A stretch of 64,000 bases of DNA, from the NCBI RefSeq assembly GCF_014635685.1, contig NZ_BMDH01000002.1, forward strand, positions 92,472 through 156,471, given 5' to 3'. The DNA comes from Galliscardovia ingluviei. GTDB lineage: Bacteria; Actinomycetota; Actinomycetes; Actinomycetales; Bifidobacteriaceae. Position 1 is the stretch's first letter. Each line of letters starts with the position of its first letter. This document shows, piece by piece, positions 1 to 64,000 of this stretch. A program made the position numbers and the translations under genes. The notes under the pieces are model-generated. The model did not search any database. It saw only the letters and a list, made by a program, of their open reading frames with translations, and was not told the DNA's origin.

Positions 1-377
1 GCGCACGCGATCATAGCCAGCAATCTGCGCGGTGCAAGGCGAGCGCCTGTGTACTGAGTGGCTTTGAGTAGTCCTGCGACAGAAAGCACCGACTCTGTTC
101 TACGCAACCATGCCCATACGGCGCTTGCACATGCTGCGCCAATAATCACAGCAAATATTCTGCGCGTGGGATTCGCTCCTTGAAGCGCTACCATAAATGA
201 TTCGTTCCAAGTACCAAAAAATACCCAGACGCAGGCTCGTAAAAAGAGAATCATAAAGGCACCAACACCGCCGCTAACAACCCCACATAGTGTGAGCGCA
301 AGCACATATGTTGCCAACGATGAGGCACGGCTATGTTGCTGAGCATTGGGTTGCGATGGTGTTGATGCCTTAGTCAT
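1..377 (-). CDS. ClC-type chloride channel family protein, N-terminal part
   Basis: Open reading frame running off the left edge of the window; only the first 125 codons are present. It starts at ATG 377 and has no stop in the window. A polar N-terminus of about 22 residues is followed by a hydrophobic segment (LATYVLALTLCGVVSGGVGA), then a second one around residues 74-90 (IFAVIIGAACASAVWAWL) and a polar stretch. This pattern resembles the start of short ClC chloride channel/antiporter proteins of actinobacteria, which act in the cytoplasmic membrane. The selectivity-filter motifs lie outside the window, so the family call rests on the N-terminus only and another membrane protein is possible. 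Confidence 0.45.
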   Translation of the reverse strand, partial: MTKASTPSQPNAQQHSRASSLATYVLALTLCGVVSGGVGAFMILFLRACVWVFFGTWNESFMVALQGANPTRRIFAVIIGAACASAVWAWLRRTESVLSVAGLLKATQYTGARLAPRRLLAMIAC

Positions 378-497
378 AGTGCAGAACTTTAGCGCAAGGT
401 GTGCGCTATACGTTCACACACGGTTTACGAAACGTTGTATAAAAATTATTTGAATATTGATTATTCGTTTCGCAGATTGTACGTTATGCAAATACTA

Positions 498-1793
498 TTA
501 TTCTGCAACAGCAGCACGTGCTGGAGTTTTGCGCATAACTAGCAGAATAGATACCAGCGCTACAGCATACAGCACTGCCAAAATTGGCATCAGTGCAGCA
601 TAGCGGTGTGCCGTATCCGTAGCATGCGTCACCACAAAGGAGGCCAACTGGTTACCGGAAAGACCAGCAATAGCCCAAGCACTCAGCGCCAAACCATGCA
701 CAGTAGATACTGATTTCATACCAAAATGCTGCTCAAGCAACACTGGCAGAGTAGAGAAACCACCGCCGTATCCAGCGTTTACTAAGAAAAGCATAATCAG
801 AATTGGAATCATCAATCCCAGCTGAATGGAATGAGTAAACACCTGCAGTAAGCACACTGCAATTGACATGACGAAAATCACCACATAGCTTGTTTCACGA
901 CGCTTAGTGTGATCGGAAAGCGTGGAGAAGCCCATACGACCCGCAGCATTGAACAGCGCATCCACTGCCAACACAGTACCAATGAATCCAGCAGCAGCGA
1001 TCGCAAAAGCATGAGAGTCAAGTGAAGCATACTTTGGCAAGCCTTTAAGCACATCGTGAAGAATGTCTTTTTCCTGAGAAATAAGCGCTAAACCGCAGGT
1101 AATATTGATATAGAACGCCAACCAAATTGCCCAAAATACTGGCTTTTTAATGAGTACTTTACGGCTGATACGGTTCTCTTCCTTGTACACATAGCCTTGT
1201 GGACGCTTAATTGTGAGGTAACCAAGGAACATAGCAATGGCGTAAACTACAGAGAGAATATAGAACATATTCACTAACCCAGTAGTATTGATAAGCCATT
1301 CCATTACTGGGCTTGCAATAGCCTTTGCTAAACCAAATCCTGCAACCGCGATACCAGTAGCAAGACCCTTATTATCAGCAAACCAGAGCATCAAGTTTTT
1401 GACAGGAGTCAAGTATCCTACGCCTAGACCGATACCCATGATGACGCCGTAGAAAATGAAAACACCAGGAAGCCAGCCGACTGCAATACTGACGCCAGTT
1501 CCTGCGAAACCAACAACGAAGCAGACCAAAGAAATAATGGCCGAACGCTTAATATCACGTTCGACCATAGGTCCTAAGAAAGCCGCTGACATACCGAGGA
1601 AGAAGATTGCCAGCGAAAAGCCCCATTCAACAGTTGTAGGGGCTGCGCCGAGTTGATCGGCGATAAGCTGTTTGAATACACTCCAGCAATATACGGTACC
1701 AATAGATACGTGGATAAGTAATGCTGGGATTACTGCGCTAGTCCAGCGGTTTCCGTGGTTTTGAGTTTGCAATGTGACTCCAGTTGATGTCAT
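498..1793 (-). CDS. OFA-type MFS transporter (oxalate/formate antiporter family)
   Basis: Major facilitator transporter of the cytoplasmic membrane with about 12 hydrophobic segments. The opening VIPALLIHVSIGTVYCWSVF is typical of the oxalate/formate antiporter (OFA) family; the substrate cannot be read from sequence. I choose ATG 1793 (431 residues). The frame stays open upstream to TTG 1913, adding 40 Ser/Thr-rich residues, but the good ribosome site (GGAGAGGA, about 1902-1909) sits just upstream of ATG 1897 in another frame. That ATG opens a 35-codon frame ending in an ATGA overlap with ATG 1793, so the transporter may be translationally coupled to a leader peptide. Confidence 0.8.
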   Translation of the reverse strand: MTSTGVTLQTQNHGNRWTSAVIPALLIHVSIGTVYCWSVFKQLIADQLGAAPTTVEWGFSLAIFFLGMSAAFLGPMVERDIKRSAIISLVCFVVGFAGTGVSIAVGWLPGVFIFYGVIMGIGLGVGYLTPVKNLMLWFADNKGLATGIAVAGFGLAKAIASPVMEWLINTTGLVNMFYILSVVYAIAMFLGYLTIKRPQGYVYKEENRISRKVLIKKPVFWAIWLAFYINITCGLALISQEKDILHDVLKGLPKYASLDSHAFAIAAAGFIGTVLAVDALFNAAGRMGFSTLSDHTKRRETSYVVIFVMSIAVCLLQVFTHSIQLGLMIPILIMLFLVNAGYGGGFSTLPVLLEQHFGMKSVSTVHGLALSAWAIAGLSGNQLASFVVTHATDTAHRYAALMPILAVLYAVALVSILLVMRKTPARAAVAE

Positions 1794-1897
1794 GGATCCT
1801 GAGTTCGATGCAATAGCAGTATGAGATGTTTGAGATGATGTAGAAGTAATGGACGATATGGATGCGGATGATACGGATGATTGCTTTTGGTTACCAT
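1790..1897 (-). other. Possible 35-codon leader ORF overlapping the OFA transporter start
   Basis: ATG 1897 has the best-placed ribosome site in this region (GGAGAGGAC-ACT-ATG). The frame encodes 35 residues with 7 His, many Leu and Pro, and ends in TGA 1792-1790, overlapping the in-frame ATG of the transporter as ATGA. This looks like a translationally coupled leader peptide. However, the DNA is a TCATCC-like low-complexity stretch, so the open frame could be accidental. Confidence 0.35.
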
Positions 1898-1913
1898 AGT
1901 GTCCTCTCCGCAA

Positions 1914-2213
1914 GGTCTTGCGTGTGAGATCTCACACGTTGGCAAGCCTCGCAGTTTGGAAGTTTAGCAATCGCCAATCCCCGAAAAATAGGGTTTGTCC
2001 ATCATTTGGGCACAGTGTGACGAGGTGCACAATTTATGAAATACTCGATTTTCATTCCATAAATGAACATATGTTTTGTTATTTTTTTCTGGGTACTGCA
2101 CTATCACAACTAGTTATGAGACTTGATTCGGCATAACTCTTACTATTAAGTACGATAGAGATGCGTTGCTCATGCAACTTACAAATATCAATCACTGCAC
2201 ACGAAGGGAAATT
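1914..2213. promoter_or_regulatory. Divergent intergenic region with an 18-bp perfect palindrome
   Basis: About 300 bp without a recognised gene, between the divergent OFA transporter and Na+/H+ antiporter. Positions 1921-1938 read CGTGTGAGATCTCACACG, a perfect palindrome lying right before the transporter translation signals, as expected for an operator. It is not a standard Crp site, because the TGTGA and TCACA halves are 4 rather than 6 nt apart. No further strong promoter is visible apart from A/T-rich stretches. Confidence 0.5.
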
Positions 2214-3563
2214 ATGAACGCCGTACTTCTTGCTGTTATCGTCATGCTCGCGCTTGCTCTCTTGCGCGTTCATGTGGTTATTGCGCTCTTTGTTGGTGCT
2301 CTAGTCGGCGGTCTTACTGGAGGACTTGGCCTTGACGGCACCATGACAGCATTCCAAGACGGACTTTCTGGCGGTGCCATGATTGCCCTTTCTTATGCAT
2401 TACTTGGCGCATTTGCAACTGCCGTCGCCTCTTCAGGACTGCCAGAGTTACTTGCGCAAAGTGTGATTAAGAAAATTAATAATGCTTCACATACACAACA
2501 GCAGTCCGTTATTCTTTGGGTAAAAGCAGGTCTTATTACTGGAATTCTCGCCATGTCAATTATGAGCCAGAATCTCATTCCTGTGCATATCGCATTTATT
2601 CCACTTATTATTCCCCCACTACTTACTGTGTGTAATCGCTTGCATATTGACCGCCGTCTGCTCGCTTGCGTGATGACATTTGGTTTGGTAACTACTTACA
2701 TGTTTTTGCCTGTTGGCTTCGGCGCTATCTTCTTAAACCAGATTTTGCTGGGCAATATCAATAAAGCGGGACTCAACACTGACGGCATCAATATTATGCA
2801 AGCTATGGGCATTCCAGCGCTTGGCATGTTTATTGGTTTGCTCATCGCTATTTTTATTTCCTATCGCAAGCCACGCGAGTATGAAGATCGTCCTGTTGCA
2901 GATGCTCAAGAAGTTGCTGTTATTAGTAAATACAAAGTGACCGTTGCCATTATTGCTATTATTGTCACCTTTGTTATCCAAATTGTGATGCAAGCTATGG
3001 AAACTGAAGCAAATCCTTTGCTTGTCGGCGCTCTTGCAGGTTTAATGATTTTCCTTGCTACTGGTGCTGTCAGCTGGAAAGAGGCAGATAAAGTGTTCAC
3101 TTCTGGCATGCGTATGATGGCACTTATTGGCTTTATTATGATTACCGCTCAAGGCTTTGCTGCAGTCATGACAAAAACAGGTGCTGTTGAACCGCTAGTC
3201 GCCTATGTTGCTAACTTGTTTAATGGCAATAAACCAGCCGCAGCTTTGGCTATGCTGCTCGTTGGCTTAATTGTCACCATGGGTATTGGCTCGTCATTCT
3301 CAACGCTGCCAATTATTACTACGATTTATGTGCCGCTGTGCATGTCTCTCGGATTCTCCACACTAGCAACTGTTGCCATTATTGGTACTGCTGGCGCTCT
3401 TGGTGATGCTGGATCTCCTGCATCAGACTCTACACTTGGACCAACTTCTGGGTTGAATGCTGATGGTCAGCATGATCATATTAGAGATTCTGTAATTCCA
3501 ACATTTTTGCATTTCAATATTCCACTGCTGATTGCTGGTTGGATTGCAGCTCTTGTACTCTAA
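2214..3563 (+). CDS. Na+/H+ antiporter family protein
   Basis: Integral membrane protein of 449 residues with about 11-12 hydrophobic segments, consistent with the Na+/H+ antiporter (NhaC-like) families that exchange cytoplasmic Na+ or organic acids for protons. The N-terminus MNAVLLAVIVMLALALLRVH and the conserved C-terminal GDAGSPASDSTLGPTSGLN segment fit that family. ATG 2214 is chosen because it follows the ribosome site GAAGGGAA; the frame is open to 2166 without a better site. It is a single gene divergent from the OFA transporter and ends before a large hairpin at 3641. The substrate is not resolvable. Confidence 0.8.
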   Translation: MNAVLLAVIVMLALALLRVHVVIALFVGALVGGLTGGLGLDGTMTAFQDGLSGGAMIALSYALLGAFATAVASSGLPELLAQSVIKKINNASHTQQQSVILWVKAGLITGILAMSIMSQNLIPVHIAFIPLIIPPLLTVCNRLHIDRRLLACVMTFGLVTTYMFLPVGFGAIFLNQILLGNINKAGLNTDGINIMQAMGIPALGMFIGLLIAIFISYRKPREYEDRPVADAQEVAVISKYKVTVAIIAIIVTFVIQIVMQAMETEANPLLVGALAGLMIFLATGAVSWKEADKVFTSGMRMMALIGFIMITAQGFAAVMTKTGAVEPLVAYVANLFNGNKPAAALAMLLVGLIVTMGIGSSFSTLPIITTIYVPLCMSLGFSTLATVAIIGTAGALGDAGSPASDSTLGPTSGLNADGQHDHIRDSVIPTFLHFNIPLLIAGWIAALVL

Positions 3564-3640
3564 CTCATTGCGTTTCTTAGTACGCTTCTTGCAATTACGT
3601 ATATATATACGTATGTTTTAGAGGGAATCGTTCTTCATCG

Positions 3641-3706
3641 AGTGAGCCGCACCCTGATTGTTGGATTGAGTAAATTCTGATTCAATGATTGGAGGTGCGG
3701 TTCACT
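3641..3706. terminator. Large inverted repeat, bidirectional terminator
   Basis: Arms AGTGAGCCGCACC (3641-3653) and GGTGCGGTTCACT (3694-3706) pair over 13 bp with one mismatch or G-U pair. It lies between the convergent antiporter gene and the U32 peptidase-family gene. No long T-run is present, so the terminator role is inferred from position and structure. Confidence 0.6.
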
Positions 3707-3743
3707 GTATCGAGCGACTCCCCTTTGGTTTATATAAGTTTAC

Positions 3744-5294
3744 TTACTCTTGAACAGCTGATACTGGTTTCGCTTTCTTAACAATTGGAGAGCGTAGCAT
3801 TGCATTTTCCGGCAAGTTATGCGGGAACGGGAACGAATACACGCGAGCTGGGTGACGAATCACATCTACAGGATTGCCATCCGCATCTTCAATTCCTTCT
3901 GCAGGTAGCTGCCACACCAAAGGCTCTGTACCAGGCAACAAAATTTCAATGCGTTGCCCTGGCTCAATTTTATTACGGCTCATAATGGTCAGGCGACCAT
4001 CCTTCCAAGAAAGCACCTCACCTACTACCATCCAATCGCGGATATACCGTGATGTCTCTGTGTGCTGTGACACCTTATTATCTGGGTAATAAAAACCAGT
4101 AGAGTACTCACGATGCGCAACCTTGTAAGGCTCATCGAGTACCCACTGTGGCACATGAATATGAGGTTGCGGTAAAGAACGAGCATGCTCCCAACCGGAA
4201 GCGGCATCCACATTTATATCTGCATCTGCTTCTGCAGTTTGTTCAGCTGTAGTTTGTTCATTCGCCGTATCTTGCAGTACCGGAGCTTCCATATCTGGCA
4301 TAACAGAGAAAGCTTCATTACTCTGCGCCAAAGCCTTATCTCCCGCAGCATTCCACTGATCAAGCGTAATGCGCCCCTCACGCACATCATTCATCGTAAT
4401 AACCTGATGATGATAGGGTTGCAACGTATTACCATCCGTATCCTCAAAGCCACGCTGAACCATGTATTCATTGACCGCAATCTTATAAGCATTCGTCATT
4501 GCAGCCACATAGTACGCACTTTTCGCACGCCCCTCAATTTTCAAGCTCGTTGCCCCTGCATCAAGCACATCATCAATATGCTCAATCATATTCATATCTT
4601 GAGAATTGAAAATATAGGTACCGTCATTGGTTTCTTCTACAGGGAAGTACTGCCCTGGGCGCTTCTCCTCTACTAACGAATACTTCCAGCGACATGGCTG
4701 TGCACACTCACCATGATTACCATCACGACCAGTGAGATAATTAGAAATCAAACAGCGCCCAGAAAATGCCATGCACATTGATCCATGCACAAAACACTCG
4801 ATATCCATATCGTCAGGAATGTTTGCACGAATATCACGAATAGCCTGAATATCCATTTCTCGCGCTAATACAACACGGCGAGCTCCAAGCGCATACAGCG
4901 ACTGAGCCGCGCCATAGTTGGTAACACCAGCCTGAGTTGACACATGAATTTCCAGATTTGGCGCAATTTGATGCACCATCATCAGCACACCAATATCCGT
5001 AACAATAACAGCATCAATGCCTGTATCTTTGAGCTCGCCAATATAATTGCGCATTTGCTCAATTTCATCATTTCGAGGTAATACATTGCATGTCACATAT
5101 ACTCGAGCACCGCACTCATGAGCATAACGAGCACCTTCCTCAAAATCTTCAAGACTCAAGTTTTTTGGCGCAGTGCGCATGCCGAACGCTTTTCCACCGC
5201 AATACACAGCGTCAGCGTGGAAATCGACAGCCGTTTTAAGACCACGTAGGTTTCCTGCAGGTGCTAGTACTTCTGGAATTCGCCTTGCTTTCAT
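3744..5294 (-). CDS. Peptidase U32 family protein (TrhP/YegQ-like tRNA hydroxylation protein)
   Basis: Protein of 516 residues. The N-terminal half carries the U32 signature with cysteines: ECFVHGSMCMAFSGRC, then ISNYLTGRDGNHGECAQPCRW. In characterised members (TrhP/RlhA type) these Cys residues are required for prephenate-dependent hydroxylation of tRNA wobble uridine or of rRNA; they are probably not peptidases. The C-terminal part (IRDWMVVGEVLSW...) resembles the U32 C-terminal domain. A low-complexity Ala/Thr/Gln/Glu-rich linker separates the two. ATG 5294 is preferred because GAGGAG lies 4 nt upstream; the frame extends 7 codons further. Confidence 0.85.
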   Translation of the reverse strand: MKARRIPEVLAPAGNLRGLKTAVDFHADAVYCGGKAFGMRTAPKNLSLEDFEEGARYAHECGARVYVTCNVLPRNDEIEQMRNYIGELKDTGIDAVIVTDIGVLMMVHQIAPNLEIHVSTQAGVTNYGAAQSLYALGARRVVLAREMDIQAIRDIRANIPDDMDIECFVHGSMCMAFSGRCLISNYLTGRDGNHGECAQPCRWKYSLVEEKRPGQYFPVEETNDGTYIFNSQDMNMIEHIDDVLDAGATSLKIEGRAKSAYYVAAMTNAYKIAVNEYMVQRGFEDTDGNTLQPYHHQVITMNDVREGRITLDQWNAAGDKALAQSNEAFSVMPDMEAPVLQDTANEQTTAEQTAEADADINVDAASGWEHARSLPQPHIHVPQWVLDEPYKVAHREYSTGFYYPDNKVSQHTETSRYIRDWMVVGEVLSWKDGRLTIMSRNKIEPGQRIEILLPGTEPLVWQLPAEGIEDADGNPVDVIRHPARVYSFPFPHNLPENAMLRSPIVKKAKPVSAVQE

Positions 5295-5311
5295 GTGCTC
5301 CTCAACTTCTT

Positions 5312-5415
5312 GCATTACTTAACGCTTTGCATTACTCGGTATTCATGCATTACATTACGGCTTGCACTACAGTCTTGCACTACATAACGTCTCGCATGAG
5401 CTACTATCTTGCATT
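5312..5415 (+). repeat. Degenerate TTGCAYTAC repeats
   Basis: Between the U32 gene and tRNA-Gly, variants of TTGCAYTAC recur about six times at irregular 13-20 nt spacing, with drift (TTGCATTAC, TGCATTACATTAC, TTGCACTAC). It looks like a decayed tandem duplication. No coding function is visible. Confidence 0.6.
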
Positions 5416-5566
5416 AGCCTACACCACTGCCGAACCAAGTAAATACAAAGCAACGCGCTATACACAACACGTATTTGGAAATATACCAAGGTTGTGTATA
5501 ATAGCATTCGTTGTGTTATGCACAAGTATCGAGCACATGCTTGATTTACAGTGTGTTTCGCAAAAC

Positions 5567-5640
5567 GCGGACGTAGCTCAATGGTAGAGCCTCAGTCTTC
5601 CAAACTGATTACGCGGGTTCGATTCCCGTCGTCCGCTCCA
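5567..5640 (+). tRNA. tRNA-Gly (anticodon TCC)
   Basis: Folds as a full cloverleaf. The acceptor stem GCGGACG pairs with CGTCCGC. The D-arm is GCTC-AATGGTA-GAGC and the anticodon arm TCAGT-CTTCCAA-ACTGA, with anticodon TCC. The T-arm is GCGGG-TTCGATT-CCCGT with one wobble pair. The 3' end TCCA is encoded. The GC-rich arsenic island begins directly after it, so this gene is the likely integration site. Confidence 0.97.
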
Positions 5641-6026
5641 ATAGAACGTCACTATGGATACAAGGCTTTCCGGCCAGGCCGGGAGGTATCCGGGGTGGCG
5701 TTTTCGGCGTTCTGGCGCGGTTTTGATTTATGGCGACTGATCACTGATGCCCCTTGATGGACTCCAGGAGACGGCTGATTAGGCCCTCGGAAAGTCCTCT
5801 CGGGGGCTTGCTCAGCAGGTTGTGGCACGAAAAAAGTATGGGGCTAACGTCAATAGGTTTTCCGAAGCCATGAACCGATGCCGTAAGTGGTGTGGAAAAG
5901 CTCAATCGTTGGGGCGCTCGGAGTGTTTTCGGCGTTCTCACAGAATGCGCCATAGCCGTGGGATAGCCGGTCTTCTTATGTGGAAGTAAGTGCAATTCTC
6001 AATGTAGATCGTGTATAACGCCCATA
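5641..6026. other. GC-rich intergenic stretch at the left end of the island; no recognised gene
   Basis: About 390 bp between the tRNA and the arsA terminator. The base composition jumps upward right after the tRNA. The 14-mer GTTTTCGGCGTTCT occurs twice (5700-5713 and 5925-5938). An 84-codon frame is open on the minus strand (5741-5995), but it lacks a clear ribosome site and I do not recognise its product. Most likely debris of the integration event. Confidence 0.5.
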
Positions 6027-6080
6027 GAAAAGATCAAGGTGGGGTACCCAAGAGCTGACCCGTCCTGGACACCCCACCTT
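6027..6080 (-). terminator. Intrinsic terminator of the arsD-arsA operon
   Basis: On the minus strand, AAGGTGGGGT (complement of 6071-6080) pairs with ACCCCACCTT (complement of 6036-6045), followed by GATCTTTTCT. A 10-bp stem and short T-rich tail just after the arsA stop codon make a plausible rho-independent terminator. Confidence 0.75.
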
Positions 6081-6093
6081 TGCGCTGATGTGG

Positions 6094-7866
6094 CTATGCC
6101 ACCGGGATTTCCCAGACAGGGATGCGCATCTGGTCTGTGGCTAGATAACGCTCCACAGTGTTGCGCTGCGCTGCGGCTCGTTGTTGAAGGAACGTCGACT
6201 GTGTCTGGTTCATTGGTAGGTACTGGTTGATGACCCAGGCTCGTGGCGTAATGTCAGCACGGGCGAGGTCATCAGACAGCTCCTTGGCTTCCAAGATCGG
6301 AGTTGACTCGGGAAGCGTTACCAGGATCGGGAATGTCCGGCTCTGATCTCTCAGACGCATAAGAGCAGTCAGTGTGCCATCGCTCTCTTCAGTTGCCCCG
6401 GACTGGCGCATGAGCTCACGGTGATAGGAACCGGTAGCGTCCAAAAGCAGCAGGGTGTGTCCGGTGGGAGCTGTATCGATGACGACCCAGCGTTGGTCGG
6501 ATTCTTCTAGGACAGCAGAGAAGGCCCTGAAGACGGCGACTTCTTCCGTACATGGGCTGGCGAGGTCCTCGATGAGCTGTGCTCGGCCATCAGCATCCAG
6601 TACCGCACCCTTGGTGTTGAGCACTTCTTGCCGATACTCTTCCACCACCTTGCGAGGATCAATACTGACCACATCGAGACCTGGATATTTCTGCGGAAGA
6701 GTCATATCCAGGTGTGAAGCCGGGTCAGTGGTCGCCAGAAGCACAGGCAACCCCTTGCTGGCTACAGAAGTGGCAAGTGCCTGCGCGACGGTGGTCTTAC
6801 CTACTCCACCTTTACCCATAGCCAGAACGACTTTGGGGCCACCTTCGATGATCTGTTCTGTTGCCTGAAACAGAGCAGCTTGCACCGCTTCGTTAATATC
6901 GGTGGCGTCAGAGGACGGCAGTTCCTCAAGGCCGAGCACGCCCTCGTGGGGTTCCGGGGCAACAGTGGTCAGTCCCTTCAAACCCATGACAGGTTCAGGG
7001 TTCATGGGGATTGTGAAGCATCCCATTCCGTTGAGTGTCGGATGGGTAGTTGCCAGCCCATTGAGGACATGCTGCTCACCGAGCATGAGCCTACGGTGGA
7101 GCGGGTCGTTGTCTGCTTCAGGCAAGAGTGCGTTGACAACCAGCGCCTGCGGATTAACTCCGAGTTCCGAGAGCTCGCTGGCTGCACGCTCAGCCTCCTG
7201 GAGGGTGGAATCTTGAGCGCGTGCCACAAGCACCAAAGTGGTCAGCGCAGGGTCCTTCAGTACATTGACCGCATCTTCGTAGGTCTGACGATGCTTATCA
7301 AGCCCTGACAACGGGCCAAGGCAGGAAGCGTCACCAGTTCCCTTCTCTATGAAAGACGACCAGTCACCTGGCAGTGCGAGCAGCCGAAGCGTATGGCCTG
7401 TGGGTGCGGTGTCAAAAACAATGTGATCGTAAGCATCGACAATGTTCGGGGAGACGAGGAAGTCAACAAATCTGTTGAATGAAGCGACCTCCACCGTGCA
7501 TGAGCCAGAGAGCGTCTCCTCGGACTCGCGCAACACCTCGGGCGGCAGAAGATGACGAACTGGCGCAAGAATCGACTCGCGATACTTTTCCGCCTCCATG
7601 TTCGGGTCGATCTCGATCGCATCGAGCCTGACCTCCACCCCCATCTCCCTGGCGACACTCTCGCCTAGCGCAGTAATTTCAGGTCCAATGGATTGACCGA
7701 AAACCTGCGCAACATTTGATGCCGGATCTGTCGACACCAGCAAGACTTTGCGCCCTTGCGTAGCAAGTGAAAGCGCGGTAGCGCATGACACCGTCGTCTT
7801 ACCGACCCCACCCTTGCCGGTGAACATCAGAAACTTTGTTGTTGGCGGCCACTGGCTCAACAGCAT
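6094..7866 (-). CDS. arsA: Arsenical pump-driving ATPase ArsA
   Basis: Two-domain ATPase of 590 residues, the usual length of ArsA. Each half has a P-loop GKGGVGKTT (about residues 15-24 and 350-358) and a DTAPTGHT motif. The metalloid-site cysteines are present: GSCTVEV (about 121), DASCLG (about 181) and SPCTEEV (about 438), matching C113/C172/C422 of plasmid R773 ArsA. In the family, As(III) binding stimulates ATP hydrolysis that drives the efflux protein ArsB or Acr3. ATG 7866 follows GGAGG and overlaps the end of arsD by 10 nt, so translation is coupled. No efflux partner is in the window. GC content is visibly higher than outside the island. Confidence 0.96.
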   Translation of the reverse strand: MLLSQWPPTTKFLMFTGKGGVGKTTVSCATALSLATQGRKVLLVSTDPASNVAQVFGQSIGPEITALGESVAREMGVEVRLDAIEIDPNMEAEKYRESILAPVRHLLPPEVLRESEETLSGSCTVEVASFNRFVDFLVSPNIVDAYDHIVFDTAPTGHTLRLLALPGDWSSFIEKGTGDASCLGPLSGLDKHRQTYEDAVNVLKDPALTTLVLVARAQDSTLQEAERAASELSELGVNPQALVVNALLPEADNDPLHRRLMLGEQHVLNGLATTHPTLNGMGCFTIPMNPEPVMGLKGLTTVAPEPHEGVLGLEELPSSDATDINEAVQAALFQATEQIIEGGPKVVLAMGKGGVGKTTVAQALATSVASKGLPVLLATTDPASHLDMTLPQKYPGLDVVSIDPRKVVEEYRQEVLNTKGAVLDADGRAQLIEDLASPCTEEVAVFRAFSAVLEESDQRWVVIDTAPTGHTLLLLDATGSYHRELMRQSGATEESDGTLTALMRLRDQSRTFPILVTLPESTPILEAKELSDDLARADITPRAWVINQYLPMNQTQSTFLQQRAAAQRNTVERYLATDQMRIPVWEIPVA

Positions 7867-8258
7867 CCCGAAGTACCTCCACAACACGACGAGCTTGCCA
7901 TTGGAAGCTCCGATCTGCCGTCACATGCAACCTGAGAATCGAGACTGCCCGCAGAATCCCGACGCGCCCACGCACGCAATTGCGCCAGGGTGGGATACAC
8001 GCCCTCGAGGACGATCTCGCCGTTAATCACCACCACGGGAAGAGAACCAGCCCCTTCAGACTCAAGCAGGTCGCGTACAACCGGAGTGGATGCGAAGTCC
8101 AACGGGGCGCTGGCCAAGTTGTGACGCACCACGTCCAGTCCCTCCTTCCGTGCAGCGCTCACAGCTGCCGCCACATCAACGACTTCCTGGTCAACGTTTT
8201 CTCCGCATACACCCGACGAACAGCACATCGCCGGATCAAAGATATCGATCTTGGTCAT
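7857..8258 (-). CDS. arsD: Arsenite metallochaperone ArsD
   Basis: Small thioredoxin-fold protein of 133 residues. It has the N-terminal CC pair (residues 12-13) and C18 of the As(III)-binding triad, plus additional C-terminal CC pairs (SSCCGG, GCC). ArsD hands As(III) to ArsA and raises its affinity. The start ATG 8258 follows GGAGGTAAGAG. It is the first gene of the arsD-arsA operon and diverges from the arsR-arsC gene across a shared operator region. Confidence 0.94.
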   Translation of the reverse strand: MTKIDIFDPAMCCSSGVCGENVDQEVVDVAAAVSAARKEGLDVVRHNLASAPLDFASTPVVRDLLESEGAGSLPVVVINGEIVLEGVYPTLAQLRAWARRDSAGSLDSQVACDGRSELPMASSSCCGGTSGCC

Positions 8259-8277
8259 CTCTTACCTCCACATGTCA

Positions 8278-8320
8278 TATCGATGATTATCGATACGTTA
8301 CATGCTACACCTACGTATCG
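8278..8320. promoter_or_regulatory. Divergent ars operator region with two inverted repeats
   Basis: Between arsD and arsR-arsC. TATCGAT-GATT-ATCGATA (8278-8295) is an inverted repeat with 7-bp arms. CGATACGT (8291-8298) and ACGTATCG (8313-8320) form a second, perfect 8-bp inverted pair overlapping it. The position fits ArsR binding sites repressing both directions. Confidence 0.65.
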
Positions 8321-8350
8321 AAAGTTGTCAATGTGTGGCATACTGGAAGG

Positions 8351-9097
8351 GTGAACGATAGTTACATGTGCGCTTGCCCTGTGGGCGAGGTGACCTTGCC
8401 GTCAATGTCACTTAAAGCTCGGGTGGAACAGTTCAAGGCATTGGGTGATATCACCCGGCTGCAGCTAGCTTTGATGGTCAAGCAGGCTGCGCCGTCCCCA
8501 GTATGTGCATGCAACTTCCCTGAAGCCTTCGGCATGAGCCAGTCGACAATCTCCCATCATTTAGGCAAGCTGGTCAAAGCAGGGATTCTCGAAAGACAGA
8601 AGCGAGGGAAATGGGCGTACTTCACGCTCCATCCAAGCTTTGATCGCAATCTTCTTGAAAACCTTGAGTCAGGAGTCGCCATGAATGTCAGTGACACAAC
8701 CTCAGAAACCACAATCTTGTTCGCCTGCCGGCAAAATGCGGGGCGTTCCCAGATTGCCGCAGCGTTAGCTAAGCAGCTTGCTCCAGAAGGTGTGACGATT
8801 CTGTCGGCAGGATCCGAGCCTGCCGATGCAGTTCATCCCGTCGTCGTTGAGGCGCTCGCCGAGATTGGCCTCCAACCCGATTCTCAACCCAAACCACTAG
8901 ACCCCGCACAGGTCAAAACGTCTGACTGGGTCGTCACCATGGGGTGCGGCGAAGCCTGTCCCTTCTTCCCGGGCGTCCATTATCAGGATTGGAAGATCGA
9001 CGACCCCAGTGATCGTTCACTCGAAGAAGTCCGGGTCATCATTGACCAGATCAGAACACGCGTCCAGGAACTGCTTGTCACAGTCTCCCAAGGGTAA
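8351..9097 (+). CDS. ArsR-family repressor fused to a thioredoxin/mycothiol-type arsenate reductase ArsC
   Basis: One continuous frame encodes two proteins usually made separately. The first ~100 residues are an ArsR/SmtB winged helix: KALGDITRLQLAL, PVCACNF (a CxC metalloid-site motif), MSQSTISHHLGKL. After a short linker comes a low-molecular-weight-phosphatase-like ArsC: FACRQNAGRSQ (CX5R loop), then MGCGEACP with two resolving cysteines, then DWKIDDP. It would repress the ars genes without As(III) and reduce arsenate to arsenite. The start is GTG 8351 or in-frame ATG 8366; the frame is open further upstream but runs back into arsD. An internal ATG at the junction may mark the old arsC start. 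Confidence 0.88.
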   Translation: MNDSYMCACPVGEVTLPSMSLKARVEQFKALGDITRLQLALMVKQAAPSPVCACNFPEAFGMSQSTISHHLGKLVKAGILERQKRGKWAYFTLHPSFDRNLLENLESGVAMNVSDTTSETTILFACRQNAGRSQIAAALAKQLAPEGVTILSAGSEPADAVHPVVVEALAEIGLQPDSQPKPLDPAQVKTSDWVVTMGCGEACPFFPGVHYQDWKIDDPSDRSLEEVRVIIDQIRTRVQELLVTVSQG

Positions 9098-9327
9098 TCT
9101 CAATGAGCCTCTCTGATTGCAAAGAGTCTTGATGTAACGAGGAAAGTCGCCGGGACCAAGTTTTTATTGCTTTCACGTAGATTCCGGAACTCTAGCAACA
9201 GCCGCATTGAGCCAGTGAAAAGCACTCGGCGGAGCGCCAATGTCGCTTCAATGCTCCCCCCCCCATTAACAGTTGTGTTCCCTGCGTTGCGTCGCCTAAC
9301 AGCAGCAACAGAAGTTATAGGCATTGC
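9098..9327. other. Island stretch with a run of nine C; no intact gene
   Basis: GC-rich sequence after arsR-arsC with no intact gene I can support. A homopolymer of nine C lies at 9256-9264. It may be upstream debris of the recombinase remnant that follows, with frames broken; I cannot align it confidently. Confidence 0.4.
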
Positions 9328-9450
9328 CTCCATACTCAGCACCCCGCAATCAGCTACACGTCCGAAGCCTGGCGAGCCCTCGTTGACCACGCCACCATCC
9401 TCCCTGACGGCACAATCACCACCACGTTCAACGACGGCACGACGATCTAG
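9328..9450 (+). pseudogene. C-terminal remnant of a large serine recombinase
   Basis: A 40-codon frame ends in TAG 9448-9450 and reads ...SEAWRALVDHATILPDG, then TITTTFNDGTTI. A Trp-x-x-Leu-hydrophobic-Asp segment, then PDGTI and a beta-strand ending FxDGTxI, is how many bifidobacterial and actinobacterial large serine recombinases end. No catalytic domain or upstream frame is left. This is probably the relic of the integrase that mobilised the ars island. The assignment rests on a short tail, so confidence is moderate. Confidence 0.5.
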
Positions 9451-9515
9451 ACCGGTCACCCCCATTGCCCCAGGTACCCGTGACCTAGGGCCTCATTGTT
9501 TCCGTGGCCACACCA

Positions 9516-9607
9516 TGCACCCATCTGCACCCGACGATGCACCCACCTAGGTACGGGCTGCACCCAGCGGGTCTCGTGCTGCATCCACCCGCCCTCAGCT
9601 TGCACCC
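9516..9607 (+). repeat. Phased TGCACCC repeats
   Basis: Six copies of TGCACCC (one is TGCATCC) start at 9516, 9526, 9538, 9559, 9580 and 9601. The intervals are 10, 12, 21, 21 and 21 bp, i.e. one or two helical turns, so all copies face one side of the helix. They lie just after the recombinase remnant, inside the island. The same period gives the minus strand a WVQ heptapeptide pattern, but no gene is convincing there. Confidence 0.7.
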
Positions 9608-9702
9608 ACCCCAGACTTTGTATCCATCGCGACCATCTTTGGTCCATTTGATTTTAGAAGTGATAATCTAAAGTTTTGTTTATATCAAGGCTGAGAAGCG
9701 TA

Positions 9703-9721
9703 TCCCTCCTCCACTCCAATA
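9703..9721 (+). repeat. Imperfect copy of the tRNA-Gly 3' end (candidate attR)
   Basis: TCCCTCCTCCACTCCAATA resembles the tRNA 3' end and its flank at 5624-5643 (TCCCGTCGTCCGCTCCAATA) with one gap and two mismatches. The last eight bases CTCCAATA are identical. It lies where the GC-rich sequence ends, so it may be the decayed right attachment site of the ars island. Confidence 0.4.
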
Positions 9722-9737
9722 TGTAATCAATTATACT

Positions 9738-10214
9738 TCAATGCTTTTCCTCAAGTTCCTCAGTTTCATTCTCGTGTAGCCGCCGCGTCGCCTGCGTAGC
9801 AATCCGGCGCTCGTAAAAGTACACGCCTACCCAGATAAGCACATATACCAGCACAAATGAGGCTACGGCTCCAGCAACACCCTCCCAGCTTCCAAACCAA
9901 CCCAGAGCTACACCTACAACGCACACAGTAATTGCAATGAGTACAAAATGTATTGCGGTACTCATAATCAACGGTTGTTCTTCATTTTTGAAAAGCAATG
10001 TACCCAGACTACTTACCACACCAATAAGCGCATACAATGCTCGCTCAAAAGCGACAGCTACATTGATATTTTCAAAATGAACCAAGAAGCTAGGAATGCC
10101 AGGCACATAGTAATTACCAGCAAATATTGAAGAAAAAATCAGCTCTATGAGGCAGCCTATGGCTATACCAAAAACAGCTCCTTCAACAATCAAAAAACCT
10201 ATTGAACGTTTCAT
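9738..10214 (-). CDS. DUF3021 family membrane protein
   Basis: Protein of 158 residues with four hydrophobic segments (near residues 5-33, 55-75, 84-105 and 112-132) and a charged C-terminal tail (ENETEELEEKH). This is the DUF3021 pattern. DUF3021 proteins are commonly encoded next to a LytTR-domain regulator, as here, and may hold that regulator inactive at the membrane. ATG 10214 follows GGAGG by 7 nt. The LytTR gene ends 24 nt upstream, so the two form an operon. Confidence 0.8.
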   Translation of the reverse strand: MKRSIGFLIVEGAVFGIAIGCLIELIFSSIFAGNYYVPGIPSFLVHFENINVAVAFERALYALIGVVSSLGTLLFKNEEQPLIMSTAIHFVLIAITVCVVGVALGWFGSWEGVAGAVASFVLVYVLIWVGVYFYERRIATQATRRLHENETEELEEKH

Positions 10215-10238
10215 GGGAATACCTCCAACTCAAATGTG

Positions 10239-10679
10239 TTATATACCTATTGCTCGTTTGAATGCACTCAAATAACGACGTGAAATAGGACAGCGCGTTC
10301 CATCTTTCAATACAACAACAAGACTTGTCGTGAAACTAGTCTCAACGCGATCGATAGCACGAATGTTGACGATATCGGATTGCGAGATCCTCACGAAGTT
10401 CCTGAGAGGTAAGATTTCTTCCAGCTCAAACATCCTATGCCGAATCTGCCAAATACCATCATCCATCGATACATACACTTTCTTATTGTTAGTAAAAAAG
10501 CGTTGGGCATAGCGAAGTTCAACGATTTTAATCTGTCCATCTCGATATCCGGCTATTGTCGATGAGTGAGCCCCAAGCGCAATAGCTTCAATAGCACGCA
10601 CACGCTCATCAATCGCTGCAGCGCGCACATTAACAACAGCTTCTACACAGTCTGGATCAATATTGAGAGCGAACTTCAT
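10239..10679 (-). CDS. LytTR-domain DNA-binding regulator
   Basis: Protein of 146 residues without a receiver domain. The second half (about residues 45-143) is a LytTR domain: EIxxR-like spacing with KVYVSMDDGIWQIRHRMFELEEILPLRNFVRISQSDIVNI and a closing CPISRRYLSAFKRAIGI. Such stand-alone LytTR proteins bind paired direct repeats and usually control their own operon with the DUF3021 partner. ATG 10679 follows AGGGGGGAAGCA. Upstream sequence contains no repeat pair I could identify confidently as its target. Confidence 0.85.
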   Translation of the reverse strand: MKFALNIDPDCVEAVVNVRAAAIDERVRAIEAIALGAHSSTIAGYRDGQIKIVELRYAQRFFTNNKKVYVSMDDGIWQIRHRMFELEEILPLRNFVRISQSDIVNIRAIDRVETSFTTSLVVVLKDGTRCPISRRYLSAFKRAIGI

Positions 10680-10839
10680 TGCTTCCCCCCTAACTTTCCT
10701 GACCAGCTTTCGTAATCCACCTTATGTTCAGTTAAGCACGGGATGCAATGAAGTACAAGCAGCATGCGACAGATGGTTGTCTTTATGTGATAAGTGGCAA
10801 GATCCCATTAATAATCACTTAAAGCAGAGCTTCACACCC

Positions 10840-10985
10840 CTAACTTACACTGCGCACAATCTGTAGTCGTTACATCTGCCAATATGCTTGGATTGCGTCT
10901 GTATTTTTAGCAAGTCGACTGTGTTATTGCCATATTTTCGCGTATTTCTTCACTACAATAGTGCTTGTTATCAGTAATAAATTAT
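10840..10985. repeat. Left copy of a duplicated intergenic block flanking the ATPase gene
   Basis: The sequence around TTACATCTGCC (10867-10887) matches 12657-12677 at 20 of 21 positions. Weaker similarity extends about 25 nt leftward (TAACTTACA against TAACTCACA) and rightward (CCATATTT...AATAGTG in both, with a gap). The two copies are direct repeats that bracket the repeat array and the DUF4143 ATPase. The rest of the 463-bp gap (10680-11142) holds no gene. Confidence 0.7.
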
Positions 10986-11002
10986 TATGAAAACTTGAAA
11001 AG

Positions 11003-11107
11003 TTCGGATTTTGGTCACTACATTATTCGGATTTTTGTATTTTACTTATTCGGATTTTGGTAAGCTTAATATTCGGATTTTAGTTGATGAAAAGTTCGGA
11101 TTTTGGT
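11003..11107 (+). repeat. Array of five 13-bp repeats at exact 23-bp period
   Basis: TTCGGATTTTGGT occurs at 11003, 11049 and 11095 exactly, with single-base variants at 11026 (TTCGGATTTTTGT) and 11072 (TTCGGATTTTAGT). All four intervals are exactly 23 bp, with unrelated 10-nt spacers. The array ends 35 nt before the ATPase start codon, inside its promoter/leader region. The architecture is that of an iteron or tandem operator, not CRISPR, because the spacers are too short. Confidence 0.9.
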
Positions 11108-11142
11108 AATCTAGATTGAAAAGTATCGAAAAAGAAGGAATT

Positions 11143-12453
11143 ATGGCAGAACAAAGTGTGCAACCACAAGGGTATCAGCCACGCATTGTAGATACCCAAA
11201 TAGAGCGGTATTTGCGTATTTTTGGTGCAGTCGAGATTGCTGGAACCAAATGGTGCGGCAAAACGTGGGCTGCTCGTCAACACGGCGCAAGTATTACTTA
11301 CGTTGATCGAGATAACAATCTCCAGATAGCACACGCCGATCCCTCACTCATGTTGCTAGGAGAACAGCCTCATATAATTGACGAATGGCAACTCGCGCCA
11401 GCAATTTGGGATGAGGTACGTCACCAAGTTGATGATAATTCCAGTCGAAAAGGGCAGTGGATTCTTACAGGATCTTCCACTCCGCTTTTTAATAAACTCC
11501 CTAATCACAGCGGTTCGGGGCGTATAGGTCGCATAAAAATGCACCCAATGACACTCGCTGAAAGTGGGCTTTCGACACAAACCGTTTCCTTGCAAGGTCT
11601 GTTTAATCACGAATTTACTCCAGCACAGCAGGAATTACCTACGCAACAATTATTCGATGCCGTATGCCGTGGCGGATGGCCGGAAACGCAGCACATGCCG
11701 GTTGAAGATGCACAAATCATTATTCGAGAATACATCCGCCTCACACTTGAACATTCATTCGCCACCCACCAAAAGAATACGGATATTGCACGCAGATTAT
11801 TACAATCGCTCGCTCGAAATGTAGGACAAGCACAAACCTACAAAACTCTCGGTACGGATATGTTTGGTGCAGATGCCGAGGAAACGGGTTTTGAAAACTT
11901 CATTTCTACACGTTCCATCGCTGAATATCTAGAACTTTTTCAACACATGTTTGTAATTGATGAGATTCCTGGCTGGGTTCCCGCTGCGCGTTCTCCAAAA
12001 CGTTTACGCACAAAGCCAAAACGGTATTTTGCAGACCCCTCAATTGCAGCAACAGTACTCGGTATGACCAGCGGTTCGCTACTTAATGATTGGCAAACCT
12101 TTGGACTACTGTTTGAAAATCTAGTTATCCGAGACTTGCAGGTGTATGCTCAGTCTTTGCCTCAGACTTCTGATGTTCCAGTGCGCTACTACCATGACGA
12201 TTCTGACTTGGAATGTGATGCCATTATCGAGCTTACAGATGGGCGTTGGGCTGGAATAGAAATAAAAGTGAGTCACGATAAAGTAGACCAAGCGGCTGAA
12301 AACCTTCTACGACTAAGGCGCAAACTTGTTGAACATCCAAAATCACAGACAAGGGAACCAGAATTTCTTGCTGTTATTATTGGCGTTGGCAAATTCGCAT
12401 ATCAGCGCGAGGATGGCGTGTATGTGATTCCTCTTGGCACTTTGAGTGTGTAA
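11143..12453 (+). CDS. AAA-type ATPase with DUF4143 (PD-(D/E)XK-like) C-terminal domain
   Basis: Protein of 436 residues. The N-terminal AAA_14 ATPase has Walker A GTKWCGKT (about residues 34-41), Walker B PHIIDEWQLAP (about 77-87) and a WILTGSS sensor motif. The C-terminal DUF4143 part ends with LECDAIIEL and GIEIKVS, the D...ExK pattern of a PD-(D/E)XK nuclease-like fold. These ATPases are widespread in bacteria, often many copies per genome, and their function is not established. ATG 11143 follows AAGAAGGAATT. The gene is preceded by a 23-bp-period repeat array and flanked by a duplicated intergenic block, suggesting a self-regulated or mobile cassette. Confidence 0.88.
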   Translation: MAEQSVQPQGYQPRIVDTQIERYLRIFGAVEIAGTKWCGKTWAARQHGASITYVDRDNNLQIAHADPSLMLLGEQPHIIDEWQLAPAIWDEVRHQVDDNSSRKGQWILTGSSTPLFNKLPNHSGSGRIGRIKMHPMTLAESGLSTQTVSLQGLFNHEFTPAQQELPTQQLFDAVCRGGWPETQHMPVEDAQIIIREYIRLTLEHSFATHQKNTDIARRLLQSLARNVGQAQTYKTLGTDMFGADAEETGFENFISTRSIAEYLELFQHMFVIDEIPGWVPAARSPKRLRTKPKRYFADPSIAATVLGMTSGSLLNDWQTFGLLFENLVIRDLQVYAQSLPQTSDVPVRYYHDDSDLECDAIIELTDGRWAGIEIKVSHDKVDQAAENLLRLRRKLVEHPKSQTREPEFLAVIIGVGKFAYQREDGVYVIPLGTLSV

Positions 12454-12624
12454 CTACGTGCTAAAACATATATAATCCCAGTTTTTCAGCCAGTTGGTGA
12501 CAGCTTCCTTGGATTGGTCACTGATTTGAGAGTTATTGCTACCTAAGTTAGCGGGCACATCTGATTCAAGTACTGCTAGCCTTTGAGTAACTTTGGCAGC
12601 AACTATCGATAATGTAGCGCTACA
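12454..12624 (-). other. Short open frame downstream of the ATPase, possible gene remnant
   Basis: On the minus strand a frame from a possible GTG near 12624 runs about 56 codons to TAG 12454-12456. It ends in a protein-like segment (SKEAVTNWLKNWDYICFST). No ribosome site is evident and I do not recognise the family. It may be the tail of a lost gene or a small antitoxin-like ORF. It lies between the ATPase and the right copy of the flanking duplication. Confidence 0.25.
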
Positions 12625-12629
12625 CACTC

Positions 12630-12745
12630 TTAACTCACATCATACATAATATGCAATCGTTACATCTGCCAGTATGCATAAATGACACCATGTAACAATT
12701 CGCCCATATTTGAATAGTGTTCGTGAAGTTCTTATTTATTAACGA
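12630..12745. repeat. Right copy of the duplicated intergenic block
   Basis: Direct-repeat partner of 10840-10985. The core around TTACATCTGCC (12657-12677) is 20/21 identical. CCATATTT and AATAGTG also recur on its right, with a deletion relative to the left copy. The two cores lie about 1.79 kb apart and bracket the repeat array plus ATPase. Confidence 0.65.
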
Positions 12746-12799
12746 ATGTTGTGTTCGAATGTAGAATTTACGGGCTTAGATTGCGTATATACGCTCATT

Positions 12800-12990
12800 T
12801 CAACGACGTCCAAGTAGTGTAATTCCTGCAAAAGCAATAGCCATAAAGCAAGAAGCGAGACAGAGCATAAGCATCCAAGCCGAACCACCCGATGCGGAGG
12901 CAGGAGCGCACCTGCAAGAAACATCGCAACGCACAAAACCAAAGCTGCTGCACTGCGAAGAAGTAGAGAGCGTGCGTGCAATAACCCCAT
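12800..12990 (-). pseudogene. Frameshifted small surface-protein gene (signal peptide plus membrane anchor)
   Basis: ATG 12990, after GAGAGAAG, starts a signal-peptide-like segment (MGLLHARSLLLRSAAALV...AMFLAG). One frame over, the sequence continues as CAPASASGGSAWMLML...FAGITLLGRR and stops at TGA 12802-12800. A short Gly/Ser linker, one membrane helix and a terminal RR is how wall- or membrane-anchored proteins end. The two halves are out of frame by one base and almost nothing lies between them. This points to a decayed gene whose ectodomain was deleted; a genuine 83-residue membrane peptide in the first frame remains possible. Confidence 0.45.
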
Positions 12991-13366
12991 AATACTTCTC
13001 TCAGCCGTGATACTTAACCGACTCTAATATGTGTTTTCGTTATTGTGTTGCCCCCCAACCAACCACAGTTCTACCCTGTTTTTGTAGTAATCACAAACAT
13101 AACTCGGCGAATCCTAGTACTCTGTATTACATTCCAATGCTCAGTAAAGTGCGGCAAGAATGAACCAGTCATGCATAACGAACAGCGGTATCACATCTCT
13201 TGAAAATATTTTCCACTAATCGCTAAATGTACTTGTTAATTCCCCGTTCGTGTTTTGTCTGACACAGTGAAGTAGTTACAATACCCATGACAGAGCTGAG
13301 CAGTATGACACTGCGTACAATGTGACAGAGCTTCACGACTCAACGATCCTGAAGGGGAGAGAGCCC
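12991..13366. promoter_or_regulatory. Intergenic region with the promoter of the GPH symporter
   Basis: A promoter is visible as -35 TTGTCT (13255-13260), a 16-bp spacer, and -10 TACAAT (13277-13282), giving an 80-nt leader to the ATG at 13367. The rest of the 376-bp gap shows no gene and no clear operator. Confidence 0.6.
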
Positions 13367-14821
13367 ATGAGTACCACAAGAGTAATTAATACTCGACCAT
13401 TTTCGATACGTGACAAAATCGGCTACATGTTCGGCGATTTCGGCAATGACTTCACCTTCATTTTTGCCAGCGCTTTCCTTATGATTTTCTACACGAAAGT
13501 TATGGGCATTTCCGGCGTTATTGTTGGCACGCTCTTTCTTGTGGCTCGTATTATTGACGCTGTTGCTGATGTCACTGTTGGTGTGCTGGTTGATAAAGCC
13601 TCCACGCACGAAGGCGGAAAATATCGTGTGATAATGATGCGCATGGCAGCCCCAGTAGCTATTTTCTCATTCCTTATGTATCAGGGATTTTTTGCCCAAA
13701 GCGCCATGTGGATTCGTATCACCTACATGACCATAACCTATCTCGCATGGGGCATTCTCTATTCATGTGTGTATATTCCTTACGGCGCTATGGCAGCAGT
13801 AATCTCTCCAAATCCTAAAGATCGCACTTCCCTTTCCACATTCCGCGCTATTGGAGCGGCATTTGCCGGCATGATTGTTGGCATTGTGACGCCAATTATT
13901 GTGTACACCAAAGATGCCCAAGGCAACCAAATTATTCGAGGCGGCGAACACAGTAATATTTTCATGTGGGTGGCGCTTCTCTACTCGATTTTGGCTTTTT
14001 GCTGCTATGTATTGTGCTATATCAATACGGTAGAGCGCGTACGTATCGAACCAGATACACACCAGCACACTGATGGCAATCAGCCTACTGATAATCAACC
14101 TACTAAGCACCGTACTATCTGGCAGATGATTATTGAAGCATGTTCTTCACGCGCCATGCTTGGTCTTATGGGATCTGCTGTTGCTCTACTAGTGTCATAT
14201 CTATTCCTGCAGCAAATGGTGATGTATATTTACACCGACTATTTCCGCAGTGCAAAAATGCTGTCGATGAACTACGCCATTGAAGGCACTGTTATGCTTT
14301 GTATTACTGCCCCTTGCGCCACTTTTGCTGCTAAGCGCATTGGACATCGTGCTGTAGCAATATTTGGTTCGGCATTAGGCACGATAAGCATGCTCGTACT
14401 ATTCTTGCTGCATACCACTAACGGCTGGCTTTTCCTCACAATTTACAATATTGCCGGTATCGGTATTTCCACGTTTATTTTCGTGGCGTGGGCTATGGTT
14501 ACCGACGTTATTGACGATAATGAAGTTCGCCATGGCATTCGCGAGGATGCTACATATAATTCCGTCTACTCGTTCGCTCGCAAAGTTGGGCAAGCGTTAG
14601 GCGGTTGGTTCGCCGGTCTTTGCCTTACTCTAGTCGGGTACCAAAAAGGCGCACAAGCTGTGCAATCCCAAGCAACACTTGATGGTTTATACAATGCCAT
14701 TACCGTACTGCCAATGATTTTCCTCGCAATCATGTTTATTATGCTGGTATTTGTGTACCCGCTTTCAAAAGCTCAAGTTGACGCTAATACAGCACGCCTA
14801 CAACAATTGCGTAGTATGTAA
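13367..14821 (+). CDS. GPH-family sugar:cation symporter
   Basis: Membrane transporter of 484 residues with about 12 hydrophobic segments, of the glycoside-pentoside-hexuronide:cation symporter (MFS_2, MelB-like) family. Typical motifs are KIGYMFGDFGNDFTF near the N-terminus, the loop RIIDAVADVTVGVLVDK, and VTDVIDDNEVRHGIREDATYNSVYSFARKVGQALGGW in the second half. It would import a glycoside or disaccharide with H+ or Na+; the substrate is not readable. ATG 13367 is preferred because AGGGGAGAGAG lies upstream. It is monocistronic, with a hairpin terminator at 14878. No glycosidase gene is adjacent. Confidence 0.88.
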   Translation: MSTTRVINTRPFSIRDKIGYMFGDFGNDFTFIFASAFLMIFYTKVMGISGVIVGTLFLVARIIDAVADVTVGVLVDKASTHEGGKYRVIMMRMAAPVAIFSFLMYQGFFAQSAMWIRITYMTITYLAWGILYSCVYIPYGAMAAVISPNPKDRTSLSTFRAIGAAFAGMIVGIVTPIIVYTKDAQGNQIIRGGEHSNIFMWVALLYSILAFCCYVLCYINTVERVRIEPDTHQHTDGNQPTDNQPTKHRTIWQMIIEACSSRAMLGLMGSAVALLVSYLFLQQMVMYIYTDYFRSAKMLSMNYAIEGTVMLCITAPCATFAAKRIGHRAVAIFGSALGTISMLVLFLLHTTNGWLFLTIYNIAGIGISTFIFVAWAMVTDVIDDNEVRHGIREDATYNSVYSFARKVGQALGGWFAGLCLTLVGYQKGAQAVQSQATLDGLYNAITVLPMIFLAIMFIMLVFVYPLSKAQVDANTARLQQLRSM

Positions 14822-14877
14822 CATACAACGTGCGCAACACAGTATGCGGTAGATATATCTGCCTAAACTCAATCACT

Positions 14878-14916
14878 CAACCCTCGGTAACACACTTGTG
14901 CTGAGGGTTGTTTGTT
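14878..14916 (+). terminator. Intrinsic terminator after the GPH symporter
   Basis: CAACCCTC (14878-14885) pairs with GAGGGTTG (14903-14910), followed by TTTGTT. An 8-bp GC-containing stem with a short T-tail. The next gene starts only 12 nt further, so its promoter overlaps the terminator. Confidence 0.8.
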
Positions 14917-14927
14917 AGACTTACCCT

Positions 14928-15794
14928 ATGAGTATCAATGAAGCCGCAGCCCGTAGTACAATCCACTCACCATCTCACCCCCATACGAAACGCAATAATG
15001 CCGCACATCTGACCCACAACGGCTGGCTACCTAACTACCACGGCGCATGGGCTATGATCACCATTCCTCCCCTACTTGGCATAGCCTTTACCCATGCGCG
15101 ACTTGTGCATATTGCATTTCTGGGCACATGGTGGATTGGATACTTTTGCTTCTTTGCACTACTCATGTATATCAAATCACGATTTGCTAGGCGCTATATT
15201 CCTGCGCTACTGACGTACGGTACACTTACTGCAATCTGCGGAGTTGCAGTACTGGTACTCGCTCCTTATGCACTACTTTGGGTTATTCCATTCTTGCCAC
15301 TTATTGCGATTGCTGTTGAAGAGGCTCATTGTCGTCGCGAACGTTCTGTTCTATCAGGCTTTGCCACAGTGCTTGCCGCAAGTCTTACATTACCTGTTGC
15401 TGCCGGTTTTGGTATAGCCGCCCCAGGTACTGGTCAATGGCAAGACATACTTCACATCCCTTGGAGTATTTGGCTATGCACCATATTTGTGTTCTTATAC
15501 TTTGCAGGCACAGTGTTTTACGTGAAAACTAACATCCGCGAGCGCGGCAATAGCAAGTATCTGGTTGCTTCTCTGGCATGGCATGGTATTGCATTAGCAT
15601 GTGCTGGCATAGCAGCATTTATGTTTGGCGGTTGGTGGATTGCTCATGCGTTGCTGTGGCTAGTGCTCACTTTCCGCGCATGGATTGTGCCGTATCGCGC
15701 TCAACATGGCAAGCCGCTTACTATTATGGCTCTTGGCATGGGAGAAGTTTTTGCCAGCATAGTGCTTGCCATAGTATGGTATTTGTGTATTTAA
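14928..15794 (+). CDS. YwiC-like family membrane protein
   Basis: Membrane protein of 288 residues. A polar N-terminus is followed by WLPNYHGAWAMITIPPLLG, the hallmark WxPxxHGAWAM motif of YwiC-like proteins, and then by about eight hydrophobic segments. Function is unknown; Bacillus subtilis ywiC lies near nitrate-respiration genes but its role is not established. No ribosome site precedes ATG 14928, while TAGACT (14916-14921) lies 6 nt upstream, the geometry of a leaderless transcript. An Arg-rich loop is present near residues 136-141 (HCRRER). Confidence 0.85.
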   Translation: MSINEAAARSTIHSPSHPHTKRNNAAHLTHNGWLPNYHGAWAMITIPPLLGIAFTHARLVHIAFLGTWWIGYFCFFALLMYIKSRFARRYIPALLTYGTLTAICGVAVLVLAPYALLWVIPFLPLIAIAVEEAHCRRERSVLSGFATVLAASLTLPVAAGFGIAAPGTGQWQDILHIPWSIWLCTIFVFLYFAGTVFYVKTNIRERGNSKYLVASLAWHGIALACAGIAAFMFGGWWIAHALLWLVLTFRAWIVPYRAQHGKPLTIMALGMGEVFASIVLAIVWYLCI

Positions 15795-15929
15795 GAGATC
15801 AAACTGATGAGTACTGTTCTCAATCTAACTGTTTTATCTTTGATTATGCGTATATAACGAATTAATGATTCGCATTCATATTTCTATTCCTATCTCCCTC
15901 TTGTATACTGGAAGTACTCGGGAGGCATT

Positions 15930-16781
15930 ATGGCATCATCACGTAAACACGCTCATCTTACTCATCGCCAGTTTCGCATACTCATTATTGCTATTGCATC
16001 AGTGGTAGTAGTAGCTCTGATTGCAAGTCTTGGATGGTTTGTATATTGGCAAAATAAGAAGAATCATGCCATTGCAGCACAAAACCTTATTGCAGCACAG
16101 TATGATTTCAATCCGGGTTTTATTATTGCTGACGATCAGTTTTTCGATGCCAATAGTATGAGCGAAAAGCAGATTCAGCATTTTTTAGAGGAAAAGGGTG
16201 CCAAATGCAGCGGCAATAATTGTATTGCTACCATGCAAGTAGACACCAAAACTCAAGCACAAGATAACGAATGCGCAGCATATCAGGGTGCAAAAGGCGA
16301 GCACATATCGACGATTATTGCCAAGTCTGCAAGTGCATGTGGTATTTCTCCTAAAGTGTTGCTTACTATGTTGCAAAAAGAGCAGCATTTAGTTACTGCT
16401 ACCGAGCCGACTGATTTTCAAATTGAGGCTGCTATGGGATTGAGCTGCCCTGACCATGATTCGTGCGACCCGAAATATGCTGGTATTTTCAATCAGATTT
16501 TTGGCGCAGCAAAGCGTTTCCGCTACTATATCAATCATATTGACGACTATGATTATGCGCCTAACACGTTTAATGATATAGCGTATAGTCCCAATGCGCA
16601 GTGCGGTACCAGCAGTGTGTATATTGAAAACCAAGCAACTGCGCTACTCTATATTTACACGCCTTACCAGCCCAATACTGCTGCGCTTAAGGCAGGTGCA
16701 GGCGAGGGCGACTCATGTTCAGCGTATGGAAATCGCAATTTCTCGATTATTTATACCAACTGGTTTGGTAGCCCTCGCTAA
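15930..16781 (+). CDS. Membrane-anchored, lysozyme-fold-like extracellular protein (often annotated hemagglutinin)
   Basis: Protein of 283 residues with a basic N-terminus and one membrane helix (about 17-39), so the rest is outside the cell. The ectodomain has FDANSMSEKQIQHFLEEKG, paired cysteines (KCSGNNC, SCPDHDSC) and ISPKVLLTMLQKEQHLV, which resembles the helix bearing the catalytic Glu of lytic transglycosylases. It ends YTNWFGSPR. Homologues in bifidobacteria are usually called hemagglutinin without proof. I infer a role in wall remodelling. ATG 15930 follows CGGGAGG. Single gene between YwiC and the convergent amidohydrolase. Confidence 0.65.
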   Translation: MASSRKHAHLTHRQFRILIIAIASVVVVALIASLGWFVYWQNKKNHAIAAQNLIAAQYDFNPGFIIADDQFFDANSMSEKQIQHFLEEKGAKCSGNNCIATMQVDTKTQAQDNECAAYQGAKGEHISTIIAKSASACGISPKVLLTMLQKEQHLVTATEPTDFQIEAAMGLSCPDHDSCDPKYAGIFNQIFGAAKRFRYYINHIDDYDYAPNTFNDIAYSPNAQCGTSSVYIENQATALLYIYTPYQPNTAALKAGAGEGDSCSAYGNRNFSIIYTNWFGSPR

Positions 16782-16794
16782 GCGAGTATCAATG

Positions 16795-18093
16795 TTACAA
16801 ATATCGATCAAGTAATGCATCAGTTGCTGCATAGCGTTTGATACGAGGACGATCAACCATACGACCTTGCATAAAGACCATGCGCACATTACGCAGTACG
16901 CTTAAATCCTCAAGCGGGTTGCTATCGACCACAATCATATCCGCAAACTTACCCGCCTCAATACTGCCGGTATACTCATCGATACCAACAATACGCGCAT
17001 TACCCAAAGTAGCTGTATGCAAAGTCTGCACCGTGGAAGCACCGACGAACTTGTGGAAATAGCACAGTTCCCGCCAATAATCATAATGGGCAACAAACGG
17101 ACACCCAACATCATTGCCAAGCCCTACAGGAATCCCTTCTTCAAGACAACGCTTGGCACAATCAATCATGCCTTGCATCACAATATTGCCATTTACTTTT
17201 GCCTCAGGAAGTGCATGGCTTTCTTCAATATCAAATAATGCATACGGCAAGGATGGTGAAATGGTATTGATATATGCAGCACCTGTTGATTTGAACAGGC
17301 TTACTAGTTCATCATCAAGTTCAGCACCATGCTCCACAGTATCCACGCCATGCTCTAACGCCACGCGCACTCCAGCAGCACTTTCTGCATGCGCTTCTAC
17401 TTTCAGCCCAAGCCTGTGCGCTTCATCGCAAGCTGCCTGCACAATTTCCTCAGGCATGCGCAGCACACCTGGCTCTCCTTCTTTATCCGCATCCATCACG
17501 CCGCCAGTTACCATAAGCTTAACCCACTGTGCGCCACTATCAGCGAGCGCACGGACTTGTGATCGAGCCTCGTCCTCATCATGAGCAATGGTGGCAATCG
17601 ATCCAGCGAAATGCCCTCCCGGCACTGAAATAGCAGTATTTGCAGGGAGAATACGTGGACCTTTGCGCTTTCCTGCATATATTTCATCGCGAATTTGCGC
17701 ATCAAAATCCAGTACGCCGCCCGCTGTGCGCAACGTAGTTACGCCACTATAGAGCTCTATTTGTGCAAAACGCGCCACCATTGATTTTGCAAGTGCTCGA
17801 ATCGCCCGATTGCCAGTCATCAGAGCATACATTTTTGTGTAATCCACTGGCTTTTTGCGTGGTTTAGGCGGTTTGCCACTTGGCGCGAGATGCGCATGGA
17901 GATTGATAAGACCTGGCAGTACATAACCGCCGTCAATATCAACAAATTCATAATCTTGTAAATCAGGAAGCTTAGTATGTTCACCGACTACTTGCTCAAT
18001 GCGATCGCCGTTGACCAGCACTACTGCATTGTGCAATGGTTGCATATCCGCAGTACCATCGAGCACTGTTGCATTTACTAATGCATATTTCAT
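16795..18093 (-). CDS. Amidohydrolase family protein (imidazolonepropionase/Xaa-Pro dipeptidase-like)
   Basis: Protein of 432 residues with the composite TIM-barrel fold of metal-dependent amidohydrolases. The metal-binding HxH motif is GLINLHAHLAPSG (about 65). Further ligands are likely in KVEAHAES, DTVEHGAEL and GLGNDVGCPF. The C-terminal GSIEAGKFADMIVVDSNPLEDL closes the small beta domain. It probably hydrolyses a cyclic amide or N-acyl/peptide bond; the substrate is unknown. ATG 18093 follows GAGGTGA; an upstream in-frame GTG overlaps that site. It converges on the 15930 gene. Confidence 0.85.
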   Translation of the reverse strand: MKYALVNATVLDGTADMQPLHNAVVLVNGDRIEQVVGEHTKLPDLQDYEFVDIDGGYVLPGLINLHAHLAPSGKPPKPRKKPVDYTKMYALMTGNRAIRALAKSMVARFAQIELYSGVTTLRTAGGVLDFDAQIRDEIYAGKRKGPRILPANTAISVPGGHFAGSIATIAHDEDEARSQVRALADSGAQWVKLMVTGGVMDADKEGEPGVLRMPEEIVQAACDEAHRLGLKVEAHAESAAGVRVALEHGVDTVEHGAELDDELVSLFKSTGAAYINTISPSLPYALFDIEESHALPEAKVNGNIVMQGMIDCAKRCLEEGIPVGLGNDVGCPFVAHYDYWRELCYFHKFVGASTVQTLHTATLGNARIVGIDEYTGSIEAGKFADMIVVDSNPLEDLSVLRNVRMVFMQGRMVDRPRIKRYAATDALLDRYL

Positions 18094-18377
18094 TGTAATC
18101 ACCTCTACACGTGTTACACGCTACAGCATGTTCTATAGATAACTATCGCTATATAGATAATGCTGTATGGTGCTGTATTCGTTATTGGTTATATGTATAT
18201 TGCCTCTTTGCAAACAGTGTCACTACTATATCATGGCAATGTATGTATTCTGCCTATATGCCTGTATTCTATTGACGCAGTAATACAAAACCCCTGCACA
18301 TATAAACACCATAAACCATACGTTACAGTGATTACACGCGCAGGGGCAACGCTTGAAAGCTTGCCGTGAAGGCTCTA

Positions 18378-18467
18378 CTACTTGCGCTGGTGACGAGTCT
18401 TACGCAGCAGTTTGCGGTGCTTCTTCTTGCTCATCCGCTTGCGGCGCTTCTTAATGACAGAACCCAT
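18378..18467 (-). CDS. Small ribosomal protein bS22 (AURKAIP1/COX24-like)
   Basis: A 29-residue, extremely basic protein beginning MGSVIKKRRKRMSKKKHRKL. This matches bS22, the short 30S-subunit protein described in mycobacterial ribosomes and conserved in actinobacteria, related to the mitochondrial AURKAIP1/COX24 domain. It binds rRNA in the decoding region. ATG 18467 follows GGAGG by 6 nt, and the gene ends with TAG. Too short for common ORF cut-offs. The palindrome CTTATCGATAAG (18482-18493) lies just upstream. Confidence 0.93.
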   Translation of the reverse strand: MGSVIKKRRKRMSKKKHRKLLRKTRHQRK

Positions 18468-18612
18468 CTCAAGCCTCCGTTCTTATCGATAAGATTGCAA
18501 CTTGCCCAATGCTACTACGTATTTTGGACGAAAACGCAGTACACACCCGAAATTACCCTTTTTCACCCTCTACATGGACTCTTAATAAATAATAGAGTAT
18601 GGCCGAGGGCTA

Positions 18613-19383
18613 CTACATAGAGAATTTTGCGTAGAAATCTACAACATCTTCTTTTGCGCCAGTAATTTGGAATACCACTGTGTCATTTTGCCACACAGCA
18701 ACTGCTTTACCACTGCTCTTCTGGCTATCAGATTTCTTAGAAGCTTTATTGTCGGTAGCACCATCCGTACTACTTGACTTATCTGAACTTGTAGTATTTT
18801 CTGACTTAGTATCCTGTTTATCGGTATCTGTGGTGGATTCATCTGCTGCTGACTCGTCTACTACCGGCAACTCATAGACCTCGTACAGTCCAGTCTGTGC
18901 GCCTGAAACTTTCACACTACCATGCGCTAAAAGCTTGCCATTACTTGCTTTGTCAGTTGTACTCAGCTGCTCATAAAGCTTTGCAGCTGCGCTCGCATCA
19001 CTCCACTGTGCCACACTCATGGTAATATCATGACCTTTTTCACCAGTTGAATACGTCACTGTGTATTCTTCCAGAGGGCTCATATCTTGCCACTCAGTGG
19101 ATGCTTCAACCTTCGTGCGAGCAAAATTCAGCACAGCATCCGGCAGTGCCTTCATCAAGTCTGTTGCATCTTGAGGTAGAGCAACGGCATCAATAGCAGG
19201 TTTTTCAGGACGTTGCTGCGATTGTGTAGTTTGTGTTGTTGCCTGCGCAGATTGTGAAGCGTTATGGCGCATTGCCCAACCTGGCCATACAAACGCACTC
19301 AATACTATAAGCAGTACTACAACAATGGCAAGAATCACTACAATGCCACGGCGACGTGATGAAGTTGCATTACTATTTGACAT
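18613..19383 (-). CDS. Membrane-anchored protein of unknown function with Ser/Asp/Lys-rich linker
   Basis: Protein of 256 residues. A basic N-terminus and one hydrophobic helix (about 13-35) are followed by an extracytoplasmic part. It holds a folded segment (PDAVLNFARTKVEAS...AQWSDASAAAKLYEQL), a linker rich in S, T, D and K (about residues 178-222), and a final strand-helix AVAVWQNDTVVFQ...VVDFYAKFSM. I do not recognise the family. Similar topology is common in actinobacterial surface proteins. It diverges from radA, and bS22 follows downstream on the same strand. Confidence 0.6.
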   Translation of the reverse strand: MSNSNATSSRRRGIVVILAIVVVLLIVLSAFVWPGWAMRHNASQSAQATTQTTQSQQRPEKPAIDAVALPQDATDLMKALPDAVLNFARTKVEASTEWQDMSPLEEYTVTYSTGEKGHDITMSVAQWSDASAAAKLYEQLSTTDKASNGKLLAHGSVKVSGAQTGLYEVYELPVVDESAADESTTDTDKQDTKSENTTSSDKSSSTDGATDNKASKKSDSQKSSGKAVAVWQNDTVVFQITGAKEDVVDFYAKFSM

Positions 19384-19617
19384 AGTAGTAGTCTCACATC
19401 TCTTAAGGACACCTACGAAACATGCTACAACTACACAGCGCAGCCTCCAGAACTAAGCATGTGCGATGGCGGATACCATGGTGCACATGTGCTTCATACT
19501 AGCCGCTCGCGCTGTTCCGCATGTTTTCTAGCACTTGTGTATTTTATAATGTATTTTCATAGTAAGTATGTTCAATGTGCGCTTTTAGATGACTGATTTG
19601 CGTGCTAGGTTGGGATT

Positions 19618-21198
19618 ATGGCAAAACAAGCAACGCACTTTTTATGTTCTGAATGTGGCTGGAGTGGCTCGAAATGGTTCGGTCGCTGCCCTGAATGTGG
19701 ACAATGGGGTACGATTGCTGAATTTCATGAAGCACGACCATCAGCAGCAGCTCGAACTAGAATCGCGCGTACCCGAGGGCAAGCTACCGCACAGACTGCA
19801 GGTTCTGGTAATGCACAATCTGCCAAACAAGGCGATTTTGATGGCACAGATATCCGTATGATACGCACTGCGCCACTAAGCGGCGTGGAGGGGCTTGCCC
19901 AACCTATTACTGAGGTCGATGAGCAATCAGTGCAACGTATTAGCACCGGTTTTGAAGAATTCGACCGAGTACTCGGGTCCGGAATTGTTCCAGGATCTGT
20001 AGTACTCGTAGCAGGCGAGCCCGGCATTGGTAAATCAACGCTTTTGTTAGAAACAGCAGGCAAAGTTGCCGCCGCCAACCCTCAGTACCAAGTGTTGTAT
20101 GTTTCTGGCGAAGAGTCTGCATCCCAAGTGCGTATGCGTGCCAGTAGAATACACGCAATATATGAAAACTTGCTTCTCGCATCAACCACCGATTTAGGTA
20201 CGGTGCTTGGTTTATTGGAATCAACCAAACCACTACTGACGATTGTTGATTCTGCACAAACTATTATTTCTGCTGATGTTGATGGCATTGCTGGCGGTTC
20301 TACACAGGTGCGTGAAGTGGCCAGTGCGCTGATTGATATGGCAAAAACGTATGATATTCCTGTGCTGCTAGTAGGGCATGTTACTAAAGATGGTTCTATT
20401 GCGGGCCCACGCACTTTAGAACATTTGGTTGATGTTGTTTGTCAATTTGAAGGCGATGCGCAAACAGCACTGCGCCTACTACGCGCTACGAAAAATCGAT
20501 TTGGGCCGACAGACGAAGTTGGCTGCTTTGATATGAGTGGCGAGGGTATTGAGGAAGTGACCGACCCTTCGCAAATCTTCCTCTCCCAAACAGGAGCTGC
20601 TACATCCGCTGATGGTAGCGGACAGACAGATGCTTCCAATGGCGGAGCAGAAACGACAATCCCTGAAACAGAGGGCACTTGTGTAACCTTTACTGTTGAT
20701 GGACATCGTAGTTTACCAATTGAAGTACAGTCTCTGGTAACCACTTCAGCATTGCCAACGCCAAGACGAGCAGTCAACGGTATTGATTCAAGTCGTCTTG
20801 CCATGCTTATTGCTGTGTTACATCGCCATGGTCGCGTATCAGTATTAAGTAATGACGTGTATTTATCAACCATTGCTGGTGGTCTTGCCAAAGAGCCTGC
20901 TTGTGACTTGGCAATTGCTCTAGCCCTAGCATCAGCGGCACAGCATACGCCAATTCCGCGAAACTATGTGGCTTTGGGAGAAATTTCTCTAACCGGACAA
21001 ATTCGCCCGGTGCCGCGTCTTGAACAGCGTCTACGCGAGGCAGCACGACTTGGTTTTACGCATGCCCTTATCCCCGCGCATCGTTCTGGTACGCGAGTAC
21101 TGCATGTGCCGGGGATAACGGTTATTGAAGTGTCTACACTTGCTCGTGCGCTATCTGCATTAGATTTACAAAAGCGGCGAGCTGTGCGCATGGACTGA
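19618..21198 (+). CDS. radA: DNA repair protein RadA (Sms)
   Basis: Protein of 526 residues. It has an N-terminal C4 zinc finger (CSECGWSGSKWFGRCPEC), a RecA-like ATPase with Walker A GEPGIGKST, the family-specific KNRFG motif (ATKNRFGPTDEVG), and a C-terminal Lon-protease-like domain (SRLAMLIAVLHRH...LTGQIRPVPRLEQRLREAARLG). RadA promotes branch migration and processing of recombination intermediates. Odd: a Ser/Gly/Asp-rich insertion follows the KNRFG domain (about residues 325-350), making it longer than the usual 450-460. ATG 19618 is preceded by GGTTGGGATT, which could be a weak ribosome site or a -10-like element. Confidence 0.97.
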   Translation: MAKQATHFLCSECGWSGSKWFGRCPECGQWGTIAEFHEARPSAAARTRIARTRGQATAQTAGSGNAQSAKQGDFDGTDIRMIRTAPLSGVEGLAQPITEVDEQSVQRISTGFEEFDRVLGSGIVPGSVVLVAGEPGIGKSTLLLETAGKVAAANPQYQVLYVSGEESASQVRMRASRIHAIYENLLLASTTDLGTVLGLLESTKPLLTIVDSAQTIISADVDGIAGGSTQVREVASALIDMAKTYDIPVLLVGHVTKDGSIAGPRTLEHLVDVVCQFEGDAQTALRLLRATKNRFGPTDEVGCFDMSGEGIEEVTDPSQIFLSQTGAATSADGSGQTDASNGGAETTIPETEGTCVTFTVDGHRSLPIEVQSLVTTSALPTPRRAVNGIDSSRLAMLIAVLHRHGRVSVLSNDVYLSTIAGGLAKEPACDLAIALALASAAQHTPIPRNYVALGEISLTGQIRPVPRLEQRLREAARLGFTHALIPAHRSGTRVLHVPGITVIEVSTLARALSALDLQKRRAVRMD

Positions 21199-21233
21199 TG
21201 AGTGCAAGCTTTACTAAAACGCGTAAGCTACAC

Positions 21234-21293
21234 TGATATGCATAATCTACTGAATAATAATATTGATATGCGCAAGCTACTGAATAATAATAG
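21234..21293 (+). repeat. 30-bp tandem duplication at a gene 3' end
   Basis: Two adjacent 30-bp units (21234-21263 and 21264-21293), each TGATATG...CTACTGAATAATAATA, differ at a few positions. The second contains the stop codon and last codons of the minus-strand gene at 21277, so the gene end itself is duplicated between radA and that gene. Confidence 0.75.
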
Positions 21294-22068
21294 GAACTTG
21301 CGGTGAAGAAAGTTTCTTCATATCTGGGAATGATAATTGCGCCACATACGTACCTGCATCCACATGTGGCAGTTCACCGTCTTCCACGCAAGTGTCACTA
21401 GTTCGATTGGTATTCCACACAATTTCGCTGGTATCTGTAGACTCATCGCTACCTGAAGCACCTTTGGACATCAGGAGCATACGCGAATCTACAGGGCAAA
21501 CATTAGATCGCCAAATCACTTCATCGCCGGAAGTAATTGTCAATACACGTTTGGCGTTAGAAAGGTCAATAAGACACTGACTATTACCCGTGTACGTAAC
21601 TGTGGCTTTGAATTTCACTGTTCCGCCCACACCTACGGTTACGGGTTCTGCAGCGAGTGAAGCCTGTAAATTGGAAGCATTGCAGTTTTTAACCGTGTTT
21701 TTTTGCTCTTGTTGCTTCGTATCGTCAGCTTTCTGATCGTCTTTCTGGTCTGTTTTTGACGATGCTTGTTTATCCGAAGAGGATTGTTTATCAGATTTGC
21801 TCGTTTGTTTAGACTGCTTCGACTTGTTGGATTGTGATGAAGTTTGACTTGAACTTGATACTGCGCCAGAGCTATCCCCCGAGCTATGCACCACGTGCAC
21901 AATGCCCACAATACCCACAATACCCGCAATAACGAGAGCAAGCACTACCACCAAAGCTGCAAGTGCGACTAGCCGACGCCGCATATACATACGACGTTTT
22001 TGTGGACTCATGTTCTTGAGGGATTGTTTGACCATATGCTGAGTGTAAAACATTGCACGCACAAGCAC
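21277..22068 (-). CDS. Membrane-anchored protein with Ser/Lys/Gln-rich stalk
   Basis: Up to 263 residues. The cytoplasmic basic N-terminus (MSPQKRRMYMRRR) precedes one membrane helix (about 33-60). A long low-complexity stalk of S, K, Q, D and T (about 60-125) follows, then a beta-rich extracellular domain with two cysteine pairs (NCNAS, QCLID, NVCPVD, DTCVEDG). The last domain looks Ig-like and recalls DUF4232-type actinobacterial proteins, but I cannot name the family. The start is uncertain: GTG 22068 gives the longest frame, with ATGs at 22053, 22035 and 22011 also in frame and no strong ribosome site. Confidence 0.6.
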   Translation of the reverse strand: MLVRAMFYTQHMVKQSLKNMSPQKRRMYMRRRLVALAALVVVLALVIAGIVGIVGIVHVVHSSGDSSGAVSSSSQTSSQSNKSKQSKQTSKSDKQSSSDKQASSKTDQKDDQKADDTKQQEQKNTVKNCNASNLQASLAAEPVTVGVGGTVKFKATVTYTGNSQCLIDLSNAKRVLTITSGDEVIWRSNVCPVDSRMLLMSKGASGSDESTDTSEIVWNTNRTSDTCVEDGELPHVDAGTYVAQLSFPDMKKLSSPQVPIIIQ

Positions 22069-22184
22069 ACTTCAAGGCGCCACATACTCGGCAAACTCAC
22101 ACACTTTTGGCTTAGCTCTCGTAAGTCTCGCAGACTTTCGTGGGTTACACACTACTACATCCTAGATGGGCCTACTACGTAAGA

Positions 22185-22230
22185 GTTACTAGATGAAACT
22201 ACTGTACGAAGTTACTAGATGAAACTACTG
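22185..22230 (+). repeat. Tandem duplication at the mutY 3' end
   Basis: GTTACTAGATGAAACTACTG occurs at 22185-22204 and 22211-22230, a 26-bp period. The second copy overlaps the mutY stop codon (22225-22227), the same arrangement as at 21234. Confidence 0.8.
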
Positions 22231-23421
22231 CGCAGATGGGAAACTAATATCTCCTTGTGGCAGTATTTCAATCAACCCATCGTTGTCTAGAGATGCAAGA
22301 CATTCACCAAGCTGTGTTTGATTCTCCCAAAGCTGCTCCACTTGTGACCTTGTGAGCACACTTCCTTGCGGTAGTTTACGCAAAGCATCGAGTACAATGC
22401 CACGCACTTGCCGGTCAGTGCCCTTGAACTTCTGCCGAGGCCGAGTACGTTGCTGTCCAAGACCAGGCAGACCAGCAGCATAAAATGCACAATAAGATTG
22501 CAACGGACATTGTTCGCACTGAGGTGTTTTAGCAGTACACACTGTGGCACCAAGCTCCATAACCGCTTGATTCCAAATAGCTGACGGTTTATTCCACGGG
22601 GCGATGTGATCAGAGCTCTGCGTACGCTGAGTCTGCTCAGACTGATAAGCGTGATTAGCTTGTGTAGTGTTGCTCGTTTGCTCGGTGCGATGTGACTTCG
22701 CAGTGTGATGTGACTGCTCGGTGTGGTTAGCGCATGCAGCGTGCTGTACTTGGTTAATATCGTGTGGCAGAACATCGCTAGCGAGCTGCCGTTCTTGCTT
22801 GGTTGCACTGCCGCCAAGCGATTCTTGCCCGAGAAATACTCGACTGAGCACGCGCCTAATATTAGTATCCACGACGGCAATGCGCACGCCAAACGCAAAA
22901 CTCAGCACCGCACTGGCCGTGTAGTCACCAATGCCGGGCAGTGCAACGAGTTCATCATAGGTAGTGGGCAATATCCCGTGGTAGTCTTGCGTGATTACTC
23001 TCGCACACTCTTGCAACCGTAGCGCTCGCCGTGGGTAGCCGAGTTTACCCCACGCGGTCAAAATCTCTGCGGCTGTGGCCTGGCTTAAGCTCTGCGGATC
23101 TGGCCACTGTTGCATCCACATCTGCCAATACGGTACTACCCTTGACATTTGCGTTTGTTGGCTCATCACTTCGGAAACCAACACTCCCCACGGCGAAGTA
23201 TGACCAAATCTCCACGGCAGCTCGCGTGCGTTGTTCAGCCACCATTGTTTCAGTGTTGCATGCACATCATGTGCATGCAACAGCGCACCATCGGGACTTT
23301 CAATCTTTGAAGTGAGCACAATATCGTGTTGTTTTACCGTATTCTTTCCCATCATTGCATATTGTAACCGTTCCTCATGCAAATTCGACTGTACTTCGAC
23401 CGCACTTCGCCTGTCAATCAC
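22225..23421 (-). CDS. mutY: A/G-specific adenine glycosylase MutY
   Basis: Base-excision repair glycosylase that removes adenine opposite 8-oxoguanine. It shows the helix-hairpin-helix LPGIGDYTASAVLSFAFG with the following VVDTNIRRVLSR, and the 4Fe-4S ligands CTAKTPQCEQCPLQSYC (C-x6-C-x2-C-x5-C). Length is 398 residues. It carries a ~50-residue insertion rich in His, Thr, Gln and Ser (roughly codons at 22590-22770) between the HhH domain and NQAVMELGA, absent from typical MutY. The GTG start at 23421 has GGGAG 7 nt upstream. The C-terminal NUDIX-like domain is reduced. Divergent from trmL. Confidence 0.93.
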   Translation of the reverse strand: MIDRRSAVEVQSNLHEERLQYAMMGKNTVKQHDIVLTSKIESPDGALLHAHDVHATLKQWWLNNARELPWRFGHTSPWGVLVSEVMSQQTQMSRVVPYWQMWMQQWPDPQSLSQATAAEILTAWGKLGYPRRALRLQECARVITQDYHGILPTTYDELVALPGIGDYTASAVLSFAFGVRIAVVDTNIRRVLSRVFLGQESLGGSATKQERQLASDVLPHDINQVQHAACANHTEQSHHTAKSHRTEQTSNTTQANHAYQSEQTQRTQSSDHIAPWNKPSAIWNQAVMELGATVCTAKTPQCEQCPLQSYCAFYAAGLPGLGQQRTRPRQKFKGTDRQVRGIVLDALRKLPQGSVLTRSQVEQLWENQTQLGECLASLDNDGLIEILPQGDISFPSAQ

Positions 23422-23600
23422 TTAACAACTCCCTGCTCCCCATACCTATATGAACCACTATCCATCGAGTTGTGAAGTGATACAGCAATACCCTCTGGGT
23501 ACGCGCCTTGCACCACTGCTCGATAACCCTCAGATTGCAACAATTTGCTAAACCGAAATTTCTCCACGAATCGACTCTAGGATAAAATCACTTCACAACT
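23416..23600. repeat. Recurring AATCACTTCACAACTC motif, three copies at the mutY start
   Basis: AATCACTTAACAACTC lies at 23416-23431, overlapping the mutY start codon. GAGTTGTGAAGTGAT lies inverted at 23467-23481, and AATCACTTCACAACT at 23586-23600. The last two form an inverted pair with 104 nt between them. The same pair, with the same spacing, recurs at 50025-50160. Probably sites for a regulator or termini of a short inserted element. Confidence 0.65.
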
Positions 23601-23639
23601 GTCAACACCCTAAGCCCAATGGATACACCACCGCTATAA

Positions 23640-23805
23640 TCAGTACTCAGGAAACACCGAACAGCGCTGAGACCACGAACCAGCCTGAAACCATGAACCA
23701 ATTTGTGACCACGAACCAGCCTGAAACCATGGACTTAGCCCTTGAGACCATAACCAGTGCGCATCCATGCAAACAGCGTGCAAACTGACTTGAGAGAAGG
23801 AACCC
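23640..23805 (+). repeat. 36-bp-period repeat ahead of trmL
   Basis: A 25-bp segment starting GACCACGAACCAGCC occurs at 23671-23695 and 23707-23731, exactly 36 bp apart, with a decayed third copy near 23746. It lies in the leader of trmL. The 36-bp period keeps frame, but neither strand has a convincing gene here. The rest of the 384-bp gap holds the motif copies described at 23416-23600. Confidence 0.7.
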
Positions 23806-24486
23806 GTGTCAACTTCACCAACACCATCACAACCAAACACAGATGCTACTGCACCACACGCCGACCCAGTTTCTCGCGTGGAATCCATGTTCGAGTATGG
23901 ATACCGCAAATCCGGCTATGGTCCTGATGAACTCGTCACCGACGCACACGGCAATCCAATTAGCGTTATCGATGCCATGCTACAAGCAGAAGAGGCAAGT
24001 AAAGCACAAACAGTAACCCCACACTTGTGCTACTACTCTCCACGAATCCCTGGAAATACTGGTAGTGCAATCCGCTTGTGCGCGGTGACCGGAACAATTT
24101 TGCATCTTGTTGAGCCATTGGGCTTCAACTTGCAGGATACCAAGCTACGCCGTGCGGGACTTGACTACCACGATATGGCTCATGTGGTATTGCACCCGAA
24201 TTTTGAAAGCCTCGTAGAGTCGATGCCTGATTCTCGTATTATTGCGTTTACAGCCCACGCCACGAAGCTGTACACGGAAGTCGAATATCGTCCGAATGAT
24301 ATTTTGCTGTTTGGTCCAGAGCCAGGCGATATTCCTGATCCAACGGATATTATGTTTGGCCCTCATGTAGCTGAGCAGGTTCGTTTGCCAATGCGCCCTA
24401 GTTTGCGTAGTTTGAATCTTACAAACTGTGCTTCAATCGCTATTTATGAAGCTTGGCGTCAGCTCGGATTCCAGGGAGGCAAGTAA
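23806..24486 (+). CDS. trmL: tRNA (cytidine/uridine-2'-O-)-methyltransferase TrmL-like SPOUT protein
   Basis: SPOUT-family methyltransferase; TrmL methylates the ribose of wobble nucleotide 34 in tRNA-Leu. The knot motifs are clear: RIPGNTGSAIRLCA (about 82), KLRRAGLDYHD, DILLFGPEPGDIPD, and the closing RSLNLTNCASIAIYEAWRQLGF. Length is 226 residues; TrmL is usually ~155, and the extra ~70 N-terminal residues are polar and poorly conserved in look. The start is GTG 23806 with AGAAGGAA upstream; the methionine at codon 28 is a later alternative, though the ribosome site favours the GTG. Divergent from mutY. Confidence 0.88.
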   Translation: MSTSPTPSQPNTDATAPHADPVSRVESMFEYGYRKSGYGPDELVTDAHGNPISVIDAMLQAEEASKAQTVTPHLCYYSPRIPGNTGSAIRLCAVTGTILHLVEPLGFNLQDTKLRRAGLDYHDMAHVVLHPNFESLVESMPDSRIIAFTAHATKLYTEVEYRPNDILLFGPEPGDIPDPTDIMFGPHVAEQVRLPMRPSLRSLNLTNCASIAIYEAWRQLGFQGGK

Positions 24487-24494
24487 GTTTCACT

Positions 24495-24580
24495 CGAGTT
24501 CTTCAAGCACTCACCTAGAGTTCTTCAAGCTCTCACTTAACAGCTTCAAGCGCTCACCGACTTCTTCAAGTTCAAGCTTA
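24495..24580 (+). repeat. 22-bp degenerate tandem repeat after trmL
   Basis: GAGTTCTTCAAGCACTCACC is followed 22 bp later by GAGTTCTTCAAGCTCTCAC, then AGCTTCAAGCGCTCACC and CTTCTTCAAG. These three to four decaying units lie directly downstream of the trmL stop codon. Confidence 0.75.
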
Positions 24581-24710
24581 ATTCCCATGCGTATTCCATA
24601 TAAGCTCACACGTATCCGCAACTATCTCATAACTGAGCACCTTTGCGCACACGCCCGAGCTTTTTGTTAGCATGGATATGTAATCTACCCCACATTACAC
24701 AAGGATTCAT

Positions 24711-24983
24711 ATGAATAAGGCAATTATCACTGTTGTTGGTCAGGATACTGTCGGCATTATTGCGCGCGTTTGCACGTATCTGTCTGAGCACCAAACCAAT
24801 GTGTTGGATATTTCTCAAACAATTATTGACGGCTTTTTCAACATGATGATGATTGTTGATTACACGCATACTGACACTGATTTTGAGCGTATGGTTAATG
24901 ACCTTGATGCTATTGGTCAACAGATTGGTGTCCATATTCGTTGCCAGCGCGAGGAAATTTTCACTCGCATGCATCGCGTATAG
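24711..24983 (+). CDS. ACT domain-containing protein
   Basis: Protein of 90 residues consisting of a single ACT domain: MNKAIITVVGQDTVGIIARV with the ligand-loop DxxGI, then LSEHQTNVLDISQTI and the closing helix. It is homologous to the glycine cleavage repressor-like/PheB-like small ACT proteins. In Bifidobacterium and Firmicutes it is paired with the DUF711 gene that follows 96 nt downstream, so the two probably work together as an amino-acid-sensing pair. ATG 24711 follows AAGGATTCAT. No enzyme domain is attached. Confidence 0.9.
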   Translation: MNKAIITVVGQDTVGIIARVCTYLSEHQTNVLDISQTIIDGFFNMMMIVDYTHTDTDFERMVNDLDAIGQQIGVHIRCQREEIFTRMHRV

Positions 24984-25079
24984 ACGAATAGCACCTTGCA
25001 CTATTCAGCACGTTATTCGTGCATGCAACCCAAAGCCTAAACTTAACCTACTGCTTAACGATCAACGTAAGGTACTGCC

Positions 25080-26444
25080 ATGCTCAATATTATGGAAGTT
25101 CACGAAACCAATCAGATGATCGAGCAAGAAAAACTTGATGTCCGAACTATTACGATGGGCATTAGTTTGCTTGATTGTGTCAGTGACGATCTAGAAACAC
25201 TGTGCACCAATATCTACAATAAAATCACCACAAAAGCTAAAGATTTGGTAGCAACCGGTCAGGCTATTAGCCGTGATTTCGGTATCCCCATTGTAAACAA
25301 GCGCATTACTGTTACTCCTATTTCACTTGTTGGTGCCGGCGCATGCAAAACACCTGAGGATTTCGTGCAAATCGCTCATACTCTTGATAAAGCCGCTCAC
25401 ACGGTTGGCGTGGATTTGCTTGGCGGATATTCAGCATTAGTGTCTAAATCTATGACTCCTGCAGAAGAGCTCCTTATTCGCTCACTGCCGCAAGCACTCA
25501 GCGAGACTGAGGTAGTGTGCTCAAGCGTTAATGTTGGTTCAACAAAAACCGGCATTGATATGAATGCGGTGAAGCTGCTTGGCACGATTATTAAAGATAT
25601 TGCTAAAGCGACAGCAGACCGTGATAGCTACGGTTGCGTCAAATTTGTAGCGTTCTGTAATGTGCCGGACGACAATCCGTTTATGGCTGGCGGTTTCCAT
25701 GGTGTCACCGAGGGCGACACTGTGATTAACGTTGGTGTTTCTGGTCCTGGCGTGGTCTCCCGCGCTTTGGATGCGGCAAAGGGCAAGGATTTTGAATTCT
25801 TGTGTGAAACTATTAAGCGCACTGCATTTAAGATTACGCGCGTAGGTCAGCTAGTTGCACAGGAAGCCTCTAAGCGCCTTGGAGTGCCTTTTGGCATTAT
25901 CGACTTGTCTCTTGCTCCAACGCCTGCTGTTGGTGATTCTGTTGGCGAAGTCTTGGAAAAGATTGGTTTGGAAACAGTTGGCGGCCCTGGCACAACCGCC
26001 GCGCTCGCTATGCTTAACGATCAGGTGAAAAAGGGCGGTATTATGGCTTCCTCATATGTAGGCGGCTTGTCTGGAGCCTTTATTCCTGTTTCTGAGGATA
26101 GCAATATGATCAATGCTGCTGCACAAGGCTGTTTAACTATTGAAAAGCTCGAAGCAATGACTTGTGTATGCTCTGTTGGTTTGGATATGATTGCTATTCC
26201 TGGTTCGACGAGTGCAGCAACTATTTCTGGCATTATTGCAGATGAAGCTGCTATTGGTATGGTCAATCAAAAAACAACTGCGGTGCGTATTATCCCTGTA
26301 GAAGGCAAGGGCGTTGGTGAAACAGCTCATTTTGGTGGGTTGATGGGGTATGCGCCAATTATTCCAGTCAACCAGTCCAGCTGTGAGGCATTTGTTAATA
26401 GGTCTGGTCGTATCCCGGCTCCAATTCACTCGTTCAAGAATTAG
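25080..26444 (+). CDS. PFL/DUF711 family protein
   Basis: Protein of 454 residues of the DUF711 (UPF0210) family, structurally related to pyruvate formate-lyase-like folds but without a demonstrated reaction. Conserved segments include MGISLLDC near the N-terminus, [38 protein letters not shown], and Gly-rich [17 protein letters not shown] and [10 protein letters not shown]-like blocks in the C-terminal half. It follows the ACT-domain gene in the same direction and likely shares its transcript. ATG 25080 has GTAAGGT upstream. It ends before a perfect terminator hairpin. Confidence 0.9.
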
Positions 26445-26504
26445 CAGCTGACAATTAGTGACTGATTACTAGATACCATTTCCATACACCGCAACACAAG
26501 CCAA

Positions 26505-26531
26505 GGGGTATGTGCTTACCGCACATACCCC
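26505..26531. terminator. Bidirectional terminator between DUF711 gene and nagB
   Basis: GGGGTATGTGC (26505-26515), loop TTACC, and GCACATACCCC (26521-26531) form a perfect 11-bp stem between two convergent genes. Confidence 0.85.
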
Positions 26532-26583
26532 CTAATTATCTATGATTATCGCAGTTGCAACTACATGACTGCAAAACTACTAT

Positions 26584-26611
26584 CTCAAGGCCGCAACCTC
26601 AAGGCCGCAAC
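26584..26611 (+). repeat. Perfect 14-bp tandem duplication before the nagB stop
   Basis: CTCAAGGCCGCAAC occurs twice back to back (26584-26597 and 26598-26611), seven bases downstream (in transcription) of the nagB stop codon. Confidence 0.85.
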
Positions 26612-26617
26612 TATCGA

Positions 26618-27403
26618 TTAGAGTCCCTGCCACTGTGGCTTATTATCAAATACCCAACGATAATAATCAGCTAGCTTCAATTTGCTAGCTGCTGCCTCAT
26701 CAATAACAAATGTGGCATGTGGATGCAACTGCATTGCTGATGCAGGACACATCGCGCTGACTGGTCCTTCAATACTTTGTGCCACAGCATCAGCTTTATT
26801 CTCGCCAAATGCCAAAAGCACTAAATGACGAGCTTTCAAAATAGTGCCAATGCCCTGCGTAATGCAATGTGTTGGAACCTCATCAAGTGAATTGAAGAAG
26901 CGGGCATTATCAAGCCGCGTTTGTTCGGTGAGCGTTTTAATGCGCGTGCCGGATGCGAGCGAAGAGCCAGGCTCGTTAAAACCAATATGCCCATCAGTAC
27001 CAATACCAAGAATTTGCACATCCACACCGCCAGCAGCTGCGATAGCAGCATCATAATCGCGACCTGCTGTAGCAATAGTAGATAAATCACCGTTTGGCAC
27101 ATGCACCAAATCAGGGGTGAGCCCTACCGGCTCTACTACAGTACGTGTGATTACGCTACGGTACGATTCAGGGTGTTCGACTGGCAAGCCCGCATACTCA
27201 TCAAGCGCAAATCCTTGAACCTGCGACACGTCAATATTGCGTTCTTTAACTTGACTTGCTAGATGATTGTACACAACAATTGGCGTGCTACCGGTTGCCA
27301 ATCCCAGTACTGCGCGGGGGTTTGCAGCAATCAAATCAGCAATACTAGCCCCGACTAAAGCACCAGCTTCGTCTTGAGACTTAACAATAATTACTTCTGC
27401 CAT
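26618..27403 (-). CDS. nagB: Glucosamine-6-phosphate deaminase NagB
   Basis: Cytoplasmic enzyme of 261 residues converting glucosamine-6-phosphate to fructose-6-phosphate and ammonia, the last step of amino-sugar and sialic acid breakdown. Motifs are GLATGSTP (phosphate binding), FALDEYAGL with the catalytic Asp, and GIGTDGHIGFNEPG. ATG 27403 follows GGAGTAATT. It is the last gene of the nan operon, 41 nt after nanA. No nagA (N-acetylglucosamine-6-phosphate deacetylase) is in the window, so that step must be encoded elsewhere. Confidence 0.96.
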   Translation of the reverse strand: MAEVIIVKSQDEAGALVGASIADLIAANPRAVLGLATGSTPIVVYNHLASQVKERNIDVSQVQGFALDEYAGLPVEHPESYRSVITRTVVEPVGLTPDLVHVPNGDLSTIATAGRDYDAAIAAAGGVDVQILGIGTDGHIGFNEPGSSLASGTRIKTLTEQTRLDNARFFNSLDEVPTHCITQGIGTILKARHLVLLAFGENKADAVAQSIEGPVSAMCPASAMQLHPHATFVIDEAAASKLKLADYYRWVFDNKPQWQGL

Positions 27404-27444
27404 AATTACTCCAGCTTTGCAATCTTAAAAACTTTGCCTTATGT

Positions 27445-28410
27445 CTATTTTTCCCAGTTTGTTGCAGCAGACACTTCCTCGGCTGAGCGAGCTAACGGTA
27501 GACCAACTTCACGTAGCACCTCGGCAATAGCTTCAACATTTTCGCCCTGCAAAGGTCGCACAGGATTTGGCATCTGGTTAGTATCAAATACACCAAGTAG
27601 TGCCAATGCAGTCTTGAATGCACCTACGCCAGCACCAAAACCTTGTACGCCACGAGTTACCAAAACAATGCGCATCAAATCAGCAAGTGTATCTTGCTCA
27701 GCTTTTACTGTTGCCCAATCACCCGCCTGTGCGGCCTTCCACATGCGCACATATCCGGTTGGCTCCACATTGGCAAGCCCTGGGACAGAACCATCAGCAC
27801 CGGCCATATATGCTCCATCTACAACCACTTCTTGGCCAGTAAGCAGTGTGAGCGGATGACCTGCCTTATTATTGGCATCAATCAGGAATCTAAAGGAGAC
27901 ATCATCATTAGATGAATCTTTAACTCCTGCCAGCACGCCTTCTTGCCCCAGACGCAGCAGTAGATCATTTGGCAACTTGACATGTACGCAAACTGGAATA
28001 TCGTATGCAAACAGTGGTAGTTGAGGTACTGCCTCATGAATTAACCTGAAATGACGCTCAATTTCCGCTACACCGCCGAGAGCATAGAATGGCGCCGTCG
28101 CTACCAATGCTGCCGCGCCTAATTCCTGAGCCACCTTAGCATGTTCAATAACACGGTTGGTTTCTGTATCAATGCAGCCCACAAATACTGGAACGCGACC
28201 TGCGACGGCTTGCATTGCAGCTTCTACAATTTCTTTGCGACGAGTGTCGGTGCTAAACACTACTTCACTACTTGATCCTAAAATAAAGAGCCCATCAACA
28301 CCTGCGTCAATCATACGGTCAATAGAGCGCTGGTAGCTTGCCTTATCAAGTTCACCTTCAGCGGTTAATGGTGTTACTACTGGTGGGATTACTCCTTGAA
28401 ATGTTGTCAT
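27445..28410 (-). CDS. nanA: N-acetylneuraminate lyase-type DHDPS-family aldolase
   Basis: TIM-barrel aldolase of 321 residues from the dihydrodipicolinate synthase/N-acetylneuraminate lyase family. The Schiff-base Lys is in GVLAGVKDSSNDD and the catalytic Tyr in FAYDIPV. The substrate-binding loop reads GSSSEVV rather than the usual GSTGE or GTTGE, which is unusual. Because it sits between nanE and nagB, I infer cleavage of N-acetylneuraminate to ManNAc and pyruvate. ATG 28410 follows AAGGAGTAATC. Membership of the family is certain; the exact substrate rests on context. Confidence 0.88.
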   Translation of the reverse strand: MTTFQGVIPPVVTPLTAEGELDKASYQRSIDRMIDAGVDGLFILGSSSEVVFSTDTRRKEIVEAAMQAVAGRVPVFVGCIDTETNRVIEHAKVAQELGAAALVATAPFYALGGVAEIERHFRLIHEAVPQLPLFAYDIPVCVHVKLPNDLLLRLGQEGVLAGVKDSSNDDVSFRFLIDANNKAGHPLTLLTGQEVVVDGAYMAGADGSVPGLANVEPTGYVRMWKAAQAGDWATVKAEQDTLADLMRIVLVTRGVQGFGAGVGAFKTALALLGVFDTNQMPNPVRPLQGENVEAIAEVLREVGLPLARSAEEVSAATNWEK

Positions 28411-28553
28411 GATTACTCCTTAATTTATACTTTCTCTCTTGTTCAAGAAAACTATTTTTTTGATATTTGCTTTCAAGCGCTGGTATAACTCTGATACCAG
28501 TACTGTCCATCAGCACCACTGTGCCCTGCTTTTGCTTCCGTGCCCTGTGACAG

Positions 28554-29249
28554 CTACTGCGCTGACCCCTGCGGTGTGCGAGCAGCAAACCAGCTGGTAA
28601 TTGTGGTTGGGTGTGTGATAGCAGTACCTACTACTCCAGCCCAAGCGCCACACTCCATAACTTGAGCTAACTGGTCTGGAGTATGAATACGACCTTCACA
28701 AATAACTGGAAAATCACTAAATTCACGCACCATATCTTTGAGCAGTTCAAAGTCTGGCCCGTCTGTTTTTTCACGCTCACCGGTATATCCAGACAGCGTA
28801 GTGGAAAGGATATCGCTCCCAGCGAGAGCTGCCTGTTCAGCATCAGCAAGCGAGCCGCAATCTGCCATTACAATGGCGCCTTCTTCATGCAATGCTGCAA
28901 CCGTTTGTGCATACGTTCTGCCATCAGGACGTGGTCTGCGCGTAGCATCAATAGCTACAATGTCACATCCTGCAGCAATACAACAGCGTGCATGGCGCAG
29001 TGTTGGCGTGATATAGACACCCTCATGCCCTTCTTTCCACAATCCGATAACAGGCACATCAACTTGCCCTTTAATGGCTGCTATATCAGCAAGGCCTTGG
29101 CAACGAATAGCGACAGCACCACCTTGCTGTGCGGCAAGTGCTACGCGCGCCATAGTGTCAGGTGTGCGCATGGGCTCTCCTGGGTAGGCTTGTGCGCTGA
29201 CTATAAGTCCGCCTTTAAGTCCCTGAATTATTGGATGAATTGTGTGCAT
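28554..29249 (-). CDS. nanE: N-acetylmannosamine-6-phosphate 2-epimerase NanE
   Basis: TIM-barrel enzyme of 231 residues that converts ManNAc-6-phosphate to GlcNAc-6-phosphate. Family motifs are GGLIVSAQAYPGEPM, GLWKEGHEG, DIVAIDATRRPRPDG, IMADCGSLADA, STTLSGYT and FPVICEGRIHTPDQ. ATG 29249 is chosen because GGAG lies 5 nt upstream; the frame is open for 40 further codons into nanK-nanE intergenic sequence, but these show no family similarity. Third gene of the nan operon, between nanK and nanA. Confidence 0.95.
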   Translation of the reverse strand: MHTIHPIIQGLKGGLIVSAQAYPGEPMRTPDTMARVALAAQQGGAVAIRCQGLADIAAIKGQVDVPVIGLWKEGHEGVYITPTLRHARCCIAAGCDIVAIDATRRPRPDGRTYAQTVAALHEEGAIVMADCGSLADAEQAALAGSDILSTTLSGYTGEREKTDGPDFELLKDMVREFSDFPVICEGRIHTPDQLAQVMECGAWAGVVGTAITHPTTITSWFAARTPQGSAQ

Positions 29250-29416
29250 ATATACTCCATTCTGCGCGGTGGTCTGCTCCGTAACCATCTGCACTATGAA
29301 TTTGCTATGACGATGTGTTATGACAATTTGCAATGAATTTGCTGTACCAGTCTGCTTGATACCTCGCATTGCATATGACGTTCGGCGTAGTTTGTGCTAT
29401 TTCATCTGCAGTACTC

Positions 29417-30427
29417 CTATACCTGTGCGTTGCATCGTTGTAAATAGGACTCAATAACATATGCCGCTCCAAGCAGCGGTGCCGTAGCATCAAGACTGCC
29501 TAGCACTATACGAGTTGCAGCTATTGATGGCATTGAACTTGAAGCAAACCCCTGTTGTACTGCCTGCCACCAAGGCTCTCCAGCATGAGTAACTGACCCT
29601 GAAATCACCACAATATCTGGATCAACTATATGGCAGATGCCTGCAAGGCTTTCTCCAAGTGCTATTCCAGCATCATGAATTACTTGGCTTGCTAGCACAT
29701 TGCCTTGGGATGCGAACTGCGCAACTTGCCCTCCATTAGCAGCTGGAGGGAATGCAAGTTTCTGCTCTGCTTGCTCTGATACGTCTGACCCAGCATTAGA
29801 TTGAGCAACACAAGCAAGTCGACGCTGCTCATACCAAGCATGGATACCACTTCCGGAGGCTATCGCTTCTAGATGTCCACTATCGCTACCACAAGAGCAG
29901 TGCATGCCGTATGCCAAGCGGTGGCACACGTGTCCGATGTGCCCTGCAACATGATGCGCACCTTCAACCGGCATGCCGTCGACAATAATGGCTCCACCGA
30001 TGCCAGTCCCTACAGCACAGGCAAGCACACGTTGATATTCAGCACCAGCACCCCATACTGCTTCACCAATGCCATGTGCCATAACATCATTGGTCACTTG
30101 CACCGGCAATCCTGTAGCTTGTTCCAATGCTGCTCCCAGAGGCTGCCCCGCCCATCCTGGCATAATATCAGTGGCAGCAAGTATAGAGCCTGTTTCAGGA
30201 TCTATTACGCCAGCAGAGCCAACACCAATACCCGCAATATCAAATCCTGCTAAACGAGCCTGCGTTACTTCATGCTGCGCCAGTCCAATAATGCGTTGTA
30301 ATACTTCAACACCGCCAAATTCAGCATGTGTTGCGATGCTGTGTACATCGCTAGCCACACTTCCAGTTGCTGCATCAACAACAGCTGTTGCTATTTTTGT
30401 TCCGCCAATATCGATACCAACATACAT
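29417..30427 (-). CDS. nanK: ROK-family N-acetylmannosamine kinase
   Basis: ROK sugar kinase of 336 residues. The ATP-binding GIDIGGTKIATAVVD opens the protein, NDVMAHGIGEAVWGAG carries the catalytic Asp region, and GTGIGGAIIVDG follows. The zinc motif reads HCSCGSDSGHLEAIASG, where the usual third Cys (CGxxGC-LE) is replaced by His, which can still bind zinc. In this operon the expected reaction is ManNAc + ATP to ManNAc-6-phosphate. ATG 30427 follows GAGGTAACCC. It is 54 nt downstream of the DUF4862 gene. Confidence 0.9.
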   Translation of the reverse strand: MYVGIDIGGTKIATAVVDAATGSVASDVHSIATHAEFGGVEVLQRIIGLAQHEVTQARLAGFDIAGIGVGSAGVIDPETGSILAATDIMPGWAGQPLGAALEQATGLPVQVTNDVMAHGIGEAVWGAGAEYQRVLACAVGTGIGGAIIVDGMPVEGAHHVAGHIGHVCHRLAYGMHCSCGSDSGHLEAIASGSGIHAWYEQRRLACVAQSNAGSDVSEQAEQKLAFPPAANGGQVAQFASQGNVLASQVIHDAGIALGESLAGICHIVDPDIVVISGSVTHAGEPWWQAVQQGFASSSMPSIAATRIVLGSLDATAPLLGAAYVIESYLQRCNAQV

Positions 30428-30481
30428 GGGTTACCTCGCAAGCTCGCCTAGTTACAGGGTGAATACTTTTGCCGATTGCTG

Positions 30482-31411
30482 TTATGCAGCAATTACTGCA
30501 TCATGAATATGCTGCAAGAACGATAGTCTTGTTGCCAACGTTGCATCTTTGGGCACGCAAATCTTGGCACCCAAATATTGCAACTGCTCAGCTTGATCGA
30601 TGGCAATTCGCGTGCATGCTTGAATACGTTCGGCATCCATCAGCGAGCTTGGCTCATCAACATTCATTGGCAAATGACCGTCAATCCACGAGTAACCGTA
30701 TTGCGTCTCTTCAGGACCGGCGCCAGAGAACATCAATCCTTGTAGTACTCCTGCTGTAGCTGCAGCCTCAACATGCTGCTGAGGCGTGAGAGCATCACGC
30801 CCTTCCACAGCACTTCTACCCCAATTGATAGTGATCCCAATGCCGAGTTGTTGCGCAACTGCAATTTCTTGATCGATGCTCAGAAAGCCTTTTTCTGGCT
30901 TTTGCTCAGCAATATACCGATCGCAATGTTCAATAACCAGCTGAGCCCCCGACCAATTCCATGCGCAGACTTCTTCAAGCGAGCGCTGGAATGCTGCTGC
31001 ATCTGCTAATTCGGTCGGCGCACTGTGGATTTCTATTGCTGTAATATCATCCGAACCACGTAATTGAGCAACGTCTTCTACAGCATCGCGCAATGTTTTC
31101 AGCCACTGGATAGCTGCATTCCGACCTTGCTCGTCAGGGCTTGCAAGACCAAATGTGCCATCTTTCCACACATGTTGCATCGTTCCAGGGATTGCCGTTA
31201 CCGTATTGGCATGCCAATGCTTTGGTAACGTGGTTGCCAACCAAGCCCTCGTAGCAGTGTCTGCTAAATCTCCGGGATATGGCAGTTCAGTTCCTGCAAT
31301 CCAAGACTGTTCTCCTAAGAGTTGGTAATACTGTGATTGACTCTCTTTATCTGCCGGCATAGAAGCATAAGCTCCTACGACGAATGGAATCTGTTGTGCT
31401 TGCTGTCGCAT
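30482..31411 (-). CDS. DUF4862 family protein (putative TIM-barrel enzyme of sialic acid metabolism)
   Basis: Protein of 309 residues, first gene of the nan operon. I recognise the DUF4862 family, found in actinobacterial sialic acid clusters, without a known reaction. The strand-end residues AIEIHSAPT, VIEHCDRY, GITINWGRSAVEGRDA and MFSGAGPE are spaced like the metal-binding Glu/His/Asp of xylose-isomerase-like TIM barrels. I infer an isomerase, epimerase or lyase acting on a sialic acid derivative. ATG 31411 follows AAGGAACACC; the frame extends 15 codons further without a ribosome site. A strong promoter with heptamer operator lies upstream. Confidence 0.75.
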   Translation of the reverse strand: MRQQAQQIPFVVGAYASMPADKESQSQYYQLLGEQSWIAGTELPYPGDLADTATRAWLATTLPKHWHANTVTAIPGTMQHVWKDGTFGLASPDEQGRNAAIQWLKTLRDAVEDVAQLRGSDDITAIEIHSAPTELADAAAFQRSLEEVCAWNWSGAQLVIEHCDRYIAEQKPEKGFLSIDQEIAVAQQLGIGITINWGRSAVEGRDALTPQQHVEAAATAGVLQGLMFSGAGPEETQYGYSWIDGHLPMNVDEPSSLMDAERIQACTRIAIDQAEQLQYLGAKICVPKDATLATRLSFLQHIHDAVIAA

Positions 31412-31465
31412 GGTGTTCCTTTTTGACACTGGGTATGCACTACGCCTATGTAGCACACACTCTAT

Positions 31466-31530
31466 TTGTCCGATGTCATTTGTCTGATGTCTTATGTTTT
31501 ATTATAGTTATAGCACAACACGCAAGACAA
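31466..31530 (-). promoter_or_regulatory. Promoter and heptamer operator of the nan operon
   Basis: On the minus strand: -35 TTGTCT (31525-31530), an 18-bp spacer, and -10 TATAAT (31501-31506). Immediately downstream, 31468-31495 reads on the plus strand as four heptamers GTCCGAT-GTCATTT-GTCTGAT-GTCTTAT. The operator therefore covers the start of transcription. The same heptamer occurs before the sialidase and the ABC importer. Confidence 0.75.
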
Positions 31531-31572
31531 CACGAATCCTTGTGTTGTCAACATATACAGCCACCAACTGCG

Positions 31573-31627
31573 TTGTACTTCAAAACAGATTATGGTATGC
31601 TAATTCAAGATGTCTGACGTCTGATGT
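31573..31627 (+). promoter_or_regulatory. Promoter and heptamer operator of the sialidase gene
   Basis: -35 TTGTAC (31573-31578), 17-bp spacer, -10 TATGCT (31596-31601). Just after the expected start site, 31612-31627 holds GTCTGAC-GTCTGAT-GT, tandem copies of the nan heptamer, placed to block elongation or initiation. Confidence 0.78.
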
Positions 31628-31665
31628 TTAGTTTACTTAGCGAAGATGTACATAAGGAGATGACA

Positions 31666-33909
31666 ATGGCGTCCAATCCGTGCCCAGCCTACAGCCAAGG
31701 AACCATCACATTTGATATACAAACACGTATCGATACACCATTATTTACAGCCCAAGGATCAACAGGCGAAATATGTCTTACCATAACCAATAACCAACTC
31801 GTATATCGAGTTACCACTCAAGAGCAAACTGCACTACTTGAAATAGAAGATATTCGCAATCTAGCCGACAACCAATGGCATAGCATTGCTATAACCGTTG
31901 ATTCTTCCGGCACACGAATATTTATAGACGGTTATCAAGAATTCGGCGGAACAACATCCGCATTTTTTACCGATCTCGGAGACGATGCAAACTATACCCT
32001 TGTCGAAAATGCACTCATCAATATTCGAGAGTTTGCAATCAGCGATCGCGTTGCCACACCACAAGAAGTGTTAGCCCAAGCCACTACTCCAACAGCACTT
32101 ATAGAGTTTGCAGCTCCGTATCTCTCTTCATATGATGTTATGCAAGTGGGCGAGCTTATATCAGGAAGTATTCGAGTTATCTTCCGCGTGCGTGGGCATG
32201 GTCAAGCTGGAACTATGTTTGCTGCTGCAGGAGCAGGACGTGAAGCTATGTCCCTTGCCATTGACACAACAGGAATCACCTATCGCGTATTTGGTAAATA
32301 CGGTCAATGGCGTATATTCCATGCTCAAGGCGCATGGGATGACGGTAATTGGCATGATGTCGTAGTCACTGCAGCTTATGGCGCAATAGAAATCTATGTC
32401 GATGGTTTTAGAGAGCTTCACGAACCAGGACAACCATTCTTCGCCGATATTGACGAATTAGACACCGTCGTTATAGGACAAGACACTATCGGCATTCGTT
32501 TATTCGGTGAAGCTACACAGGCTATGATTTATCCAACACCGCTTAATGACTCACAAATTAAACACTTAGCACGTATTGCTCCACTATCTACACAAGCACT
32601 GTTTGACCGTGGGCTTATGGGATCCAGCTCATACCGAATTCCCTCACTTATTGCTCTACCAACAGGAGTAGTTATTGCTGGTGCAGATCAACGAACAACA
32701 ATCCCAAATGACAGCCCAAACCACATTAATTTCACTATTCGCCGCTCACTTGATAATGGTGCAACATGGTTACCAGTACAAACTATTATCGATTCACCAG
32801 GATCAGGGCACAGCGGAGCCTCGGCAAGCGATTCTGTACTGGTCTATGACGAACAGGCACATCGTGTTATCGCGCTTATCGATCGTTTTCCGGGCAATAT
32901 TGGTCAGCCAAACTGTGGATATGGATTGGGAGCAAATACCCAAGGAGAGCTTCTTCTACATGACAAACAAGACCAGATATACACCCTGCATGATGATGGC
33001 ACAGTAACTGATAGTGAAGGTGCAGCTACCGCATATACAGTAGATAGTCAAGGTAATGTCAACTTCGATGGACACGATGGTGGCAATATTTGGTGCGCGC
33101 AGGACAAAAATCCACATCAAACTCTACTCGTAGAACGCACATGTTTCCTTGAAGTTCTGTATTCTGATGACGAAGGCGAAACATGGAGTGAGCCACACAC
33201 TATCAACCATATGGTTAAAGAACCATGGATGTCTTTCTTAGGGACCAGCCCTGGAAACGGAATTGTGTTACACCATGGCACACATGTAGGACGCATTATT
33301 ATGCCAGTGTATTTTAGCGGTCGTAATAGTATGCGCTTTTCTACAGCAGTAGTATATTCTGACGATCACGGCATTACATGGGAACGCAGCCATTCTACTA
33401 ATGACAATCGTATGTTCAATGGAAGCACTATAGATCCTGAAACATTTGAAGATGCTGAGGCCTGTCTCTATGAGTGTGTGCCAGTAGAGCGTGAGGATGG
33501 TTCTATTATCTTCTTTATGCGCAATCAGCATCCTGAGGGAAAGGTTGCTATTGCCATCTCACATGATGGCGGGGAAACTTGGGGTACTCCTTATTTTCAT
33601 AGCCAGCTTCCTGAGATTTTTTCACAACCAAACGCCATTTCTCTATCCGATGCTGAGCATCCTAATCGGCTTGTATTTGCTAATGCATCGCAACTGCTCC
33701 CTTATCGTGGAGCTGGTGTCTTGCGACTAAGCGAGGATGGGGGTACAACGTTTAATATTTCGCGTACGTTTAGACCATTCCACTATGTCTATCAATGTAT
33801 GGCTTGGCTGGCTAATGGTAATTTAGGATTACTGTGGGAGCACGAATGGCAGGGACTATACTTTACTCAAATCCCATTGCAATGGTTTGATAATCCTCAT
33901 ATCGAATAG
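31666..33909 (+). CDS. Sialidase with two N-terminal LamG-like domains, probably cytoplasmic
   Basis: Exo-alpha-sialidase of 747 residues. Two concanavalin/LamG-like domains (about 8-145 and 155-300; each with a WH-x-V/I strand and IxIxVDGxxE) precede a GH33 propeller. The propeller has SYRIPSL (about 323; catalytic Arg), AGADQR (catalytic Asp region) and five Asp boxes: SLDNGATW, SDDEGETW, SDDHGITW, SHDGGETW and SEDGGTTF. YQCMAWLANGNLGLLWE near the end carries the Tyr/Glu region. There is no signal peptide, anchor or sorting signal, so it should stay in the cell and act on imported sialosides. ATG 31666 follows AAGGAGATGACA. Confidence 0.93.
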   Translation: MASNPCPAYSQGTITFDIQTRIDTPLFTAQGSTGEICLTITNNQLVYRVTTQEQTALLEIEDIRNLADNQWHSIAITVDSSGTRIFIDGYQEFGGTTSAFFTDLGDDANYTLVENALINIREFAISDRVATPQEVLAQATTPTALIEFAAPYLSSYDVMQVGELISGSIRVIFRVRGHGQAGTMFAAAGAGREAMSLAIDTTGITYRVFGKYGQWRIFHAQGAWDDGNWHDVVVTAAYGAIEIYVDGFRELHEPGQPFFADIDELDTVVIGQDTIGIRLFGEATQAMIYPTPLNDSQIKHLARIAPLSTQALFDRGLMGSSSYRIPSLIALPTGVVIAGADQRTTIPNDSPNHINFTIRRSLDNGATWLPVQTIIDSPGSGHSGASASDSVLVYDEQAHRVIALIDRFPGNIGQPNCGYGLGANTQGELLLHDKQDQIYTLHDDGTVTDSEGAATAYTVDSQGNVNFDGHDGGNIWCAQDKNPHQTLLVERTCFLEVLYSDDEGETWSEPHTINHMVKEPWMSFLGTSPGNGIVLHHGTHVGRIIMPVYFSGRNSMRFSTAVVYSDDHGITWERSHSTNDNRMFNGSTIDPETFEDAEACLYECVPVEREDGSIIFFMRNQHPEGKVAIAISHDGGETWGTPYFHSQLPEIFSQPNAISLSDAEHPNRLVFANASQLLPYRGAGVLRLSEDGGTTFNISRTFRPFHYVYQCMAWLANGNLGLLWEHEWQGLYFTQIPLQWFDNPHIE

Positions 33910-34078
33910 AATGTACCCATCTTCAAAATCGTCTATAACAACTTAATACTGCGCACACATGTCACTTATGCCACACACCAAAAGTCACACACAAAAGACA
34001 CGAACATCGTTATACATACTATAGAATAGACATATTGGAATCGGCACCTGTGCATATCGCGCGATGAAAGGAACTATC

Positions 34079-35014
34079 ATGGCGGCTCAACATGATTCTT
34101 CTGGCAAAGACCAGACATCTTCTGCACATCATATTGCGCATACCACCGACTCTTCCGAGCACTCATTTACCCAGTTTATAGAAGATATAGCAGAAAAACC
34201 GCTATTTCTTCCACCAGCAACAATTACACTGCCATCAACCAATACGTCATTGTTGATGCAACAGGCAGGCTCACCATCGCTAGGCATACCCCATGCCCAA
34301 AATAAATTGCATGCAGCCTCCAGTCGAGTTGATGAAACCATGACAGCGATTAAGTCATATATTATTGATCACGAGCTCATGCCAGGAGACGTACTACCAA
34401 CAGAACAAACACTATGTGATGAACTCGGCGCTTCACGTTCTTCTATTAGAGAGGCTGTGCGCAAACTTGAAGCTCTGCATATTGTGCAAGTTACGCATGG
34501 TAAAGGAACTTTCGTAGGAGATCTCTCTCTTGATCCTTTGGTAGAGACATTGGCTTTCCGCGCCATGATAGGGGCATCCAAAAAGCGCAATTTGCAGGAA
34601 TTGCGTGATGTTATTCAAGTACGCCGCTCACTTGATTTAGGAGCAGCAGAAGAGATTGTCGCAAGATTACATGGCACCAAACAGCCAGAACTTGAGCAGA
34701 TAATCGCAAGTATGAATGAGTCAGCGCAACAAGGTGACGCATTTTTGCAGCAGGATATTGTATTCCATTACTACTTATTGTCACTTACAGACAATCATGT
34801 ACTTGTGCAGCTTGCTCATAGCTTGTGGCTGGTGCATATGGCAGTATTACCTCAGCTCGGACTTGCAGTAAGCACTGAACTAGATACCACAGCACATGCT
34901 CATCAGCAGATGCTTGATGCGGCAATTGCTGGAGATGCCGAACAATATAAGGCGGCAGTATATGAGCATTATCGTCCAATTGAAGCGATTCTCGACCAGC
35001 AAGAACTCCAGTAA
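34079..35014 (+). CDS. GntR/FadR-family transcriptional regulator (NanR-like)
   Basis: Regulator of 311 residues. The winged helix-turn-helix (about residues 80-155) reads LPTEQTLCDELGASRSSIREAVRKLEALHIVQVTHGKGTFV when written in pieces, typical of GntR. An all-helical FCD effector domain follows (LRDVIQVRRSLDLGAAEEI, QQDIVFHYYLLSLTDN, AHAHQQMLDAAIAGD) with the His/Asp metal ligands of FadR-type proteins. About 75 extra polar residues precede the DNA-binding domain, which is unusual. ATG 34079 follows AAAGGAACTATC. Lying beside the sialidase, it is the likely reader of the GTCTGAT heptamers. Confidence 0.87.
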   Translation: MAAQHDSSGKDQTSSAHHIAHTTDSSEHSFTQFIEDIAEKPLFLPPATITLPSTNTSLLMQQAGSPSLGIPHAQNKLHAASSRVDETMTAIKSYIIDHELMPGDVLPTEQTLCDELGASRSSIREAVRKLEALHIVQVTHGKGTFVGDLSLDPLVETLAFRAMIGASKKRNLQELRDVIQVRRSLDLGAAEEIVARLHGTKQPELEQIIASMNESAQQGDAFLQQDIVFHYYLLSLTDNHVLVQLAHSLWLVHMAVLPQLGLAVSTELDTTAHAHQQMLDAAIAGDAEQYKAAVYEHYRPIEAILDQQELQ

Positions 35015-35093
35015 TTTCAAGTATTATAGGTAGTTGCTGCTTAGTCTCATATACATATATGTGTAGACATATATGTATAAGCTCTACATAAAG

Positions 35094-35125
35094 AAGTGGT
35101 GGGATAGGCTTTTACCCCACCACTT
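35094..35125. terminator. Bidirectional terminator between the GntR gene and galK
   Basis: AAGTGGTGGG (35094-35103) and CCCACCACTT (35116-35125) form a perfect 10-bp stem with a 12-nt loop between convergent genes. The upstream 35050-35080 stretch holds two ACATATATGT palindromes. Confidence 0.8.
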
Positions 35126-35218
35126 ATGTTTGCGATCAATCACATGCTCTCATATGTACCACAAACCTTGCATTGCGTACTACAAAACCTGCAGTACGCA
35201 ATGCGGTGCTATGCGACT

Positions 35219-36469
35219 TTACGCTACTTTACTAGCGCATTGTGCTGCAAACGCAGGCAGTGCTTGAGGAGCGTTGAATCCATGCTCTGCAAACGCATCA
35301 GCAATTGCTTGAGCAACCTCACGAGCATGACCTGCATCAACTAAAGCAATAATTGATCCACCAAAGCCGCCGCCAGTCATTCGAGCACCATATGCACCAT
35401 GAGAGCGAGCCACATCAACAGCAAGGTCGAGCTCGGGCACAGTAACTTCATAATCATCACGCAAAGAATCATGTGAAGCATTAAACAACTGTCCTGCGCG
35501 AGCAATCTCACCTTGTGCAAATGCTTGGATAAATTCGTCAACTCGTGCAATTTCAGTAATAACATGACGCACGCGCTTAACGCTAACCTCGTCTGGCAGT
35601 TTGTCAAGCACTGCCTGCAATGCCCGATCAGGATGCTCACTAGCATTAACTTCATCAGCGACTTCGCGCAGATTACGGTACCCCAAGGCCTGAGCTGCCG
35701 CCTCGCAAGTGGAGCGCCTATTCGCATATTGTCCATCATTAAGTTGATGAGGAGCGCGAGTATCAAGCACGAGCAACTCTAAGTTATGCGCACCCAGATC
35801 AAAAGACTCTGCCTGAGCAGACTCCATAGCGCTTAATCCTGGAGTAAAATCAAGGCGCAACGCATGCCCCAGCGTACAGCGCATAGAAGCACTCTGATCA
35901 AGACCACCAGTAGACGCGCCTGCCATATCATTTTCAGAAGTAATAGCAGCCCGAATAAGCGTTAACCGCCCTTCATCGCTACCACCAAAGCCCAATGCAA
36001 ATACGTCATCGAGGGCGAGCGCTGTAGAACATGTCATAGCAGCAGAAGAACTTAACCCGGAACCCAATGGCACGCAGGAGCTAAACGCTGCATCAAAACC
36101 GCGCACCTGCTCGAAGCCCGCCTGACGTAGTGCCCATGCTACGCCAACTACATATGCCGCCCAGCCGTCTACGCTACCTGCACGCAGACCATCTAAATCA
36201 GCCGAACCGATATGTTCAGGGGCGAGATCTGATACCACGCGAACCACAGTATCTACACGAGGACGCAAAGCTACATAAGTACGATGCGGCAATGCAATAG
36301 GAAGGCATAAGCCAGCATTGTAATCAGTGTGTTCACCAATAAGATTTACTCTACCTGGTGCTGCCCACACTCCTTGTGGCGTCTGACCAAAACTTTGTTC
36401 AAATAATTGTGTTGCACGAGCCGCACCAACTTCATCGGTGAGGGGCTCAATAAATGCTACTTCACTCAT
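35219..36469 (-). CDS. galK: Galactokinase GalK
   Basis: GHMP kinase of 416 residues, galactose to galactose-1-phosphate in the Leloir pathway. Motifs are the galactokinase signature GRVNLIGEHTDYNAG (about 39), the ATP loop PLGSGLSSSAAM (about 132), and the C-terminal GARMTGGGFGGSIIAL. ATG 36469 follows AAAGGAATACCT. Last gene of a deoR-galT-galK operon, 91 nt after galT. Confidence 0.97.
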   Translation of the reverse strand: MSEVAFIEPLTDEVGAARATQLFEQSFGQTPQGVWAAPGRVNLIGEHTDYNAGLCLPIALPHRTYVALRPRVDTVVRVVSDLAPEHIGSADLDGLRAGSVDGWAAYVVGVAWALRQAGFEQVRGFDAAFSSCVPLGSGLSSSAAMTCSTALALDDVFALGFGGSDEGRLTLIRAAITSENDMAGASTGGLDQSASMRCTLGHALRLDFTPGLSAMESAQAESFDLGAHNLELLVLDTRAPHQLNDGQYANRRSTCEAAAQALGYRNLREVADEVNASEHPDRALQAVLDKLPDEVSVKRVRHVITEIARVDEFIQAFAQGEIARAGQLFNASHDSLRDDYEVTVPELDLAVDVARSHGAYGARMTGGGFGGSIIALVDAGHAREVAQAIADAFAEHGFNAPQALPAFAAQCASKVA

Positions 36470-36560
36470 AGGTATTCCTTTTCAGCAAACCGTTAATGCA
36501 TCACATAGTTTTCATTTCACGGTTGGTCCTACACATAGTTCATTACGCGCTTCACGCAAG

Positions 36561-37835
36561 TTAGGCATCAATATCAATAGGTCCAAGCTCATGGAATCGC
36601 TTAGCGATTAGCTCTGGAGTGGTATCAGAAATCCAAGCAGCCATGCCAGATTCAGAACCTGCAAGATATTTGATTTTATTTGCAGCTCTGCGGAATGAGA
36701 AGAACTGCAAATTCAAGCGATAATGCTCACGGCGCGCATCATGAATTGGAGCCTGATGCCATGCTGCAATATATGGCAAATCCATACCTTTTCCGTCACC
36801 AGTATCAAAGAAAGCATTACCACGCTTCAGTAATGTCGAATACATCTGTGCCAAATCCCAACGCTCCTGATCATCAAGCTCGTCGATTGTAAGCACATCG
36901 CGCACTGGAGCCACATGTACTTCCAATGGCCAGCGAGCAGCTGCAGGCACATAAGCAACCCAACTGTGATTGCGCATCACCACACGCTCTTGAGCTTCGA
37001 GTTCAGACTGCATCAAGTCTTTGAGCAGGTTGCCACCTGTGCGTTCAAAATACTGCTCAGTGTGCTGCAATTCAGTTTCCAGTTTTGGAGCAATAAATGG
37101 ATAGCAGTACACCTGACCATGGGGATGAGCCAGCGACACACCAATTTCTGCACCGTGATTTTCAAATGGGAAAATCTGCTCAATACCTTCAATATGGGAG
37201 ATTTCTGCTGTACGGAATGCCCATGCTTCAACAACTGTACGCAAACGCTCAACAGGCAAATCTGCTGGAAGACCATGTTCATTAGGATCAAAGCAGATTA
37301 CTTCACACCGCCCCGCAGCATTACGACGTTCCCACAAAGGATTACCATCAACATACTGCACATCGGCGCTTACTCCCGGCACCTGCACCATGGATGGGAA
37401 TCGATTTTCAAAAACGACCACATTGTAATCAGTATCTGGCACTTCGCCATCTTGATATGGGTCTCCCGGTTTGCGAGCCGCCAGTGGATTTCCTGTTGCC
37501 GTCGCACCTGGACCCGCTGTAATTGGGCGATTCATACGTGCGGTTGCCATAGGAATCCAATCACCGGTAAGTGGATCACGACGCATTTGTGGAGCAGCAT
37601 AAGGCACTTCGTGACCATCGGCATCTAGATGCGAAGCAAAACGATAATCAAGCTGGCGTGGATCGGTAAGTTCACGTGTGCGCTCGCCGCTAACGTATGC
37701 AGGATCATCGTCTAAATAGAAGAAATCTCTACCATCGGCAAGTGTTGTAGGCGTGATACGAATATGCTCTTTTGCATATGCGCTAGGCTGATAGTATACA
37801 AATGGCGTTTGCTGCGACTCGGCTGAATTATTCAT
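36561..37835 (-). CDS. galT: Galactose-1-phosphate uridylyltransferase GalT
   Basis: Class I GalT of 424 residues, transferring UMP from UDP-glucose to galactose-1-phosphate. The nucleophile motif is AHPHGQVYCYPF (HPHGQ, the HxHxQ histidine-triad signature). Upstream NRFPSM and RNxSW-like segments (MRNHSWVAYVP) are also typical. ATG 37835 follows GGAGAAGATT and overlaps the last codons of the deoR gene by 8 nt (ATGAATAA), so the two are translationally coupled. GalE is not in the window. Confidence 0.95.
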   Translation of the reverse strand: MNNSAESQQTPFVYYQPSAYAKEHIRITPTTLADGRDFFYLDDDPAYVSGERTRELTDPRQLDYRFASHLDADGHEVPYAAPQMRRDPLTGDWIPMATARMNRPITAGPGATATGNPLAARKPGDPYQDGEVPDTDYNVVVFENRFPSMVQVPGVSADVQYVDGNPLWERRNAAGRCEVICFDPNEHGLPADLPVERLRTVVEAWAFRTAEISHIEGIEQIFPFENHGAEIGVSLAHPHGQVYCYPFIAPKLETELQHTEQYFERTGGNLLKDLMQSELEAQERVVMRNHSWVAYVPAAARWPLEVHVAPVRDVLTIDELDDQERWDLAQMYSTLLKRGNAFFDTGDGKGMDLPYIAAWHQAPIHDARREHYRLNLQFFSFRRAANKIKYLAGSESGMAAWISDTTPELIAKRFHELGPIDIDA

Positions 37836-38760
37836 AATCTTCTCCATAATTTCCAAATGGTGAATGTTGTTGTAATCCTGAAGTGTGTGTCATATGAACA
37901 CTGGCATTGGCTGTATTGGCACCTAATCCTGAAATTCCAGTATTTGCGGCACTAATCGATTGAGGTAAGGCTTCTACTCCTGACTGTGGTGCTAGCACAA
38001 GATTTCTGACGAGTTCTTGGGCTTTTTGGGCAAGTTCAGGAGACAGTCCGTCGTCGGTTATCAACACATCGATGTCTGCAAAACTAGCGAACATCGACAG
38101 CGAAGTATTTTCCCATTTGGTATGATCTGCTAACACAATTGAACGATCAGCAATAGAAATAAGTGCAGCGTCCGTAGCCGACTCCAAAGAGTTTGGAGTG
38201 AGGAATCCGCGAGGCATAGAAACTGAATGAGTACCTAAAAATAGTGTATTGACACGCAAACTTGAAATAACCTTATCCGCAATAGGACCGACAAGCGCAT
38301 TAGATCTGGTTAATACGCCACCGGTAACAATAACTTCTACATCTTTGTTTTCCATGGCCTGCACGAGCTCTGCTACTGGAATGGAGTTTGTAAGTATCGT
38401 AATACCCGATGCATGGTCACTTTCCAGCAAATGCTGTGCAAATACATATGCTGTTGTACCGCCGCCGATAGCAATAACATCACCTGGCCCTACATAGCGT
38501 ATTGCCGCATTAGCAATAGTATCTTTCAACCCAATTTCCATTTGCGATTTAACAGAAAAAAGCGGTTCTGCAAGTAAGGTACTGGTTGTTACTGCTCCAC
38601 CGTGTACGCGCTTGAGCAGCCCCTTATCTGCAAGCTCGGTAATATCTCGTCTGATCGTCATTGATGAGACGCCAAGTTCTTTGCTCAGTGCCGTAATACG
38701 CACAGCGCCCCGTGTGCGTAGTCGACTGAGAATCACGTGTTGTCGTTGCGATGAAATCAT
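37828..38760 (-). CDS. DeoR/GlpR-family transcriptional regulator of the gal operon
   Basis: Regulator of about 310 residues. The N-terminal DeoR helix-turn-helix reads QRQHVILSRLRTRGAVRI and SSMTIRRDITELADKGLLKRVHGGA. The sugar-phosphate-binding domain follows (IGGGTTAYVFAQHL, LTNSIPVAELV, VTGGVLTRSNALVGP, DHTKWE). A C-terminal tail of ~50 residues (after LVLAPQSG) is not part of the family core. It is the first gene of the operon with galT and galK and probably represses it. ATG 38760 lies 6 nt after GATAAT with TTGCTT 18 bp further up, so the mRNA may be leaderless; an upstream start at 38778 is possible. Confidence 0.88.
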   Translation of the reverse strand: MISSQRQHVILSRLRTRGAVRITALSKELGVSSMTIRRDITELADKGLLKRVHGGAVTTSTLLAEPLFSVKSQMEIGLKDTIANAAIRYVGPGDVIAIGGGTTAYVFAQHLLESDHASGITILTNSIPVAELVQAMENKDVEVIVTGGVLTRSNALVGPIADKVISSLRVNTLFLGTHSVSMPRGFLTPNSLESATDAALISIADRSIVLADHTKWENTSLSMFASFADIDVLITDDGLSPELAQKAQELVRNLVLAPQSGVEALPQSISAANTGISGLGANTANASVHMTHTSGLQQHSPFGNYGEDYE

Positions 38761-38778
38761 AATTACATTATCGCACAT

Positions 38779-39018
38779 AAAAACTCAAAAAAGCAAACTT
38801 AAATGAACAATTGGTTAAAATATTTTTGACTATTTTGATATATTTACAACACACGTGTGAGCACTCACAACACACCAGTGAAAAAAGTGACAAAACGACA
38901 CGCAGCACAGAAAGTATAGCTATAATAGTGCTTTGTATGACTTATGCTGTTGACTTATGCATAATGCATAATCGAATGCAGTAAAGTAACAATCGAATAA
39001 TTGCATTACTGTTAAGCA
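38779..39018. promoter_or_regulatory. Divergent deoR-crp intergenic region with ATGCAT palindrome
   Basis: ATGCATAATGCAT (about 38957-38969) is a near-palindrome before the Crp-like gene, preceded by TTGACT. A related perfect inverted repeat ACGTTATGCAT...ATGCATAACGT flanks the other end of that gene (39806-39837). TATAAT is present near 38923. The exact promoter is not decidable by eye. Confidence 0.5.
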
Positions 39019-39768
39019 ATGAAGCTGAACGATATGGGGGGTGAACACTTGGCAAGCCAAGATTTTAACGAACAGGATCTCCGACGTGAAGCACTGTTAC
39101 GCACTGCATTATTTAAGCAAGTAAAACCACAGGAGGCTGACCAGCTACTTCCGCATATGCAAACCCACCGCTACAACAAGGGCGAATCAGTATTTCGTGA
39201 AGGCGATACCGATAGGCGTATGTATTTACTGGAGTACGGTCGCGTGAAATTAACACGTGAATCCAGCGATCACCGTATTCACCTGTTATCTATTCATGGA
39301 CGAGGCGAATTACTAGGTGAAATTCCAGTATTTGATCCAACTGGTGGTCCGCGCACAGCTTCTGCAGTATGTATGACGCATGGCACTATTGTTGCCTCTC
39401 TCGAACGCAATGCCCTTTTTGCATGGCTGAGTGAGCACCCTCGAGTAGCTATCGATATGTTGCAAGTATTAGCTAATAGAGCACGACTTAATAACGAGCG
39501 TATTAGCGATCTCGTCTTTATGGACGTGCCAGGCAGACTTGCAAAAACACTCATTGATTTAGCACAGCGCTTCGGCGAACCAAGCGAAGACGGTCTAGTG
39601 GTCCCTCACGATCTTACCCAAGAAGAAATGGCACAGCTTGTTGGCGCTTCCAGAGAGACCGTGAACAAAGCTCTCATGGACTTTACTCAGCGTCATTGGA
39701 TTTCAAGACGCGGACACACTATTATTATTTATCAGCCTGGCAAACTTATTCGCAGAGCACACCAGTAA
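39019..39768 (+). CDS. Crp/Fnr-family transcriptional regulator
   Basis: Protein of up to 249 residues. The N-terminal cyclic-nucleotide-binding-like domain (about 25-150) includes GESVFREGDTDRRMYLLEYGRVKL and LLGEIPVFDPTGGPRTASAVC, close to the cAMP pocket motif of GlxR/Crp. A helix-turn-helix follows (LTQEEMAQLVGASRETVNKALMDF). It would bind TGTGA-like sites as a global regulator. The start is uncertain: ATG 39019 gives 249 residues, while TTG 39049 has GGGGGG 7 nt upstream. ATGCAT-containing inverted repeats lie on both sides and may be autoregulatory. Confidence 0.9.
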   Translation: MKLNDMGGEHLASQDFNEQDLRREALLRTALFKQVKPQEADQLLPHMQTHRYNKGESVFREGDTDRRMYLLEYGRVKLTRESSDHRIHLLSIHGRGELLGEIPVFDPTGGPRTASAVCMTHGTIVASLERNALFAWLSEHPRVAIDMLQVLANRARLNNERISDLVFMDVPGRLAKTLIDLAQRFGEPSEDGLVVPHDLTQEEMAQLVGASRETVNKALMDFTQRHWISRRGHTIIIYQPGKLIRRAHQ

Positions 39769-39805
39769 TTGCTGATTTTGTCAATACATATATAAATTTG
39801 TTACA

Positions 39806-39837
39806 ACGTTATGCATCTTTATCAATATGCATAACGT
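39806..39837. terminator. Perfect 11-bp inverted repeat after the Crp-like gene
   Basis: ACGTTATGCAT (39806-39816) and ATGCATAACGT (39827-39837) pair perfectly around a 10-nt loop. It is AT-rich and lacks a T-tail, so it may be an operator rather than a terminator, especially as the ATGCAT core also occurs before the gene. Confidence 0.5.
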
Positions 39838-39952
39838 CTATACATGCGAAGGCATCTATACAAATATTGTATGTGTACAGATATAGTGCAAATCGTGCGA
39901 ACAGCACCACGCATAGGTTAAAAGGTTGGCATATCCTTTTACAATAGAGAAC

Positions 39953-42142
39953 ATGCCTGAAAAGACTCCCCTAACATTTCGACGAGTGCTTGCTTTGATA
40001 TTAGCATTCTTGATGTTCTGCATTGCTGGCGGTGCTGTTGCTACTGGATTTTTCTTACCAGCAGTTTTCGGCGCAAACACCGTAACACAAGGACTCACCT
40101 CCACACTCAAGCCGGAAGATCTCAACTTTGATTTAGCAGATTTGCCACAACAATCCCGTATGTATGCTTCCGATGGCAAAACAGTAATTGCAACATTTTA
40201 TGAACAAAACCGCATTATTGTGCCATTAAAAGATATCGCTGATGTTATGCAAAAAGCTGTTGTCGCTCGAGAAGATCACCGTTTCTGGGAACATACAGGC
40301 ATCGATCCACAGGGTATTGCGCGCGCTTTTGTGCAAACCTATGTCAAAAAAGGCGATACACAAGGTGGTTCTACACTTACACAGCAGTATGTAAAAAATA
40401 TTTTAATCGATCAAGCCATTCAAAATGATGATCCGATCGGCGCATACCATGCTCAAGAAGAAACAATCGCACGTAAACTACGTGAGATGCTCATTGCTGT
40501 AGAGCTTGAAAAACAGTATAGCAAAGAAGAAATTCTGCAAGGGTACCTTAATATTGCACAATTTGGTAAGAACGTGTACGGTGTAGAAACTGCTGCACAA
40601 CATTACTTCTCCAAGAGTGCAAAAGACCTGTCTCTGGTCGAGGCAGCAACTATTGCTGCAATTACTAAAAACCCTGCGAATTTTGATCCGACGGTAAACC
40701 CAGAAGAATCACAACATCAGCGCAATATTACACTTGATTTAATGAGTCAATGGGGTTTTGTCGATAAAAAGGATACCGACGAAGCTAAAAAAATCCCTAT
40801 CGCAGATACCCTCCATGTACAAGATGTTCCAGTGGGATGTCAGGCTGCAGGAAATGCTGCGTATTTCTGCGATTATGCATTACACCAAATTGAGAATTCC
40901 AAAGAATTTGGCAAAACATTACAAGATCGAAAGAACCTTATCCGCCGAGGTGGCTTGAGTATCTACACTACACTCGACATCAATGCACAGAATGCAGCAC
41001 AAGATGCTATTGAAAGCTATCTACCAACCACAGATCCAAGCGGCTATGAGAGTATACTTGCAGCAATCAAGCCTGGAACTGGTGAAGTGCTTGCTATTGC
41101 CCAAAATAGAATTTATGATGTTTCTGGCTCTGACCCAACAAGAACATCAATGAACTACGCAGTAGACCGTGTCGATGGTGGCGGCATGGGTTTCCAAATT
41201 GGTTCTACATGGAAGCCGATTAACATGGTTGCTTGGTTACAGGCTGGTCATTCTATGAATGAATATTTGCCAACGACTACTAACTACCCACTTTCTTCAT
41301 TCCCAGACTCTGGAGGCAATGAAGTTTGGCATGTTACTAACGATTCAGGCGGCACAGTTAATCCAGAAACGCCATTGAACGGTCTTAATCAGTCACATAA
41401 CACCATCCAGGCATCTATGGCACAGCGTATTGGTTTGCGTACTATTGCTAACACAGCTACTGCGTTGGGATTCCACAATGGCGATGGTACGGATATTTCT
41501 AAGCTGCCTTCATATTCACCAACTATGGTGATTGGTACAATGAATCCTTCGCCACTTACTATGGCTAATGTATATGCCACTATTGCCGCGAATGGTGTAG
41601 CATGTACACCAATTGCATTAACCAAAGTAACCAATAGCACTGGAAAAGAATTCAAAGTTCCAAGTGCAGACTGTCATCAAGCTATTCCTCCTAATGTTGC
41701 ACAGTCTACAGCTTACGCCATGAACTTAAATGTTACTAAAGGTATTGCTTCACCAGCACAACTTTCTGGCGGTCGTAAAACCTTTGCAAAAACGGGTACT
41801 AACGAGCAGACTGGTTTGACTACAGGTGGTTTTGTGCCACAAGTTTCCGCATTTAGTGTTATTGTTGATGCTGAAAATCCAAATAATGGTATCCATGGTA
41901 ATATTAATGGTCGCTACTACAGTACATGGTACGGTTTGTATTTAGCACTGCCAACGTGGAAGAAGTTCATGGAATCCTATCTTGCTGCCGCCAATATCCC
42001 TGCAGATAACAATTATGGTACTCCTGATCCTGCGCTCACTGCCTTTAGCAATAAAACTGCTTCGCGTTCTACTACGCAGCAAAACCAGCGAAATCAAACG
42101 AATAACCAACAGCAAAACCAAGCGAATACGCAAAACCATTAG
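39953..42142 (+). CDS. Class A penicillin-binding protein (transglycosylase-transpeptidase)
   Basis: Bifunctional peptidoglycan synthase of 729 residues with one N-terminal membrane helix (about 14-38). The GT51 domain shows VVAREDHRFWEHTGID and GGSTLTQQYVKN. The transpeptidase domain shows SxxK in GSTWKPINMV, the SxN motif in QSHNTIQAS and KTGT in FAKTGTNEQTG. A Gln/Asn-rich tail (about the last 30 residues) is disordered. ATG 39953 lies 7 nt after TACAAT (39940-39945), so the message is probably leaderless; a TTG at 39926 would be an alternative start. A strong terminator follows. Confidence 0.95.
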   Translation: MPEKTPLTFRRVLALILAFLMFCIAGGAVATGFFLPAVFGANTVTQGLTSTLKPEDLNFDLADLPQQSRMYASDGKTVIATFYEQNRIIVPLKDIADVMQKAVVAREDHRFWEHTGIDPQGIARAFVQTYVKKGDTQGGSTLTQQYVKNILIDQAIQNDDPIGAYHAQEETIARKLREMLIAVELEKQYSKEEILQGYLNIAQFGKNVYGVETAAQHYFSKSAKDLSLVEAATIAAITKNPANFDPTVNPEESQHQRNITLDLMSQWGFVDKKDTDEAKKIPIADTLHVQDVPVGCQAAGNAAYFCDYALHQIENSKEFGKTLQDRKNLIRRGGLSIYTTLDINAQNAAQDAIESYLPTTDPSGYESILAAIKPGTGEVLAIAQNRIYDVSGSDPTRTSMNYAVDRVDGGGMGFQIGSTWKPINMVAWLQAGHSMNEYLPTTTNYPLSSFPDSGGNEVWHVTNDSGGTVNPETPLNGLNQSHNTIQASMAQRIGLRTIANTATALGFHNGDGTDISKLPSYSPTMVIGTMNPSPLTMANVYATIAANGVACTPIALTKVTNSTGKEFKVPSADCHQAIPPNVAQSTAYAMNLNVTKGIASPAQLSGGRKTFAKTGTNEQTGLTTGGFVPQVSAFSVIVDAENPNNGIHGNINGRYYSTWYGLYLALPTWKKFMESYLAAANIPADNNYGTPDPALTAFSNKTASRSTTQQNQRNQTNNQQQNQANTQNH

Positions 42143-42211
42143 TTTGTGAGCCGGCCTACAGGCTAGTTTGCAAGCCAATCTGCGCTCTAGTTTGCAAATA
42201 CAATATCATAA
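42140..42211 (+). repeat. Three 24-bp degenerate repeats at the PBP stop codon
   Basis: TAGTTTG starts units at 42140, 42164 and 42188, exactly 24 bp apart, with decaying similarity (TAGTTTGTGAGCC, TAGTTTGCAAGCC, TAGTTTGCAAATAC). The first TAG is the stop codon of the PBP gene. Confidence 0.75.
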
Positions 42212-42240
42212 AGGTGAGCCTCTGCAGGGCTCACCTTTTA
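42210..42240 (+). terminator. Intrinsic terminator of the PBP gene
   Basis: AAAGGTGAGCC (42210-42220), loop TCTGCAG, and GGCTCACCTTT (42228-42238), running on into TTA. An 11-bp perfect stem. The remaining ~225 bp to the next gene show no other feature. Confidence 0.85.
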
Positions 42241-42466
42241 TTCGTACTACGGTATTTCTCCCGTCTATCATCCAAAATGCTCATACTCATGTGTCAGCAC
42301 TCACTTAACCGAATAATTACGCCGATACACAATGCCATATATTGTTCACCAACCCCATGCGCAGTTACTCCTAGCGCTTAAATCAGTCATACCTTGAGCA
42401 AAGTCCTTGTAAACATTGAAGCATTCCTATAATGAACATGGATTACACGGTAACGAATGGAGCAAT

Positions 42467-43579
42467 ATGAGTCATTCAAAACACACAAAGCCTACAAACG
42501 GTATATTTGATCCTATTGATCTAAGGGGTATTCGAGTACGCAACCGTGTATGGCTACCACCAATGTGCATGTACGCGGTTGAAGCACAAGATGGCAAGCC
42601 AACACCATTTCATTTCCAACACTACGTATCACGTGCACTCGGCGGATTTGGCATGGTTATTACGGAGTCCACTGCCGTAAGCGCCGAAGGTCGTATTTCG
42701 CCAAATGATTGTGGTTTGTGGAATGATGACCAAGTACAAGCATGGAAATGGATTGTTGATGGTATCAAGCGTGCAGGCGCTGTTGCGGCAGTACAGTTGA
42801 ACCATGCTGGTCGTAAAGCCTCAAGTGGCGACTACCGCATAGGATTTGAGGGGCAAACTGTACCTAGTGAGCAAGGCGGTTGGCAGCCTGTAGGTCCATC
42901 CGATATTGCTTTTGATGGTATGGTCAGCCCTCATGCCCTCACTATTGAAGAAATTCATGGCATTATTGCTGATTTTGCTGCTGCAGCTAGGCGTGCGCTC
43001 GCCGCTGGATTCCAAGCTATCGAAATTCACGCAGCACATGGATATCTACTCTCTCAGTTCTTGGATCCACTTGTCAATACTCGTACCGATGAATATGGTG
43101 GATCCCTTGAGGGGCGTATGAAACTTACGCTTGATGTAGTTGATGCTGTGCGTGGAACCATTCCAAGCGATATGCCTCTGATCGTTCGTATTTCTGCCAC
43201 GGATTGGGCTGAACACGGTTGGGATTTGGAACAAAGCGTTGAACTTGCACGTGCACTGCGTGACCACGGTGTTGATTTGGTTGATGTTTCTACTGGCGGC
43301 ATTATGCCAGGAGTCAGTATCCCAGTTGAGCCAAATTATCAGGTACCTTTTGCTGAAGCTATTCGCAGTGAAGCCCGAATCCCTGTAAGTGCTGTTGGCT
43401 TAATTACTAAACCAAAGCAAGCACAGAAGATTATTGCCAGCGGTAAGGCTGATGTTGTAGAAATCGGTCGTGCAGCACTGCGTGAACCATACTGGCCATT
43501 GAAAGCAGCACATAAGCTAGGTCTAAGCCGAGACGAGATCCCATATCCAGCAGCATATACCCGTGGCGCATATCGATAA
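42467..43579 (+). CDS. Old yellow enzyme-family NADH:flavin oxidoreductase
   Basis: FMN-dependent TIM-barrel oxidoreductase of 370 residues, YqjM/NamA-like. Family features are RNRVWLPPMCMYA with the conserved Cys near FMN, QLNHAGRKAS, the active-site HAAHGYLLSQFLDPLVNTR in two parts, DEYGGSLEGRMK, and AVGLITKPKQA with EIGRAALREPYWP at the end. It would reduce activated C=C bonds or other electrophiles with NAD(P)H. ATG 42467 follows AATGGAGCAAT. Monocistronic; the physiological substrate is unknown. Confidence 0.93.
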   Translation: MSHSKHTKPTNGIFDPIDLRGIRVRNRVWLPPMCMYAVEAQDGKPTPFHFQHYVSRALGGFGMVITESTAVSAEGRISPNDCGLWNDDQVQAWKWIVDGIKRAGAVAAVQLNHAGRKASSGDYRIGFEGQTVPSEQGGWQPVGPSDIAFDGMVSPHALTIEEIHGIIADFAAAARRALAAGFQAIEIHAAHGYLLSQFLDPLVNTRTDEYGGSLEGRMKLTLDVVDAVRGTIPSDMPLIVRISATDWAEHGWDLEQSVELARALRDHGVDLVDVSTGGIMPGVSIPVEPNYQVPFAEAIRSEARIPVSAVGLITKPKQAQKIIASGKADVVEIGRAALREPYWPLKAAHKLGLSRDEIPYPAAYTRGAYR

Positions 43580-43587
43580 AGACCATA

Positions 43588-43618
43588 AAAAATTGGCTCT
43601 GGGGAATTCCCAGAGCCA
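43588..43618 (-). terminator. Intrinsic terminator of the ABC importer operon
   Basis: On the minus strand TGGCTCTGGG, loop AATTC, and CCCAGAGCCA are followed by ATTTTTTATGG, a perfect 10-bp stem plus T-run (complement of 43594-43618). It lies between this operon and the convergent oxidoreductase gene. Confidence 0.9.
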
Positions 43619-43670
43619 GCTGCATCGCTGTGTGGAGACGATGCAAATCCTAGATAAGTGAGGTGTAATG

Positions 43671-44528
43671 CTAAGCGCATTCCTCTTCAGATGGATGCAG
43701 AAGTGATGGTGCTGCAGCCATCAGAATCTTGGTGTAATCATCCTGAGGATGGCGCATAACTTGCTGTGTTTCGCCTCGTTCAATAATAGTGCCTTTATTC
43801 ATCACAATAACTTCGTCAGAAATGTATCGAATTGTTTGAATATCGTGACTAATAAACACCATAGAAAGTCCCAGTGTTTTCTTCAGATCTGAAAGCAGAT
43901 TCAAAATCTGAGCACGCACAGAAACATCCAGCGCAGAGGTAGGCTCATCAGCAATGATGGCGTCAGGATTAAGCGATAATGCACGTGCAATAGCAACGCG
44001 CTGACGCTGACCGCCAGAAAGCTGCCCAGGCAGAGCCCCCAGTACTTGACTTGGCAAACCAACCATGCGAATCAGCTCACGAGCACGCTTATCACGTTCA
44101 GCTTTTGAACCTAAATGATGAACAACCAAGGGATCAATTAACTGGTCAATAACGCGCATACGTGCATTTAATGCCGTTGCAGGATCTTGGAATACCACAG
44201 ACACTACACGACCAATCTCCATGCGTTCTTTTGCGGTGCGATGTGTGACATCCTGCCCTTTGAACAACACTGTGCCACTTGTCACTTGCTGCAGGCCGCA
44301 CATAATATTGGCTGTTGTTGATTTACCACATCCTGACTCTCCAACAATACCAATGGTCTGACCAGGCATGAGCTTGAGATTAACCTTATTGACGGCCGTG
44401 ATGCGGTTCTTATGGAATAAGCCTGAGCCAGCACGTGTAGTGAAAATTACTTCAGCATCTTGCAATTCGATAATTGGCACATTCGGGTCGTTAACTGGCT
44501 TCATATTGCGTGAGTTTGCGTGACTCAT
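43671..44528 (-). CDS. ABC importer ATP-binding protein (OppF/SatD-like)
   Basis: ATPase subunit of 285 residues for a peptide/nickel/sialic-acid-type importer. Walker A is GESGCGKST, the signature LSGGQRQRV, Walker B AIIADEPTSALDVS, and the H-loop ISHDIQTIR. The C-terminal oligopeptide-transporter extension is short. ATG 44528 overlaps the stop of the fused permease-ATPase gene as ATGA, so the two are coupled. Last gene of the operon. The substrate is inferred from operator sharing with the nan genes. Confidence 0.92.
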   Translation of the reverse strand: MSHANSRNMKPVNDPNVPIIELQDAEVIFTTRAGSGLFHKNRITAVNKVNLKLMPGQTIGIVGESGCGKSTTANIMCGLQQVTSGTVLFKGQDVTHRTAKERMEIGRVVSVVFQDPATALNARMRVIDQLIDPLVVHHLGSKAERDKRARELIRMVGLPSQVLGALPGQLSGGQRQRVAIARALSLNPDAIIADEPTSALDVSVRAQILNLLSDLKKTLGLSMVFISHDIQTIRYISDEVIVMNKGTIIERGETQQVMRHPQDDYTKILMAAAPSLLHPSEEECA

Positions 44529-46588
44529 GAGCGTGCTCCTTCCTGAACTTGTGCCTGAGTAAATTGCGCATTGTGATCTATTATCGGAGCTTGTCCGGCT
44601 TGAACTGCTGCGGCAAGTACATCATCAGGCAGTGCAGCATAGAAATGCCATGTACCTGGAACCTGCTTCATTATTGGACGAGTATCCAAACCAATATCTG
44701 GGTGCGAAGACCTCGGTGCGAAACGGTCTCCCCTCGGGAAGTCTGAAGGAGAAGGAACTGTGCCCGGTACTTGGTGCAAACGAGCAGAACCCGCTTCAAT
44801 AGAAGTAACCGAACCGAGTAATCCGCGAGTGTACTCATGACGAGGATCCGTTAAGATTTCCTTGGTCGAACCTTGTTCAACAACCTGACCCGCATACATT
44901 ACTGTAATTGAATGAGCAACTTTTGCAACTAACGCTAAGTCATGAGATACAAAAATCATCGCAAAGCCAAGCTTTTCTCGAAGCTCATTAAGCAAGTCAA
45001 TAACCTGCTTCTGCACGGTAACATCAAGAGCAGTTGTTGGCTCATCAGCAATAATCAACTTCGGATCACGAGTAAGTGCCATTGCAATAAGCACACGCTG
45101 ACGCTGACCGCCTGAAAGCTCATGAGGATAAGATTCTAGAGTACGCTTTGGATCCAAACCGACCAGTTCCAACAGCTCCTCAGCAGTGCGTGTACCGCCA
45201 CGAGAAGTCAGCTGCTTCATTTGTGTTTTAATCAGCATAGATGGATTCAGCGAGCTTAAAGCATCCTGATAAATCATGGCAATTTCATGACCACGCAAAG
45301 CATTATGTTCCTTTGCAGATAAGTCAACGAGATTCTTACCGTCAAATAGTATTTCTCCAGTAATTTCTGCTTTAGGATCAAGCAATCCCATAATTGCAAG
45401 CGAAGTAATGGACTTGCCGCAACCAGATTCGCCAACCAGACCCATAGTTTCACCAGGACGTACCGCAAAACTCAAATGATCAACAACATTGACATCACCA
45501 TGGCGAGGGAACTTAATGCACAAGTCCTTGACCTCAATAACTGGAGGCTCCATAGACGTTGGCTGCAAACGATCAGTTCGCTTAAGTTCAGCTTCCTTGA
45601 GTTTAGCAAGTGATTCCACTAATGCATCGTGCTGCTCACGGTATGCTGCGACTGGGTCAGTAAGCAAACGATCTTCTTTTCGTTCGGCTTCCGCATCTGC
45701 TGCAGACTTATCAATTGGTGCTGTAGGAGCAGCAACCATAGCATCAGTAATGCCCTCAGAGAGAATATTCAAGCACAATACGGTGATCATAATCGCAAGA
45801 CCTGGGAACATTGCCTGCCACCAGTAGCCGAAAATCACACCGGCTTTTGCAGAGGACAGAATATTACCCCATGTTGGAATTGGTTCTGGAATACCCGCAT
45901 TAATAAAGCTTAGCGAAGCCTCAAATACAATGGCGTCAGCAACAGAAAGTGTGGTAAATACCATAACCGGAGCTGCAATATTGCGTGTGACATGCTTGAA
46001 TAAGATCCAAGGAGCACGAGCACCAGAAACAATAACTGCACGAACATAATCTTTGCCGTATTCACTAATAATATTGGCGCGAACAATACGAGCAATTTGT
46101 GGCACATACAGTACACCAATAGAAATAATGATACCAATCATAGATTGACCCAAAATGGAAACACAAACCGCAGCCAGTGCAATACCTGGAATGGACATTA
46201 CGACATCAATAAGTCGCATAATGCATTCAGAAATCCATGTTCGAGAGACAGCTGCAATAGCACCAATAATTGAGCCAACAACTAAAGCAAAGGCAATAGA
46301 GGAAAGACCAATAACCAGCGAATAGCGTGCACCGTATAACACTCGAGAGAGCACATCACGACCAAGATTATCGGTACCAAACCAATGTTCGGCGCTTGGT
46401 GCCTGATAAGTTTGTGTAATGGCGAGAGGGTCTTTAGGAGCAATAATAGGCGCAAAAATTGCACAAATAGCAAGCAAAATAATCACAATACAAGAGATCT
46501 GCGAGCCTAATGACATGCTCCTGAATCGCTTTACTTTAACACCTGGCTTAGTGACAGCCTCAGCAACTTGATTTTTTACAAATAGCAT
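44525..46588 (-). CDS. Fused ABC permease (OppC/DppC-like) and ATP-binding protein
   Basis: Protein of 687 residues. The first ~285 residues are a binding-protein-dependent permease with six membrane helices and the EAA-type loop (EYGKDYVRAVIVSGA). A charged helical linker (about 290-345) leads to an OppD-like ATPase with Walker A GESGCGKSI, signature LSGGQRQRV, Walker B IIADEPTTALDVT, and a C-terminal oligopeptide extension (PGTVPSPSDFPRGDRF). The usual Cys of that extension (RCxYA) is missing. Permease-ATPase fusions of this kind occur in the SatABCD-type sialic acid importers. It starts 1 nt before the upstream permease stop. Confidence 0.92.
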   Translation of the reverse strand: MLFVKNQVAEAVTKPGVKVKRFRSMSLGSQISCIVIILLAICAIFAPIIAPKDPLAITQTYQAPSAEHWFGTDNLGRDVLSRVLYGARYSLVIGLSSIAFALVVGSIIGAIAAVSRTWISECIMRLIDVVMSIPGIALAAVCVSILGQSMIGIIISIGVLYVPQIARIVRANIISEYGKDYVRAVIVSGARAPWILFKHVTRNIAAPVMVFTTLSVADAIVFEASLSFINAGIPEPIPTWGNILSSAKAGVIFGYWWQAMFPGLAIMITVLCLNILSEGITDAMVAAPTAPIDKSAADAEAERKEDRLLTDPVAAYREQHDALVESLAKLKEAELKRTDRLQPTSMEPPVIEVKDLCIKFPRHGDVNVVDHLSFAVRPGETMGLVGESGCGKSITSLAIMGLLDPKAEITGEILFDGKNLVDLSAKEHNALRGHEIAMIYQDALSSLNPSMLIKTQMKQLTSRGGTRTAEELLELVGLDPKRTLESYPHELSGGQRQRVLIAMALTRDPKLIIADEPTTALDVTVQKQVIDLLNELREKLGFAMIFVSHDLALVAKVAHSITVMYAGQVVEQGSTKEILTDPRHEYTRGLLGSVTSIEAGSARLHQVPGTVPSPSDFPRGDRFAPRSSHPDIGLDTRPIMKQVPGTWHFYAALPDDVLAAAVQAGQAPIIDHNAQFTQAQVQEGARS

Positions 46589-46589
46589 G

Positions 46590-47546
46590 TCACACCGTCC
46601 TAATTCGTGGATTAATCAGTACATACAGCAAGTCGACAATAATGTTGATGATGATAAACGCCAATGCCACCACCAATACCACACCTTGTACGAGCATTGG
46701 CTGATTACCATTGATACCGTCAAACATTGCAGTTCCCATACCTGGAAGTGCAAAAATAACCTCGATAACAATAGCACCACCCATCAAATACCCGATTTTC
46801 ATACCCAATGTGGTGATAGGCGTAATAAGCGCATTCCTAAACACATTCCGAGCAACAACTACGCTCTTTGGAATGCCGGCACCAATTGCTGTGCGTACAT
46901 AGTCTTTATCAAGCTCTTCTACCATAGAGGTTCTGATAATACGTGTAAGCTGACCGGCTACTGGAAGCCCAAGTGCAAAACAAGGCATTGCCATACGGGC
47001 AAGATATGCACTCGGATCCGTAGTAAACGGTACCAAATCACCAGATCCTGGAAGCCATGCCATTTTAATTTGCAGCATATAAATAAGTAATACACCTAAC
47101 CAGAATGATGGTGTTGCAATAGCAATAATGGAAATAACACGAATAACTTGATCTACCCATGTATCCCTGTACAATGCTGCAAGCACACCAAAAATAACAG
47201 CAAAAATAATTGCAATAAGCAAGCCAATAAAGGTCAGCTGCAAGGTTACTGGGAATGCCTGAGCCACACGTAGAGCGACAGAATCCTTGTTAACGCCATA
47301 CACTCCCATATTGCCATGGAATAAACCGACGATATAGGAACCGAATTGTTCCCACCAAGGACGGTCATAACCCATCTCGTGACGGAAGGCAGCTAGAGCT
47401 TCAGGAGAAGAGTTCTCACCTAATGCTGCAACTGCAGGATCATATTTCGAAAATGACATTAAGAAGAATACTAAAAATGTAACTCCGAATGCCATAAATG
47501 GTAGGGCAATAAGCCTTCGCCCTAGCAGTCTCAAGAAGTTACTCAT
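46590..47546 (-). CDS. ABC importer permease (OppB/DppB/SatB-like)
   Basis: Integral membrane permease of 318 residues with about six helices. It shows the N-terminal RRLIALPFMAFGVTFLVFFLM segment, the long extracytoplasmic loop typical of DppB-like subunits, and the EAA loop VEELDKDYVRTAIGAGIPKS. It would pair with the permease half of the next protein. ATG 47546 lies about 200 nt after the binding-protein gene, across a terminator-like hairpin, and only 1 nt separates its stop from the next ATG. Confidence 0.92.
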   Translation of the reverse strand: MSNFLRLLGRRLIALPFMAFGVTFLVFFLMSFSKYDPAVAALGENSSPEALAAFRHEMGYDRPWWEQFGSYIVGLFHGNMGVYGVNKDSVALRVAQAFPVTLQLTFIGLLIAIIFAVIFGVLAALYRDTWVDQVIRVISIIAIATPSFWLGVLLIYMLQIKMAWLPGSGDLVPFTTDPSAYLARMAMPCFALGLPVAGQLTRIIRTSMVEELDKDYVRTAIGAGIPKSVVVARNVFRNALITPITTLGMKIGYLMGGAIVIEVIFALPGMGTAMFDGINGNQPMLVQGVVLVVALAFIIINIIVDLLYVLINPRIRTV

Positions 47547-47619
47547 AAGAAATCCAAACGTGTAAAACGGTGTTTTCGTATTTTGTGTTGTGATATGTAT
47601 TTGTGTATTTGAATATGAA

Positions 47620-47744
47620 ATGAAGTTATAGCTATAAAGCTGTAATTATGAAGTTATAGCTATAAAAAAGCCGACTCGCTCGGAAGGTAAGTTCGAGGAA
47701 CGAACGAATCGGCTTTCCAGGAGGAAGAGAAACAATGAAGTTAT
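47620..47744. repeat. ATGAAGTTATAGCTATAAA repeats in the importer operon
   Basis: ATGAAGTTATAGCTATAAA occurs at 47620-47638 and 47648-47666, 28 bp apart; a partial third copy (ATGAAGTTATA) begins at 47734. Each full copy contains the palindrome TTATAGCTATAA. The copies surround the hairpin between the binding-protein and permease genes. Confidence 0.75.
47661..47716 (-). terminator. Intercistronic terminator/attenuator after the binding-protein gene
   Basis: On the minus strand AAAGCCGATTCG (complement of 47705-47716) pairs with CGAGTCGGCTTT (complement of 47667-47678) with one mismatch, followed by a run of six T in total. It should stop part of the transcription, leaving binding protein in excess over the membrane subunits. 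Confidence 0.8.
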
Positions 47745-47747
47745 ATG

Positions 47748-49328
47748 CTACTTAGCAAGTTTGGCTTGTACAACATTGATACCTGTTGCGCCAATAGCTT
47801 CGTACTGAGAGAATACGCCTTTCTTAATAGCTGTGGTAGTTTTACGATGGAACAGAGGATACAGTGGCACTTCATCGCTGAGCAAATCGAAGCACTGATT
47901 CCAGTAGTCTTGTCGCTCACTATCACTTGAAGCAGCGATTGCCTTATCCATCAGCTCATGCAACTTAGTATATCCCTCAGAATCTTTCCAGAATGTTCGA
48001 GTCTTGGTCCATGCATTATCGCCGTACCACCAATTCATCAACAAATCTGGGTCATTGCCGAATACTGATGGATCACCAGGAGCCAATACCATAGAGTAAT
48101 CTGCATCTTGCTTATCAGTAATTGATGGGTACAAGGCAGAAGACTTCATCGACTGAATATCAACATTCATACCGATTTCTGCCAAATCATTCTTAATTTG
48201 TGGAGCAAGTTGAGTGATCCAGGAATGATCGGTGGTATACAGCGTGAAGTTGATAGGACCGTCGATACCTGCTTCTTTCAATAGAGACTTTGCTTTATCA
48301 ACCTTCTTGGTATAAACGTTCTTTGCCTTGTGATAGTTCGGGAAGTTTTCTGGCAAGAAGCTTGTTGCAGCCTCTGCTTGGCCACTCATCTGATTCTTAA
48401 TAAGCTGGTCAGTGTCAATAGCATACAGGGCTGCTTGGCGAACGCGCTTATCATTAAATGGAGCCTTCTTAGTATTGAACATAATGAATGGCAAATTGAA
48501 CCCTTGTGTGGTCTTTAATTCAGAACCAGACGATTCCAATGTTGGGAACGCTTTAGCAGGAACCATTTCCATAATATCGGTTTTGCCACCCTGCATTGCA
48601 GTAACACGTGCAGTATCATCAACGGTTACATTCCATACCATATTCTTGGTTTGGGCTGGGAACTGACCGTTATATAAATCATTCTTTTCAAACTTGACTT
48701 GATTATCAGTAATAGAAGTGTACTTCCAAGGACCGGAGCCAACTGGCTGATTCTTAAGCTCTTCATCAGACATCGATGATGGGACAATCTGAATCAAGGC
48801 AAGGCGCTGCTTGAACAGTGGGAATGCCTTCTTTAACTTGAATACTACTTGGTTAGTGCCTTTTGCTTCCACAGAATCAATGAAGTTGAGCATGGAAATA
48901 TACAGGCTACCTTCTGCAGTGGTGCGCTTGAATGAGCTGACCACATCATCTGCAGTAACATCTTTGCCATCTGAGAATTTTGCGCCATCACGCAATGTGA
49001 CCACATATTCAGTATCTGATACCTTCTCTGGCTCGCCTTTTGCTAAGGCATTAAAAACTTTGAATGTGCTGTAATCTAAAGCGTATAGTGGTTCAGTGAC
49101 GTGCCAGTTGCCTGCCATTGGTAATGCGCCAGATGTAGTTGAAGGCGAAAAATCACGGCTTGCGTAGGCAACCTGTGCAGTAATGGTATCTGCGACTGAG
49201 GTGCCTGCTGCCTTTGGTGCAGAAGATCCACTTGACGTACCACTACCCGACCCACAACCGGCAAGCAACATCATACTTGCTACGGCTGCAGCAACTGCTG
49301 CTGTAAACTTTCTACTACTCATGATCAT
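47748..49328 (-). CDS. ABC importer solute-binding lipoprotein, family 5 (SatA-like)
   Basis: Substrate-binding lipoprotein of 526 residues. A signal peptide ends in the lipobox MLLAGC, so it is anchored outside the membrane. The SBP_bac_5 fold is shown by WHVTEPLYALD, VTLRDGAKFSDGKDVTADDV and NKxxVRQAALYAIDTDQLI-like segments (FNDKRVRQAALYAID). Family 5 proteins bind peptides, nickel, oligosaccharides or sialic acid. The promoter carries nan-type heptamers, so I infer sialic acid or a sialoside. ATG 49328 has GAGGAG 5 nt upstream; ATG 49322 is an alternative. Confidence 0.92.
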   Translation of the reverse strand: MIMSSRKFTAAVAAAVASMMLLAGCGSGSGTSSGSSAPKAAGTSVADTITAQVAYASRDFSPSTTSGALPMAGNWHVTEPLYALDYSTFKVFNALAKGEPEKVSDTEYVVTLRDGAKFSDGKDVTADDVVSSFKRTTAEGSLYISMLNFIDSVEAKGTNQVVFKLKKAFPLFKQRLALIQIVPSSMSDEELKNQPVGSGPWKYTSITDNQVKFEKNDLYNGQFPAQTKNMVWNVTVDDTARVTAMQGGKTDIMEMVPAKAFPTLESSGSELKTTQGFNLPFIMFNTKKAPFNDKRVRQAALYAIDTDQLIKNQMSGQAEAATSFLPENFPNYHKAKNVYTKKVDKAKSLLKEAGIDGPINFTLYTTDHSWITQLAPQIKNDLAEIGMNVDIQSMKSSALYPSITDKQDADYSMVLAPGDPSVFGNDPDLLMNWWYGDNAWTKTRTFWKDSEGYTKLHELMDKAIAASSDSERQDYWNQCFDLLSDEVPLYPLFHRKTTTAIKKGVFSQYEAIGATGINVVQAKLAK

Positions 49329-49404
49329 TTGATCTCCTCATCGTTGAGTGATTATCAGATCGCGTTCGAGTATTGAGGTATTACTCTCGTATCGAACTTA
49401 CTTA

Positions 49405-49433
49405 ATGATATGACGTCTGATGTCTGACTACAA
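49405..49433 (-). promoter_or_regulatory. Promoter of the ABC importer with heptamer operator in the spacer
   Basis: On the minus strand: -35 TTGTAG (49428-49433), a 17-bp spacer, and -10 TATCAT (49405-49410). The spacer itself (49411-49427, plus strand TGACGTCTGATGTCTGA) consists of tandem GTCTGAT heptamers, sharing the 13-mer TGACGTCTGATGT with the sialidase operator at 31615-31627. A repressor bound here would cover the polymerase site. Confidence 0.78.
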
Positions 49434-49602
49434 GTCGGCGTGTTGTAGATTCCTTACTATACCTAAGACAAACACACCATTGCTATCCATCATAGACATA
49501 TAACCTATCTCGTCTAGCACCCGACACACTATATCTCACCTGATATATCCCCTAATTTACATTTATCTTCATGTGCCTCACTACTGCATTACAATACCCC
49601 GT

Positions 49603-51054
49603 ATGAGCAGTACAGAGATTTCACAGCATTGGTTTCGCGGCGAAGCAAAGCAATGGCAAGGAAAACTCATAGCAGTTTCCTTGTGTATCGAATCGAGAGA
49701 AGTACTTGCAAGCGAAAATCCTTCTACACCATCGGTAAGTACTACCGTAATTGAAGCCCGCCTCGACGGAGATTTTTTTGATATCACTCCCATCACGGAG
49801 CACACGCGATTCGGAACAACAGTCCCAGTGGTGCAACAGCTTGAGCGCCTATTTACTGAGACTGCATTGGTACAAAGTCCCGAGGATATGGCGAGCCTTG
49901 CCTGCGCCGTAGAACAGATTGTGAGCGCAAACACTGCCACTGGACTTGTCGGCATCAGCACTTCAGCTATTCTGCTCGCCTATCTACGCGCCCTACATCA
50001 GGCGCAGCAAGGCGGATATATCCAAATCACTTCACAACTCCTCATATCGCAAATTCGCGTCCTCAAGCAGCAGGTCTCACCAAGCTCTGCAACTACTCAT
50101 CTCAACACATCTGTAAGCGAGTACACCCCCTATCCGGATAGCCCGAGTTGTGAAGTGATTGACCGATATGCCTCATCATGGAATACACTCCACCCCTTAA
50201 TTCTTGAACCCACGGCACTGCCCAGCGCCATGCATATGGCTTTAGATATCACCCTCTCTCAAGCTGTTGCTAACGGCGAGATCCCACCAATTCTGCGCTT
50301 TTGGGGCTGGAGCGAGCCAACGGTGGTACTCGGTGCCCACCAAAGTGTTGCCAACGAAATCCACCAAGATATGGCACAACAGCGAGGGTTCACCATTATG
50401 CGACGTATTACCGGAGGCGGCACCATGATTGTGCGCCCTCAACAATCACTCACCTATTCCCTATACGTGCCACAGCACTGGTTACAAGGACTAACCACTC
50501 TAGAGACTTACCAACAATGCTCCTGGTAGATGATCCAAGCACTGCATCGACTCGGCATCAATACACAGTTTGCCCCACTCAATGATCTCATCGCGCCAGA
50601 CGGCGGCAAAATAGGAGGTGGCGCTGCAAAAATGTTCTCAGCACGCAGCACTAGACGAGGTAGCACACTCAGCACTACAAGCAGCACCACACATAGTGGC
50701 ACCACATCACAGATCGCATCAGGATGCATGCTATACCATGCCACTCTTGCTTACAGCATCACTTCGGAAGATTTTTCCACCATCTTGCGCACCTCTGCAG
50801 AAAAACTTCGTGATAAAACTCGCAATCACCGAGCAGTAACTTCGGCTGAAAAGCGCATAAGTCCAATATCTGAACAAACCTCATGGACGTATCACGGCAT
50901 ACTCCACCACCTCGTACAGCATGCAACCACACTACCCGGTGCGCAACTGATCTCGTTGCAGGAAGTTGCAACGAAAGTGCCACAAATACTTGAACGCACA
51001 CGCACTCTTGCCCATACACAGTTTGAAAACGAGAATTGGACATATCGAATGTAG
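49603..51054 (+). pseudogene. Lipoate-protein ligase-like gene interrupted by an in-frame TAG
   Basis: A 484-codon frame is interrupted by one stop, TAG 50527-50529, in ETYQQCSW-stop-MIQALHRLGI, in the middle of the ligase domain. The BPL/LplA domain begins near residue 200 (AMHMALDITL, RFWGWSEPTVVLGAHQSV, RRITGGGTMI) and continues after the stop with GGKIGGGAAKMFSAR. The N-terminal part contains EARLDGDFFDI, resembling the LplA accessory domain that normally lies at the C-terminus. The enzyme would attach lipoate to GcvH. ATG 49603 lies 7 nt after TACAAT (leaderless). The second half starts with ATG directly after the TAG, so a split protein is conceivable. Confidence 0.72.
50025..50160. repeat. 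Second inverted pair of the AATCACTTCACAACTC motif
   Basis: AATCACTTCACAACTC (50025-50040) and GAGTTGTGAAGTGATT (50145-50160) are exact 16-nt inverted repeats separated by 104 nt, inside the N-terminal half of the ligase gene. The same motif pair with the same gap occurs near mutY (23467-23600). The sequence between the arms is not similar in the two places. Confidence 0.75.
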
Positions 51055-51167
51055 CGCATAATTCCTACAGACGTCTTATAGCAGACACCCTCAGCACCTA
51101 TCTAACACCATATCCACATTATGCCCAACTACCAAGATAGTGCAGACGTGCTGGTAAAACTATAGGT

Positions 51168-52319
51168 ATGAAGTATGTTTCGCAGTCACCAATTGCCAAC
51201 GCTGTCAGTGGGGCCGGAGCACAATTGTTCCGCTTTGGCTACAAGCACATTGCCAAGCCAATATTCTTTTCCATGCCTCCTGACAAAGCCCACGATCTGA
51301 TGATTTCTGGTGTTCACTCCGCAGGGCAACTCTCGCCTGTGAATTGGACATTACGTACACTGTTGCAATACACTGATCCCGCACTGGAAACCACTGTTAT
51401 GGGATTGCATTTCGATAATCCTTTTGGTCTTTCCGCAGGATTAGACAAAGATTGTATGCTCGCGCCAGTGCTTGATGCCGCAGGATTCGGTTTTGAAACT
51501 GCAGGATCTATCACTTCCCGACCTTGCCCAGGAAATCCTAAGCCATGGTTCCATCGCTTGCCAGAGTACGGATCTATGGTTGTGCATGCTGGTCTTGCCA
51601 ACGAAGGCGCAGATATCGTAATGCCGCGCGCACAACGTGCTCATAAGCAGTTACGCACCATGAAACTTTCACTTTCTCTTGCTCGCACTAATGACCAGTA
51701 TTGCGGCGACTTACAAGAAGGTATTGAAGATTATTGCATTTCTCTGCAAAAAGCCGCCGGAACAAGCGACATGATTGAAATCAATATTTCATGCCCAAAC
51801 ACTATGGTTGGCGAGACTTTTACTGAGCGTCCAGAGCATCTTGATAAGCTGTTTACCGCACTTGACGAGATTGAGCATCCTCAGCCAATCCTGGTTAAAA
51901 TGCCGTTGAATAAGTCTTGGGAAGAGTTCAAAGACTTTCTTGATGTGCTTGCAGAGCATGAGGTTCAAGGCGTCTCTATTGCTAATTTGCAAAAAGATCG
52001 CTCGCAATATCCGACAGTGCCAAAAGACTGGGAAGGTGGTCTTTCCGGTTTGCCTTGCCGTCAAGCAAGCACTGAACTTGTGGCACGTACATATTTAGAG
52101 TATGGCGATAGATTTGCAATTGCAGGTATTGGTGGCGTCTTTACTCCACAGCAGGCATATGCCAAAATTCGTGCTGGTGCCAGCCTTGTTATGTTTGTGT
52201 CATCGCTGATGTATGTCGGTCCACAAAATATTGCCACATTAAAGCGCGGACTTGTGCAGCTGCTGCATCAAGATGGCTTTGATAGCGTAGAGCAAGCGGT
52301 GGGTGCGGATTTCCGCTAA
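51168..52319 (+). CDS. Dihydroorotate dehydrogenase-like protein (class 2 layout, class 1-type Cys)
   Basis: FMN TIM-barrel protein of 383 residues. The N-terminal helices (FRFGYKHIAKPIFFSMPPDKAHDLM) and NPFGLSAGLDKD match the membrane-associated class 2 PyrD. However, the catalytic position reads EINISCPNTMVGE, with Cys as in class 1 enzymes; class 2 normally has Ser (SSPNT). The end reads IAGIGGVFTPQQAYAKIRAGASLV. It may oxidise dihydroorotate or act on another substrate; bifidobacteria also carry a class 1B PyrD/PyrK elsewhere (general knowledge). ATG 51168 has no clear ribosome site. Confidence 0.82.
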   Translation: MKYVSQSPIANAVSGAGAQLFRFGYKHIAKPIFFSMPPDKAHDLMISGVHSAGQLSPVNWTLRTLLQYTDPALETTVMGLHFDNPFGLSAGLDKDCMLAPVLDAAGFGFETAGSITSRPCPGNPKPWFHRLPEYGSMVVHAGLANEGADIVMPRAQRAHKQLRTMKLSLSLARTNDQYCGDLQEGIEDYCISLQKAAGTSDMIEINISCPNTMVGETFTERPEHLDKLFTALDEIEHPQPILVKMPLNKSWEEFKDFLDVLAEHEVQGVSIANLQKDRSQYPTVPKDWEGGLSGLPCRQASTELVARTYLEYGDRFAIAGIGGVFTPQQAYAKIRAGASLVMFVSSLMYVGPQNIATLKRGLVQLLHQDGFDSVEQAVGADFR

Positions 52320-52372
52320 AGACGTTCAGCACAAGCCAATAGAGTAAGCCAACATAAAATACAACATAGATA

Positions 52373-52414
52373 AACCCCGAGATTCCAGATATAGTTTTCC
52401 AGATTCTCGGGGTT
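52373..52414. terminator. Bidirectional terminator between the pyrD-like gene and leuB
   Basis: AACCCCGAGA (52373-52382) and TCTCGGGGTT (52405-52414) form a perfect 10-bp stem between convergent genes. The loop contains a direct repeat of TTCCAGAT. Confidence 0.85.
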
Positions 52415-52457
52415 ATCTATACACGAAGTTGAGTGCGTAGTTGCGTTTTACCCGCGT

Positions 52458-53531
52458 TTATGCGAGCCGTGCAATAATATCGCGCCCTACTTGCTCTGTA
52501 GAACGAGGCGTAGAACCAAGCTGCTCAATATCAGCTTCTACTGCCGCCTCAATGCGCTGTGCAATTTCGTCATATCCTAAATGACGCAACATCATAGCAG
52601 CACTCAATACCGCCGCAGTCGGGTTCGCAATACCCCGTCCAGCAATATCTGGCGCAGAACCATGAATTGGTTCAAACATTGACGGGAATTCACCAGAAGC
52701 ATTAATACATCCAGAAGCAGAATAGCCTACACCACCCACGACAGCACCAGCTTCGTCGGTTAAGATATCGCCAAACAAATTATCTGTCAAAATCACATCA
52801 AAACGACTTGGCTCAGTGACCATATAAATAGTAGCAGCATCAATATGGCAATAGTCATGCGTAACCTCAGGATATTCTTCACCTACGCGAGCAACAATAC
52901 GCTGCCACATATCACCAGCATTAACCAGCACATTCTTCTTATGCACTAAGGTGATATGCTTACGACGCTTCATTGCCAAATCAAAAGCATATCGCACTAC
53001 ACGTTCTACGCCATACGCGGTATTGATAGAAACTTCTGTTGCAACCTCCGCAGGAGTGCCTTTTCGCACTGAACCGCCTGCTCCACAATACAGACCTTCT
53101 GTGCCTTCACGCACTACTACAAAGTCAATATCGCCAGGCTTGCTTAATGGAGAAGTCACTCCCTTATACAGCTTGCTAGGACGTAGGTTCACATATTGAT
53201 CGAACGCAAAACGAAGTTTTAAGAGTAACCCACGCTCCAAAATACCCGCTTGAATGCGTGGATCACCAATAGCACCAAGCAAAATGGCATCATACGATTT
53301 GAGCGCTTCAAGCTCATCGTCTGGCAAAATCGCGCCATCGCGCAAATAACGTTCTGCACCCAAATCGAATGGAGTAAATTCGAACTTCGCCACACCCTGT
53401 ATTGCATATTCGAGGACTTGCTGAGCTACTGGAGTGACTTCTTTGCCAATACCATCGCCAGCAATAACAGCAATATAATGCACCTGAGTATCCTCAGATT
53501 GTGCCTGATTATTTTGTTGAGACTGTGTCAT
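52458..53531 (-). CDS. leuB: 3-isopropylmalate dehydrogenase LeuB
   Basis: NAD-dependent beta-decarboxylating dehydrogenase of 357 residues in leucine synthesis. Motifs are [50 protein letters not shown], and the metal-binding [18 protein letters not shown]; the C-terminal [19 protein letters not shown] binds NAD. The isopropylmalate-like LLKLRxxFDxxxNLRP helix supports LeuB over tartrate or homoisocitrate relatives. The first ~15 residues are a Gln-rich extra tail. No good ribosome site precedes ATG 53531; a long hairpin does. Confidence 0.93.
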
Positions 53532-53545
53532 AACTCAAGAGTAGA

Positions 53546-53609
53546 GGAAGAGTGTCCATAATACGTACTCACATTCCATTCTGTGAGACTAACTTACAAG
53601 CACTCTTCC
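53546..53609 (-). promoter_or_regulatory. Long hairpin in the leuB leader
   Basis: GGAAGAGTG and CACTCTTCC are perfect 9-bp arms (53546-53554 and 53601-53609), enclosing a second stem CTCAC/GTGAG. The structure ends about 15 nt before the leuB start codon and lies in the 97-bp gap after the S9 peptidase gene. It could be a weak terminator of that gene or a translational control element of leuB. Confidence 0.55.
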
Positions 53610-53628
53610 ATAAACACTGCACTCCAGT

Positions 53629-56097
53629 TTATTCTTCAATACCCATAGCAGCTAAACACCAAGCATTCTCATACGCCAACTCACGCCAACGCTTGTAGCG
53701 ACCTGTTACACCACCATGACCAGCTTCAACTTCAATTTTTGCAATGGCATCAACCTCAGACTCAGGCTCCTGCAACTTGGCCAACCACTTCAACGGCTCA
53801 ACATATAGCACACGAGTATCATTCATCGACGTTGTAATGAAGACAGCTGGAAAATGGCGTGTACCAAAATGTTTCTCACGCTCTGCTGCCGGCATAACAT
53901 TTTCATACGGAGAATACTGCCTCATATAACGATATACCTCAACATTATGCAGTGGGTCTCCCCACTCATCCCACTCGGTAACCGTCAGCGGCAACGATGT
54001 ATCCAAAATCGAGGTCAGAGCATCAACAAACGGCACATCAGCTTCAATACCTGCATAAAGTTGTGGAGCCATATTGGCAATCGCTCCCATCAGCAAGCCA
54101 CCTGCAGAGCCACCATTAGCCACAGTGTGCTTAGGATCTGCAAAACCAGCTTGTTGTAACGCAGCCGTAGCATCAATAAAATCAATAAATGTATTCATTT
54201 TATTGAGCTTGCGCCCCTGCTCATACCATGCATGACCCATTTCACCGCCACCACGAGTATGAACAACAGCATAGAGCACACCACGATCAAGCATACTCAG
54301 TCGAGCTACAGAAAATGACGGATCAGAACTAATCTCATAAGCGCCATATCCCGTAATAAACATAGCTCCCAATGGCTTCGCCGTATACGCATCTAGCTCT
54401 TCACTCTCAAGCGTGCGCACGGACTGACTCAGCGACATATTCTCATAGGACAGCGCCAACTGACGTGGCGTCTCCAACACCTCATCAGTAAGCCCCTCCT
54501 CAGTACCATCCAAACTAGGTACCAAACCTTTACGCCACACCAAAGACACCGGCACACACTCACCATCGCGCACACGCACACGCAAACGCTTCTCCGCATA
54601 ATCCTGCGCATCAAAATCACCAAGCACTGTTGCCTGTCGCAACAGTACATCACTATCAGTTAGCGGATCATACTCATGCAACTCACTTGGCTGCGTATAA
54701 CTCACCGTGGCATATCGCAAACGAGGTGCATCATAACTGGCATTACCACTCATACCGATGCTATACAATTTGCCATTCACACGAGGTACTAGGCCACCGA
54801 ACCCCCAAGGTCGACCCGCTTCAAAATCTTCACGAGCCACACGTTTAGGCATTACTGCCAGTTGAGGTAACGAATTTGCGCGATACATCAAGGTGACAAA
54901 ATGGCGATAAATAGCAATACCATCTACACGCAACCCCTGCACACCGCGCAGTACCTCAGGATTTTGAGGATTATCACTAACCGTATTCACTGACTCATAG
55001 CGTACAGCCAAATCATGCGGAGTAGCTCTACGCCCCATCGGAGGCTCACAGCCAGACGGCGAACCCTGAGCCACTACTACCCCCTCACCAAGGGTAAAAG
55101 GAGGCTGATGTGAACGCATATCAATAATATCAATTTCAAAATTCGGATTATTAACATTATGAACAACTACAGCAATAGGAATATCTTCCTGTGAATCGTC
55201 CTCAGGCTCAAAATGCGCAAAATTCACATCATATTCCACGCCCTCGTGGCGTTCGATAAACGGCTTGAACTCATCTTCAGGATGTTCAACAGCGATCATA
55301 CGCACTTCTGAAGTAGTTTTGGAACCACTATCAATCACCACATACTGCTCATCCGCAGAAATACCAACGCCAACCCAGAAACGCTCATCATCTTCATGGA
55401 ATACCATTACATCAGAACTCACATCTGTACCAATCCGATGTCTCCACACTTCAAAAGGACGCCATGCTTCGTCTACACGAATATAAAAAACCCATGCGCC
55501 ATCTGGCGTTAAACACCCACCTCCAGTTTGCGTAATCACTTCTGGAAGCTCAGCACCCGTTTGCAAATCGCGAATATGAATGTCATAGCGTTCGTCACCT
55601 GCAGTATCAATGCAATACATCATCCAGCGACCGTCATGACTTAAATCAATACCACCGACAGCAAAGAAATCATGCCCTTGAGACTCCACATTAGAGTCAA
55701 ATACTACTTCTTCGCCCTCAAGTTTTACTGTACTGCCAGCAACTACGGCTGGAGGATCCCAATCATCCTCGTGTTTAATAGGCACTCGACACTGAATACC
55801 GTACTGTTTGCCTTCTTCTGTCCTAGCAAAATACCAATAGTCATGCAATCTTGTAGGAACTGACATATCAGTTTCCTGAACACGCTGCGTTAACTCAGTA
55901 AATAGTGACTGACGCAATGATGCCAACGGCGCCATACGCTTGTCAGTATATGCATTTTGTGCTGCAATATACTCCTGTGTCGCCAGTGAATCTTTGTCTC
56001 TCATCCATTCATATGGATCGACAAACTGTTCACCTTGTGTATCGCGAATATGAGATTGTTGCATTGCCTTCGGTGGCATTAACCCTAGAATATCCAT
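53629..56097 (-). CDS. S9 family peptidase (prolyl oligopeptidase/oligopeptidase B type)
   Basis: Cytoplasmic serine peptidase of 822 residues. The N-terminal beta-propeller (about 70-450) begins after DPYEWMRDKDSLATQEYIAAQN. The C-terminal alpha/beta hydrolase contains the nucleophile loop NGGSAGGLLMGAIAN, the Asp region STSMNDTRVLYVEPLKW, and the catalytic His in EAGHGGVTGRYKRW. RGGGEMGHAWYEQGRK is typical of oligopeptidase B, which cuts short peptides after basic residues. It is longer than the usual ~690. ATG 56097 follows GGAAGTGCA. leuB follows on the same strand. Confidence 0.93.
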   Translation of the reverse strand: MDILGLMPPKAMQQSHIRDTQGEQFVDPYEWMRDKDSLATQEYIAAQNAYTDKRMAPLASLRQSLFTELTQRVQETDMSVPTRLHDYWYFARTEEGKQYGIQCRVPIKHEDDWDPPAVVAGSTVKLEGEEVVFDSNVESQGHDFFAVGGIDLSHDGRWMMYCIDTAGDERYDIHIRDLQTGAELPEVITQTGGGCLTPDGAWVFYIRVDEAWRPFEVWRHRIGTDVSSDVMVFHEDDERFWVGVGISADEQYVVIDSGSKTTSEVRMIAVEHPEDEFKPFIERHEGVEYDVNFAHFEPEDDSQEDIPIAVVVHNVNNPNFEIDIIDMRSHQPPFTLGEGVVVAQGSPSGCEPPMGRRATPHDLAVRYESVNTVSDNPQNPEVLRGVQGLRVDGIAIYRHFVTLMYRANSLPQLAVMPKRVAREDFEAGRPWGFGGLVPRVNGKLYSIGMSGNASYDAPRLRYATVSYTQPSELHEYDPLTDSDVLLRQATVLGDFDAQDYAEKRLRVRVRDGECVPVSLVWRKGLVPSLDGTEEGLTDEVLETPRQLALSYENMSLSQSVRTLESEELDAYTAKPLGAMFITGYGAYEISSDPSFSVARLSMLDRGVLYAVVHTRGGGEMGHAWYEQGRKLNKMNTFIDFIDATAALQQAGFADPKHTVANGGSAGGLLMGAIANMAPQLYAGIEADVPFVDALTSILDTSLPLTVTEWDEWGDPLHNVEVYRYMRQYSPYENVMPAAEREKHFGTRHFPAVFITTSMNDTRVLYVEPLKWLAKLQEPESEVDAIAKIEVEAGHGGVTGRYKRWRELAYENAWCLAAMGIEE

Positions 56098-56184
56098 TGC
56101 ACTTCCAACCTTTAACTCACTTCGTGCAAGCCCTGCTCACACCATACACCACAACTTGCCCTTAACCCAAGAATTGTGGGGTGC

Positions 56185-57441
56185 TTATGTCAGGAGTCGA
56201 TAGCGCCTTTTTTTCGAAAACACATTGCGTAAATATGGCAACATCGTATGAATCAAGTTCACCCCTGTTGTGCCATAAAATACTGGAACATTAGCACTCG
56301 GCGCAGGCTGCGTAGTAGTCATTCCTGTAATTTTTTGCAAATAACTACCCGCTTCTCCTGGGCGTAATTGCCGAATACCAATCGCAATCACACGACCCGG
56401 ATGCCGTTTACTAATCGTGGCATACGTAGTCGGGTCACGCTGCCCGTCGTCGCCAATCAAAATAAACTTCATATCTGGAAAATCAGCCATCAGCTGCTCA
56501 ATAAATTCCAGTTTATGTTCTACCCCAGATGGAATAAACGTTACTGGTCGCGGATCTAAATCACGCAATAACAGCGGACCTGATGGAAAACCATGGTATT
56601 CAATAAAATGCCGAATCGAGCTTTCCAAATTCCACGGTGACGTTGATAAATAGAAAAATGGCGCGGCAGGAAACATTTCATGTAATTTGGAGTACAACAC
56701 CGACATAGATGGCACTGACACGCGCTTACGAGGATTGAGCAGCAACGTATTATATGCAGCCCGCCAAAATGTAGGTACTTGGGTGACCATGATCGTGTCA
56801 TCAACATCAGAAATAATACCAACTTTGGCATCTCTTGCTATGGTATACAGCGTAGAATGCACCGGAGCACGATCGCCTACTGTATATGAAACATCGTGGC
56901 GGCCAGGTTTAAGCTCGCGCATAGCTACCAGATCTAGATATCCACTTTCGTCAGAAATCGCGTATTCACTTGATTTCAGTTGCTTGCTATCTGGTATTTC
57001 AAAAGTTTCACTATCGCCAACTTGTACTGTTTGCAGTGGAACGCCGTCAATATTAATACGAACTTTTGTACGCGCAGCAGGTACTAAGCAGGCAGCACGG
57101 ATTCCTCTTACCAGTAGACCAGCCGAGCGCTTTGCAGGGGCAAGTAAGGTTCTACAAATCAGTCTCGAATACGAGCCAGTACCATACCCAATATACGGTT
57201 CGACGCGAGGAAACCACCCTAACTTTTTTGCAAAAAACACCATTGCCGCACTGATAACATCAAAACTCTCTGTCACTGCTCGACGCATCACACGCACCGA
57301 AAATGGCTTATGATCGATACTGGTAAACTTACCGTATGCTTCGAAATTCGAGCTTGTGGTTTGTGCAGGAATTGGAGGCAAGCCATCAGCGCGCCCCGAC
57401 TGCTGCAACTGGCTGCGACTGTTTTGATTTGGTTCTACCAA
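56185..57441 (-). CDS. App1/DUF2183-like phosphatase domain protein
   Basis: Protein of 418 residues with the App1 (DUF2183) phosphatidate phosphatase-like catalytic domain. The HAD nucleophile motif is IISDVDDTIMVTQVP (about residue 212), followed by FFYLSTSPWNLES, KLEFIEQLMADFPDMKFILIGDDGQRDP and a Lys in GVEHK. The N-terminal half has a beta-sandwich-like segment (GVPLQTVQVGDSETFEIPD). It would dephosphorylate a lipid or other phosphate ester; actinobacterial homologues are uncharacterised. TTG 57441 is the likely start, with AAGGTGAG upstream. Confidence 0.88.
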   Translation of the reverse strand: MVEPNQNSRSQLQQSGRADGLPPIPAQTTSSNFEAYGKFTSIDHKPFSVRVMRRAVTESFDVISAAMVFFAKKLGWFPRVEPYIGYGTGSYSRLICRTLLAPAKRSAGLLVRGIRAACLVPAARTKVRINIDGVPLQTVQVGDSETFEIPDSKQLKSSEYAISDESGYLDLVAMRELKPGRHDVSYTVGDRAPVHSTLYTIARDAKVGIISDVDDTIMVTQVPTFWRAAYNTLLLNPRKRVSVPSMSVLYSKLHEMFPAAPFFYLSTSPWNLESSIRHFIEYHGFPSGPLLLRDLDPRPVTFIPSGVEHKLEFIEQLMADFPDMKFILIGDDGQRDPTTYATISKRHPGRVIAIGIRQLRPGEAGSYLQKITGMTTTQPAPSANVPVFYGTTGVNLIHTMLPYLRNVFSKKRRYRLLT

Positions 57442-57578
57442 CTGCGCTCACCTTGCACTTTCCTCAACTCATGAATACCATGCGTATGCTCAAGCATTTA
57501 GTCTACACTATTTCATCACATTTTGCACATACGCATGCTCGCAAAGCCCAAGCAGTATACCTTAGCAACATCAGCAGC

Positions 57579-58070
57579 TTATTGTGCTTTTGCCACAATT
57601 TTTGCGTACTCGTCAGCACTTAATAGTTCAGGATCTTCGTCAAGCTCAATTTTTACGAGCCAACCTTCACCATACGGATCCGAATCAACCACTGAAGGAT
57701 CGTCATACGCCTCGTGATTGACATAGCGCACAGTGCCAGCAACCGGGCTAATCAGTGGAGAAACCGACTTCGAAGATTCGAGTTGAGCAAGCTCATCCCC
57801 CACCTCTACATGGGTGCCAATCTCCGGAAAATCAATAAACACTAGCTCACCAAGTTGCTCGGATGCAAATGCAGTTACCCCGCACACCACCGGATCTACA
57901 CTATCGTCAACCCAAACATGCTCCTCGCTATAGAGCAAATGAGCCGGTATATCAACTTGTGCCGCTGCCTCCTGAGTATTCAAATTCGCAGTATACATAT
58001 CACCATCTTCGGCAACATCTTCAAAACCATTTGCATCATCAAATGGATCATATTCTTGCATATCGTCCAT
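57579..58070 (-). CDS. gcvH: Glycine cleavage system H-like lipoyl protein GcvH
   Basis: Protein of 163 residues. The GcvH core (about 40-160) reads YSEEHVWVDD, CGVTAFASEQLGELVFIDFPEIG, then LAQLESSKSVSPLISPVAG with the lipoyl Lys in ESSKS, and ends YGEGWLVKIELDEDPELLSADEYAKIV. About 38 acidic residues precede the core, which is unusual. No gcvT, gcvP or lpd is nearby, so its role may be a lipoyl carrier for something other than glycine cleavage. ATG 58070 follows AGGAGG by 9 nt. Confidence 0.92.
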   Translation of the reverse strand: MDDMQEYDPFDDANGFEDVAEDGDMYTANLNTQEAAAQVDIPAHLLYSEEHVWVDDSVDPVVCGVTAFASEQLGELVFIDFPEIGTHVEVGDELAQLESSKSVSPLISPVAGTVRYVNHEAYDDPSVVDSDPYGEGWLVKIELDEDPELLSADEYAKIVAKAQ

Positions 58071-58231
58071 ATTACATGCTCCTCCTGTAATACGCTACAA
58101 CAGCATGTATTGCTACTACATATATAGTTACAAATTTTCTCTATAATACACAACAGCCAAACTACAACATGCACATTATGCAGTCATAGTCTGGCTATTG
58201 TATTCAGCTAAGAACGAGTGTACCCAATAAA

Positions 58232-59884
58232 TCAGGCAGGACGCACTGCCGAGGTTGGCGTTGACCCAATAACCTGCACCATAGAGCCCATCGGCAAGAA
58301 ATCATACACCCAATGCGCATCCTCTGGATACATACCAGCGCAACCATGAGATCCTGGAATACCATGATCAACACCATACAAATTCCACGGAGCACCGTGG
58401 AATGATTCACCATCATTGTAATAAGTAACCCATGGTACGCCAGGAATGTCGTATGCATCAGCACCAACACCACCACGCATACGTTGTGACTCATACTTCA
58501 GATACACAAAAAATGTACCATTATCACTTGGATGTTGCAATGTACCGCTGGAAATATTAAATGTTTTCACCAAAGTAGTACCTTTGTACGCATACGCCTT
58601 TTGTTCACTCAGATTGACCACCATATGAGGATCACCATCTGGCACATCATAACGTACCGTGCGCGACTCAGTCTTAAAATCCTCAGTTTGTACTGCAGCC
58701 TTAATTTCCGCGGGCTGACCTTGCTCTAAAGCGTTAATAACATCTGTGGCTGTTTGATCAACAGAACCAACTTTGACGCCTTTAACACCTTTCACATCAA
58801 CAAATAACACTTTGCCAGAAGTATCGACAACATTTTTCTCAGTAACAGCATCTTGATTAAGCTCTTTAGGCAAAGTATCTGCTAAATACTGCTTCACAGC
58901 ATCAGTATCATAGGCTATATCGAGCTTTTTCTCCTGAATATTGCCAGTGACATGAATCCAAGATGCAACAGTCTGAGCTGGAATAGTGAATGTTTTATTT
59001 TCACCATTAGAAATTTTTAACTCATTTGCCAATCGAGCATTAGCAGCATCCGCAGTCTGTTGTGCCGTCTGATCATCGATAGCAGCTGGCTCATTCTTCG
59101 TTTTCATAGCCACAGTATCGTGAACTGCTGGATCAGTTTGGACTTGTTTGATTGCGGTAAGCACATTATTAATGACAGGAGCTTCACCATCACGCGAAGG
59201 CACTACCTCAAACTTCGCGGCATCATTATTGTACGCAACACTAGCATTAACTACACGCTGACTATCGTCAATTAAGTTCTTAGATAGATACTGGGTCAAC
59301 GCCAGCTGGTCTACCTCACCCTGTACATCAATATTTTGTTTAGCAAAAGGATTGACAACCTCATACCAATGGTCTTTTTTGGCATTAAGCAACTGTTGTA
59401 CCGTAGCATCAATATCGGTAGATACACCTAAATCAGATAGTGAGGCTTGTACTGATTCGCCTTGTTTATTAGTTACGGTCACCTTTGCTTGTTGCACAGC
59501 CTGCTTTACTGTCTGCTGTAGTTCATTTTTATCCATTGCCAGCACACGAGTTGAGCCGAACGATACCCCAGGTGCAACCTTATCTTTGAAATACCAGCTT
59601 GCACCAATGCAATATCCAGTAAAAAGCACAATAAGTACTGCAAAAACAATCAACCCAGCAATAAGACCAACACGAGAACCATGTGATTTGCGAGCAACAT
59701 GCTCACCCGCACCACTATGTGCAGCTTGCGGATCTTCTTCAAACGCAGCCAAATCATCAGCTGCAGTAACCTGCTGAACTGGCTCCATCACTACTGTCGA
59801 CTCATCAGTATAAGAAGAAGTCATACCGTGTTGTTCATCATGATCATCATCCGCATGGGAGTCAAGCCACTCTCGCGTTGTCAT
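58232..59884 (-). CDS. L,D-transpeptidase with PG_binding_4-like domains
   Basis: Protein of 550 residues. The acidic cytoplasmic N-terminus (~70 residues) is followed by one membrane helix (about 74-96), two repeated domains of the PG_binding_4 type (MDKNELQQTVKQAV..., then ADTLPKELNQDAVTEKN...), and a C-terminal YkuD catalytic domain. The active site is HGAPW...HGIPGSHGCAGM, with Cys in SHGC; the usual following VRM is AGM. It forms 3-3 or anchoring cross-links in the wall, insensitive to most penicillins. ATG 59884 follows AAGGAGAGATGC. Confidence 0.93.
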   Translation of the reverse strand: MTTREWLDSHADDDHDEQHGMTSSYTDESTVVMEPVQQVTAADDLAAFEEDPQAAHSGAGEHVARKSHGSRVGLIAGLIVFAVLIVLFTGYCIGASWYFKDKVAPGVSFGSTRVLAMDKNELQQTVKQAVQQAKVTVTNKQGESVQASLSDLGVSTDIDATVQQLLNAKKDHWYEVVNPFAKQNIDVQGEVDQLALTQYLSKNLIDDSQRVVNASVAYNNDAAKFEVVPSRDGEAPVINNVLTAIKQVQTDPAVHDTVAMKTKNEPAAIDDQTAQQTADAANARLANELKISNGENKTFTIPAQTVASWIHVTGNIQEKKLDIAYDTDAVKQYLADTLPKELNQDAVTEKNVVDTSGKVLFVDVKGVKGVKVGSVDQTATDVINALEQGQPAEIKAAVQTEDFKTESRTVRYDVPDGDPHMVVNLSEQKAYAYKGTTLVKTFNISSGTLQHPSDNGTFFVYLKYESQRMRGGVGADAYDIPGVPWVTYYNDGESFHGAPWNLYGVDHGIPGSHGCAGMYPEDAHWVYDFLPMGSMVQVIGSTPTSAVRPA

Positions 59885-60112
59885 GCATCTCTCCTTAGCT
59901 CAACCACTCTACATAAGTGTACGCAACTTTTCGACAATGCTCTAGTGTTTTTCTCATAATATTGTGCATAGTGAAACTAGTCCCTTCAACCCCTCTAAAA
60001 ATAGCAATTACAGCATGATACTGTGAGGAAAAACACATTGTATAAACTTGTTAGTACCTGTTAGCACTTTAACCCATTAACGATTTACCCCAGTTGCATT
60101 ACCAATCAGTTA

Positions 60113-61378
60113 TTAACAATCAGGAAGTGGCGAGCCATACCACTGCTCAATCATATAGCGAGCAATTGCTGCTTTACCAGGAAGCACAACATTACCAGCA
60201 ATCACCTCATGGAGCAGTTCATCTCGCGTAAACCAACGTGCAAACTGCGTTTCTTTGCCGTCAACATGAATATTAGTATTTCGCGCAACCCCTGCAAACG
60301 CTACCATAAGCGAAGACGGGAACGGCCACGGCTGTGAGCCCAAATATTGCAAATTCCCCAGTTCGATACCAGTCTCCTCTAGTGCTTCACGCCGAGCTGC
60401 ATGTTCTAGATTTTCGCCTGCCTCTACAAAACCAGCCGAAACCGAGTAGAAATTCTGACGCCAAGCAGTATTATGTTGAAGCAATATACGTTGCTGAGCA
60501 TCAATAATTGAGGTAATAACAGCAGGCTCAATTCTAGGAAATAACAGCTGCTGATGCTGATCACTAGAGTCACTAGATTCACTAGAACAATGCTCACACT
60601 GATGCACCCATCCTGCATGAACAATGCTAAGCCGTGAACCACAGCGCGGGCAGTATTGTTCAAGGGCGTGCCATGCCGCAACACTAACAGCAGTTGTTGC
60701 CATTCCAGCGTCACGAGCACTAGTGCGTGGAGCAAATTGTTTAAGCGATACCCAAGCATATTTCTGTGCAATAGCTGTCAATAGTGCATACTGGGATGGA
60801 GAATTTTGTGCAGGTAATGCTGATTGCGGTACATTGTCTTTAAGCTGCAATGTTGCTCTCAGCGAGACCCCCGGCTGAGCATCCACACGATGAATTGCAA
60901 ACACCTCAGTCAGATCAAAAGCGATATAAGGCACATGCTTATCAACACTATCGGTTTTATCAACACCTAAGAATATAGGGTGAATATGCGGATTATGCGC
61001 AAGATCCTGCACGTAGGAATACGGCAGCGTTGCTAAATGCAGCTTTGCATCTTGAAACTGCACTTGCGCCATCTCTTGCAAAGGAATCGCAACAAATTCG
61101 CCACAGACTAACACCACACGTGTGTGCGAATCAGCTTCGAGCTGCTCCATTACATGAGGATCTGCTCGCCTATCTACTTGCTGATCTAACGTGTGCTGCG
61201 CAAGAGGCAAAAACTCCAGCACATGAGCGAGCGCCAAAGGATTCAATGCAGAAAGTGCGCCGTTACTGCTCCTTGTATCATTGCTACTGTTTGTTCCAGC
61301 CTTTGCAGAAACGTTGTTATGCACAGTACTAGTAGCACTGAGATTATTGGTATTAGCATTATTACTGGAATTACTCAT
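60113..61378 (-). CDS. nudC: NAD+ diphosphatase / NADH pyrophosphatase NudC
   Basis: Nudix enzyme of 421 residues cleaving NAD(H) to NMN and AMP, and decapping NAD-RNA in other bacteria. The zinc ribbon is CPRCGSRLSI...HQCEHC, the Nudix box GFVEAGENLEHAARREALEETGIEL in two parts, and the NudC-specific SQPWPFPSSLM follows. The N-terminus has a Ser/Asn-rich tail, and a ~20-residue Ser/Asp/Gln insertion follows the zinc ribbon. ATG 61378 overlaps the end of the upstream hydrolase gene by 8 nt (ATGAGTAA), so translation is coupled. Confidence 0.94.
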   Translation of the reverse strand: MSNSSNNANTNNLSATSTVHNNVSAKAGTNSSNDTRSSNGALSALNPLALAHVLEFLPLAQHTLDQQVDRRADPHVMEQLEADSHTRVVLVCGEFVAIPLQEMAQVQFQDAKLHLATLPYSYVQDLAHNPHIHPIFLGVDKTDSVDKHVPYIAFDLTEVFAIHRVDAQPGVSLRATLQLKDNVPQSALPAQNSPSQYALLTAIAQKYAWVSLKQFAPRTSARDAGMATTAVSVAAWHALEQYCPRCGSRLSIVHAGWVHQCEHCSSESSDSSDQHQQLLFPRIEPAVITSIIDAQQRILLQHNTAWRQNFYSVSAGFVEAGENLEHAARREALEETGIELGNLQYLGSQPWPFPSSLMVAFAGVARNTNIHVDGKETQFARWFTRDELLHEVIAGNVVLPGKAAIARYMIEQWYGSPLPDC

Positions 61379-62354
61379 GAATGTCGATATCCTCAATATG
61401 CACGCCATCAACTCGAGCTATAAATCGATATAGTGCATCGGCAAAAACTTGTGGCTGTTCTACACAGGAGAAATGACCAGCATGATAAATCACCGTGAAT
61501 ACTACCGAAGGGGGCTCTACAAGGGTAGATTGCTCAATCTGGTCTGCAAGCTGTGCCATAGCTTCTGGAGGGCTCGAAGGGTCACGATCACCGCAAATAA
61601 TGCCAACAGGGACATCCATACGCGAAAGATACGGCGTCTCATCGGTACGACCTGCTGCCATGCGCTGTCGCCAAGCAATACCAAGCGGATTTTGCGAACG
61701 AATCCACGAGGTAAACTGCTCAATAAATTCCGGCGAGCGCTTAATTTCAGAATCATGAGGCTGTACTTCTACAAAATGCATAACAGGATCCGTGGTATGC
61801 TCAGTTTCGCAAATTTGCGCAATACGTAGCCTATTGGCACGAGCTTGCCCCAAATCAGCACTCGCTTTTGTATCGCACAGCACTAATCCTTGCACAGCCT
61901 CAGGGAATAAACGATGAATAGCGAGCACCGCATATCCACCCATGGAAATACCAACCCAGATTGCCTGACTATATCCAAGCTCATGCAGCTTTGCCACAAA
62001 TGATTCAGCCATACGATCCATAGCCTGCGTGTAGGCTCCATCTTCAGCGACTTCGCCTGTTTGCTCAGCAGTTGGAATTGGCGTTTCACCAGCGCCAGGC
62101 ATTTCGAAAGCATAAATATCACGAGCAGCAATATGTAGAGTATTAGCATCATCATCAAAATGTGCAATCAATCGTTCAGCAGCTTTGTCCCACATGCGAT
62201 GGTCAATAGGAAAAGCGTGAATAAGGATGATAGGTACTTGAGGCTGCTGTGCTTCTTGTACCTCTTGTACCGCTGACAAAGTATTAGACTGCCTAGCTGC
62301 CAATGTTTGTGTGTGATACGTCGTTACGCCAATATCAAAATATTGCTGTGCCAT
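61371..62354 (-). CDS. Alpha/beta hydrolase fold protein
   Basis: Protein of 327 residues. The oxyanion HAFPIDHRMWD (about 46), nucleophile elbow VGISMGGYAVLA, and C-terminal catalytic His in YHAGHFSCVEQP define an alpha/beta hydrolase similar to small-ester hydrolases/lactonases. An insertion FDDDANTLHIAARDIYAFEMPGAGETP separates the first strands. The substrate cannot be told. ATG 62354 follows GGAAGGTGGACAC. It forms an operon with nudC, and the DUF4916 gene ends 32 nt upstream. Confidence 0.88.
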   Translation of the reverse strand: MAQQYFDIGVTTYHTQTLAARQSNTLSAVQEVQEAQQPQVPIILIHAFPIDHRMWDKAAERLIAHFDDDANTLHIAARDIYAFEMPGAGETPIPTAEQTGEVAEDGAYTQAMDRMAESFVAKLHELGYSQAIWVGISMGGYAVLAIHRLFPEAVQGLVLCDTKASADLGQARANRLRIAQICETEHTTDPVMHFVEVQPHDSEIKRSPEFIEQFTSWIRSQNPLGIAWRQRMAAGRTDETPYLSRMDVPVGIICGDRDPSSPPEAMAQLADQIEQSTLVEPPSVVFTVIYHAGHFSCVEQPQVFADALYRFIARVDGVHIEDIDIHE

Positions 62355-62386
62355 GTGTCCACCTTCCTATTGCTAGCTTTTACGTA

Positions 62387-63055
62387 CTATTCTTCAATCC
62401 CAAGCCAAGCAAGCGCGCGCTTTAATACAATAGCCTGTCCATTTTCCAATGTTTGTAAGAATGCTGTTGATGCCACAACCTCAGGTCTTGTCCACTCAAC
62501 TTCTAATGTTTCATCGCTAGGTTTGCAATCACCCGCAATAGGCACTACATAGCATAACGCTACTGCATGCTGTCGCGGATCGTAGCATTCACTGACGCCG
62601 GGGGTTGGAAAATACTGTGCAATAGTGAATGGTTGCAATGCTAAAGGAAGTTGAGGCAATGCAAGCTCTCCGAGGTCTTTAGAAATATTGCGCGCAATAG
62701 CCTCCCGAATTGACTCATGAAACAGTATTCTGCCGGAGACAATAGTGCGCTTGACCCCTTCTGCACCGCCAATATTGACACCAGTAAGACCCTCTTCTTC
62801 AGTCTCGTCAATGCTCAGCAGCGTGCCAATACGTACTGCACGTCCTAAATCATCAGTTTGTACTGGCACTACTTGCACATAAACAATCGGCATTTGCTTG
62901 CGGGCACGCTCAATATCACGAGCATCAAGCCAGCCCGGCGGATTGCCGTCTGCACCGTGAATCAAATCATCCGGAGTAATATTGTCAAATTCTCCACGAC
63001 GACGACCTGCATCGAAATCATCGTCATCTGGTACTTCATCATGTAAAACGCGCAT
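62387..63055 (-). CDS. DUF4916 family (Nudix-like) protein
   Basis: Protein of 222 residues. The block GNPPGWLDARDIERARKQMPIVYVQVVPV followed by DDLGRAVRIGTLL is characteristic of DUF4916, an actinobacterial family with a Nudix-like fold; a canonical Nudix box is not evident. The N-terminus is acidic (PDDDDFDAGRRRGEFD). Function is unknown; possibly nucleotide clean-up alongside nudC in the same operon. Start ATG 63055 is chosen over 63094 because the conserved part begins after it and GGAAC lies upstream, but this is uncertain. Confidence 0.75.
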   Translation of the reverse strand: MRVLHDEVPDDDDFDAGRRRGEFDNITPDDLIHGADGNPPGWLDARDIERARKQMPIVYVQVVPVQTDDLGRAVRIGTLLSIDETEEEGLTGVNIGGAEGVKRTIVSGRILFHESIREAIARNISKDLGELALPQLPLALQPFTIAQYFPTPGVSECYDPRQHAVALCYVVPIAGDCKPSDETLEVEWTRPEVVASTAFLQTLENGQAIVLKRALAWLGIEE

Positions 63056-63421
63056 AGTTCCATTATGAGCTATATGCCTCGGTTTCGCTAGCATCCGTTA
63101 ATGATTTATCACAGAATTTTTTACCGGCTTCGCATACTCCGCACCAAATTAGATCCTACAACGCATAAGCCCAACTGATCTATTGCTCAAAATACATTCG
63201 AGATACATGTGAGACGCATGTGAATACATGTGAGATACCTACCAAAACCCATGTCATGCTGTGAGATGAATTTGCTGTGTATCCTAGCCATCTCACCTGT
63301 AATATGAGATGCTAATACCAATAGGCATTACGTATGTATCAGGCACAAGTGAGCAATACTTGGTCATACAATGACACTTGGTCAGGCGCTATGCGCTTGA
63401 CAACACTATGAAAGGGGAATC
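63056..63421. promoter_or_regulatory. Intergenic region before trxA with phased CATGTGA repeats
   Basis: CATGTGA occurs at 63206, 63217 and 63227 (intervals 11 and 10 bp, one helical turn each), within a 21-bp duplication of TACATGTGAGA (63204 and 63225). An inverted repeat GTGAGATG (63261-63268)/CATCTCAC (63289-63296) follows. These recall the GTGAGAT half of the palindrome at 1921. No gene is seen. Confidence 0.55.
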
Positions 63422-63742
63422 ATGGCAACACAGGCATTGTCAGCACAGAATTTTGAAGACACCATTACAAAAAACCCTATTGTACTTATTGACTTTTGGG
63501 CAACTTGGTGTGGACCTTGCCGTGCTTTCGGACCAATCTACGAAAAAGCTTCCGGCGAGCACGATGATATTGTATTCGCAAAAGTTGATGTCGATCAAGA
63601 ACAAGCCCTGGCACAATCCGCACAGATTCAAGCAGTACCAACCTTGATGGCATTCAAAGACGGCAAAGTAGTATTCAAGCAGGCAGGTGCTTTGCCAGCA
63701 CCAGCACTTGAAGAGCTAATTGGCAAGATTAAGGCTCTGTAA
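63422..63742 (+). CDS. trxA: Thioredoxin
   Basis: Thioredoxin of 106 residues. The redox motif is FWATWCGPCRAFGP, the buried Asp is in VLIDFWA, and the cis-Pro loop is QAVPTLMAFKDGK. It reduces protein disulfides using thioredoxin reductase, and could also serve ribonucleotide reductase or arsenate reductase. ATG 63422 follows AAAGGGGAATC. Monocistronic with a strong terminator downstream. Confidence 0.97.
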   Translation: MATQALSAQNFEDTITKNPIVLIDFWATWCGPCRAFGPIYEKASGEHDDIVFAKVDVDQEQALAQSAQIQAVPTLMAFKDGKVVFKQAGALPAPALEELIGKIKAL

Positions 63743-63833
63743 TTATTTGTGCTTACTTATGGTTACTTGTAGTTACTTGAATGATGTCAGTAACCTGTAA
63801 GCCATTACAATAATCTTAAAAATAAACGATATG

Positions 63834-63878
63834 GAGCTATCTAAGCATATATAGGCTATGTGCTTGGGTAGCTCTTTT
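63834..63878 (+). terminator. Intrinsic terminator of trxA
   Basis: GAGCTATCTAAGCATA pairs with TATGTGCTTGGGTAGCTC across a short loop with several G-U pairs, followed by TTTT (63875-63878). The remaining ~120 bp to the window end show no supported feature. Confidence 0.8.
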
Positions 63879-64000
63879 GTATTTCGCCTTTGCCTTATAT
63901 CTACCTAGGCACACGTGCGCATGGACTCATATTCGAGAATCCAAATTCAAAAGTCTTATGAATTAGCACGTAAATAAGGCTTATAATATCGCCATTCGCA

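Follow-up and report, generated by a model that had tools for sequence, protein, structure and literature searches.

The window, i.e., the whole 64-kb stretch of DNA that was analysed, revealed on its forward strand an array of five 13-bp TTCGGATTTTGGT cores at 11003–11107, repeated with a period of 23 bp (11003–11015, 11026–11038, 11049–11061, 11072–11084, and 11095–11107). Copies 1, 3, and 5 were identical, and copies 2 and 4 deviated at core position 11 alone, which confirmed the initial annotation of five repeats at an exact 23-bp spacing, three of them identical and two with one change. The self-match score of the array at lag 23 was 34 compared to a maximum of 16 among 100 shuffles of the window, and the array was the strongest short tandem signal of the whole window. 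Allowing up to two mismatches, six matches to TTCGGATTTTGGT were counted in the window (1.3 expected), five of which were located within the array. In the whole genome, only five single copies with one mismatch were detected outside the array, which is about chance, and a search across the same genome for a second TTCGGATTTTGGT array revealed none. Identity among the copies was 95% for the cores and 33% for the 10-nt spacers; therefore, the array does not appear to be a fresh duplication, and its cores are, judged from these identities, held by selection. Thus, from the pair of origins considered at first, selection stands, while recent duplication with identical units does not. The 13-bp cores, the 10-nt spacers, and the fixed place before one gene also do not correspond to a CRISPR locus with acquired unique spacers of ~30 nt.

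The array ends 35 bp before the ATG (11143) of a gene on the + strand (11143–12453) encoding an AAA_14 plus DUF4143 ATPase-nuclease of 436 aa, and a ribosome site (AGAAGGA, 11133–11139, + strand) precedes this start. The gene product matched Pfam PF13173 (AAA_14) and PF13635 (DUF4143) with 52.3 and 97.7 bits, respectively, both above the cut-offs of 27 and 28.1, so that the described location of the repeats in front of the ribosome site of an AAA/DUF4143 gene proved correct. It also matched the PADLOC model PDLC04790 (PDC-S01) with an E value of 1.3e-61. By eye, a weak promoter-like pair was recognized on the + strand (11084–11112), consisting of TTGATG (11084–11089) and TAATCT (11107–11112) separated by 17 bp, which might perhaps occupy the spacers of the fourth and fifth repeats; a promoter scoring scan favoured a different site farther upstream. 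Adjoining the array gene in divergent orientation, a LytTR regulator and its DUF3021 partner were found (9738–10679, − strand), with no sign of a link to the array. An arsenic-resistance-like cluster, named from translations only, was located at 6094–9097 near a tRNA-Gly at 5567 and comprised an ArsA-like tandem ATPase, an ArsD-like protein, and an ArsR-like regulator with an in-frame fusion to an ArsC-like part.

Predicted architecture of the ATPase-nuclease

The protein is predicted to consist of a STAND-like ATPase, followed by a winged helix and an invariant PD-(D/E)XK motif. Based on conservation and a structure model, the AAA/STAND-like ATPase domain was assigned to residues 1–145 (11143–11577, + strand), with invariant Walker A (G34..GK40) and Walker B (D80 E81) residues. 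The structure model and its fold neighbours placed the predicted winged-helix domain at residues 206–304 (11758–12054, + strand), including a putative recognition helix at residues 256–268. The PD-(D/E)XK-like domain at residues 337–436 (12151–12450, + strand) was assigned from its conserved motif and from the published architecture of PDC-S01, in which an ATPase is fused to PD-(D/E)XK (PMC12988326). Residues D359, E373, and K375 were unchanged across 108 sequences, as in PD-(D/E)XK nucleases.

The AlphaFold model of the full ATPase was confident (pLDDT 96). The nearest folds to its ATPase and winged-helix part were 2QEN (Z 14.5), 2FNA (Z 12.9), and CED-4 (Z about 12), and other neighbours of the model included plant NLRs and the SIR2-STAND filament (Z 9.1). 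Residues 206–304 folded alone (pLDDT 86) resulted in a winged helix like those of MarR, Fur, ArsR, and Orc1, with a Z of about 7 that falls within the range of common arrangements; across models, the pLDDT of this domain was 86–96. A search for solved structures homologous by sequence to the ATPase gave none. Though 2QEN (PABY2304) and 2FNA (SSO1545), both archaeal ATPases, are the closest solved folds to the ATPase plus winged-helix part, they share only about 15% identity with it, and the match spans model residues 6–307, with the nuclease domain outside.

In a 2026 survey, PDC-S01 ranked fourth in frequency among prokaryotic defence types, and experimental validation is pending for most candidates of its sort (PMC12988326). 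The window gene and all clades sampled in this study match PDC-S01 models of PADLOC and share the combination of ATPase and PD-(D/E)XK. However, PADLOC covers genes only, without described cis-acting arrays, and no description of the arrays was found in the open-access literature, including papers on DUF4143 and COG1373.

Arrays across the subfamily and in other DUF4143 clades

Homologues were obtained from a one-genome-per-species scan and from 189 genomes of the family Bifidobacteriaceae, leading to a non-redundant sample of 144 genes from Bifidobacteriaceae, Coriobacteriia, and a few others, with Bacillota and archaea left out. For each gene, the best self-match period was determined in the 220 bp before the start, as chosen by a script, and compared to shuffles generated by first-order Markov resampling. 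The best period was 23 bp in 118 genes and 46 bp in a further 15 (133/144 in total), and the periodicity exceeded all 60 shuffles in 137 of the 144 genes. In contrast, a best period of 22–24 bp was detected in only 2/144 intragenic, 14/141 downstream, and 11/132 further upstream control regions, where the mean periodicity score was 8–10 compared to 34 before the genes. Thus, 23-bp arrays are near-universal before genes of this ATPase-nuclease subfamily.

The arrays comprised three to seven units at constant spacing, and their clade-specific repeat sequences included, besides TTCGGATTTTGGT, GGTGTAAAATGTAAGATG, GGCGTAAAATCGGGAATG, GGTCCAAATGAGGAAATG, CGCCAATCGTCGGAATG, TTTCTCAAGTTGCGGATT, and ATTCGAAAAATCTAGTG. 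Copy number had been expected to vary between strains, and it does so among close relatives: two loci encoding 99% identical proteins (L039 and L040) harbored five and four copies, respectively. Homologues of the ATPase on viral contigs also possessed 23-bp arrays, and decoy arrays on phages were discarded as an idea after zero TTCGGATTTT double repeats were found in viral contigs. A general 46-bp alternation of site types, seen in L029, L060, L072, L128, L148, and L153, was likewise dismissed (30/62 overall, p = 0.4). Of 115 best predicted promoters, 89 overlapped the array, compared to 66 expected; because this excess is only moderate, promoter geometry is weak evidence, and the start-to-start spacing of −35 and −10 elements, weighed as an explanation for the 23 bp, was not retained given these weak promoter statistics.

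Other DUF4143 clades, representatives of which matched PDC-S01 models with high scores, displayed different arrangements at the corresponding position. In Bacteroidia, Spirochaetia, and other Actinomycetota, some clades revealed 32/33-bp repeats and one 22-bp spaced palindromic sites, while a clade lacking tandem repeats carried long inverted repeats a short distance upstream of the start codon. Among 67 genes labelled array-less, inverted repeats beat all 15 shuffles in 37; several such loci (L228, L204, L186, L207, L257, and others) showed near-perfect palindromes of 33–40 bp, located 25–40 bp before the start and differing in sequence. On a FastTree phylogeny with long branches, the period behaved as a clade trait, requiring 24 changes compared to 65 with shuffled labels. 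The genome of the window itself encodes a second DUF4143 gene (L291, G000:C3:71900-75000; gene L291:474-1622, − strand; model PDLC04787, PDC-S01), which is preceded by two copies of ~38 bp (TATGATACTTTTTCAGGTCTARCCTTAAAAACTTT) at a spacing of 41 bp. All periods found, i.e., 22/23, 32/33, and 41 bp, are near whole turns of DNA. A striking expansion was observed in one genome of the spirochaete class (G199), with 36 DUF4143 matches.

Association of the repeat sequence with the gene

To judge from the motif comparisons, the repeat sequence is a property of the gene or protein clade rather than of the genome. Array distances were compared for 48 genes having a paralogue within their own genome: that to the paralogue was 0.40, at the level of random pairs (0.395), while that to the array of the nearest relative from another genome was 0.19, the latter being closer in 46/48 cases (p = 7e-14). 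One genome (G069) carried five subfamily genes with five different repeats. Between relatives, the arrays were conserved, and the DNA outside them was at shuffle level (54/36/19 versus 13). In 59 independent sister pairs, motif divergence tracked protein divergence (rho 0.76), with partial correlations of 0.28 for the winged-helix region, −0.26 for the AAA domain, and 0.02 for the nuclease, so that the winged-helix region was the only part of the protein to keep a clear positive, though modest, signal. By itself, such co-divergence is no proof of recognition, since array and gene are inherited together and it is thus partly unavoidable. A column-by-column search for specificity residues resulted in no clean cluster, and only the comparison between domains was retained. 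A strand flip between GAAAATCCGAAT of Collinsella and ATTCGGATTTTC of Bifidobacterium, considered as an argument for duplex recognition, was set aside as ambiguous, the motif register being uncertain between these distant clades.

Arrays had been suspected to always precede DUF4143 genes, which holds within the subfamily apart from rare orphans. The TTCGGATTTT double repeat was found in 13 genomes, at a DUF4143 gene in ten and as an orphan in three, and was confined to subfamily genes or orphan sites. In one orphan case (G074), the flanks aligned at 87–91% with an intact locus (G033), and 49 bp replaced the 1649 bp holding the gene, with two repeats left; judged from this alignment, the orphan is demonstrably a scar of gene loss. 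The scar is present twice in identical sequence (L016 and L023), about 24 kb apart, suggesting either duplication of the region or an artefact of assembly. In G057, a decaying array adjoins a tRNA gene. The orphan in G014 (L010/L294) consists of three TTCGGATTTT copies spaced by 23 bp, located ~60 bp upstream of a gene resembling esterases/lipases; the search of this genome for DUF4143 relatives gave none above the cut-off.

Possible function of the arrays

The array is probably a private operator of the ATPase gene behind it, bound by the gene product through its winged helix and leading to autoregulation. That the repeats are putative tandem sites for the ATPase itself had already been proposed, and this proposal is backed by the near-universality of the arrays, the unconserved flanks, the gene-specificity, and the predicted winged helix. 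The ATPase would dock on its own repeats via the latter, with a single protomer (or half of a dimer) on each 23-bp unit, lined up along the promoter, and in this position would control its own transcription. We infer direct binding and cooperative side-by-side assembly; repression at high protein level would be the likelier sign, fitting a nuclease candidate, and a connection to phage infection is conceivable. With each clade having its own protein/repeat pairing, paralogues in one cell could coexist without cross-talk. The near-integral helical phasing of the periods and an RNA folding of the window array that is not unusual (z −0.62) fit recognition of duplex DNA.

The nearest precedent by analogy appears to be RptR, which acts via three direct repeats to repress its own promoter in a defence island (PMC12255303). 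Both cases would share a self-repressing DNA-binding protein, direct repeats across the promoter, and an anti-phage context. However, RptR is a dedicated 9-kDa regulator whose 9-bp repeats are built around a TAGCTA palindrome, while the sites described here belong to a large ATPase-nuclease and vary from gene to gene. The STAND activators MalT and IniR (PMC5760070) are oligomeric nucleotide-binding ATPases working directly on promoter DNA, as is proposed here, and the ATPase domain of IniR resembles SSO1545, as does the present ATPase. In contrast, they possess a sugar-sensor domain as well as a C-terminal DNA-binding domain of the LuxR or a similar type, lack a nuclease, and activate other genes. 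As a more tentative extension, which we regard as possible but rather doubtful, the whole DUF4143/PDC-S01 superfamily might form a lock-and-key address system. Each clade would then have its own operator architecture (23-, 22-, 32/33-, or 41-bp repeats or a long palindrome) with a gene-specific sequence code, and the ATPase-nuclease would assemble on its address as sensor, repressor, and effector, with paralogues insulated from each other.

Alternatively, the array could mainly serve as a platform on which protomers are assembled or held, which would keep them spaced at their own locus in an inactive or poised state, with secondary effects on transcription. The oligomerising STAND-type ATPases among the nearest folds (2QEN, 2FNA, CED-4, and the SIR2-STAND filament), the constant spacing in arrays of three to seven units, and the invariant nuclease residues would fit this explanation. 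Nevertheless, we consider it unlikely, as the palindromic operators of a sister clade resemble ordinary repressor sites and a place right before the start codon is typical of regulation. That some other protein encoded by the host, either a regulator or a nucleoid protein, binds the repeats is very unlikely. Though the motifs of many classes are A/T-rich, a host factor would be expected to result in one motif per genome, while the motif tracks the gene, with five different ones in G069 alone and no other copies of the array in the window's genome.

An RNA element acting within the 5' leader of the mRNA is hardly to be expected. In some genes (L157 and L161), the array extends as far as the ribosome site with its last repeat, but some arrays (L059, L060, and L065) contain one site alternately in an A-tract and a T-tract form, and the unremarkable folding of the window array, periods close to whole helical turns, and a DNA-binding fold predicted in the protein all speak against it. 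Least probable is an iteron-like element for the replication or maintenance of a mobile unit, as raised in the initial annotation, for despite a similar period of iterons and Orc1/Cdc6 winged helices among the fold neighbours, the arrays belong to single chromosomal genes with up to 36 family members per genome, and the 497-kb contig of the window carries no replication or Rep gene beside the array, as an iteron replicon would.

The five-repeat array of the window is one case of a widespread rule, and this general rule is the real finding. As candidate private operators, the arrays supply each PDC-S01-type gene with a ready candidate binding site and provide a DNA-level hypothesis for a family whose role has been unknown. 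They also offer more than 100 natural protein/site pairs for studying how a winged helix shifts its specificity, as well as a promoter-based handle on the timing of their activation in the course of an infection.
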